34,492 bases of DNA. It comes from Oscillatoria sp. (GTDB lineage Bacteria; Cyanobacteriota; Cyanobacteriia; Cyanobacteriales; Laspinemataceae). The DNA is taken from the NCBI GenBank assembly GCA_011390515.1, contig JAABSJ010000041.1:1-34492 (forward strand). Direction: 5' to 3'. The notes under the pieces were generated by a model. The model saw only the letters and a program-made list of their open reading frames with translations. It had not been told where the DNA came from and ran no database searches. Position 1 is the first letter of the stretch. Every line of letters starts with the position of its first letter. Position numbers and translations under genes: made by a program. Below, one piece after another: positions 1-34,492 of the stretch.

Positions 1-192
1 ATGATTTATTTGTTGGAACACCCTTACAAGAGTAGGTTTTTTACGTTTATGGTGATTCTCCGGTCCCCTCCCCTTGCGAAGGGGAGGGTTAGGGTGGGGT
101 CCTCTTTGACCCGCCACCCAGGACCCTGGAACCCCTGGACAAAGCCAGAATTGCTCATCAAAAATTCTTAATTATTCATTCATCCCTCAATC
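1..192. other. Intergenic stretch with a hairpin repeat
   Basis: No gene is called here. Positions 66-88 form a hairpin (ccctcccctt, gcg, aaggggaggg) inside a G/C-rich stretch that continues as ggttagggtgggg. This resembles the 'ccctccccttgcgaaggggaggg' type of dispersed repeat common in filamentous cyanobacteria. A 56-codon frame opens at base 1 and runs through the repeat, but it shows no recognisable domain and is not called. The A/T-rich part from about 150 to 192 probably holds the start signals of murQ. Confidence 0.5.
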
Positions 193-1116
193 ATGACAAA
201 CTTGGAGGAACGGGGACATCTACTTACAGAGCAGGTGAACCCCAGTAGCGCAAATCTCGACCGACTCAATTCTCTGGAATTGGTGGATCTATTCAATCAG
301 GAGGATGCCAAAACCTTAGCGGCGATCGCCAGTGCCCGGACTCAACTCGCCCAAGCGATTGACCTCGCTGCGGACAAACTCCGGCAAGGGGGACGCCTGT
401 TTTATATTGGGGCCGGAACCAGTGGCCGTCTCGGAGTCCTGGATGCTGCCGAATGTCCCCCCACCTTCTGTACTCCCCCAGAAATGGTCCAGGGGATCAT
501 TGCCGGGGGTGCCGGGGCTTTAATCCGCAGTTCCGAGGACCTGGAGGACCGCGCTGAAGATGGAGAAGATGCCGTGGTCCGACGCCACCTCACGGACTTA
601 GATGTACTCGTCGGCATTACCGCAGGGGGGACCACTCCCTTTGTGCAAGGGGCGTTACAAGCCGCCCGTCGTCGGGGGGCCCGCACGGTGTTTATCGCCT
701 GTGTTCCGTCAGAACAGGTGGAAGTGCCGGTGGATATCGATATTCGCCTGCTCGTTGGACCGGAAATTTTAGCCGGTTCCACCCGGTTAAAAGCAGGAAC
801 AGTGACCAAAATGGCCTTAAATATCCTGTCAACGGGAGTGATGGTTAAGCTCGGAAAGGTCTATGGTAACCGGATGGTGGATGTTTCTGTTACCAATAAA
901 AAATTACAAGACCGGGCCTTGAGAATTTTGGAAGATTTGACTGGGTTAAGTCGCAAAGAGGCGGGGTTTCTGTTAGAAAAAAGCGGGCGATCGGTCAAAC
1001 TGGCCTTAATCATGCATTGGACTGATCTCAACAAACAGGAGGCTCAACAGTTGCTAGAAACTCATAACGGACAACTACGACTAGCCGTAGAGAGTCTGAA
1101 AAATACCGCATCCTAA
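193..1116 (+). CDS. murQ: N-acetylmuramic acid 6-phosphate etherase MurQ
   Basis: Predicted cytoplasmic lyase that removes the D-lactyl ether from N-acetylmuramic acid 6-phosphate, giving GlcNAc 6-phosphate and D-lactate, in peptidoglycan recycling. The 307-residue length matches the family. The SIS sugar-phosphate fold is shown by YIGAGTSGRLGVLDAAECPP at about residues 71-90, the most characteristic MurQ segment, followed by GITAGGTTPFVQGAL and the conserved GNRMVDV near residue 225. The C-terminal third (LTGLSRKEAGFLLEKS and onward) is the helical, UBA-like tail usual for MurQ. The ATG at 193 is chosen because the protein begins with the typical NLEERGHLLTEQ. raf1 follows 64 bases later on the same strand. 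No recycling partner such as anmK is visible beside it. Confidence 0.95.
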   Translation: MTNLEERGHLLTEQVNPSSANLDRLNSLELVDLFNQEDAKTLAAIASARTQLAQAIDLAADKLRQGGRLFYIGAGTSGRLGVLDAAECPPTFCTPPEMVQGIIAGGAGALIRSSEDLEDRAEDGEDAVVRRHLTDLDVLVGITAGGTTPFVQGALQAARRRGARTVFIACVPSEQVEVPVDIDIRLLVGPEILAGSTRLKAGTVTKMALNILSTGVMVKLGKVYGNRMVDVSVTNKKLQDRALRILEDLTGLSRKEAGFLLEKSGRSVKLALIMHWTDLNKQEAQQLLETHNGQLRLAVESLKNTAS

Positions 1117-1180
1117 TTCCCTAAAATCTTCCCCCCCTCCAAACTGCTCACCTTGAACCTGAATTATTAATTGAGAACTC

Positions 1181-2275
1181 ATGACAGATAGCTCGCCTGA
1201 AATGTCCAAGCCCAATGCAGACCCGGCTTTATCCCCCCAAGAAACCGAAGATTTAATCCGATTACTGCGACGCAAAGAAGGAAACTGGGTCGGCTGGGGA
1301 ATGGCCTGCCAACGCTTGCAAAAAGCGGGGTATAATTCCCAACAAATTTTTGAAGAAACCGGCTTTGAGCAGATTCAACAAAATCAAATTGTGGTCGGTT
1401 ATCAAGTTTATAATTCTATCATCGCTGTTGGAGTCTCCGAACCAACCCAGGCGCATTTTAACCGCAAAGGTAGCGATATTCTCTATGAACTCCGCATTCT
1501 CAGTCAAGAAGAACGTGCTAAAGCGGCGGAATTTATTGTAGATAAAAACCTGGATGTTGACGAGACTCACGAACTCGTCAAAGCGATGAAAGATTTATCC
1601 CGACTCGCCAAAATTCCGGAAGCATTTTCCACCCATCCCGGGGATGCTGTCGCCTATCAATGTTGGAAACTGGCCCGTCAAAAATCCGATTTACAAGAGC
1701 GATCGCGCTTAATTGCCCGAGGATTATCCTTCGCCCATACTGTTACCGCCCGTAAACAAGTTGAACAACTGCTCACAGATTTTACCGTCACCTCAACTCG
1801 ACCCGCCCCCACCCTTTCGGTTTACCGTTTAGAATCCGCTGAAGAACTGCCTAGAATCCTCCCGGTTGTGGGCAGAATGCCTCTCACTGTGGAAGATTTA
1901 CAAGCGGTTCCTCTAATTGAACCTGAAGAACCTTTTGGTATTGTTAAATCCTCGGGAAATGCTGCCTGGGTTCCTGTTCCCAGTTGGCAAGTTCTCTTAC
2001 TCGCTGAAGATCCGGTGACTATCCTTTGGCATAGCGACGATTTACCGATTAGCTTACCAGGAAAAGCGGAAGAAGTTCTGGTTTTAGTCGATCGCGCCGC
2101 CCGAGACTGGGACCCGAATGGGTATTTTTTGTGGGAAGAAAATAACTTGCTCAAAATGCAGTGGTTTGAACAAGAACCGGAGATTAAAATTCTCGGTAAA
2201 GTGTTGTTAGTGCTGCGTCCTAAGAAGTTTTTAGATGAAGATTTCACTAAGGAGATGTGGCAGATGGATGAATAA
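1181..2275 (+). CDS. raf1: RuBisCO accumulation factor 1 (Raf1)
   Basis: Predicted assembly chaperone that stabilises RbcL dimers and helps form the L8 core of form IB RuBisCO. The 364-residue length fits cyanobacterial Raf1. The N-terminal helical part (about residues 17-75) carries LIRLLRRKEGNWVGWG and the helix-turn-helix-like AGYNSQQIFEETGFE. A middle helical region (about 95-195) follows, with RAKAAEFIVDKNLDVDETH, and then a beta-rich C-terminal dimerisation domain (about 205-364). No signal peptide or membrane segment is seen. It lies 64 bases after murQ and converges on the glycosyltransferase gene; a REP-like hairpin starting two bases after its stop could end transcription from both sides. 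Known role comes from the family; identity is from recognised sequence pattern. Confidence 0.9.
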   Translation: MTDSSPEMSKPNADPALSPQETEDLIRLLRRKEGNWVGWGMACQRLQKAGYNSQQIFEETGFEQIQQNQIVVGYQVYNSIIAVGVSEPTQAHFNRKGSDILYELRILSQEERAKAAEFIVDKNLDVDETHELVKAMKDLSRLAKIPEAFSTHPGDAVAYQCWKLARQKSDLQERSRLIARGLSFAHTVTARKQVEQLLTDFTVTSTRPAPTLSVYRLESAEELPRILPVVGRMPLTVEDLQAVPLIEPEEPFGIVKSSGNAAWVPVPSWQVLLLAEDPVTILWHSDDLPISLPGKAEEVLVLVDRAARDWDPNGYFLWEENNLLKMQWFEQEPEIKILGKVLLVLRPKKFLDEDFTKEMWQMDE

Positions 2276-2276
2276 A

Positions 2277-2329
2277 AGCCCACACCCTAAAGGGTGGGGC
2301 TACAGGAACAAAGCCCGCCTACGCGGGCT
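2277..2329. repeat. REP-like repeat copy 1, between convergent genes
   Basis: About 53 bp built of two hairpins: caccctaaagggtg, then agcccgcctacgcgggct followed by a short T run. It belongs to a family seen six times in the window (also 2797, 9908, 18513, 23505 and 23617). Its place between the raf1 stop and the end of the glycosyltransferase gene suggests it works as a bidirectional terminator; that is inference. Confidence 0.75.
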
Positions 2330-2336
2330 GATTTTT

Positions 2337-4106
2337 CTATTGCCTACATCGATAAAGTTGATAGGGAATTCCTAATCGATAATATTGACTAGGGTCGAGA
2401 TTACAGAGGCGATCGCCTAACCCCAATTGCTGCGGATATTCTCGCTGACGCAAACCCGGGGCGACAATCCATAAATTAACAGCAGCAGGCGGTAATTCTG
2501 AAACAGCACCCAGATTTTCCCAAACGGATTGATAACTGGGCGATCGCGTCATAAATGCCCAATCTGTCTCCGGTAAATTTCCCTCTCTAATTTTATCCAA
2601 TTCTAGGGCAAAACTCAACCCCAATGCCACCTCTTGCATATTCTCATATCCCACCACCACCACTAACGGCACAGTCGGTTCTAAATTAAGCTGCTGCGCC
2701 ACCCCTGCCGGATTATAAGGCTTTTGAAAAACCCAATTTGACACCACAAAAACACTACTGATTAGTCCGACTATTAGAAAAGCGGGAATTAAATACGAAC
2801 CCGCACCCTGAAGGGTGGGGCTATACGGACGAAGCCCGCCTGCGCGGGCTAATAGAGAAAACCGAGTTTTGTTCAGTGGATTTGGGGGTTTCATCATCAA
2901 ACTCGCGCCTAATAGGGCACAAATCCCTGGATAATAGATAAAGTGGTAGCGCACTGCCGAGGTAATATCTTTGCCCAACCCATAAACAATCGTAAAATAT
3001 TCTAATAAAACAACTGCCGTAAATCCCAGTAAACTTACACCCGATAAGCGGGTGGTTTTGTTGTTTAAAACGGCTTTGATTCGCGGAGTAATCCCAATTA
3101 AAAAATACCCGCACCAAAGCAGCATTAAAATGGCCGACGGAATAACAACCCACAGGGGTTGATTTTCCACCGGAAATGCCACTATCATCACCACCCAACC
3201 GGCTAAGGTTTGAACAATCGGCGTTACACTATCCATCCAGGACGGTTCAAAGGGTTTAAACCAATCGGTTTCGGGACGACTAAAATGGTTGTGCAGGGTG
3301 GGTAACCAAGGAAAATACAACAACAAGGGCAGCAAACTATACCCCGCCAAACTCAGCCAAGTTACGGTTTCTTTAGCCGATGCCGAGGGGGTGGGTTCCG
3401 GTAGTGCCAGCCTTCCTGGATGAAAATATTTCCCTAAACTTAACGCCAAAATGGTCACTAATTCCGCGACCCAAGCTAACAGGAAAAAATAGTGGGTGTA
3501 GAGTCCTAATGTATTAACAATTGCCCAACAGATTCCCAGCCAAGGGCGAATTTTTACCCGATGATGTAAATTTTTTTGAATCTGAATAAATCCCATCAGG
3601 GATAAAATAATTAACAGCATCGGTAGGGTATAATGGCGGGCCTCCTGGGAAAGATAAACGGCAAAGGGAGAGACTGCCATCACTGCTGCACCCATTAATC
3701 CAGCTTGCCGAGAAAAGGCGATGCGATTTAACCCATACATGGCAGCGATCGCACCCACGCCAAACAGGGCACAGAGCGATCGGGTTTGCCATATCCAAGA
3801 CCCCCGAACCCCACTCAACCACTCATGAGTTAAGCAAAAAAACAACGGGGGATGAGTGGATTCCGTTGCCACGGTTTGGGCAATTTGTTGACAACTTGCC
3901 GTGGAATTTAAGGTGAAAATATCGGCAAATTGTGCTAGGGGAAAAACTGCATCTAAGGGAATCTGGTCATAACTTTGCCCCAAACTAAATAACCCGGTGA
4001 GAATTTCATCTAACCAGACGGGTTTGGCCTCTAATTGGGCAAACCGCAGGACAGTACCCAGAATGAGGATACCCGCTAAACTTAAATAAGGTCGATACCT
4101 GTGCAT
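2337..4106 (-). CDS. GT39-like integral membrane glycosyltransferase
   Basis: Predicted polytopic GT-C glycosyltransferase of the ArnT/PMT (GT39) type, using a lipid-linked sugar at the membrane. Near the N-terminus KPVWLDEILTG carries the acidic pair typical of the first extracytoplasmic loop, and WLSGVRGSWIWQTRSLCALFG resembles the next conserved loop. About ten hydrophobic segments follow (for example AAVMAVSPFAVYLSQEARHY). Acceptor and sugar cannot be told. The open frame extends to 4262, but residues upstream of the ATG at 4106 are encoded by an inserted mobile element, so 4106 (589 residues) is chosen; an ATG at 4148 lies inside the element. A REP-like repeat is read in frame at about residues 420-437. 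Confidence 0.8.
   Translation of the reverse strand: MHRYRPYLSLAGILILGTVLRFAQLEAKPVWLDEILTGLFSLGQSYDQIPLDAVFPLAQFADIFTLNSTASCQQIAQTVATESTHPPLFFCLTHEWLSGVRGSWIWQTRSLCALFGVGAIAAMYGLNRIAFSRQAGLMGAAVMAVSPFAVYLSQEARHYTLPMLLIILSLMGFIQIQKNLHHRVKIRPWLGICWAIVNTLGLYTHYFFLLAWVAELVTILALSLGKYFHPGRLALPEPTPSASAKETVTWLSLAGYSLLPLLLYFPWLPTLHNHFSRPETDWFKPFEPSWMDSVTPIVQTLAGWVVMIVAFPVENQPLWVVIPSAILMLLWCGYFLIGITPRIKAVLNNKTTRLSGVSLLGFTAVVLLEYFTIVYGLGKDITSAVRYHFIYYPGICALLGASLMMKPPNPLNKTRFSLLARAGGLRPYSPTLQGAGSYLIPAFLIVGLISSVFVVSNWVFQKPYNPAGVAQQLNLEPTVPLVVVVGYENMQEVALGLSFALELDKIREGNLPETDWAFMTRSPSYQSVWENLGAVSELPPAAVNLWIVAPGLRQREYPQQLGLGDRLCNLDPSQYYRLGIPYQLYRCRQ
2797..2850. repeat. REP-like repeat copy 2, in frame inside the GT39 gene
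   Basis: Two hairpins (caccctgaagggtg and agcccgcctgcgcgggct) joined by gggctatacggacga. It is nearly identical to the other family members. It lies within the glycosyltransferase reading frame without a stop and is translated as roughly LARAGGLRPYSPTLQGAGS, in a hydrophilic loop between membrane segments. Confidence 0.85.
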
Positions 4107-4140
4107 TTTTAAAAAATTGTCCGATTGATTCAGTTCTATT

Positions 4141-4303
4141 GGGAGCATCTCAATTTGTTCAAGAGACCTAACCCCCGGTGCCCCCTTCCCACCCCTCCCC
4201 GGCCCTCCCCTAAGAGGAGAGGGAGAATAAGGAAATTTTTTTATTGCTGGAAGGGGGAGCAAGAGGTGTAAATTCCCCTTTTAGGCAAAATTGAGATGCT
4301 CCC
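4141..4303. mobile_element. MITE copy 1 (16-bp TIRs, 8-bp target duplication)
   Basis: A 163-bp element bounded by terminal inverted repeats gggagcatctcaattt and aaattgagatgctccc. It is flanked by a perfect 8-bp direct repeat, gttctatt (4133-4140 and 4304-4311), read as a target-site duplication. The interior is C/G-rich (agacctaaccccc, a cccttccc run, and gggggagcaaga) and encodes no transposase, so it must be moved in trans if mobile. A second copy at 32685-32794 shares the ends and much of the interior. It lies just upstream of the glycosyltransferase start and only 21 bases from the end of the neighbouring kinase gene. Confidence 0.9.
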
Positions 4304-4324
4304 GTTCTATTACCGATTTTATTC

Positions 4325-5677
4325 TTAGCGATCAATGAATTTAGGTTTTCCGATAAAATCTGCAATTTCTGTGACGATCCACTCTCGTTCTGTTGCGGTT
4401 AGACCGGAACCAAAACGGTAACTATTAACTCCGACTTCTAAGGCACAATTCAAGACTTTATTTGTGCTACTCATCCCCGTTACTGGACTGACTTCCACCC
4501 GACAGATATCATCAATATTACCCTGAATGGTTCTTTTTGTTCCTAAAAAAAACCAGGAGATTTCAAATTTTTCCCTATAAAAAATTAGGTCACTATACAC
4601 GAAAATATGCCGCAGGATCCTGCTCAGGGATAATAGACCCACCCACCAAAAAGGAACAAGAAACAAGACCATGAACAAGTTACCACTCCCAAGAACGGCC
4701 AGACTTGAAGGCACTAAAATTTTCAACCAAACTACCATAAAGAACAATGTAAAAATATGATCTAATTGTAGGCTGGGCCGGGGAACTTTTATCTTGAGTT
4801 GACTGGGAGTTTTTTCCAGAACAACGCGACTGCCTACAGGTTGAAGATTACCCGGAGATCGCGGAACAATCCGTTCTCGTTTAGCCTCCAATACGGCTAA
4901 GGCTTCAGCAGCAGATTTGAATCTATCTTCAATGACAGGTTCCAACATTGTTTCTAACCACTCGGCAAACTCGGGACTGAGGTTGACATAAGGCCGAAAA
5001 TCAATTTTCATCCGTTTTTCGGGAAAATCTGCCGGGTCTTGATGGGTTAATAAAAACAACAAGGTTGCACCCAATCCATATAAATCCGTCGGCGGTTTAG
5101 CTTGTCCCCGAAACTGTTCCGGGGCCATATATCCATAAGTTCCCACAATGGTACTGCCGCTGGTGATGGTATGGCGATAGGTATCTTGAACGGCCCCAAA
5201 ATCTACTAAAAATACCTTGCCATCGGACTGACGAATAATATTTTGGGGTTTAATATCGCGATGAACCACCGGAGGGGTGAGTTGATGCAAATACACCAGA
5301 ATATCTAAGAGTTGTTTAGCAATCTCTCTCACCTCCAATTCCGTCGGACGCCATCCGCTTTTTACCCAGTCTTGCAAGGATTGACCCGGGGCTATTTCTT
5401 GGACGATATAAAAGCGGCGATCGTCGTTGGTATCTAGTTGAAAATAATCCAGATAGTTGGGAATTGCCGGATGATTCAGTTGCGCTAAAACCTTGCCTTC
5501 TCGTTCAAAGAGTTCTAGGGCTTTCCAATCTTTCAACTGCCGCAGGGATAAAATTTTAATCGCAACTTGTTGGGCGAGGGTTAAGTCATCTGCGGCATAA
5601 GTCGAGGCAATTCCGCCTTGTCCTAAGAGGTTAAGAATCTGATAGCGTTCCTTGATGATATCTCCAGGTTGGTGCAT
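4325..5677 (-). CDS. Membrane-anchored Ser/Thr protein kinase, paralogue 1
   Basis: Eukaryotic-type (Hanks) Ser/Thr kinase of 450 residues. The kinase domain covers about residues 11-265: glycine loop GQGGIASTY (19-27), ATP lysine K41 in VAIK, helix-C glutamate E60, catalytic loop H139-R-D-I-K-P-Q-N, DFG at 159-161, and YMAPEQFRG at the end of the activation loop. After a basic linker, about residues 308-365 are hydrophobic and look like two membrane segments. The cytoplasmic tail (about 370-450) resembles a small PH-like beta domain ending in EREWIVTEIADFIGKP. All key catalytic residues are present, so activity is expected; substrates are unknown. First of three tandem paralogues sharing the start MHQP. 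Confidence 0.93.
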   Translation of the reverse strand: MHQPGDIIKERYQILNLLGQGGIASTYAADDLTLAQQVAIKILSLRQLKDWKALELFEREGKVLAQLNHPAIPNYLDYFQLDTNDDRRFYIVQEIAPGQSLQDWVKSGWRPTELEVREIAKQLLDILVYLHQLTPPVVHRDIKPQNIIRQSDGKVFLVDFGAVQDTYRHTITSGSTIVGTYGYMAPEQFRGQAKPPTDLYGLGATLLFLLTHQDPADFPEKRMKIDFRPYVNLSPEFAEWLETMLEPVIEDRFKSAAEALAVLEAKRERIVPRSPGNLQPVGSRVVLEKTPSQLKIKVPRPSLQLDHIFTLFFMVVWLKILVPSSLAVLGSGNLFMVLFLVPFWWVGLLSLSRILRHIFVYSDLIFYREKFEISWFFLGTKRTIQGNIDDICRVEVSPVTGMSSTNKVLNCALEVGVNSYRFGSGLTATEREWIVTEIADFIGKPKFIDR

Positions 5678-5954
5678 GAGTTTTCGCCTATCTTTCTTCT
5701 CGGCTGGTTTCTGATTTAAGGACGAATCGGGTTAATCCCTCTTCCAGACTAGGATGGCAACAGATGCGATCGCTACAACGATCTCGCCAACTCTTGGCCA
5801 CTCTATCCCTTGCCTACGGATGAATGTTGGATTTGTCTTATTTGGACCGATTCATTCTATTCTAACCTATCGGAGGAATTTGTTGCCATCATTGTTGCCT
5901 TGCCGCACCGAAGATCAGGCCCTTATCCAATGGATTTAGGTCCGATCGCTATTT
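5678..5954. other. Kinase 1 upstream region with a decayed DUF4349 3' end
   Basis: 277-bp intergenic stretch. A 22-base block, cgaatcgggttaatccctct plus tc, at 5723-5744 is identical to 8861-8882 and lies the same 45 bases upstream of the kinase start codon in both places. Positions 5807-5869 align without gaps to 8936-8998 (about 48 of 63 bases equal by eye), which is the last 18 or so codons of the DUF4349 gene; here the frame is broken by stops. The region is therefore a duplicated upstream segment plus a gene remnant. No intact gene is called. Confidence 0.75.
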
Positions 5955-7325
5955 TTATCGTTTGATTAAGTGAGGTTTTCCCAGAAAAGCCGCAATTTCC
6001 ATTGCGATCCACTCTCGTTCAGTTTGAGTCAGTCCCGAACCAAAGCGGTAAGTTTTAAATCTCATTTGTAAGGCACAGGTGATAATAGGGTAACCTTGTA
6101 TAGAAAACAGGGTGGGAAATACTTGCACACTAGAAATATCATGGATATTTCCCTGAATTTCCCGTTGAATCCCTAAAAAATTCCACTTTAAATAAAATTT
6201 AGTTTCACGAAACTCTAAGGTAACCCTCCCAAACTGATTTAACAAAAAATCACCTAATAACTTAATTTCCAACAACAACACAAAAAATAGTAATACAAGA
6301 AGTGTTGGAGATTGATTTGCGGCAAATAAGATGACCGGAAAGAACGAAATATTCAAAATTGCAACAATTAAAATCAAAGATAAAGAGGGTAATTTCCATC
6401 CCAAAAAGGGAATTTTTACCTCTAGTTTCCCAGGAGTAATTTTGATGGAAACGCGACTTCCTGCCAGGTGATGATGATTAGTGGCTCGCGGAGCAATTAT
6501 TTGTTTTTTTGCCTTGGGCATTGCTTTTTGTGCCTTTAAAACAGCTAATGCTTCCGCAGCAGAGGTCAAGCGATTTTCAACCAGCGGTTCTAACAAATTT
6601 TCTAACCAATCCGCTAGTTCAGGGGAAATATTGACAGAAGACCGAAAATCAATTTTGAGTCTTGTTTCTGGAAAATCTGCTGGGGTTTTGTGGGTTAATA
6701 AAAATAACAGAGTTGCCCCTAAACCATATAAATCAGTCGCCGGTTCTGCTTGTCCGCGAAACTGTTCTGGGGCCATATATCCATAAGTACCAACTACGGT
6801 ACTCCCGCTCGTCATAGTATGACGATAAGTATCTTTAACCGCACCAAAATCGATTAACAAAATCTTACCATCAGACTGGCGAATAATATTAGGTGGTTTG
6901 ATATCTCGATGAATGACCGGGGGATTAATTTGGTGTAAATAAACTAGAATTTCTAAGAGTTGTTCGCCTATCTCTCTGACTTCAAGTTCCGTGGGATGCC
7001 ATCCGCTTTCTACCCAATCTTGCAAGGATTTACCCGGGACGATTTCTTGGACGATATAAAAGCGGCGATCGTCGTCTGTATCGAGTTGAAAGTAGTCCAG
7101 ATAGTTGGGAATTGCCGGATGATTTAATTGCGAAAGGACCTTCCCTTCTCGCTCAAAAAGTTCCAGGGATTTCCAGTCTTTTAATCGCCGTAGAGACAGA
7201 GCTTTAATGGCTACATCTTGCCCCGTATCTAAGTTCTGAGCGGCATAAGTTGTGGCAATTCCTCCTGTTCCCAAGGGGTGCAGAATCCGATAACGGTCCT
7301 TGATAATTTCTTCGGGTTGATGCAT
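5955..7325 (-). CDS. Membrane-anchored Ser/Thr protein kinase, paralogue 2
   Basis: 456-residue Hanks-type kinase, clearly homologous along its full length to the genes on both sides. Kinase motifs: GTGGIATTY, lysine in DVAIK at residue 41, E60, HRDIKPPN (Q replaced by P against the other two), DFGAVKDT and YMAPEQFRG. The linker is lysine-rich (KAQKAMPKAKKQ). Two strong hydrophobic segments follow (SLSLILIVAILNISFFPVILFA and LLVLLFFVLLLEI), then the conserved tail with FRFGSGLTQ-type sequence and EREWIAMEIAAFLGKP. The catalytic set is complete. It is separated by 113 bases from paralogue 3 and lacks the duplicated upstream block found before paralogues 1 and 3, so it may be read through from paralogue 3 or use its own promoter. 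Confidence 0.93.
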   Translation of the reverse strand: MHQPEEIIKDRYRILHPLGTGGIATTYAAQNLDTGQDVAIKALSLRRLKDWKSLELFEREGKVLSQLNHPAIPNYLDYFQLDTDDDRRFYIVQEIVPGKSLQDWVESGWHPTELEVREIGEQLLEILVYLHQINPPVIHRDIKPPNIIRQSDGKILLIDFGAVKDTYRHTMTSGSTVVGTYGYMAPEQFRGQAEPATDLYGLGATLLFLLTHKTPADFPETRLKIDFRSSVNISPELADWLENLLEPLVENRLTSAAEALAVLKAQKAMPKAKKQIIAPRATNHHHLAGSRVSIKITPGKLEVKIPFLGWKLPSLSLILIVAILNISFFPVILFAANQSPTLLVLLFFVLLLEIKLLGDFLLNQFGRVTLEFRETKFYLKWNFLGIQREIQGNIHDISSVQVFPTLFSIQGYPIITCALQMRFKTYRFGSGLTQTEREWIAMEIAAFLGKPHLIKR

Positions 7326-7438
7326 GGTTTTTTATTTTCACTCTTAAAGGATGGCTACATTCCAGGTGATCACCTATCTCAAAAACTAGGGCAAGAAATC
7401 CAGTTTGGGTTTGCTTTTAGACCCAATACAGCAATGGA

Positions 7439-8815
7439 TTAGGTATCAATAACTTTGGGTTTTCCGATAAAATTTGAAATTTCTGTAACTAACCATTCTT
7501 TTTCTGCTTGATTCAGATTATACCCAAAATGGCAAGATTTAACTCCAACTTGTAAAACACAGCTTATGATAAAACGGTACTTCACCTTGGTATTTTTGTT
7601 TTTAATTCGTATTTTCTTTTTGCGGACTTCCACTCTAAAAATATCCTGAATGTTCCCCTGGACTTTTCGGCTTAATCCCAAAAAAATCCAGGATATTTTA
7701 AACTGATTACCCTGAAAATTTAGTTGAGTGGAAACTAAACAATCAACGAATTTAGGACCGAAGAATCCACTACTTAAAACACAAAATAAAAACCCAGCCA
7801 GGAAAAACCACGCAATTTCAGAATTGACAGGACTCACAATAGGCACTAATACCCTGCTCCCTACTAAAATAGCGAAGAAGAGAAAAAATAAACTTATAAA
7901 AGCTTTTGATGGATTGGGAGGGATTGTTATGGATAGTTTATTCTGTTTTTTTTGCAGAAGGACTTTACTGTTAATAGGTTGTGGATTACTGAGCGATCGC
8001 GCCGCAATAATTTCTCGGTGTGAATGCAATAGTTCTAAGGCTTCCCTTGCAGATTTAAAGCGATCTTCAATCAAAGGTTCGAGCAATCCCTCTAACCAAT
8101 CTGCCAACTCTGGAGAAATTTCAATATAAGGACGAAAGTCAATTTTTAGCTGTTTTTCTGGCAAATCTGCCGGTGATTGATGGCTTAACAAAAACAATAA
8201 AGTTGCACCTAAACCATATAAATCTGTAGCGGGTTCAGATTTTCCTCGAAACTGTTCCGGTGGCATATATCCATAAGTGCCAACCATTGTCCCACCCCGG
8301 CTTAGAGTATGACAATAGGTGTCTTGCACTGCACCAAAATCCACTAAAAACACTTTACCATTAGAGTCACGAATAATATTCTGAGGTTTGATATCTCGAT
8401 GAACGACCGGGGGGTTAAGTTGATGCAGATATCCCAGGATTTCTAAAACTTGTTCAGCAATGTCTCTGACCTCCATTTCCCTCGAATCCCATCCGCTTTC
8501 TACTAATTCTTGTAAGGATTTGCCCGGGGCAATTTCCTGGACAATACAGAAGGAGCGATCGTCGTTAGTATCCAGTTGGAAATAATCCAAATAATTGGGA
8601 ATGGCTGGATGATTTAATTGAGACAGAATCTTGGCTTCCCGCTCAAAAAGTTCTAAGGCTTTCCAATCGGTTAACTCCCGCAAGGATAAAATTTTAATCG
8701 CCACATTTTGTCCGATATCTAGGTCTTCTGCGGCATAAGTCGTGGCAATTCCTCCTTGTCCCAAAGTGTTCAGAATCCGATAGCGTTCCTTGATGACCTC
8801 TCCGGGTTGATGCAT
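7439..8815 (-). CDS. Membrane-anchored Ser/Thr protein kinase, paralogue 3
   Basis: 458-residue Hanks-type kinase and the most upstream gene of the tandem array. Motifs: GQGGIATTY, K41 in NVAIK, E60, HRDIKPQN, DFGAVQDT. The APE motif reads PPE (YMPPEQFRG), and the activation loop is SRGGTMVGT rather than TSGSTIVGT. Two hydrophobic segments lie at about residues 305-350 (SLFFLFFAILVGSRVLVPIV and WFFLAGFLFCVLSSGFF). The C-terminal domain carries an extra basic insert (VRKKKIRIKNKNTKVKYR) against its paralogues and ends in EKEWLVTEISNFIGKP. It lies next to the DUF4349 gene; the upstream block at 8861-8882 probably contains its promoter region. Confidence 0.93.
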   Translation of the reverse strand: MHQPGEVIKERYRILNTLGQGGIATTYAAEDLDIGQNVAIKILSLRELTDWKALELFEREAKILSQLNHPAIPNYLDYFQLDTNDDRSFCIVQEIAPGKSLQELVESGWDSREMEVRDIAEQVLEILGYLHQLNPPVVHRDIKPQNIIRDSNGKVFLVDFGAVQDTYCHTLSRGGTMVGTYGYMPPEQFRGKSEPATDLYGLGATLLFLLSHQSPADLPEKQLKIDFRPYIEISPELADWLEGLLEPLIEDRFKSAREALELLHSHREIIAARSLSNPQPINSKVLLQKKQNKLSITIPPNPSKAFISLFFLFFAILVGSRVLVPIVSPVNSEIAWFFLAGFLFCVLSSGFFGPKFVDCLVSTQLNFQGNQFKISWIFLGLSRKVQGNIQDIFRVEVRKKKIRIKNKNTKVKYRFIISCVLQVGVKSCHFGYNLNQAEKEWLVTEISNFIGKPKVIDT

Positions 8816-8942
8816 GAGTATGCCCCTGATTTTGGTTGATGCTGTGGTCTGATGCCAGGGCGAATCGGGTTAATCCCTCTTCGCAAGAGAGGCGGTAAGT
8901 CCCGCAGCGATGCCATAGACTGTTCGCCCCTCTACCCCTTGC

Positions 8943-10007
8943 CTACCGATTGATGCTCGATTCGTCTGGTTTGGATGACTTGATTCTGTTATAACCTAAA
9001 AATGCTACCCCGGCAAATAACAGGAGAAATGGACTAAATGCCAGCAAATATAGGGTGATTTTGAGCAGTCCAACGGTCACATCCCCTAGGGCTTCGGTGG
9101 CATTTCCCCAGGTTTTTTGGAGTTCTTTTCCGATAGATTTTTGAGGGAGTTCTGCGGCGGAAACGGGAGACTCTAGGTTTAAATACAGGGTAGAATAAGC
9201 GACTTTGGTCCGTAAATTGGCCTGGACTGCATCGAGGCGTTCGATTTGTTCACGAATGTTACCGAGTTCTCGGGCGGCATTGAGGACATCTCCCACGGAA
9301 CCGGACCGTTCCATGATTTTTAAGACCATTTCTTCTTGTTTGCGGAGATTTTTTAACCGCGCATCGTTATCAATCAGTTGAGCGGAAACATCTTCGGCAG
9401 TAATCGAACGATTGATGACGGTGCCGAGTTCAGCGATCGCATTAATGGTGTTTTCTAGCTGTTGCTGCGGTACGCGCAACTGTATCGAAACGATATGGCG
9501 CATATTTTGCGGTCGCGGTTTATTGTCTTCAAATTGCAACAAATCCCCTTGTTTTTGCTTAATAATTTGATTAACTGCTGCAATTTGCTCCTCGATCGCC
9601 TCCACTTCCATTGTCATTGAGGCGGTTTTAATCAATTGCGGTGACGCTTGAGGAATCTCTCCAGACCCTTGTGCAATGTCCGCCACCACCCCCTGAGCAC
9701 GTCCCATTTCATTGGCAACTGCATCCGATGGCGGCATCGGTGCCGATGCGGGGACCATGCCTTGCTGGGCGACAAGGGACTCGTTCATCATCTCTTGTGA
9801 AGTGGGAACGGCACCACAACTGGCGATCGCACCCATCAAAATCAACATCGGCAGTAAAATCGGGGTTCGAGACCCAATCCGGCTATTCAACCCCAATTTT
9901 ATAGAGTAGCCCGCGCAGGCGGGCTTTGTCCGTATAGCTCCACCCTTGAGGGTGCGAGTTAAATCGGTCTGAGAAGCATTGGCGATCGCGCGAGGATAAG
10001 ATTTCAT
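8943..10007 (-). CDS. DUF4349 lipoprotein with C-terminal membrane helix
   Basis: 354-residue envelope protein of unknown function. A signal sequence with lipobox AIASC gives a predicted lipidated cysteine at residue 64. The mature part has a low-complexity linker, then the DUF4349 pattern (about residues 125-290) with IKTASMTMEVEAIEEQIAAV, the coiled-coil-like LRKQEEMVLKIMERSGSVGDVLNAARELGNIREQIERL, and YSTLYLNLE. A membrane helix follows (LYLLAFSPFLLLFAGVAFLGY), with a short polar tail. The ATG at 10007 is chosen because gttctc/aggaga lies about 5 bases upstream. A REP-like repeat encodes residues about 16-34, giving an unusually long n-region before the hydrophobic core. Family knowledge gives no enzymatic role. 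Confidence 0.85.
   Translation of the reverse strand: MKSYPRAIANASQTDLTRTLKGGAIRTKPACAGYSIKLGLNSRIGSRTPILLPMLILMGAIASCGAVPTSQEMMNESLVAQQGMVPASAPMPPSDAVANEMGRAQGVVADIAQGSGEIPQASPQLIKTASMTMEVEAIEEQIAAVNQIIKQKQGDLLQFEDNKPRPQNMRHIVSIQLRVPQQQLENTINAIAELGTVINRSITAEDVSAQLIDNDARLKNLRKQEEMVLKIMERSGSVGDVLNAARELGNIREQIERLDAVQANLRTKVAYSTLYLNLESPVSAAELPQKSIGKELQKTWGNATEALGDVTVGLLKITLYLLAFSPFLLLFAGVAFLGYNRIKSSKPDESSINR
9908..9960. repeat. REP-like repeat copy 3, inside the lipoprotein signal region
   Basis: Inverse orientation to copies 1 and 2: agcccgcgcaggcgggct, ttgtccgtatagct, then caccctt-gagggtg. It is read in frame on the minus strand as roughly RTLKGGAIRTKPACAGYS, before the hydrophobic core of the signal peptide. 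Confidence 0.85.
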
Positions 10008-10205
10008 CAGAGTTCTCCTGGGATAGCGAGGGGGTCAAATCAAGGTCCGTTGCCGGGTTAGTCCTACCCTAACCTTACGAGTCGGGAAGTGGAGAATCTG
10101 CTACAAAAATTGAAACGGAAATTGAAACCGAGGCGATCGCTCCCAGAAAACGATAAACTCATAATGACTGCCCCTTTTCGTTGTTGTCCCCGGGTTAACC
10201 TCACT

Positions 10206-12638
10206 ATGTCAAATGATTTTGATAACAACTTGCCTGTATCGGTTGCCAAACCCGTGACCCCACTCGCTCAAAAGCGCCAGGAGGCAGAACAACGCATCCG
10301 CAATGGATTACGACCGGGACAACAGCAAATGGCCGATTGGCTGGGCGGTCCCTTGGCTGTATCTGCGGTCCCGGGTGCCGGAAAATCTAAGGGAATGGCG
10401 GATGCAGCAGCATTGGCGATCGCAAGGTTTAAACTGCATTATCGTCACCATCTGGTTGTCGTCACCTTCACCCGTTCTGCTGCAGCGAATTTGAAGTTAA
10501 AAATTCGCAGCGCATTGAAAGAACTGGCGATGCCACAAATGGGATTTACCGTCAATACTTTACATGGATTAGCCCTGGCGATCGCCTCCCGCCACCCCGA
10601 ATTATCCGCTTTGGATCTAGAGCAAATGACGTTGGTCACCCCCAACCAAAGTAATCGCTTAATCATTCAAAGTGTAGAACGCTGGATTGCCGCTAATCCC
10701 CAACGGTATCAACTGTTAATAGAAGGTTGTCAATTTGATGGGGAGGAAACGGAACGCTTGCGTCGTCAGTCTGTCTTACGAACTGATGTGCTGCCGCAAC
10801 TTGCCCAGACTGCCATTCACGAAGCCAAATCTTCTGGATTATTACCCCAAGATTTATGGCAAATCGCGATGGCATCCGAGGGACAAGTTCCTGATGATCC
10901 GTATGGCATTCTGGCGATCGCCGCTGGATTATATGAACAGTATGAAACCTTGATGCGATCGCGGATGTTTATCGATTACGATGACATGATTCTCTCCGCC
11001 TTGCGTGTTTTGGAAAATCAAAGTGCCTGTTATCTCTGGCAAAAACAAGTCTTTGCGGTATTTGAAGACGAGGCCCAAGATTCCTCTCCCTTACAAACCC
11101 AATTGTTAGAGATTTTAGCCCGACAGTGCGACAATCCTGATGCACCGCCCAATTTAATTCGCGTCGGCGACCCCAATCAAGCGATTAATTCTACCTTTAC
11201 CCCCGCAGACCCGATCTATTTTCGCCGCTTTTGTGAAGCCTGCGATCGCGAGCATCTCCTAGCAACAATGGACCGCGCCGGACGCAGTACCCAAATTATC
11301 ATCAATGCGGCTAATTTTGTTTTAAGTTGGGTGAATCGTCATTATGCACAGCAGCATGAACTCATCCCGGAGATAGAATACAGTCGCCCTTCGGCCAAAT
11401 TACCGTTTCGCCTGCAAAATATTCGCACCGTCGAATCTGGCGACCCCCAACCCGATGCGAATCCGCCTCATACCGGAGGGGGATTAGAGATGTATCAACC
11501 TCGGGATATTTATCACACCATCGAACTGATTGCGCGGAGGGCGGTGCAGTTATTTGGTGAGACAACTGAGGAGCGATCGGCAGCCATTTTGGTCCGAGAA
11601 AACCGCCAAGGGCGATTTATCCAGGAGGTGATGAGCAATCCCCATTTATACGGGATTCAATGTGAGCTGTCCAAACATGATATCGAATTGTTTGATGTAT
11701 CCGCCAGCGATCGCCGGTCTCAAGTTCCCTCAGAAATGCTGGCATTGCTGCAATTCCTCGATCGCCCTCATTCCCCGGACTATTTAAAAACCGTTTTGCG
11801 CGTCTTAGTCGATCGCAACTTAATCCCCTCCCAAGACTTAAACGCCCTCACTAGCTTACCGGAACAATTTCTCTACCCTGGTCCATTAGAACCCCCGCAA
11901 CCCCCAGCGGTATTACAAGCCAGACGGTTCTGTGCCAGCTTGCTCACGGCGCGGATCGAACTCCCCTTGTATCAACTGATTTCCTTCCTGGCGTTAGCCT
12001 TACATTACGACGCTTCCGAACTCGCAACTGCCGACAAATTGGGCGATCGCTTGGCCCAACAAACCGCCGGAAATCCCTCCATGAGCGGCATTCTCACCGT
12101 CCTCAACGAAATCGTCACATCAGAACGGTTTGAACCTGTTGATACAGAAGATAACGCAGAGAAAATTTATACTCGCCCGCGACAACTCACCATTGTCACC
12201 ATGCACAAAGCCAAAGGACTAGATTGGGATTATGTCTTCATCCCCTTCCTCCATGAAAACATGATTCCCGGCAGTTTCTGGGTTCCCCCACCGGCCCAAT
12301 TCCTCGGGGAATACACCCTATCCGAAGTCGCCCGCGCCCAAATTCGCGCGCACCTCCACCACCAAAGCGCACCCCAATCCTGGGACAGCGAACCCTTCCA
12401 GTTCCCCTCCATCGCCGACTCCTGGAAACAAGCCGAAGACCTCAAAGTTGCCGAAGAATACCGCTTACTCTATGTTGCCATGACTCGCGCCAAACGATTG
12501 TTATGGATTTCTGCGGCCAAACAAGCCCCCTTTACTTGGAGTAAACCCGCCAATTTACAAGACAGAGCACCCTGTCCCGTTTTGCCTGCTTTAATGGAAG
12601 CCTACCCCGATGAAGTTGTGGAGTTATCGGATATATAG
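10206..12638 (+). CDS. UvrD/Rep-family ATP-dependent DNA helicase
   Basis: Superfamily 1A 3'-5' helicase of 810 residues. Motifs in order: Walker A AVPGAGKS (about 54-61; G-A-G-K-S rather than the usual G-S/T-G-K-T), Ia VVTFTRSAAANLK, Ib VNTLHGLAL, Walker B FEDEAQD (about 288), III VGDPNQAI, a stretch resembling motif IV (DRAGRSTQIIINAA), V TIVTMHKAKGLDWDYVFIP (about 664), VI LLYVAMTRAKRLLWI (about 755). The frame is open from 10089, but ATG 10206 starts a better N-terminus; ATG 10164 is the alternative. It could serve repair, as UvrD/PcrA do, or be an accessory defence helicase, since it is next to a restriction-modification module; the sequence does not decide. Confidence 0.9.
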   Translation: MSNDFDNNLPVSVAKPVTPLAQKRQEAEQRIRNGLRPGQQQMADWLGGPLAVSAVPGAGKSKGMADAAALAIARFKLHYRHHLVVVTFTRSAAANLKLKIRSALKELAMPQMGFTVNTLHGLALAIASRHPELSALDLEQMTLVTPNQSNRLIIQSVERWIAANPQRYQLLIEGCQFDGEETERLRRQSVLRTDVLPQLAQTAIHEAKSSGLLPQDLWQIAMASEGQVPDDPYGILAIAAGLYEQYETLMRSRMFIDYDDMILSALRVLENQSACYLWQKQVFAVFEDEAQDSSPLQTQLLEILARQCDNPDAPPNLIRVGDPNQAINSTFTPADPIYFRRFCEACDREHLLATMDRAGRSTQIIINAANFVLSWVNRHYAQQHELIPEIEYSRPSAKLPFRLQNIRTVESGDPQPDANPPHTGGGLEMYQPRDIYHTIELIARRAVQLFGETTEERSAAILVRENRQGRFIQEVMSNPHLYGIQCELSKHDIELFDVSASDRRSQVPSEMLALLQFLDRPHSPDYLKTVLRVLVDRNLIPSQDLNALTSLPEQFLYPGPLEPPQPPAVLQARRFCASLLTARIELPLYQLISFLALALHYDASELATADKLGDRLAQQTAGNPSMSGILTVLNEIVTSERFEPVDTEDNAEKIYTRPRQLTIVTMHKAKGLDWDYVFIPFLHENMIPGSFWVPPPAQFLGEYTLSEVARAQIRAHLHHQSAPQSWDSEPFQFPSIADSWKQAEDLKVAEEYRLLYVAMTRAKRLLWISAAKQAPFTWSKPANLQDRAPCPVLPALMEAYPDEVVELSDI

Positions 12639-12658
12639 TGCATATTACCGCAGCAATT

Positions 12659-12732
12659 GTAGGGGTTTGCTTATCCGTTTTTACGGGGTTTTAATCAGAG
12701 CAAAACAAGGGTTCGGGTAAGCAAACCCCTAC
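12659..12732. terminator. Inverted repeat between convergent helicase and methyltransferase
   Basis: Arms gtaggggtttgcttatccg (12659-12677) and cgggtaagcaaacccctac (12714-12732) pair with one mismatch around a 36-base loop. It lies between two genes that end towards each other, so a terminator or a dispersed repeat is likely. There is no long T run after the stem. Confidence 0.5.
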
Positions 12733-12771
12733 CTTTCTAAAGCTACAATCTAGCTTTTAATGGATTCAGTC

Positions 12772-13806
12772 TTAAACCAACTCAGGAAATAAAGCCGAAC
12801 TGCGAATATCATATTCCTGTTCCAGTCGATTTTTTGCCAGTTCATAATAATCCGGATTAATTTCAGCACTGTAACAGCGACGCTCTTTCCGCAGGGAAGC
12901 AACTGCTGCTGAACATAAACCCCCAAAAGGCTCCCAGACTACATCATTAGAATCACTAGAAGCCAAAATAATTCTCTCAATTAAACGCAGGGGCTTTTGA
13001 TTAGCATGAATGCATCGAGCTTGTTTATCCTTAAGCCGTTCTGCCCCTCGAACTGCGGGTTCTGACCAAACATTAGTCACTCCATGAAGATGATTCCACT
13101 TGGCCCGCATTCGTGACCATTGGTCGGCGGTAACTGGGGACTTTCCATCAATTGAGAAATAGGGCCAGTTTGTCGGCTTCCCATACTGATTGGCATAAGT
13201 AACTAAACAAGCCATCATTTCTGGAGGGGGAAAATACCACAACCGATCCTGAGTAAAATATTTACGAGTAGCGGCATTTTTTACGCCGCAAGCCTCGTTG
13301 GTTTTATTCAGAGGCAGGCCAGATCTGAGCCACTCATACCGTAACCACTGCTGCATCGGTAAGCGATCGCCATCCCCGGTGGGTAATTCCACATTCCGAA
13401 CATAATGGACACAAACTTCAGTCACAATTGGAAACCGTCGAATCGTCTTGCTATTGACATTTCCGGCAATATGAGCAACCCCTTTATCCCAAATATTGAC
13501 TGAGCGATATTGCCAGCCATTTTTTGCTAAAAGAGGATGTACAGTGGCCCAACCGATTTCACTGCACCAAAACCATAAGGTGGTTTCGGGCAAACAATAG
13601 TCAGACCATGCCTCAATGTGGCGATCGTACCAGTCTGCCAAGTCGGTTGGGGTCGGTGGATCACCGGGGAAAAGCCCCAACCCATAAGCCCCGTCCGACA
13701 CAATCACCGTAGGCGCTTGCCAAAATGGATACCGGGTTGCCACATCAGCATTCTCGATCTGGACGCCACCGATCGCAGTGGTGGGGATAGGAGTCAAATC
13801 TTGCAT
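12772..13806 (-). CDS. Type II DNA methyltransferase (beta-class, N6A or N4C)
   Basis: 344-residue amino-methyltransferase, likely the protective partner of the adjacent nuclease. Motif order is catalytic first, AdoMet-binding last (beta class). Motif IV is SDGAYG at 37-42, where the usual D-P-P-Y is D-G-A-Y, keeping D38 and Y41. Motif I is near the C-terminus as VVWEPFGGLCSAAV (about 289-302), followed by YSAEINPDYYELAKNRL (motif II region). The middle, with RFPIVTEVCVHYVRN and NHLHGVTNVW, probably holds the target recognition part. HANQKPLRLIERII is the motif X-like stretch before motif I. It is transcribed away from the controller gene, sharing a 147-bp intergenic region with an operator-like palindrome. 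Base specificity and site cannot be read. Confidence 0.87.
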   Translation of the reverse strand: MQDLTPIPTTAIGGVQIENADVATRYPFWQAPTVIVSDGAYGLGLFPGDPPTPTDLADWYDRHIEAWSDYCLPETTLWFWCSEIGWATVHPLLAKNGWQYRSVNIWDKGVAHIAGNVNSKTIRRFPIVTEVCVHYVRNVELPTGDGDRLPMQQWLRYEWLRSGLPLNKTNEACGVKNAATRKYFTQDRLWYFPPPEMMACLVTYANQYGKPTNWPYFSIDGKSPVTADQWSRMRAKWNHLHGVTNVWSEPAVRGAERLKDKQARCIHANQKPLRLIERIILASSDSNDVVWEPFGGLCSAAVASLRKERRCYSAEINPDYYELAKNRLEQEYDIRSSALFPELV

Positions 13807-13894
13807 GGTTTGATTCAGTATCGCTTGATACTCTCTGATTTAAAGGGTTTTATTCTTGATTAGTTTTATTTTTGCATGAATTCGGCTATAAAAA

Positions 13895-13928
13895 ATAGTC
13901 GATTTTGGACTATTCCAAAATCGACTAT
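13895..13928. promoter_or_regulatory. Operator-like palindrome in the R-M intergenic region
   Basis: Perfect inverted repeat with 15-base arms (atagtcgattttgga and tccaaaatcgactat) and a 4-base spacer ctat. It lies 25 bases before the ATG of the controller gene and between the divergent methyltransferase and controller genes. This matches where C-boxes sit in controller-regulated R-M systems. Binding by the 84-residue regulator is inference. A frame open from 13876 would run through it, arguing for the later start. Confidence 0.75.
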
Positions 13929-13953
13929 ATCATTTTCCTTGAGGTCAGGTGAA

Positions 13954-14208
13954 ATGGAAAAGTCAATTTTTACACAAGAATATTTGCTATTTCTGGGGCA
14001 GCTTCGCATGGCGAGAAAAGCCGCAGGCATGACGCAGGAACAAGTTGCCGAACGGTTAAGGCAAACCCAGTCGTTTGTTAGTAAATGTGAACGAGGTGAA
14101 AGACGAATTGATGTGATTGAATTGCGGGCATATTGTCGGGCGATCGGGATTTCTTTTATAGAGTTCATTGAACAAGTAGAATCAACTATTCAAACTCGGG
14201 AAAATTAG
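13954..14208 (+). CDS. XRE-type controller (C) protein of the R-M module
   Basis: 84-residue helix-turn-helix protein, the size usual for C proteins of Type II systems, which activate nuclease expression late and limit their own synthesis. The HTH covers about residues 16-70: LRMARKAAGMTQEQVAERLR, then TQSFVSKCERGERRIDVIEL, and a final helix region ISFIEFIEQ. The ATG at 13954 is chosen over an in-frame ATG at 13876 because gaggt lies upstream, the length then fits, and the earlier start would place the operator palindrome inside the gene. Its tag stop overlaps the gtg start of the nuclease by one base (tagtg), so the two are probably translationally coupled. It could also be a plain XRE repressor. 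Confidence 0.85.
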   Translation: MEKSIFTQEYLLFLGQLRMARKAAGMTQEQVAERLRQTQSFVSKCERGERRIDVIELRAYCRAIGISFIEFIEQVESTIQTREN

Positions 14209-15104
14209 TGGAATATCAGCAAGCACTTGAAATTGCAACAAGGGCCTTACTTGAATTAAAGGGCCATAAAATCGATGTAATCACGATATCGAGGCCCAGT
14301 GATCTGCAAGGCGCGATAGAACTCTCGAAAATTGTTAGTAAATTATCTCCGATAATCGGCAACTTCATAGAATATGCACTCATTCGACATTTGAATGAAA
14401 TCCAGGTTTGGCCGGATGGCTGTCGATGGATTAGACAAGACCCGGGCTTCCCTGATGCAATCTTGAGCGGAATTCCGAATATTGTACCCGGAATCGAAGT
14501 TAAAACCTGGTTTCCCCTCTCAACGGAAATAACTGCTCGATTTCGCGATAGTCAAACAAATTTCCAAGCTAATCAGATAAAAGTCGTCATCGTCTGTTGG
14601 ATGCTGGAGGAAGTTTTAGCGGGTAAACCCAAAATTATTGATATTTGGATTGGAGATGCCCTAGATGTGGCAAAAGCTCGCGATAACCACTATCATAATC
14701 CACCTTACTATGTTGTGATGGAACCAGAAGATACAAGCAACCGGACTCGCAACCTCCAGCAAACCAACTGTAATGGCTTAGTATTTCAAGGAACAGAGAT
14801 GCAATTAGCTCAAGCGATCGACCTCGTTAATTCATGGGGAATGGACTCCAGAGAATATCGGAGTGATCGGGATTATCAAATCCGCTTGCGAGAGCTTACT
14901 GGCCGTTTTCCCTACCGTCTCGATACCAATTTTGCTAAAATGGATAGAATTGGTTTGTCTAGTTTGGAAATTTTTAAAGCCAATGTCCTGAAATCTTCGT
15001 ATGCTGGAAACAGTATCCAATCCTGGATTAGGGCAATTAAATTATCCAATCCCACGGCTTTACAACCGCTCATAGATCCGTCGGCTTCTAGTCCCCTTGA
15101 ATAG
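14208..15104 (+). CDS. Predicted Type II restriction endonuclease (PD-(D/E)XK-like)
   Basis: 298-residue protein with no family I can name with certainty. Residues 79-101 read as a PD-(D/E)XK core: F-P-D83-A-I-L, then G-I-E97-V-K99-T-W, with the expected hydrophobic strands and a 13-residue gap. E55 in NFIEYALIRHL may be the helix-1 acidic residue. The strand KVVIVCWML follows, then IIDIWIGDALDVAKARD. No signal peptide or membrane segment. The start is GTG at 14208, overlapping the controller stop by one base. Position behind a C-like gene and opposite a DNA methyltransferase makes a cognate restriction enzyme the best reading. Recognition site unknown. The three genes are less HIP1-rich than their neighbours, compatible with transfer. 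Confidence 0.75.
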   Translation: MEYQQALEIATRALLELKGHKIDVITISRPSDLQGAIELSKIVSKLSPIIGNFIEYALIRHLNEIQVWPDGCRWIRQDPGFPDAILSGIPNIVPGIEVKTWFPLSTEITARFRDSQTNFQANQIKVVIVCWMLEEVLAGKPKIIDIWIGDALDVAKARDNHYHNPPYYVVMEPEDTSNRTRNLQQTNCNGLVFQGTEMQLAQAIDLVNSWGMDSREYRSDRDYQIRLRELTGRFPYRLDTNFAKMDRIGLSSLEIFKANVLKSSYAGNSIQSWIRAIKLSNPTALQPLIDPSASSPLE

Positions 15105-15562
15105 CTGCCTCATTTGCTGATTCCTGACTCAGTTCTGAATTCGTTTGGGGGGAAAGAAATTTTTGATTGATCAAAGCAATCTGTATGAACGTTGAAATGG
15201 CCGCAGAATTAGCAACGTTAGAGAATATCCCAATTCAAACTCTGGTCATCAAGTTCGAGGAGGATATTGCGGTCACAGATTCCCGCTTGTGGGGGTCCTA
15301 GGCCGATTTGGTCAACCCGGACAGCGGGTTAAGGGGGTAGGTTGTGCTCATCAGGGGGGAAGTTCTGGGTTTGGATGTTGCGATCGCCCCTCAAATCATC
15401 CCCGAAACCGAAGGTCCTCGGATTGCGGGATGGCGTTGCGCTAGGGACGACCCAACCCATGCCGGAGAAACTGCCCGATCGCCCTTGCAGTCCATTCCGT
15501 CCCGCTTTGACGTATGATTAACATTTGAAATCCTTTGTGATCATGACTGGTGAAATAAGACT
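15105..15562. other. Stretch without a recognised gene before petN
   Basis: 458 bases. Two short plus-strand frames are open: ATG 15185 to the tag ending at 15301 (38 residues) and GTG 15344 to the tga ending at 15517 (57 residues, with GLDVAIAPQIIPETEGPRIA). Neither matches anything I recognise, and together they could be remnants of one decayed gene. The last 45 bases before petN should carry its promoter and leader. Confidence 0.5.
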
Positions 15563-15652
15563 ATGGATATTCTGACTGTCGGTTGGGCTGCTTTTTTAGG
15601 TGTTTTTACTTTCTCCATCTCGATGGTGATTTGGGGCCGCAACGGTTTCTAG
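15563..15652 (+). CDS. petN: Cytochrome b6f complex subunit 8 (PetN)
   Basis: A 29-residue single-helix membrane protein: [20 protein letters not shown] followed by MVIWGRNGF. This is the PetN pattern, with the MDIL start, the central hydrophobic helix and the W-G-R-N-G end. PetN is a small thylakoid subunit needed for assembly and stability of the cytochrome b6f complex in photosynthetic electron transport. The whole gene is only 90 bases and is easily missed by length cut-offs. It appears monocistronic: a giant palindromic repeat and then a strong terminator follow. Confidence 0.95.
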
Positions 15653-15672
15653 ATACCGCAACACCTGATACC

Positions 15673-15816
15673 GCAACAACCGGCGGGGGTTAAAACCCCC
15701 GCCTAATAGCTGAAGTCGGTTAAAAACCGACTAAAAACACCAGCAAATCTGACTTTCAGTCGGTTTTAACCGACTTCAGTTGTTAGACGGGGGTTTTAAC
15801 CCCCGTCGGTTGTTGC
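15673..15816. repeat. 144-bp palindromic repeat element
   Basis: Starts gcaacaaccggcgggggtta and ends with its near inverse, ccccgtcggttgttgc. Inside are nested hairpins, ggcgggggttaaaacccccgcc and aagtcggttaaaaaccgact on the left, and their counterparts on the right. Related copies lie at 34141-34281 and 34301-34414. No coding content. It occupies the 3' flank of petN. Confidence 0.85.
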
Positions 15817-15830
15817 CACTCCCCTGATTA

Positions 15831-15881
15831 AAATGAAGCCAAGCTGACTTACTCAGTAAGTCAGCTTGGCTTCATTTTTTT
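15831..15881 (+). terminator. Strong intrinsic terminator
   Basis: A 22-bp perfect stem (aaatgaagccaagctgactt-ac with gtaagtcagcttggcttcat-tt) around the loop tca, ending in a run of seven T. It lies after petN and the palindromic repeat and just before the PfpI gene, so it most likely ends petN transcription and isolates the next gene. Confidence 0.9.
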
Positions 15882-15911
15882 GTCTCTTAAATTTTGCCAA
15901 GGAGTCCAAAC

Positions 15912-16511
15912 ATGACTGGAAAGCGGATTTTAATGTTAGTGGGCGATTATGTGGAAGATTATGAAGTGATGGTCCCCTTTCAAGCGCTACAAATGGTGGG
16001 CCATATTGTTCATGCCGTCTGTCCCGATAAGACTGCTGGGGAAACAGTTCGGACTGCGATTCACGATTTTGAAGGGGACCAAACCTATAGCGAAAAACCG
16101 GGTCACAATTTCGCCCTGAATGCGACCTTTGCGGAAGTGGATCCGGCGACTTATGATGCGTTGGTGATTCCCGGGGGACGTGCGCCGGAATACATTCGCC
16201 TGAATCAGCGGGTTTTGGAAATTACCCGTCATTTTGCCCAGGAAAATAAACCGATCGCCTCGATTTGTCATGGGTTGCAACTGTTGGCAGCAGCAGATGT
16301 CCTGCAAGGGAAACGCTGCACTGCTTACCCCGCCTGTGGTCCCGATGTGACTCGCGCTGGGGGGACTTATGTGGCGATCGCAGTAGATGAGGCGATGGTT
16401 GATGGCAATTTGGTCACGGCCCCCGCTTGGCCCGCTCATTCTGCTTGGTTGGCGGAATTTCTCAAGGTTCTAGGCACGAAAATCGAGCATCGCGACCTAG
16501 CGGCAGTTTAA
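15912..16511 (+). CDS. DJ-1/PfpI family protein
   Basis: 199-residue protein of the class I glutamine amidotransferase-like fold. The nucleophile elbow is [10 protein letters not shown] with the conserved Cys-His pair (about residues 114-123). The N-terminal [18 protein letters not shown] carries the acidic residue that interacts with the cysteine, and [13 protein letters not shown] is the family's central strand-turn. Relatives are annotated as intracellular proteases, glyoxalase III-like or deglycases, so a stress or repair role is plausible but the reaction is not decided. ATG 15912 is chosen because aaggag lies 8 bases upstream; an in-frame TTG at 15894 is less likely. A strong terminator precedes it. 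Confidence 0.9.
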
Positions 16512-16517
16512 GCAATT

Positions 16518-16566
16518 GTAGGGTGGGCACTGCCCACCGTAATTCAGGTGGGCAATGCCCACCCTA
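16518..16566. repeat. gtagggtgggc palindromic repeat, copy A
   Basis: gtagggtgggcactgcccac on the left and gggcaatgcccaccctac on the right form nested hairpins over 49 bp. The same design recurs at 20713-20770. It follows the PfpI gene by seven bases and may act as its terminator, though no T run follows directly. Confidence 0.8.
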
Positions 16567-16612
16567 CTGATGGCCCATTTTTTTGATGGAAATCCCTAAT
16601 CCTTAATCTGGG

Positions 16613-16849
16613 TTAGAACCATCCCCACCAGCGCCCCAGAAATTGCCAAAAGCGATCGCCCCATTGGGCCGCACAGAACCCGAATAGGGTCCCTAATCCT
16701 AAACTCCAGGCGACTGCACCTCCGGCAGTCATCCCATCCCAAATGAAGAAAATCGCGATAAATATTCCGGCGATCGCCCCACAGACAAATCGGACAATCC
16801 ATCCGGTGAGATCCGGGCGACGCTTGGGATGGGGAGGTTGCTGAGTCAT
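16613..16849 (-). CDS. Small membrane protein of unknown function
   Basis: 78 residues. A polar proline/basic start (MTQQPPHPKRRPD) is followed by two hydrophobic segments: WIVRFVCGAIAGIFIAIFFI (about 17-36) and GGAVAWSLGLGTLFGFCAA (about 43-61), with a W-rich tail (FWQFLGRWWGWF). It looks like a two-helix inner or thylakoid membrane protein. No family is recognised with certainty. gaggaat lies upstream of the ATG, supporting the start. A longer overlapping frame on the same strand (16596-16916) has no membrane-protein pattern and is not called. Confidence 0.65.
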   Translation of the reverse strand: MTQQPPHPKRRPDLTGWIVRFVCGAIAGIFIAIFFIWDGMTAGGAVAWSLGLGTLFGFCAAQWGDRFWQFLGRWWGWF

Positions 16850-16984
16850 GACCGATTCCTCTTAATTTGGGTGCTTTGCCCCGTTTCATACCATACTTTG
16901 GCCAACTTCGTGCCAAGATTTACAAAAATTTATGGAAACCTGCGACATAATCAGAATTATAAGAAATCTGATGGAGGAAAATCC

Positions 16985-17425
16985 ATGCGTTTAACTGAGT
17001 CTGTTAAAGTTCGGCTTTTAGAAACCATGCAGTCTGGAATGACTGAGTTTTATACCCCTCAGTCCAGTCATGAAACCATGTTAGTCCAGGTCAAACCCCG
17101 GACCTGCGATGATTTATTCGTCCACCATTTTCAGACGGATCAATTGCTGGTGGTCCGGGGCAGTTTTGTGTTAGTCGTGTTACAGGACGGTGAATATCGC
17201 TATATTCCCTTGAGCGATCGCTATCCAGCAGCGGTGACGATTCCCCCTCGGGTTCCCCATAGTGCGATTAATTTCAGTGATGAACCCTGTCTGGTGGTGA
17301 ATGCGGTGTTGCGAAATGGAACCCCCCATCCCCGGGATTATCGCCCGATGAAACCCCGGATTCCCTATGATTTAGTCGCGGCGCGATCGGCGTTGGATCA
17401 GATGATTAGTCCTGTTGTTGCTTAA
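16985..17425 (+). CDS. Cupin-domain protein
   Basis: 146-residue single-cupin protein. LVQVKPRTCDDLFVHHFQTDQLLVVRGSF followed by IPPRVPHSAINFSDEPCLVVNAVL shows the two cupin motifs; the HHF and PHSAIN histidines are candidate metal ligands. Such proteins range from sugar epimerases to metal-dependent dioxygenases and sensors; this one is not assigned. ATG 16985 is chosen because gatggaggaaaatcc lies directly upstream; the frame is open from 16829, but that part overlaps the divergent membrane-protein gene. The DUF167 gene starts three bases after the stop, so the two are probably co-transcribed. Confidence 0.8.
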   Translation: MRLTESVKVRLLETMQSGMTEFYTPQSSHETMLVQVKPRTCDDLFVHHFQTDQLLVVRGSFVLVVLQDGEYRYIPLSDRYPAAVTIPPRVPHSAINFSDEPCLVVNAVLRNGTPHPRDYRPMKPRIPYDLVAARSALDQMISPVVA

Positions 17426-17428
17426 ATT

Positions 17429-17650
17429 GTGCCTCTCTACCGAATTAAAGTTAAACCCAATTCTAAACAGCAGCAGATTACGGAAGAAGCTGATGGCAGT
17501 TTGACGATTCGTCTGAAATCCCCTCCGGTTGATGGCAAGGCGAATGCAGAGTTAATCAAACTGTTGGCGGATAAATTTGAGGTTCCCAAATCAGCGATTG
17601 TGATTAAATCAGGTATTTCTTCTCGAAATAAACTCGTGGAAGTGTTGTAA
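17429..17650 (+). CDS. DUF167 (YggU/UPF0235) family protein
   Basis: 73 residues starting at GTG three bases after the cupin stop. The family pattern is clear: [13 protein letters not shown], then [20 protein letters not shown], and [19 protein letters not shown]. These small cytoplasmic alpha/beta proteins are widespread and lack a settled function. The A/PPVDGKAN segment and the S-x-x-K-x-V end are the most conserved parts of the family. Likely in an operon with the cupin gene and perhaps the ABC permease 36 bases downstream. Confidence 0.88.
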
Positions 17651-17686
17651 AACTGAAGAAGGAAAACAAGACAACAAGCGGGTATT

Positions 17687-18511
17687 GTGGCATCTGAACT
17701 CAGACTAAAACCGGAAGTGACTTCTGGGCGATCGCAGTCGCCCCTATCCACCCTCTGGGACGATAGTATCACGATTTTATGGGGAGACTGGCTCGATTTA
17801 CGGGTGCGGGTGGTCCAAGTGGCCGCCTCGGGCCTGGTTTCTCCGTTGATTTATATCCTAGCATTTGGTTTAGGGTTAGGAAATACCATGCGATCGGGCA
17901 TGGATGGGGGAAATAGTTACCTAGAATTCATGTTACCGGGAATGGTCGCCCTATCTTCCATGACGATCTGTTTTGCGGGGACGGTGTTTTCCATTTGTGG
18001 GGAACGCTTATTTACTAAAAACTTTGAAGAAATGCTGCTATTGCCGATCCATCCCCTCTCGTTATATCTGGGGAAAATGATGGCGGGAATTTTGCGCGGG
18101 TTGATGACATCCGGTTCGGTTCTCCTCGTGGCGATTCTGTTTACCGGCAAAATTTGGAGTTTCCTCAATCCCCTATTTTTACTGGTATTACTGCTCAATT
18201 GTGCCGTATTTTCCGGATTGGGAGTGTTGGTAGGATTAACAGTCAAATCCTTGGAAAGTGTGGGGATTTATAACAATTTTATCATTGTTCCCATGTCATT
18301 TTTGGGGGCAACTTTTTTTGACCCGGTGCAATTACCAGCGGCGTTAAAAGTGGTGGTGTATCTGTTGCCTTTGACCTATACCAGTATCGGACTCAGGGCC
18401 GCTGCTTATGAGATGAATCAGTTTCCCTGGTATAGTCTCGTTGTTCTGGCGATCGCGGCATTAGGATTATCCTTCCTCGGGGCGCGCAAATTCGCCAATC
18501 AGCAGGATTAG
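17687..18511 (+). CDS. ABC-2 type transporter permease (NodJ/DrrB-like)
   Basis: 274-residue integral membrane protein with about six hydrophobic segments, for example LIYILAFGLGLGNTM, YLEFMLPGMVALSSMTICFA, LLVAILFTG and VLAIAALGLSFLG. The central conserved helix of ABC-2 permeases appears as FMLPGMVALSSM, and EEMLLLPIHPLSLYLGKMMA matches the loop that meets the ATPase. Such permeases export polysaccharides, lipids or drugs with a separate ATP-binding subunit; none is adjacent, so it must be encoded elsewhere. The start is GTG at 17687; a run of acidic and charged residues precedes the first helix. Downstream hairpin 18545-18572 may terminate the transcript. Confidence 0.87.
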   Translation: MASELRLKPEVTSGRSQSPLSTLWDDSITILWGDWLDLRVRVVQVAASGLVSPLIYILAFGLGLGNTMRSGMDGGNSYLEFMLPGMVALSSMTICFAGTVFSICGERLFTKNFEEMLLLPIHPLSLYLGKMMAGILRGLMTSGSVLLVAILFTGKIWSFLNPLFLLVLLLNCAVFSGLGVLVGLTVKSLESVGIYNNFIIVPMSFLGATFFDPVQLPAALKVVVYLLPLTYTSIGLRAAAYEMNQFPWYSLVVLAIAALGLSFLGARKFANQQD

Positions 18512-18512
18512 A

Positions 18513-18572
18513 ATTCCTTCATCCTATAAGGGTCGGCTTACATGAATTTAGCCCGCTTATGCGGGCTAAATT
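18513..18572. repeat. Divergent REP-like repeat copy 4 / terminator hairpin
   Basis: A diverged family member: atcctataagggtcggctta, then aatttagcccgc (18545-18556), loop ttat, and gcgggctaaatt (18561-18572), a perfect 12-bp stem. It directly follows the ABC permease and probably ends its transcript. Confidence 0.7.
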
Positions 18573-18645
18573 CGAGTCATTTCCTGTTGATAATTACTGG
18601 ATTTTTTATATAGCGTTTCCCGGACTCATGAGGCACAGATATTTA

Positions 18646-18759
18646 GAGGAAAGGAGTGCGAGCATCTTGCTCGCTTTCTTATAATATAATGAGGAAAGGA
18701 GTGCGAGCATCTTGCTCGCTTTCTTATAATATCATAGCGAGCAAGATGCTCGCACTCCC
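18646..18759. repeat. gcgagcatcttgctcgc repeat cluster
   Basis: A 42-bp unit starting gaggaaaggagtgcgagcat is present twice in direct orientation (18646-18687 and 18691-18732), followed by an inverted part copy (18736-18758, agcgagcaagatgctcgcac and onward). Each unit has its own hairpin gcgagcatcttgctcgc. It lies 44 bases before the C5-methyltransferase ATG, and the longer open frame of that gene runs through it without a recognisable domain. Confidence 0.85.
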
Positions 18760-18802
18760 AAAATGTACGCGAATAACTGACTGTTTTCCTCCATTCTTAG
18801 CC

Positions 18803-19975
18803 ATGAGTTCCAAAAAACATCCTTATTCAGTTCTGAGTCTATTTGCGGGTGCAGGGGGATTAGATTTAGGGTTTGAAATGGAGGGATTTCGGGTCTTAGA
18901 AGCCGTTGATATTAATCCTTGGTGTATTCAAACGCTGCAACAGAATAGAAGCCAATGGAATGTCAAATTAGCCGATGTTCGTTCCTACTCCCCCCAATTA
19001 TCGGAACAACCGGATGTTTTGCTGGCTGGGGTTCCCTGTCAAGGATTTTCCTTGGGGGGAAACCGCCAAGAAAGTGACCCCAGAAATTTACTGTATCAAG
19101 AGGTGATTCGGATTGCGAAAATTTGTCAGCCTCGGACTGTTTTGATTGAAAATGTCCTCAATTTGCGAACCATGCGATCGCCTCAGACAGGTTTGCCCTT
19201 TAGTGCAACTATTATTCAAGACCTAAATCAGATTGGCTATCAGGTGGTTTCGGATATTTTCAAGGTCTGCTATTATGGAGTTCCTCAAACGAGGCGTCGG
19301 TTTATTTTTATTGGATTTAAAGATAATTTTCCCTCGGAATATGAGTTGCCCGGACCCGGGGAACTGACAACCATTCGAGACTTTGTTTACGATTTAGCCC
19401 GAGGAGAAGGAGGGGAACTCCCGAACCACAATCCGCAATGGGGATTTAAGAGTAAAGTGCATCGAGAAACCGGGAATTCCTTTAATTTAGAGGAGGAAGT
19501 CCTGCCGGTCCGGTTATCCAGAACAGCATCCGATGGTCATCCCATTCGGTCCTACGATGCACCTTTTCCGGCAATAGATTCAGCAACAATTTGGGGATGG
19601 GCGCAGGGAAATGTGGTGGCGGGACGGTATGAAAAAGATCGAGTCAAGGGTGAGTTTGTCCGAAATTCTCAATCGACGGTTCCCTTGTGGCGAATTGAGG
19701 CGTCGCGAATTCGGAGTTTTACCCATCGGGAATATGCGCGATTACAAACCTTTCCAGATGATTGGGTATTTATTGGGGGGAATAAACGGGATATTCATCT
19801 CCAGATTGGGAATGCGGTTCCGGTCAAGTTTGCTCAACAATTGGCCCGGAATGTTAGACAGGCGTTGGACTGTTTGGATGGGGGGATGGCGTTTGGGGAG
19901 AACTCTACAGAAAAGCGATCGCCAAGTGGTGATTTGAATGAGATGCCTGAGTATCGACAATTGTCTTTATTTTAA
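18803..19975 (+). CDS. Solitary C5-cytosine DNA methyltransferase
   Basis: 390-residue Dcm-type enzyme with the ordered motifs: I LSLFAGAGGLDLGF (12-24), IV VLLAGVPCQGFS with catalytic C79, VI LIENVLNL with E116, VIII QTRRRFIFIG, and at the C-terminus ARLQTFPDDW (IX-like) and QIGNAVPVKFA (X). All key residues are present, so activity is expected. The ATG at 18803 is chosen because the frame upstream (from 18656) is only translated repeat. No restriction nuclease is adjacent: the next gene is a holin-like membrane protein on the other strand. It may be an orphan, host-type methyltransferase. Its target cannot be read from sequence. Confidence 0.93.
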   Translation: MSSKKHPYSVLSLFAGAGGLDLGFEMEGFRVLEAVDINPWCIQTLQQNRSQWNVKLADVRSYSPQLSEQPDVLLAGVPCQGFSLGGNRQESDPRNLLYQEVIRIAKICQPRTVLIENVLNLRTMRSPQTGLPFSATIIQDLNQIGYQVVSDIFKVCYYGVPQTRRRFIFIGFKDNFPSEYELPGPGELTTIRDFVYDLARGEGGELPNHNPQWGFKSKVHRETGNSFNLEEEVLPVRLSRTASDGHPIRSYDAPFPAIDSATIWGWAQGNVVAGRYEKDRVKGEFVRNSQSTVPLWRIEASRIRSFTHREYARLQTFPDDWVFIGGNKRDIHLQIGNAVPVKFAQQLARNVRQALDCLDGGMAFGENSTEKRSPSGDLNEMPEYRQLSLF

Positions 19976-20053
19976 GTAACAAGAGGGGCGATCGCTTTTG
20001 GGTTTATCCCATCTCGGGGGAAGTTAGGCGGGGCAATATTCCCCGATTCGGGA

Positions 20054-20404
20054 TTACACCCCCAAGATGGCAGATAGGATGGAGTTGATAAAGCTGAGGG
20101 CTAAGGTCCCGATGATGGCACTCCAAAATCCCCAACGCAGGCGAAATCCTGTCACTAACCAAGCGGCTAATCCAAAGATTATCGCATTGATAATAATGCT
20201 GAACAATCCTAGGGTAAGGACGGTGATTGGGAAGGCTAAAACTTGTAAAACTGGCTTAATCAGCGCGTTTAAAACCCCAAAGACTGCGGCGGAAATTAAG
20301 GCTTTTTGAAATCCATCGATTTCTACGCCAGTGGGCAGTTTGGAAATAATAAATAAGCTGACGGAGGTGATGACCCAGGTAATGAGCAAGCTACGGATAT
20401 CCAT
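20054..20404 (-). CDS. Phage holin family 4 (YvlD-like) membrane protein
   Basis: 116 residues with four hydrophobic segments: SLLITWVITSVSLFIISKLP, ALISAAVFGVLNALIKPVLQ, AFPITVLTLGLFSIIINAII and GFWSAIIGTLALSFINSILS. The NALIKPVLQVLAFPITVLTLGLF core is the signature of the YvlD / Phage_holin_4_2 family, chromosomal membrane proteins found in many bacteria including cyanobacteria. Despite the family name there is no phage context here. Function unknown; possibly envelope stress. The start ATG has ggagcc just upstream. It converges with the C5-methyltransferase gene. Confidence 0.88.
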   Translation of the reverse strand: MDIRSLLITWVITSVSLFIISKLPTGVEIDGFQKALISAAVFGVLNALIKPVLQVLAFPITVLTLGLFSIIINAIIFGLAAWLVTGFRLRWGFWSAIIGTLALSFINSILSAILGV

Positions 20405-20821
20405 GAGAATGGCTCCTATTGATTGGCTAAAAGATTATGATACAGGGAAAGCTTGATTTCTGCTTGGACTATTGGATATTCTGTCTTTGCAGGTGAAATC
20501 CGCACTCCCTGGATAGGTTATACAGACGGCAGGATGTCTGGTGGAGGTTTCGGAGAGTTAAGACAGAAAATTTATATATCTGAGGCGATCGCCCAGTTTT
20601 CTTGGGGGTCGCTACAGCATGAAATCGATTAGGACAAGAAACCGGGTTTCTGGCGGGAATTTCTGGCAAATTAGCGGAAATTATCATAAATCCGGTTGAT
20701 AAAAGTCTTAAAAATTGTAGGGTGGGCATTGCCCACCTGAATTATGGTGGGCAATGCCCACCCTACAATTGCTCGGTTTCTGGTCCTAATAATGGGGGAA
20801 TTCTGATGGCAGGGTCCCCGA
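20405..20821. other. Stretch without a gene, with repeats
   Basis: 417 bases between the holin-like gene and cbiO. It holds the second gtagggtgggc palindrome (20713-20770) and a small hairpin, agaaaccgggtttct, at about 20637-20651. A minus-strand frame of 86 codons (20469-20729) starts inside the repeat and has no recognisable domain, so no gene is called. Confidence 0.6.
20713..20770. repeat. gtagggtgggc palindromic repeat, copy B
   Basis: aattgtagggtgggcattgc on the left and gcaatgcccaccctacaatt on the right form a perfect 20-base terminal inverted repeat around a shorter inner part (cacc, tgaattat, ggtgg). It is the same family as 16518-16566. Confidence 0.85.
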
Positions 20822-21661
20822 TTAGGGGTGATGAAGTGGAGGATGGTGGAGGAGGGAGTGGGGTTTTTCTAAACCATGTGCTTCCATCAGGGGTGCATCT
20901 GCCATGACGATATCGGGACTGCCGGTGGTGATGATCCGTCCTTCGTCCATGAGAATGACCCGATCGCACACTTCCAGAATCAGTTCTAAATCGTGAGAGG
21001 AAATCAGTAAAGTTTCCTGGGATGCCTGCAAAAAGTGGATTAAACGCCGACGGGCTCGCAAATCTAGGTTGGCGCTGGGTTCATCATAGAGGATAATTTG
21101 AGGTTGCATGGCTAGAACTGTAGCGATCGCCACCATCCGTTTTTGTCCGCCAGAAAGATGGTGGGGGGGACGAGTTTCTAGATCCCGAACGCCGGTTAAA
21201 TCTAGGGCAGTTCTAACGCGATCGCTCAATTCTGACCCAGATAGTCCCATGTTTTGCGGTCCAAAAGCAACGTCATCCCAGACGGAGGCAGAGAATAGCT
21301 GATCGTTGGGGTTTTGAAACACTAAGCCAATTTCGGGACGGAATTCCCCGGGAATAACGGGACTATTCAAGAGGGTGATTTGTCCAGAAATGGGCTTGAG
21401 AATGCCACAAATTGATAAAAATAAACTGGTTTTGCCTGCCCCATTGGACCCAATCAGTCCGATGCGATCGCCAGGGTGAATTCGCAGATTGATATTTTGT
21501 AAAACATCGGCTTTGTCTGGGTAAGAAAAGCAGAGTTCATCAATGGCGACTGCCACCTGTTCCGGTTCTCTACCCGGAGAATTTGATGAGACTTCTAAAT
21601 CATTTCCCGGGGGATTATCTACGAGGTTGTTAGAGGTTAAGGGTTCTATCTGCTCTTTCAT
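20822..21661 (-). CDS. cbiO: Cobalt/nickel ECF transporter ATPase (CbiO)
   Basis: 279-residue ATP-binding subunit of an energy-coupling-factor importer. Walker A GSNGAGKT (about 71-78), Q-loop LVFQNPNDQLFS, signature LSGGQKRMVAIA, Walker B IILYDEPSANLDLRAR and switch histidine LISSHDLELI are all present. FQNPNDQLF is characteristic of the CbiO/EcfA group. ATG 21661 is chosen; a TTG at 21682 also opens the frame. The tail ends HGLEKPHSLLHHPPLHHP, with six histidines, which is unusual for the family. cbiM and cbiQ lie upstream on the same strand, but the potassium-channel gene on the opposite strand sits between cbiQ and cbiO, so cbiO either needs its own promoter or is read through that gene's antisense strand. 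Confidence 0.93.
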   Translation of the reverse strand: MKEQIEPLTSNNLVDNPPGNDLEVSSNSPGREPEQVAVAIDELCFSYPDKADVLQNINLRIHPGDRIGLIGSNGAGKTSLFLSICGILKPISGQITLLNSPVIPGEFRPEIGLVFQNPNDQLFSASVWDDVAFGPQNMGLSGSELSDRVRTALDLTGVRDLETRPPHHLSGGQKRMVAIATVLAMQPQIILYDEPSANLDLRARRRLIHFLQASQETLLISSHDLELILEVCDRVILMDEGRIITTGSPDIVMADAPLMEAHGLEKPHSLLHHPPLHHP

Positions 21662-21728
21662 CGGATATGATAGGATGAACAATAGTGCGGTTACTTTTTT
21701 TCAAGCGTCATGAGCTAAATAACACATC

Positions 21729-22691
21729 ATGAGCCAATCCATAAAAGCTAGAATTTATCAAATTCTTGAATCCTCAGACCCGACGGATTTCTTAAGCCGA
21801 GTTGATGACTGGGCGGTCAGCCTGTTAGTTATTTTAGACGTTACTGCTTTTATTTTAGAAACTTCGGCATTTATTTCCTCTAATTTTCGGCTATTTGTTG
21901 ATGAAATCGAAATTGTGGCCGTGGCCTGCTTTAGTTTATTATATATTATCCAACTTTGGTGCTGTACCGTCGATCCGCGATATGCTCATCCGGTGTGGGG
22001 ACGATTGCGCTATGCAACCACACCGCTGATGCTGATTGATTTAATCGCCATTTTGCCGTTTTATTTGATGGGATTATTTCCATTAATCAAATCCATAAAA
22101 TTTGCTGATGTTTTGCGCTTGTTGCGACTGCTCAAATTAATTCGCTACTCCGATGCCCTCCAAACCATTCTCCGGGTGATTGAGTCCAAAAAAAATGAAT
22201 TAATCATGACGGTGTTTACGGTGTTTATTTTACTAATTTTTGCCTCAAGTTTGATGTTTTTTGCTGAAAGTCAGGAACAACCGGATGCGTTTCCCAGTAT
22301 TCCGGCAGCGATGTGGTGGGGAGTGGTGACATTAACTACTGTGGGGTATGGGGATGTGTATCCGGTGACGGTTTTGGGTAAATTATTTGGGGCAACTTTG
22401 GCGTTTATTGGGATTGGATTGTTTGCCTTGCCTGCGGGGATTGTTGCTGCTGGATTTTCCGAAGAATTGCAACGCAAAAAGGCACAACAGTTGAAGACTC
22501 CAAAGATACCCCATTGGGAAGATGCGGAACGGTTGGCGATCGCCCATCATCTTGAACGCTCATCGGATGTGATGAAAACCTGTATTGAAATGGCGAAAAC
22601 TAAATTTGGGGATAGTTTTGAGAATGAAGAACTAATCCGCGATTTAGCCTTGTCTTTGTATGAAGAAGCCTCCCGAAAATTTAAACTATAA
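21729..22691 (+). CDS. Voltage-gated potassium channel (Kv/KvAP-like)
   Basis: 320-residue six-helix channel. The hydrophobic segments S1-S3 lie at about residues 28-118. S4 is shown by KFADVLRLLRLLKLIRY (124-140) with positive residues every third position. S5 follows (ELIMTVFTVFILLIFASSLMFF), then the pore helix PAAMWWGVVTLTTVGYGD with the selectivity filter TVGYGD at 204-209, then S6 (ATLAFIGIGLFALPAGIVAAGF). The C-terminus is cytoplasmic and helical. Predicted to conduct K+ across the plasma or thylakoid membrane. It lies inside the cobalt/nickel transporter locus on the other strand and overlaps the end of cbiQ by six bases. Confidence 0.92.
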   Translation: MSQSIKARIYQILESSDPTDFLSRVDDWAVSLLVILDVTAFILETSAFISSNFRLFVDEIEIVAVACFSLLYIIQLWCCTVDPRYAHPVWGRLRYATTPLMLIDLIAILPFYLMGLFPLIKSIKFADVLRLLRLLKLIRYSDALQTILRVIESKKNELIMTVFTVFILLIFASSLMFFAESQEQPDAFPSIPAAMWWGVVTLTTVGYGDVYPVTVLGKLFGATLAFIGIGLFALPAGIVAAGFSEELQRKKAQQLKTPKIPHWEDAERLAIAHHLERSSDVMKTCIEMAKTKFGDSFENEELIRDLALSLYEEASRKFKL

Positions 22692-23462
22692 AATGCCCGA
22701 AGATAGCCAAAATTCCGCCGCCATAAAAGTCCCGGCAATGCCCAAAACCAATCCTAAACATAAGATATCTTTGAGTTGCCAAGGCTGACTTTGGTATAAA
22801 ACGGTTTTTTGACCATAACCCCGCAATCGCATCGCCTGATAAATCCGTTCGGATTGTTCATAACTTTGAACTAACAGGGTTCCCGCAACTGAGGCAAAAG
22901 TTTGTAAGGCGCGGGGGGTGAGGCGGGTGCGTTTAAACCCTCGCAAGCGCATAGCAGACTGCATCGTATGCAGGCGATCGCCGAGTTCAAATAAATACCG
23001 ATAAAACAGCACCATCATATCGGTTAAAATCGGAGATAACCCCAGCGATCGTAGGGTTCTAATCGTCGTCAAAAAAGAAGCCGTCCCAAACAAAACCAGG
23101 GACAGGGTAATAATGGCTAAAAACCGACTCGCAATGCCTATCATTGCCAGAGTTCCTTCTTGGTATAGGGCAATCGGCCCTAGCTGAAACAGGACGGTTT
23201 TCCCGGAAATAAAGGGTAGGAATCCCACAACTCCCACCAGAAATAATCCTGGATAGCGCAACCGCATCCGCCAGTAAGTAAGGGGCAGTTGAGATAAAAC
23301 ATAAATGCCCGCACTCACCCCTAACATGGGCAGAATTAAGCGCTGATCCCGGACCATTGCAAAGGCAAAAATTAATCCCATTAACCCGATTAATTTACAT
23401 CGGGGTTCCCATTGATGTAAGGGAGATTCTAAATGAGCATAATCGTCTAATCCAAACTTCAT
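22686..23462 (-). CDS. cbiQ: ECF transporter transmembrane component (CbiQ)
   Basis: 258-residue T component linking the metal-binding S component to the ATPase. It has five or so hydrophobic segments and the two arginine/glycine coupling motifs typical of T components: QSAMRLRGFKR and YQAMRLRGYGQ (the family's A-x-R-G type). The N-terminus KFGLDDYAHLESPLHQWEPRCKLIG is also typical. The ATG at 23462 is chosen because aaggaa lies upstream; a longer frame from 23504 starts in a REP-like repeat. cbiM is 219 bases upstream on the same strand, with an inverted pair of repeats in the gap. The stop overlaps the stop of the opposite potassium-channel gene. Confidence 0.92.
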   Translation of the reverse strand: MKFGLDDYAHLESPLHQWEPRCKLIGLMGLIFAFAMVRDQRLILPMLGVSAGIYVLSQLPLTYWRMRLRYPGLFLVGVVGFLPFISGKTVLFQLGPIALYQEGTLAMIGIASRFLAIITLSLVLFGTASFLTTIRTLRSLGLSPILTDMMVLFYRYLFELGDRLHTMQSAMRLRGFKRTRLTPRALQTFASVAGTLLVQSYEQSERIYQAMRLRGYGQKTVLYQSQPWQLKDILCLGLVLGIAGTFMAAEFWLSSGIL

Positions 23463-23504
23463 CCTGGTTCCTTGATAATTAGCTTTAATCCTAAGTTTGG
23501 TCAT

Positions 23505-23670
23505 ACACCCACAGGCTCAAGCCTGGGGCTATACTAACAAAGCCCGCCTGCGCGGGCTAACCGATAAAATGGGGTATCATTTTAAATCCACTTGTGAAAG
23601 ACCTATTTTACTCTTCAGCCCGCGCAGGCGGGCTTTGTCCGTGTAGCCCCAGGCTTGAGCCTGCGGGTTT
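23505..23670. repeat. Inverted pair of REP-like repeats (copies 5 and 6)
   Basis: Copy 5 (23505-23558) and copy 6 (23617-23670) are the same about 54-bp repeat in opposite orientations, with 58 A/T-rich bases between. Both carry the variant first hairpin caggct-caagcctg and the second hairpin agcccgcctgcgcgggct. The T8 run after copy 6 lies on the plus strand. The pair lies between cbiM and cbiQ and could form a very long stem in the transcript. Confidence 0.85.
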
Positions 23671-23681
23671 TTTTTGAGGGC

Positions 23682-24323
23682 TTAATCCCCAATCAGTTCC
23701 GGTTTAACCCGATTGAGAAAGAGGACTAACATGGCGGTAAATGCCCCTTCAATTAGCATTAAAGGCAGGTGAGCCAACATTAGTGCATAAATGGCATTTC
23801 TTTCCGTATTCACATCTAATTCCCCGGGAATGGTGGTGATGATGAGAACGAGAAAGATAGCTGCCGCTAGTCCTAATCCCACTGCACCCGCTAGAAAGGC
23901 AAATAAACTCAGGGTAATGTTTCCCGATTGGTGTTTAAACCAATGGCGCATCTGAAAGATTTGGTAGGCAATTAAGGCAGGAATTCCCATCATGATGGCA
24001 TTGACTCCCAGGGTCGTTAGTCCCCCATGACCAAACATAATCGCTTGGAAAAATAACCCAATCAGAATAGCGGGAAATGCATAATAACCGAGGACAGTGC
24101 CTAATAGTCCATTGAGAACTAAGTGAACGCTGACGGGAGGGACGGGGATATGAATCCAAGAGGCGACGAAAAACGCTGCGGTGAGTAAGGAGGCTTTGGG
24201 AATTTGGGCTTGGGGGTTGCGATCGCGATTAATTTGGCGCAGGGAATACCAAGTGGCGGCCCCGGTTGCGCCATAACCGGCGATACAAAGACTAGCTGGA
24301 AGAATACCATCGGGAATATGCAT
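23682..24323 (-). CDS. cbiM: Cobalt/nickel ECF substrate-binding component (CbiM)
   Basis: 213-residue membrane S component that captures Co2+ or Ni2+. The N-terminus MHIPDGILP is the CbiM/NikM signature; the free N-terminal amine and the histidine at position 2 are known metal ligands in the family. H57-type residues occur in SWIHIPVPPVSVHLVLNGLLGTVLG, the second conserved stretch. About six hydrophobic segments. The choice between cobalt and nickel cannot be made from sequence alone. The CbiL-like gene is 61 bases upstream. The exact ATG is fixed because the family needs the MHIPDG start. Confidence 0.93.
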   Translation of the reverse strand: MHIPDGILPASLCIAGYGATGAATWYSLRQINRDRNPQAQIPKASLLTAAFFVASWIHIPVPPVSVHLVLNGLLGTVLGYYAFPAILIGLFFQAIMFGHGGLTTLGVNAIMMGIPALIAYQIFQMRHWFKHQSGNITLSLFAFLAGAVGLGLAAAIFLVLIITTIPGELDVNTERNAIYALMLAHLPLMLIEGAFTAMLVLFLNRVKPELIGD

Positions 24324-24384
24324 TGAATCAAATCGAAAAGAGAGAATGCCAAAGGGCGGAATTTATATTAAGGGAGAGATTTGA

Positions 24385-24969
24385 TTAGGCAACCGAATCT
24401 TCTTCTTTGCCGGGACCGCCAGGTCCGTTGCCATTAAACCGGGAAAAAAACAAGGCAGTTCCCACAAATCCCCAGACTCCGGAGGCGATCGCCAACCCGG
24501 TGGGAAGAGGGTTGACCGAGGGACTTCGGGAACTCAGGAGCCCGGAACTGGGGGCCACCTCGGAAACCCTGGTGGCATCGGGAGTATCAACGGCTGCCTC
24601 GGGGGGAGGTTCGGGGGCGATCGCCACATTCAGGATCGACCCGTGACCCGCTTGCCGGACCCTCACGGCCCAATTTCCCGCGAGGGAGGGGTCTGGGGCA
24701 AACAAAAACCGCCCGTTTTTGTCCGCAGTCCCTTCCTGCCAGGGGGTTTGCGGGTCGTTGGGGGCATAAATAGTGACTTGGGCATTGGACATGGGGTCGC
24801 CATTATCGAAGAGGGCCTGGACCTCTACTGCTTCGAGGGTCTGATGAGTCAGTTGAACCCCGTGGGCGATCGCCGGTAGAGGATTCCCCAGGACCCAGGC
24901 AAACAGCCCACTGGCAAACGCCCAGAGGACTGCCTCCACAGCAGTTGGGGTGATTGGTCGATTAATCAT
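24385..24969 (-). CDS. CbiL/NikL-like accessory protein of the metal transporter
   Basis: 194 residues. A signal peptide (AVLWAFASGLFAWVLGNPLPAIA) is followed by HGVQLTH, so after cleavage the mature protein would begin with histidine. Residues about 45-125 look like a carboxypeptidase-regulatory-type beta sandwich (VEVQALFDNGDPMSNAQVTIY, ADKNGRFLFAPD, GNWAVRVRQAGHGS). A proline/serine linker and one C-terminal membrane helix (GLAIASGVWGFVGTALFFS) complete it. This order matches the NikL/CbiL-type auxiliary proteins that accompany CbiM when CbiN is absent; no cbiN is visible. ATG 24969 is chosen; the open frame to 25059 overlaps the upstream gene. It is 61 bases from cbiM. Confidence 0.75.
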   Translation of the reverse strand: MINRPITPTAVEAVLWAFASGLFAWVLGNPLPAIAHGVQLTHQTLEAVEVQALFDNGDPMSNAQVTIYAPNDPQTPWQEGTADKNGRFLFAPDPSLAGNWAVRVRQAGHGSILNVAIAPEPPPEAAVDTPDATRVSEVAPSSGLLSSRSPSVNPLPTGLAIASGVWGFVGTALFFSRFNGNGPGGPGKEEDSVA

Positions 24970-25034
24970 GGTAAATTTTTGATCCCTGAGTAGAAGATAT
25001 TTCCCCGGCAACGATGGCAGGGGCGGGTTGTCTA

Positions 25035-25916
25035 TTATGATGACGCAGATTCCTGACAATGGCCTTCTCCAACGTGCCCCAAGGAGGGGAGGAGGTTTTG
25101 CAGGGTTTGATAATCTGCTGGGGTGAGGGCTTGTTGGAGTTCTGTGGTGGTCAGATTCACTTGATCCCCGGAGGCTAAAGCGGCGATCGGCTCAAATCCC
25201 AGGGCTTTAACGTTGATTTCATCATCTGCCGGTGCACCGGCATCCCCAAACAGGTGATCAAAATGGAAGGTGGCTTCTAACTGGCCCTGACTGCCGGGGG
25301 AAACTATGCCTTTGCGTTGATCCCCGACGAATTCGCCGCAGGTAAAGGCCATTTCGCGATCGAATTTGAGGACAAAGGGGATGGTTTGTCCGTCTTTTTG
25401 CGCTGTGCCATCCATGATTAAGCTATAGCCCGATGTAGGGCCTTCGGTTGCTTTGACCATTTTCCAGGAGAGGGCATTGTACTGACCCGCAGGTGCCGGG
25501 ACTTCCGCCAGGACTGGGGTGGGGTTTTCTGGAGTGGCGGTTAAGTCTACGGTTTTCACCCCATCGAGTTGGACTTGTTGCTTGGGGTTAAGCTGACTGT
25601 CGCTTTCGGGATTGTAGGGGGGGTCGGTTTGGTAGGCGGTGACTTCGGCGAGGTTGACGTAAACGTGATTAAAGTTGATTTCCCAACCATCTTTGGAGGT
25701 AAAGCCATCTCGCACGAAGTCCTCACCGTTGGCGACGATTTGGAGCATTCCGATTTCTCCAGAGGCGGTTTCGGTTCCAGGAGTCGCGGGTGTGACAGAT
25801 TCTAGGGCGACGGGTTCGGGAGTTGAGGTGATTGGGGTGCTATCTCGCTCACACCCCATGAGTAGGGTGGGGACGACGGAGGCTAAGAGGGTGAGAATAA
25901 TTAAATTTTTCTTCAT
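25035..25916 (-). CDS. Envelope lipoprotein, candidate metal-binding
   Basis: 293 residues with a lipoprotein signal (lipobox LLMGC, C22) and then a Thr/Pro/Glu-rich linker to about residue 55. The folded part starts at IGMLQIVANGEDFVRDGF and includes WEINFNHVYVNLAEV, AGQYNALSWKMV, FTCGEFVG and ATFHFDHLFGD, with a C-terminal LGHVGEGHCQ. I do not recognise the family with certainty; it resembles MbnP-like or DUF4382-like secreted beta proteins. The His/Asp/Cys clusters and its place 65 bases upstream of the CbiL-like gene suggest capture of cobalt or nickel at the outer side of the inner membrane; that is inference. Probably first gene of the transporter operon. Confidence 0.7.
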   Translation of the reverse strand: MKKNLIILTLLASVVPTLLMGCERDSTPITSTPEPVALESVTPATPGTETASGEIGMLQIVANGEDFVRDGFTSKDGWEINFNHVYVNLAEVTAYQTDPPYNPESDSQLNPKQQVQLDGVKTVDLTATPENPTPVLAEVPAPAGQYNALSWKMVKATEGPTSGYSLIMDGTAQKDGQTIPFVLKFDREMAFTCGEFVGDQRKGIVSPGSQGQLEATFHFDHLFGDAGAPADDEINVKALGFEPIAALASGDQVNLTTTELQQALTPADYQTLQNLLPSLGHVGEGHCQESASS

Positions 25917-26534
25917 TTTTTAAGGGGTTAAGGGATGATTGCTTGAGGCGATCGCCACAGGCTGAGTCGGAAAATTGACGAGGTTTCTCCGGATTGAGGA
26001 CAGGTTGCGATCGCTCGAATATTAATAGGAAAGCGCGTTTTTGAAAACTTGACAATGCCCTCCTAGGGGATGAGTTTCTGCGTCTGATGCCAGCCTCTCA
26101 TGGCTGGAAAGGCTGTTGGTGCAAGGGGTTTACCCTGGTAATTTTCTCCCTTTGAGGTGGCTAAAATTTGTAAAAAATTTCCCGGGGTTTCCCGATAAGT
26201 TAGGAAACCTTAATTTTTCTTGAAACTTGGGTCAACCCGAGCGCAATTGTGGAATCCGATTCGGTGTAAAATTAAAAGTTAGCTAGAATGGTCCATCCCT
26301 AGGTGGATTAAGTTTTTCAGCTATTTTGATAGGAACCTCAATCCGCACAAAATCTGACCTTGCTCTCCTGGCGATCGCCAGCGACTTCGGGCCACCACCG
26401 TAAATTATTGCAGGTTGGTAATTTTAGAAAGTGTCAAGCACAAATAACCCGTTCTAGCCGGGGAATCCCTACTTGATAATTGCGTCCAAAAAATGTTCAA
26501 ATAATTGAACCCATCTGAAACTCTAGAAAACGAC
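25917..26534. other. Divergent intergenic region, metal transporter / ferritin
   Basis: 618 bases between the minus-strand transporter operon and the plus-strand ferritin gene, so it must hold both promoters. A hairpin ccagcc-tctcat-ggctgg is at about 26090-26107. I looked for a cobalamin or nickel/cobalt riboswitch on the minus strand and could not support one. No gene is called; short frames here lack domains. Confidence 0.5.
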
Positions 26535-26969
26535 ATGAAAGACCTTGATCTCCCAAAAACCATTGACTTGCTCAATACGATTATGGAATTTGAGCTGGCC
26601 GGTGTGGTACGCTATACCCATTATTCACTGATGGTAACCGGCCCGAATCGGATTCCCATCGTCAGCTTTTTTCAAGCTCAAGCTGCGGAATCCCTCACCC
26701 ATGCTCAACAGGTGGGAGAAATTATCACCGGCTTAGAAGGACATCCTAGCCTGAGAATTGCACCCATCGAAGAAAGCGATCGCCATTCCGTTCGTGACAT
26801 TTTAGAGGAAAGTCTCAACCACGAGAAAAAAGCCCTCGATATGTACAAAGAATTGCTCGATACCGTAGAAAATGCCAGCGTGTATTTGGAAGAATTTGCA
26901 CGGACTCAAATTGGACAAGAAGAAATGCACAACATCGAAATTAAAAAAATGTTGCGGGATTTTATCTAG
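26535..26969 (+). CDS. Bacterioferritin-like protein with di-iron ligands
   Basis: 144-residue four-helix protein of the bacterioferritin type, for iron storage or detoxification. Aligned by eye with E. coli Bfr, the di-iron ligands are E20 (Bfr E18), H56 (H54), E97 (E94), and E129 and H132 (E127, H130); the E51 position is shifted to E52 in ESLTHA. The heme-ligand methionine of Bfr is leucine here, so heme binding between subunits is doubtful for this copy. The ATG at 26535 is chosen; an in-frame TTG at 26505 would add ten residues. A paralogue follows 213 bases later and an iron permease after that, forming an iron cluster. Confidence 0.88.
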   Translation: MKDLDLPKTIDLLNTIMEFELAGVVRYTHYSLMVTGPNRIPIVSFFQAQAAESLTHAQQVGEIITGLEGHPSLRIAPIEESDRHSVRDILEESLNHEKKALDMYKELLDTVENASVYLEEFARTQIGQEEMHNIEIKKMLRDFI

Positions 26970-27033
26970 GTCCGGTTTAACCGGCGATCGCCTCCCTCAA
27001 TCTAGGCACTAAGCACTCCCTCAAACATAAACT

Positions 27034-27146
27034 GACAGAAAAGAGGGTTTGGAAACCAAACCCCTACAGGGGACTCCCCATCATTTCCATTCTGTTACTA
27101 TTTTTTGACAGTTGACAGAAAAGAGGGTTTGGTTTCCAAACCCTCT
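27034..27146. repeat. Direct repeat with gggtttgg palindromes between the ferritin genes
   Basis: gacagaaaagagggtttgg is present at 27034-27052 and 27114-27132. In each copy it runs into a palindrome (gggtttggaaaccaaaccc, then agggtttggtttccaaaccct). It resembles the taggggtttgc inverted repeat at 12659. The longer open frame of the second ferritin gene (from 27105) starts within it. Confidence 0.75.
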
Positions 27147-27182
27147 CTACTCTTTCCCCGATGCTCAGACTCAAGTAAACAA

Positions 27183-27617
27183 ATGAAAGAACTTAACCTT
27201 AAAAAAACCATTGAATTATTGAATAGTAGCATGGAGTTTGAACTAGCGGGGATGGTGCGTTATACCCACTATTCCCTCGTTGTAACAGGACCCAATCGAA
27301 TTCCCATTGTCAATTTTTTTCAAATTCAAGCTACTGACTCCCTAACTGGATCTCAACAAATTGGAGAAATTATCACCGGGTTAGAAGGACATCCCAGTCT
27401 GCGAGTTTCTAAAATGGAGGAAAGCTACATCCATTCGGTTAGGACGATTATTGAAGAAAGTATTAATCATGAAAAGAATGGACTGCAACGGTATAGAAAT
27501 TTATTAGATATGGTCAAAAATAGCAGTATTTACTTGGAAAAATTCAGTCGAAAAATGGTTGCTTCTTCAGAAATCAATATCATTGAATTGAGAAAAATGC
27601 GGCGAGATATGACTTGA
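27183..27617 (+). CDS. Bacterioferritin-like paralogue lacking di-iron ligands
   Basis: 144 residues, collinear without gaps with the preceding ferritin and clearly its paralogue (MKELNLKKTIELLNSSMEFE against MKDLDLPKTIDLLNTIMEFE). E20 and E97 are kept, but E52 is D, H56 is G, E129 is S and H132 is N, so a working ferroxidase centre is unlikely. The fold-defining residues (ELAGMVRYTHYSL, GEIITGLEGHPSL) are intact and the frame is clean, so it is not a simple pseudogene. It may form mixed shells with the first copy; pairs of unlike bacterioferritins are known in cyanobacteria. ATG 27183 is chosen by alignment with the paralogue; the upstream frame from 27105 is repeat. Confidence 0.87.
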   Translation: MKELNLKKTIELLNSSMEFELAGMVRYTHYSLVVTGPNRIPIVNFFQIQATDSLTGSQQIGEIITGLEGHPSLRVSKMEESYIHSVRTIIEESINHEKNGLQRYRNLLDMVKNSSIYLEKFSRKMVASSEINIIELRKMRRDMT

Positions 27618-27725
27618 TTAATGAAACCTTGTATGCCGACTTTTAGGGGCGCAAGCAAGAGGCAAAAAGTGTTGCTCTCCTACTCTAATTCCAATTGATA
27701 TCGAAAAAATCTTAAATTGATAGCT

Positions 27726-28712
27726 ATGGAAATAAGTGCTGCTTTACCGACATTTTTAATTACTTTGCGGGAGGGTGTAGAAGCTGCTTTAGTCGTGGGA
27801 ATTGTCTTAGCTTGTTTGAAAAAAGCGCAACAAAGTCAGCTTAATCCTTGGGTGTATGCGGGAGTGGGAACGGGAATTGTTGCCAGTGGATTAGTGGGAA
27901 TTGTCTTCGGGGGAATTCTGCAAGCGGTGGGACAGTCGGATTGGCGATATGCACCGGCGATCGCACCGAGTCTCAAAGCGGGATTTTGTTTAGTGGCGAT
28001 CGCCATGCTCAGTTGGATGCTGATTTGGATGACGAAACAAGCCAAATCCCTCAAAGGCGAAGTCGAAGGGGCCGTAAATGCGGCGTTATTTGAAGGAAAC
28101 ACTCCCTCCCAACTCCCGGAAGAAACCGGCAAAAATTCCCTCGAATCTCAGGCAGGTTGGGGGGTATTTACCCTAATTTTTATCGCGGTTCTCCGAGAAG
28201 GATTTGAAACCGTGGTGTTTATTTTAGCCCAATTTGAGCGCGGTTGGACTCCGGTATTGGGGGCTATTGCTGGGTTAATTGGGGCCTTTGCAATTGGCAC
28301 GTTGCTGTTTAAATGGGGGGTGAAAATTAACCTGCGCCTCTTCTTCCAAATCATGGGAGTGTTTTTGCTATTAATCGTTTCTGGATTGGTGATTTCTGCC
28401 TTAAAAAGTGCCAATCTAGCGGTAATGGAATTCAGTGCGATCGCCCCTCAGTTTGCCAATTGGTGTCATGGCGGAACCGATTCCTGTATTTTAGGACCCC
28501 AGGTGTGGGATGCCTCTCAGATTCTCCCGGATAACCGCTTCCCCGGCGTGGTTTTAAAAGCCCTATTTGGATACCGATCGCAACTGTATTTAGTACAAGC
28601 TATCGCCTATCTGGTCTTTTTAATCACCGCAGGAGGCTTATATTTTCAAAGTATTACCGGAAAGGAAACCGTCAGTCAGGGTTCTGAAAGTAAGAGAGGG
28701 TTAAGTCATTGA
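27726..28712 (+). CDS. FTR1-family iron permease
   Basis: 328-residue membrane protein with seven hydrophobic segments. Both R-E-G-x-E iron-translocation motifs are present: REGVE at 15-19 in the first helix and REGFE at 157-161 in the fourth. This places it in the FTR1/EfeU family, which moves oxidised or reduced iron across the inner membrane. A polar cytoplasmic loop separates the halves, and the last part carries FANWCHGGTDSCILGPQVWD, a loop with two cysteines. No EfeO or EfeB partner is adjacent. ATG 27726 is preferred over TTG 27717. The stop overlaps the TTG start of the MOSC gene by four bases, suggesting coupled translation. Confidence 0.9.
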   Translation: MEISAALPTFLITLREGVEAALVVGIVLACLKKAQQSQLNPWVYAGVGTGIVASGLVGIVFGGILQAVGQSDWRYAPAIAPSLKAGFCLVAIAMLSWMLIWMTKQAKSLKGEVEGAVNAALFEGNTPSQLPEETGKNSLESQAGWGVFTLIFIAVLREGFETVVFILAQFERGWTPVLGAIAGLIGAFAIGTLLFKWGVKINLRLFFQIMGVFLLLIVSGLVISALKSANLAVMEFSAIAPQFANWCHGGTDSCILGPQVWDASQILPDNRFPGVVLKALFGYRSQLYLVQAIAYLVFLITAGGLYFQSITGKETVSQGSESKRGLSH

Positions 28713-29515
28713 AAGAAGCTCAAATAAAGCAGTTATTCTGCTATCCAATTAAAGGATTATCACCCCATCCAATCCAGGGGGTCACCTTAGAAGAGAACTA
28801 TGGCATCCGAGGCGATCGCGCCTTTGCCTTAATGTTTTTAGATGGCAGTGATAATCCACATCCCACCCTCGTTCCTTGGATGAGTAAAGGACATTTTGCC
28901 GTCCAGAATGACTGGCCGAAATTGGCAAAATTAGACTGTGTTTATGATGCAAAAACTGACTGCCTCACGGTTCGTTACCAGGGAGTAACCCTCCTGGCAG
29001 CAGCAACGGAAACCCGCACCGGACGCGATCGCATCAGTGCCTTTTTTACCGGATTTCTCGCCGATTCCGAACCCACCCCGGAAGCGAGACATCCTCAGTA
29101 TTCCGCCGTCCAGTTAGTCGGCAGTCGGTGTGGTAAAACCCGCTATCCGGATCGTGCCCCGGTGCATATTTCTTTGATGAGTCAAGCGACATTAGATGAG
29201 TTAAGTAACGCCTGTGGAACCCTCGTCGATGTGCGCCGATTTCGACCGAATATCTTACTCGAAGGAATTGCACCCTGGGAAGAATTTAACGGAGTCGGAG
29301 AAGAATTTTACTTAGGAGAAGCCAAGATTGTGATTACAGCTAGAATTGGACGCTGTGCAAATATCGAAGTTGATCCAGACAGTGGCGATCGCAATTTAAG
29401 GTTATTATCGGTTCTGAAAAACCGTTATGGTCATTTACAAGCGGGGGTACTGGCTAAAATTATCACCTCGGGTTCCGTGAAAATTGGCGATCAACTTACC
29501 TTAGTAGGCAATTAA
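28709..29515 (+). CDS. MOSC domain protein
   Basis: 268 residues. The N-terminal part (KQLFCYPIKGLSPHPIQGVTLEENYGIRGDRAFAL) is the MOSC_N beta-barrel pattern. The C-terminal MOSC domain has DVRRFRPNILLEG and the conserved cysteine in GRCANIEVDPDSGDRN, which in relatives handles a sulfur or sulfurated substrate such as molybdenum cofactor. Close relatives (YcbX, YiiM, mARC) reduce N-hydroxylated compounds or transfer sulfur; this one is not assigned. Start is TTG at 28709, overlapping the permease stop (attga); no better ATG is visible nearby. A link to iron is only positional. Confidence 0.85.
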   Translation: MKEAQIKQLFCYPIKGLSPHPIQGVTLEENYGIRGDRAFALMFLDGSDNPHPTLVPWMSKGHFAVQNDWPKLAKLDCVYDAKTDCLTVRYQGVTLLAAATETRTGRDRISAFFTGFLADSEPTPEARHPQYSAVQLVGSRCGKTRYPDRAPVHISLMSQATLDELSNACGTLVDVRRFRPNILLEGIAPWEEFNGVGEEFYLGEAKIVITARIGRCANIEVDPDSGDRNLRLLSVLKNRYGHLQAGVLAKIITSGSVKIGDQLTLVGN

Positions 29516-30236
29516 GAAGGTGGGAATTTGTCCAAGATGGGAATGGGGGAACCCCACCCATTTTCTCAAAAACCCCCTGTAGGCGCGATTCGAGAATCGC
29601 CAGAAAAAAAATCCCAATGTTATGAAAAACCCCCTGTAGGCGCGATTCGAGAATCGCCAGAAAAACCCCACCCCAACATATAGAAAATTAGGGAAATTTT
29701 ATAGACTGGCGATTCTCGAATCGCCCCTACACAGAATTATCCCCCGAAACAAAATACCCCCCATTTTCTCCACAAACCCCTGTAGGCGCGATTCGAGAAT
29801 CGCCCGAAAAAAAACACCCTAACATATAGAAAATTAGGGAAATTTTATAGACTGGCGATTCTCGAATCGCCCCTACACAGAATTATCCCCGATTTTATAG
29901 ACTGGCGATTCTCGAATCGCCCCTACCCCAAGACATCGGGGAGGGGACTGGAGGATTTAACGCCTTCCTGTTGGGGGACAATTGGCAAACTCTAAAATTC
30001 TACCCAATGATAGAGTGCAAATATCAAAACTGCTGCTAACCTGGATAACAACGTTCTGCGGTCAGGACTTACGGATATTTTTAAGTGTCAACCCTAAATG
30101 TAGAGGCGATTCTTGAATCGCCCTTACAGACAGAAAGGTAATGAGTAAGTCTTGCCTGTGGAATTTCAAGGGAGTATTGACGGATAAACTCGACTCCTCC
30201 TGAAGCGTTGTAATCTAAATATAAGAGGAGAAACTG
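29516..30236. repeat. Cluster of gattcgagaatcgcc palindromic repeats upstream of xfp
   Basis: 721 bases without a gene. The core taggcgcgattcgagaatcg occurs in plus orientation at about 29580, 29638 and 29783, and inverted (ggcgattctcgaatcgcccc) at about 29707, 29856 and 29904. A longer unit, acatatagaaaattagggaa to ttatcccc, is duplicated at about 29676-29744 and 29822-29890. A diverged copy is near 30103. Orientation and spacing vary, so it is not CRISPR. The last 100 bases should carry the xfp promoter; aagaggag lies just before its ATG. Confidence 0.85.
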
Positions 30237-32669
30237 ATGACTGTAACACCGAAAAAACCCCCCCTGGGGCCTGAAATTTCCGTCGAACAAGTCCGAGAAC
30301 ATCATCACCAGGAATTAGAAGCGATCGCCCGGTATCGTCGGGCTACAAATTACCTGGCGGTGGCGCAAATTTATCTCAAAGATAATGTTTTAGTAGACCA
30401 ACCGTTAAAACCGGAACATATTAAAGACCGATTACTGGGACATTGGGGAACCAGTCCGGGAATTAATCTGATTTACGCCCATTTAAACCGCCTGATTCGC
30501 CGCTATGACGTGAATATGTTGCTGGTGACGGGACCGGGACATGGTGCACCGGCTAATTTAGCAAATCTCTATTTAGAAGGGTCACTGTTAGAGTATTATC
30601 CCGAGTTAACTTTAGATAAATCGGGATTGGAACAGTTTGTCAAACAGTTTTCTTGGCCGGGAGGATTTCCCTCTCACTTATATCCTGGCATTCCGGGAAC
30701 GATTCATGAAGGGGGAGAACTCGGATATGCCTTGGCGACCTCATTTGGCGCAGTCATGGACAATCCGGATTTAGTTGTCGCCTGTATTGTCGGGGATGGA
30801 GAAGCGGAAACCGGACCGACTGCAACGGCATGGCATAGCTACAAGTATATTGACCCGGCTGAGTCGGGTGCCGTTTTGCCTATTATACACTTAAATGGGT
30901 ATAAAATATCCAGTCCCACGATTTACGGGACGATGAGTGATGAAGAACTAAGGCACCTGTTTACCGGATATGGCTATCAAGTGAGAATCGTGGCGGATTC
31001 AGACTTAGATGCGGACCTGTATGGATCAATGGATTGGGCGTATCAAGAAATCAGCCGAATTCAACAAGCGGCGCGATCGGGCGATCGCATCTCAAAACCC
31101 CAGTGGCCGATGTTAATTCTGCGATCGCCTAAAGGCATGAGTGGGATTAAAGAAATGGATGGCAAACCCATCGAAGGGTCTTATCGTTCCCATCAAGTTC
31201 CTGCTAAAAATGCCACCACCGACGAGAAGGAATTGCAACAGTTAGAACAATGGTTGCAGTCGTACCAAATCCAAGAATTACTCGATGAATTGGGACGACC
31301 CAAACCCGAAATTCTCGAACTCTGTCCCAAAGGCAGTCGGCGCATGGGATGCAATCCGCATACCATTGGGGGAAAAATCCGTCAAGATTTGAAACTGCCG
31401 AATATTTTTGATTTTGAAGTAGCGATCGAGCGTTCCAAAACCCCGGATTGCTGTAGTCGCGGCGACCATCAAATTGGCAATACCCATCAACTCGGTAAAT
31501 ACCTCAAATCCGTTATCGAACATAACCCCGATAATTTCCGAATTTTTAGTCCCGACGAACTCGAATCCAATCGACTCACCCCCGTCTTAGAAGCCACCAA
31601 TCGCTGTTATCAATGGCCGACAGATCCAGCGGATGAACATATTGGACCTCATAATGGCCGAGTCTTAGAAATTCTCAGCGAACATACCTGTCAAGCCTGG
31701 TTGCAAGGATATTTACTCACCGGACGGCATGGATTATTTCCCTCTTATGAGGCATTTTTGGGCATTGTCACCACGATGATGGATCAATATGGCAAATTTA
31801 TTAAATTCTCCAAAGATTTCTCCTGGAGACTGCCTGTTCCTTCTCTGAACTATCTGGAAAGTTCTACGTTATGGCGACAAGAACATAATGGATTTTCCCA
31901 TCAAAATCCCGGATTTATTAATAGTGTCCTGGATGAACAAGCGGAATCCGCCCGAGTTTATCTCCCCCCCGATGCCAATTGTGCCATCAGTACCCTAGAC
32001 CACTGTTTGCAGAGTACCGGGTACATTAATTTGGTGATTGTGAATAAGAATCCCATGCCGCAATGGTTGTCCATGTCTGAGGCAGTCGCCCATTGTCGCG
32101 CTGGCGCTTCTGTCTGGCGGTGGGCGAGTATTGATGATGGGGTTAATCCGGATATTGTCCTCGTGGGAATTGGCGATGTGATGATGGTGGAAGTGTTAGC
32201 AGCAGCCCATATTTTACGGTCACAAATGCCTGAATTGCGAGTGCGCGTGGTGAATGTTACAGACTTGCTGATTCTGGAAGAAAAATCCGCCCATCCCCAC
32301 GGATTAGATGCGGATATGTTTGATGCCTTGTTCACCAGCGATCGCCCGGTAATTGTTAACTTTCATGGATATCCTTCCGTGGTGAAACAATTAATCTTTG
32401 GACGTCCCAATGTTCGCCGTTTCCAAATTAATGGCTATCGGGAAGAGGGAACCACCACCACCCCGTTTGATATGCTGGTCCGAAATCATGCCAGTCGCTA
32501 TCATTTAATCATGCAAGCGATTCGATTAGCTGCTGCCTATAATCCTCGGGTTGCTGCCCAAGCAAACGAACGAGTCAGTCAATATGAATATGTTCTCGCC
32601 GCCCACCGAGATTATATTCAAGAAAAAGGCACGGACCCCGATGAGATTATGAATTGGCAGTGGTGTTAA
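30237..32669 (+). CDS. xfp: Xylulose 5-phosphate/fructose 6-phosphate phosphoketolase
   Basis: 810-residue thiamine diphosphate enzyme that splits xylulose 5-phosphate (or fructose 6-phosphate) with phosphate into acetyl-phosphate and glyceraldehyde 3-phosphate (or erythrose 4-phosphate). Family-defining stretches: LLVTGPGHGAPANLANLYLEG, SWPGGFPSHLYPGIPGTIHEGGELGYAL, the ThDP motif GDGEAETGPTATAWH with HLNGYKISSPT, and SRRMGCNPHTIGG. The C-terminal domain has MSMSEAVAHC-type sequence and NFHGYPSVVKQLIFGR. The length is typical. A good ribosome site (aagaggagaaactg) precedes the ATG. The gene pairs with ackA downstream, giving acetate and ATP from acetyl-phosphate. Confidence 0.96.
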   Translation: MTVTPKKPPLGPEISVEQVREHHHQELEAIARYRRATNYLAVAQIYLKDNVLVDQPLKPEHIKDRLLGHWGTSPGINLIYAHLNRLIRRYDVNMLLVTGPGHGAPANLANLYLEGSLLEYYPELTLDKSGLEQFVKQFSWPGGFPSHLYPGIPGTIHEGGELGYALATSFGAVMDNPDLVVACIVGDGEAETGPTATAWHSYKYIDPAESGAVLPIIHLNGYKISSPTIYGTMSDEELRHLFTGYGYQVRIVADSDLDADLYGSMDWAYQEISRIQQAARSGDRISKPQWPMLILRSPKGMSGIKEMDGKPIEGSYRSHQVPAKNATTDEKELQQLEQWLQSYQIQELLDELGRPKPEILELCPKGSRRMGCNPHTIGGKIRQDLKLPNIFDFEVAIERSKTPDCCSRGDHQIGNTHQLGKYLKSVIEHNPDNFRIFSPDELESNRLTPVLEATNRCYQWPTDPADEHIGPHNGRVLEILSEHTCQAWLQGYLLTGRHGLFPSYEAFLGIVTTMMDQYGKFIKFSKDFSWRLPVPSLNYLESSTLWRQEHNGFSHQNPGFINSVLDEQAESARVYLPPDANCAISTLDHCLQSTGYINLVIVNKNPMPQWLSMSEAVAHCRAGASVWRWASIDDGVNPDIVLVGIGDVMMVEVLAAAHILRSQMPELRVRVVNVTDLLILEEKSAHPHGLDADMFDALFTSDRPVIVNFHGYPSVVKQLIFGRPNVRRFQINGYREEGTTTTPFDMLVRNHASRYHLIMQAIRLAAAYNPRVAAQANERVSQYEYVLAAHRDYIQEKGTDPDEIMNWQWC

Positions 32670-32684
32670 TCAGGCTATGAAAAG

Positions 32685-32794
32685 GGGCGCATCTCAATTT
32701 GGCAAAGAGACCTAACCCCCCAGCCCCCTTCCCTCTGAGGGAAGGGGGAGCAAGACGTATAAATTCCCCTTTGAGGCCAAATTGAGATGCTCCC
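32685..32794. mobile_element. MITE copy 2 (TIRs, 8-bp target duplication)
   Basis: A 110-bp element from gggcgcatctcaattt (one base different from copy 1) to aaattgagatgctccc. It is flanked by a perfect 8-bp direct repeat atgaaaag (32677-32684 and 32795-32802). The interior shares agagacctaaccccc, gcccccttccc, gggggagcaaga and taaattcccctttt/gaggc with copy 1, and is shorter by 53 bp. It lies between xfp and ackA, so both genes' co-transcription could be affected. Confidence 0.9.
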
Positions 32795-32823
32795 ATGAAA
32801 AGGCATTAATGAGGCAATCATGC

Positions 32824-32857
32824 CATGTAGAGGCGATTGGCGAATCGCCTCTACATG
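32824..32857. repeat. Palindrome upstream of ackA
   Basis: Perfect 15-base arms catgtagaggcgatt and aatcgcctctacatg around the loop ggcg. It is related to the gattcgagaatcgcc repeats at 29.6-29.9 kb. It lies about 70 bases before the ackA start; no T run follows. Confidence 0.75.
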
Positions 32858-32926
32858 ATTTAGGCTTAGATTTTATAGATTGCATCATTTTTATCACAAA
32901 CCTGAAAATTTGTCAAGCAAAATCCT

Positions 32927-34174
32927 ATGAAAATATTGGTTTTAAATGCCGGTTCAAGCACTCAAAAAAACTACTTATATGAATTAGAAAATGGGCCTCT
33001 CAATGAAATGAGTCCGCCATTATGGTCCGGTAAAATTGATTGGTCTCGCCAGGAAGGAATGGCCGAAATTGAAGTAAAAAGTGGCAATCAAAAGTTAGCA
33101 GAAACTCGACCCAGTGAATCGCGGGAGAAAGCGATCGCCTCCTTATTAGACACTTTATGGCAGGGAAAAACCCAGGCGATCGCCGATCCATCAGAAATTG
33201 ATGTCGTCGGACATCGCATCGTACATGGGGGAGAAAAATACCGCGAAGCGACCCTGATTACCCCCGAAGTCAAAACTGCGATCGCCCAGCTTGGCAAACT
33301 CGCCCCCGCCCATAATCCCGCTAATTTAAAAGGCATCGAAGTCGTGGAAAAAATCCTGCCCAACGTGCCCCAAGTCGCCGTTTTTGACACCGCATTTCAC
33401 GCGGATTTACCCTTAGAAACCGTAGTCTATCCCCTGCCTTATGAGTGGTATCAGCAAGGAATTCGCCGCTATGGATTTCATGGAATTAGCTATCAATATG
33501 TCACTCAACGCACCGCAGAATTGTTAGGAAAACCCTTGAAAACTTTGCGAATGATAGTCTGTCACTTAGGCAATGGTTGTTCTTTAGCTGCAATTAAGAA
33601 CGGCAAATCCGTAGAAACTACAATGGGATTTACCCCTTTAGAAGGGTTAATGATGGGAACGCGATCGGGAAGTGTTGACCCGGGGATTTTAATTCATCAG
33701 ATGCGATCGCAACAATTCACAGTAGAGGAATTAGACTCAATCCTCAATCGCGAATCCGGATTAAAAGGAGTATCGGGAGTTTCCTCGGATATCCGCGATA
33801 TCAAGACAGCCATTCAAGAGGGTAATAAACGCGCAAAATTAGCCTTTGAAATGTATGTGCATCGACTGCGATCGCAGATAGGCGCAATGTTACCCATCCT
33901 CGGGGGTTTAGATGTCTTAGTCTTTACCGGAGGCGTGGGAGAAAATCATCCCGATCTGCGATCGGCAGCTTGTGAGGGATTCGAGTTTTTAAAATTACAC
34001 CTCGACCCCCACAAAAACCAGAATTCCCCCACAGATATCGATATTGCCACCACCGACTCCCAAGTGAGAGTCTTCGTCATCCAAACCCAAGAAGATTGGG
34101 CGATCGCCCGAGAATGTTGGCATTGCCTGACCAAAAACCAGCAACACCCGGCGGGGGTTAAAACCCCCGCCTAA
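32927..34174 (+). CDS. ackA: Acetate kinase
   Basis: 415-residue ASKHA-fold kinase that interconverts acetyl-phosphate plus ADP and acetate plus ATP. Signatures: LVLNAGSSTQK at the start (S-T-Q rather than the more common S-S-S), VGHRIVHGGE, VFDTAFHADLP, RRYGFHGISYQYV, CHLGNGCS, DPGILIHQM and VFTGGVGENHPDLR. The family is usually about 400 residues; the last 11 (QQHPAGVKTPA) and the stop are encoded by a palindromic repeat, which accounts for the extra length. It follows xfp on the same strand with 257 bases holding a MITE between them, and together they form the end of the phosphoketolase pathway. No pta is visible. Confidence 0.95.
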   Translation: MKILVLNAGSSTQKNYLYELENGPLNEMSPPLWSGKIDWSRQEGMAEIEVKSGNQKLAETRPSESREKAIASLLDTLWQGKTQAIADPSEIDVVGHRIVHGGEKYREATLITPEVKTAIAQLGKLAPAHNPANLKGIEVVEKILPNVPQVAVFDTAFHADLPLETVVYPLPYEWYQQGIRRYGFHGISYQYVTQRTAELLGKPLKTLRMIVCHLGNGCSLAAIKNGKSVETTMGFTPLEGLMMGTRSGSVDPGILIHQMRSQQFTVEELDSILNRESGLKGVSGVSSDIRDIKTAIQEGNKRAKLAFEMYVHRLRSQIGAMLPILGGLDVLVFTGGVGENHPDLRSAACEGFEFLKLHLDPHKNQNSPTDIDIATTDSQVRVFVIQTQEDWAIARECWHCLTKNQQHPAGVKTPA

Positions 34175-34414
34175 CAGCTAAAGTCGGTTGAAACCGACTG
34201 CAAGTCTTATGCTGTGGTGTTTTTAGTCGTCTTTAGACGACTTAAGCTATTAGGCGGGGGTTTTAACCCCCGCCGGTGTTGAGAATGGTGCAAGATCTCA
34301 GTTGAAACCGACTGCAAGTCTTATGCTGTGGTGTTTTTAGTCGTCTTTAGACGACTTAAGCTATTAGGCGGGGGTTTTAACCCCCGCCGGTGTTGAGAAT
34401 GGTGCAAGATCTCA
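34141..34414. repeat. Palindromic repeat with an exact 114-bp tandem duplication
   Basis: First copy 34141-34281 resembles the element at 15673-15816 (ggcgggggttaaaacccccgcc hairpins at both ends, aagtcggttgaaaccgact within). Bases 34187-34300 are repeated exactly as 34301-34414, 114 bp each, both ending ggtgcaagatctca. The left edge overlaps the last codons of ackA. The remaining 78 bases of the window show no gene. Confidence 0.9.
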
Positions 34415-34492
34415 TTTTTAACAGGCTTAGGGGATTGCAAAATATAAATCCTCCAAACGTTGAACTGAAAGCAAGGTATGTGTAGGGGCGCA

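Follow-up and report, generated by a model that had tools for sequence, protein, structure and literature searches.

Introduction

The prokaryotic Mutator-like transposases include those of the ISKra4/ISMich2 group (p-MULT 4; PMC3942029), and that paper gives for their superfamily target-site duplications of 8 or 9 bp and inverted repeats of 18–39 bp, together with a pair of frames in −1 relation that is conserved in the ISMich2 group. Type II prokaryotic MITEs, as portrayed in PMC10969869, are shorter than 500 bp, carry inverted ends and direct repeats but no transposase, resemble insertion sequences in the end region only, and occur in many copies of varied length. The Nezha MITE is also cyanobacterial, and no description of an ISKra4-type MITE was found among the matches listed from the open-licence literature.

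Here we describe a MITE family from a window of 34,492 nucleotides, the whole stretch of Oscillatoria sp. DNA that was analyzed (contig JAABSJ010000041.1). A 163-bp segment in this window is a MITE and belongs to a real MITE family with dozens of copies in the genome. The two window copies measure 163 and 110 bp and contain no transposase gene, their terminal inverted repeats of 16 bp (perfect in copy 1, one mismatch in copy 2) lie within the 4–30 bp or so used to delimit MITEs, and target-site duplications are present at several sites. They resemble type II MITEs in all the properties listed above, but they are richer in G+C (0.52 and 0.56) than the window (0.47), whereas MITEs are typically A+T rich. 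With the ISKra4/ISMich2 group the family has in common ends that start GGGNGCATC and duplications of 8 bp and sometimes 9 bp, and there are cyanobacterial relatives with like ends. In contrast to that group it encodes no ISKra4 transposase, and its repeat comprises 16 bp at the window copy and about 11 bp in nearly all copies rather than 18–39 bp. Compared with ISKra4-type elements, 11–15 of 16 end bases are alike and no end is exact. Since 163 bp leave no room for a transposase, the lack of which had been pointed out in a preliminary description of this DNA, the segment is classed as a MITE that probably uses an ISKra4 enzyme and not as a member insertion sequence.

Two Copies of the Element in the Window

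The preliminary description had proposed a 163-bp element that has 16-bp inverted ends and is bordered on either side by gttctatt, and this proved correct to the base (Table 1). Both ends of copy 1 read GGGAGCATCTCAATTT with 0 mismatches, and the element is intergenic, with a kinase gene on one side and the downstream gene on the other. Its interior has an outer stem CCCCCTTCC...GGAAGGGGG whose loop holds a second hairpin repeat, and this hairpin inside the loop of the first distinguishes the element from the 110-bp form. Copy 1 as a whole is predicted to fold better than shuffled sequences, both as DNA (z −2.94) and as minus-strand RNA (z −4.53). Within the window alone, 4 end matches occur at up to 3 mismatches compared with 0.65 expected, and 1 of 100 shuffles reached 4.

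Table 1. Coordinates of the two MITE copies and of the downstream gene in the window.
Feature	Position	Strand	Remarks
Downstream gene from conserved ATG	2337..4106	-	weak PMT_2 match, below Pfam cut-off; frame extends to 4262
Target-site duplication, left, copy 1	4133..4140		GTTCTATT
MITE copy 1, 163 bp	4141..4303		ends and duplication; missing from 6 of 7 same-genus genomes, the seventh with a different insertion
Terminal inverted repeat, copy 1	4141..4156	+	GGGAGCATCTCAATTT
G+C-rich hairpin interior, copy 1	4160..4262 (limits approximate)		from sequence
Terminal inverted repeat, copy 1	4288..4303	-	GGGAGCATCTCAATTT
Target-site duplication, right, copy 1	4304..4311		GTTCTATT
Target-site duplication, left, copy 2	32677..32684		ATGAAAAG
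MITE copy 2, 110 bp	32685..32794		ends and duplication
Target-site duplication, right, copy 2	32795..32802		ATGAAAAG

The second occurrence that had been reported at 32685 with a different duplication was likewise recovered; its left end, GGGCGCATCTCAATTT, deviates at one position and its right end is exact. Its length of 110 bp is the commonest one, found in 16 of the 52 duplication-flanked elements. Judged by comparison with Oscillatoria sp. HE19RPO, copy 2 is older than copy 1, because HE19RPO (locus L118) has copy 2 in the corresponding position, with duplication ATGAAAAG and with flanks that are 92–95% identical. Between these orthologous MITEs (window 32685–32794 and L118 2901–3012) the changes are clustered within the left third, and the sequence from HE19RPO agrees with variants found in other copies, a pattern that suggests gene conversion between MITE copies. 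A 34-bp near-perfect palindrome lies close by at 32824–32857, after a phosphoketolase gene, and on another contig (C122, L028) a MITE landed within a sequence like this palindrome.

Ends and Duplications Across the Genome

The genome from which the window comes (5.97 Mb in 376 contigs, 87.5% complete), probably that of a filamentous cyanobacterium to judge by its relatives, contains 61 + 63 = 124 end matches at up to 2 mismatches, compared with 0 + 0 for the reversed-pattern control, and 77 of its ends are exact. Around the ends listed and related sequence, 85 stretches were taken, which cover fewer than all 124 ends. Among 79 candidate inward-facing end pairs, a number that includes alternative pairings with a common end, an exact duplication of 8 bp was present in 34 and one of 9 bp in 5, the two lengths given for the ISKra4/ISMich2 superfamily, and exact duplications of 6, 7 or 10 bp were present in none. 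As a chance control, the 8-bp flanks of different pairs matched in 6 of 6162 cross-pairings. When single ends picked by their 16-mer served as the start, the 8-bp flank of 58 out of 103 distinct ends recurred without mismatch 45–450 bp inside, both ends of one element possibly counting, compared with 4 for a control 8-mer. These figures bear out the claim that real transposition and not chance produced the repeats, and the many further copies with target duplications dispose of the concern that no such copies might exist.

In a scan of a wider collection, 22 loci were recovered from two named relatives, 21 of them from HE19RPO and 1 from an Oscillatoriales MAG. The 8-bp duplication was exact in 16 and had one mismatch in 2, 3 loci were without a duplication in register, and 1 was without a left flank. 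Genome G003 of the comparison described below is probably HE19RPO, judged from a single contig beginning with the same element. A second insertion is common to the window's genome (C204:215–324, L040) and HE19RPO (L114), with duplication GATTCGGT and flanks that are 98–100% identical.

Common Tips and Different Interiors

The duplications also made it possible to locate opposite ends with less reliance on the 16-mer, by which the starting ends had been picked, and of 59 ends found in this way 46 were like GGGAGCATCTC in register (with as many as 4 mismatches allowed in 11 bases), 8 were one base off, as expected from a 9-bp duplication, and 5 were unlike. Positions 1–11 agree in 42–46 of the 46 ends in register, and agreement falls to 39, 38, 32, and 27 at positions 12–15; the part common to nearly all copies is thus only the outer 11 bp or so. 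The 52 duplication-flanked elements split into 11 interior groups at 70% coverage (7 at 50%), the biggest groups comprising 20 and 15 elements, and therefore different interiors have their tips in common.

The commonest interior module, ACCTAACCCCCCAGCCCCCTTCCC, is a G+C-rich hairpin that is also found alone. It has 83 genome matches at up to 1 mismatch, of which 39 distinct ones in the fetched stretches lie at most 250 bp inside an end and 6 lie elsewhere; the other 38 either fall outside these stretches, some of them possibly within elements beyond the set, or were removed when duplicates were merged. Genomes with more exact ends also tend to have more hairpins (Spearman 0.93 over 8 genomes, which are related and hence non-independent). 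In G005 the hairpin repeat also occurs in short tandem runs with a spacing of 119–135 bp (C1:165243–165754 and 2907351–2907643).

Sites Without the Insert and Spread of the Family

The segment of copy 1 is missing from G001, G002, G004, G005, G006, and G007, six of the seven further genomes compared within the genus, so that the possibility raised earlier that relatives keep it as ancestral sequence does not hold. For empty sites a single gttctatt had been predicted; G004 reads through with a single GTTCTA(GC), and in the other five genomes the target is more changed than in G004. In the seventh genome, G003, another insertion, bounded by CTATAGCAATCC/GGATTGCTATAG, is located at most a few bases from the site. 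Because copy 1 is missing from this site in the other genomes of the genus, a gain on the window's lineage is the most likely history suggested by the alignments. The insertion in G003 (L154, about 1925–2035, orthologous to window 4133–4311) is an unrelated small inverted-repeat element, CTATAGCAATCC...GGATTGCTATAG, with TA at its edges, and an exact-pattern look in the own-genome stretches revealed one further 115-bp copy (L022:13).

Among 291 genomes scanned within the order, 33 contain exact ends. G001, G003, G005, and the window's genome each have between 28 and 130 of them, G002, G004, and G006 have 3 to 5, and each other positive genome of the order has 1 to 5, with none in G007. The highest count, 130, belongs to G005, which is assembled in 3 contigs. 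The family thus reaches high copy numbers in some members of a single cyanobacterial genus.

The Likely Parent Transposase

The parent family, which had been unclear at the outset, can now be assigned with good, though indirect, support from likeness of ends, although an insertion sequence with exactly matching terminal repeats was not found. In a profile search, the ISKra4 model NF033572 had 6 hits in the own genome, spread over four contigs, and it matched in 20 of 39 genomes. A transposase-bearing element of the same genus (G003:C79, 1401 bp) has ends GGGAGCATCCCGATTTTG on both sides (14/16 and 14/16 against the MITE 16-mer) and duplication ACCCTCTA, and a broken copy in the same genome (G003:C19) has left end GGGAGCATCTCAGTT, right end GGGAGCATCCCGTTA (14/16 and 11/16), and duplication CGGAAAAG. 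In the same taxonomic family, an element of 1172 bp (G010:C23) has ends GGGTGCATCTCAATTTTG on both sides (15/16 and 15/16) and duplication GTCTTTAG. Another element, of 1227 bp in G021, has ends GGGTGCATCTCAGTTAGG (13/16 and 13/16), two copies being read with duplications at both. Where tested, NF033572 was the best NCBIfam match, scoring 235.6 bits for G021 against a cut-off of 205, above the cut-off for G003:C79, and 173.4 bits, below the cut-off, for G010:C23. The elements of G010:C23 and G021 (loci L205 and L187) have two frames in −1 relation, and from this frame layout rather than from a tree the transposase-bearing relatives probably belong to the ISMich2 group. Because these relatives have like ends and 8-bp duplications, the parent of the MITE is most likely of the ISKra4 family, ISMich2 group.

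An autonomous element with exactly the MITE ends was found neither in the own genome (87.5% complete) nor in the genus, and a search of 65 loci for end pairs more than 300 bp apart with duplications gave none. Where the ends of own ISKra4-type pieces were read, they start with GGGCGCATCTAGG, GGGTGCATCTAGG or GGGCGCATCCAGC, with 10/16 for the one scored. The ISMich2 model matches the own genome weakly, in two copies only; one copy has quite different ends on either side, and so has the other on the single side that was read. G001 and G004 contain MITE ends and no transposase match at all, and G005 has a broken transposase copy only, despite its 130 exact ends. The matching enzyme may have been lost or left unassembled, or a relative may act across. 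Two candidates were rejected: the exact-end pair on C135 (2432 bp), whose right end is that of a 110-bp MITE with its own duplication, and the own ISKra4 element on C101 (1535 bp, 503-aa frame), with ends of 10/16 and unduplicated flanks. The ISKra4-type pairs L185, L188, L191, and L202 have no 8-bp duplication in register; L188, L191, and L202 resemble 9-bp duplications and were left out of the counts. A further ISKra4-type element (L035 4310–5621, G000:C168) with ends GGGCGCATC(T/C)AG is found 36 bp inward from a MITE end, into which it looks inserted, and its flanks are without a duplication.

Proposed Mechanism and Alternative Explanations

Taken together, the element is very probably a non-autonomous type II MITE moved in trans by a Mutator-like DDE transposase of the ISKra4/ISMich2 group. 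Such an enzyme would recognize the outer bases GGGAGCATCTC at both ends, mobilize the unit and insert it at a staggered cut, and fill-in of this cut would leave the 8-bp, now and then 9-bp, duplication. About 11 bp of end would then suffice for the transposase, and the interior hairpins would be passive cargo. More tentatively, the tips could serve an ISMich2-type transposase as portable handles that pick up resident palindromic repeats, spread them, and swap interiors by gene conversion, resulting in a mosaic cargo system.

Families that make 8-bp duplications include ISL3, IS66, IS1595, and IS256, and a transposase of another such family, with convergent likeness to ISKra4 ends, might have moved the MITE. 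One ISL3 transposase (C27) is indeed present in the own genome, and an exact ISKra4 partner was found in neither genome nor genus. However, the ISL3 locus is without such an end, although its contig begins close to the gene, IS1595 gave no match, and both were rejected as parents; the search covered ISL3, IS1595, ISKra4, and ISMich2. Moreover, five transposase-bearing ISKra4-type elements (two being copies of one insertion sequence) carry the common bases precisely at their tips and also have 8-bp duplications, so that we regard another parent family as improbable.

Mobilization by an ISKra4/ISMich2-type enzyme also has to be weighed against readings in which the segment did not move or is kept for its effects. 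That the segment is ancestral or arose by hairpin expansion, its duplications being due to chance, could appeal to the interior hairpin occurring without ends, as in G007 with 7 hairpin matches and 0 exact ends, but sites without the insert in six genomes, duplications far above the control, and a different duplication at each window copy make this explanation practically negligible. The element might instead be retained because it acts on the two genes that it separates, as a terminator, promoter or mRNA stabilizer, and the strong predicted fold (z −4.53) would speak for this. Promoter-like or terminator-like sites were absent from 4050–4400, a weak argument with 0.6 and 0.4 expected by chance, no Rfam family matched the element, and the insertion is not at this site in seven other genomes; the scans thus gave a regulatory role no support, and we consider it very unlikely.

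As a high-copy cyanobacterial MITE family tied by its ends to ISKra4/ISMich2 transposases, the elements provide a natural collection of ends that allows the minimal recognized tip to be guessed, and they offer a likely route for the multiplication of intergenic hairpin repeats.

Neighboring Genes

The open frame of the downstream gene, described beforehand as running into the element, does open inside copy 1 (2337..4262, within 4141–4303), and six relatives in the comparison retain an ATG at this gene's position 4106. Because of this frame start and the conserved ATG, it is plausible that automatic start calling would give the gene a false N-terminus, a warning that start calls for genes beside such insertions may lie too far upstream. 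On the other side of copy 1, the gene at 4325–5677 has a clear protein kinase match, and the region 4325–8815 contains three successive minus-strand frames with the same N-terminal layout, MHQPxxxIKxRYxIL.
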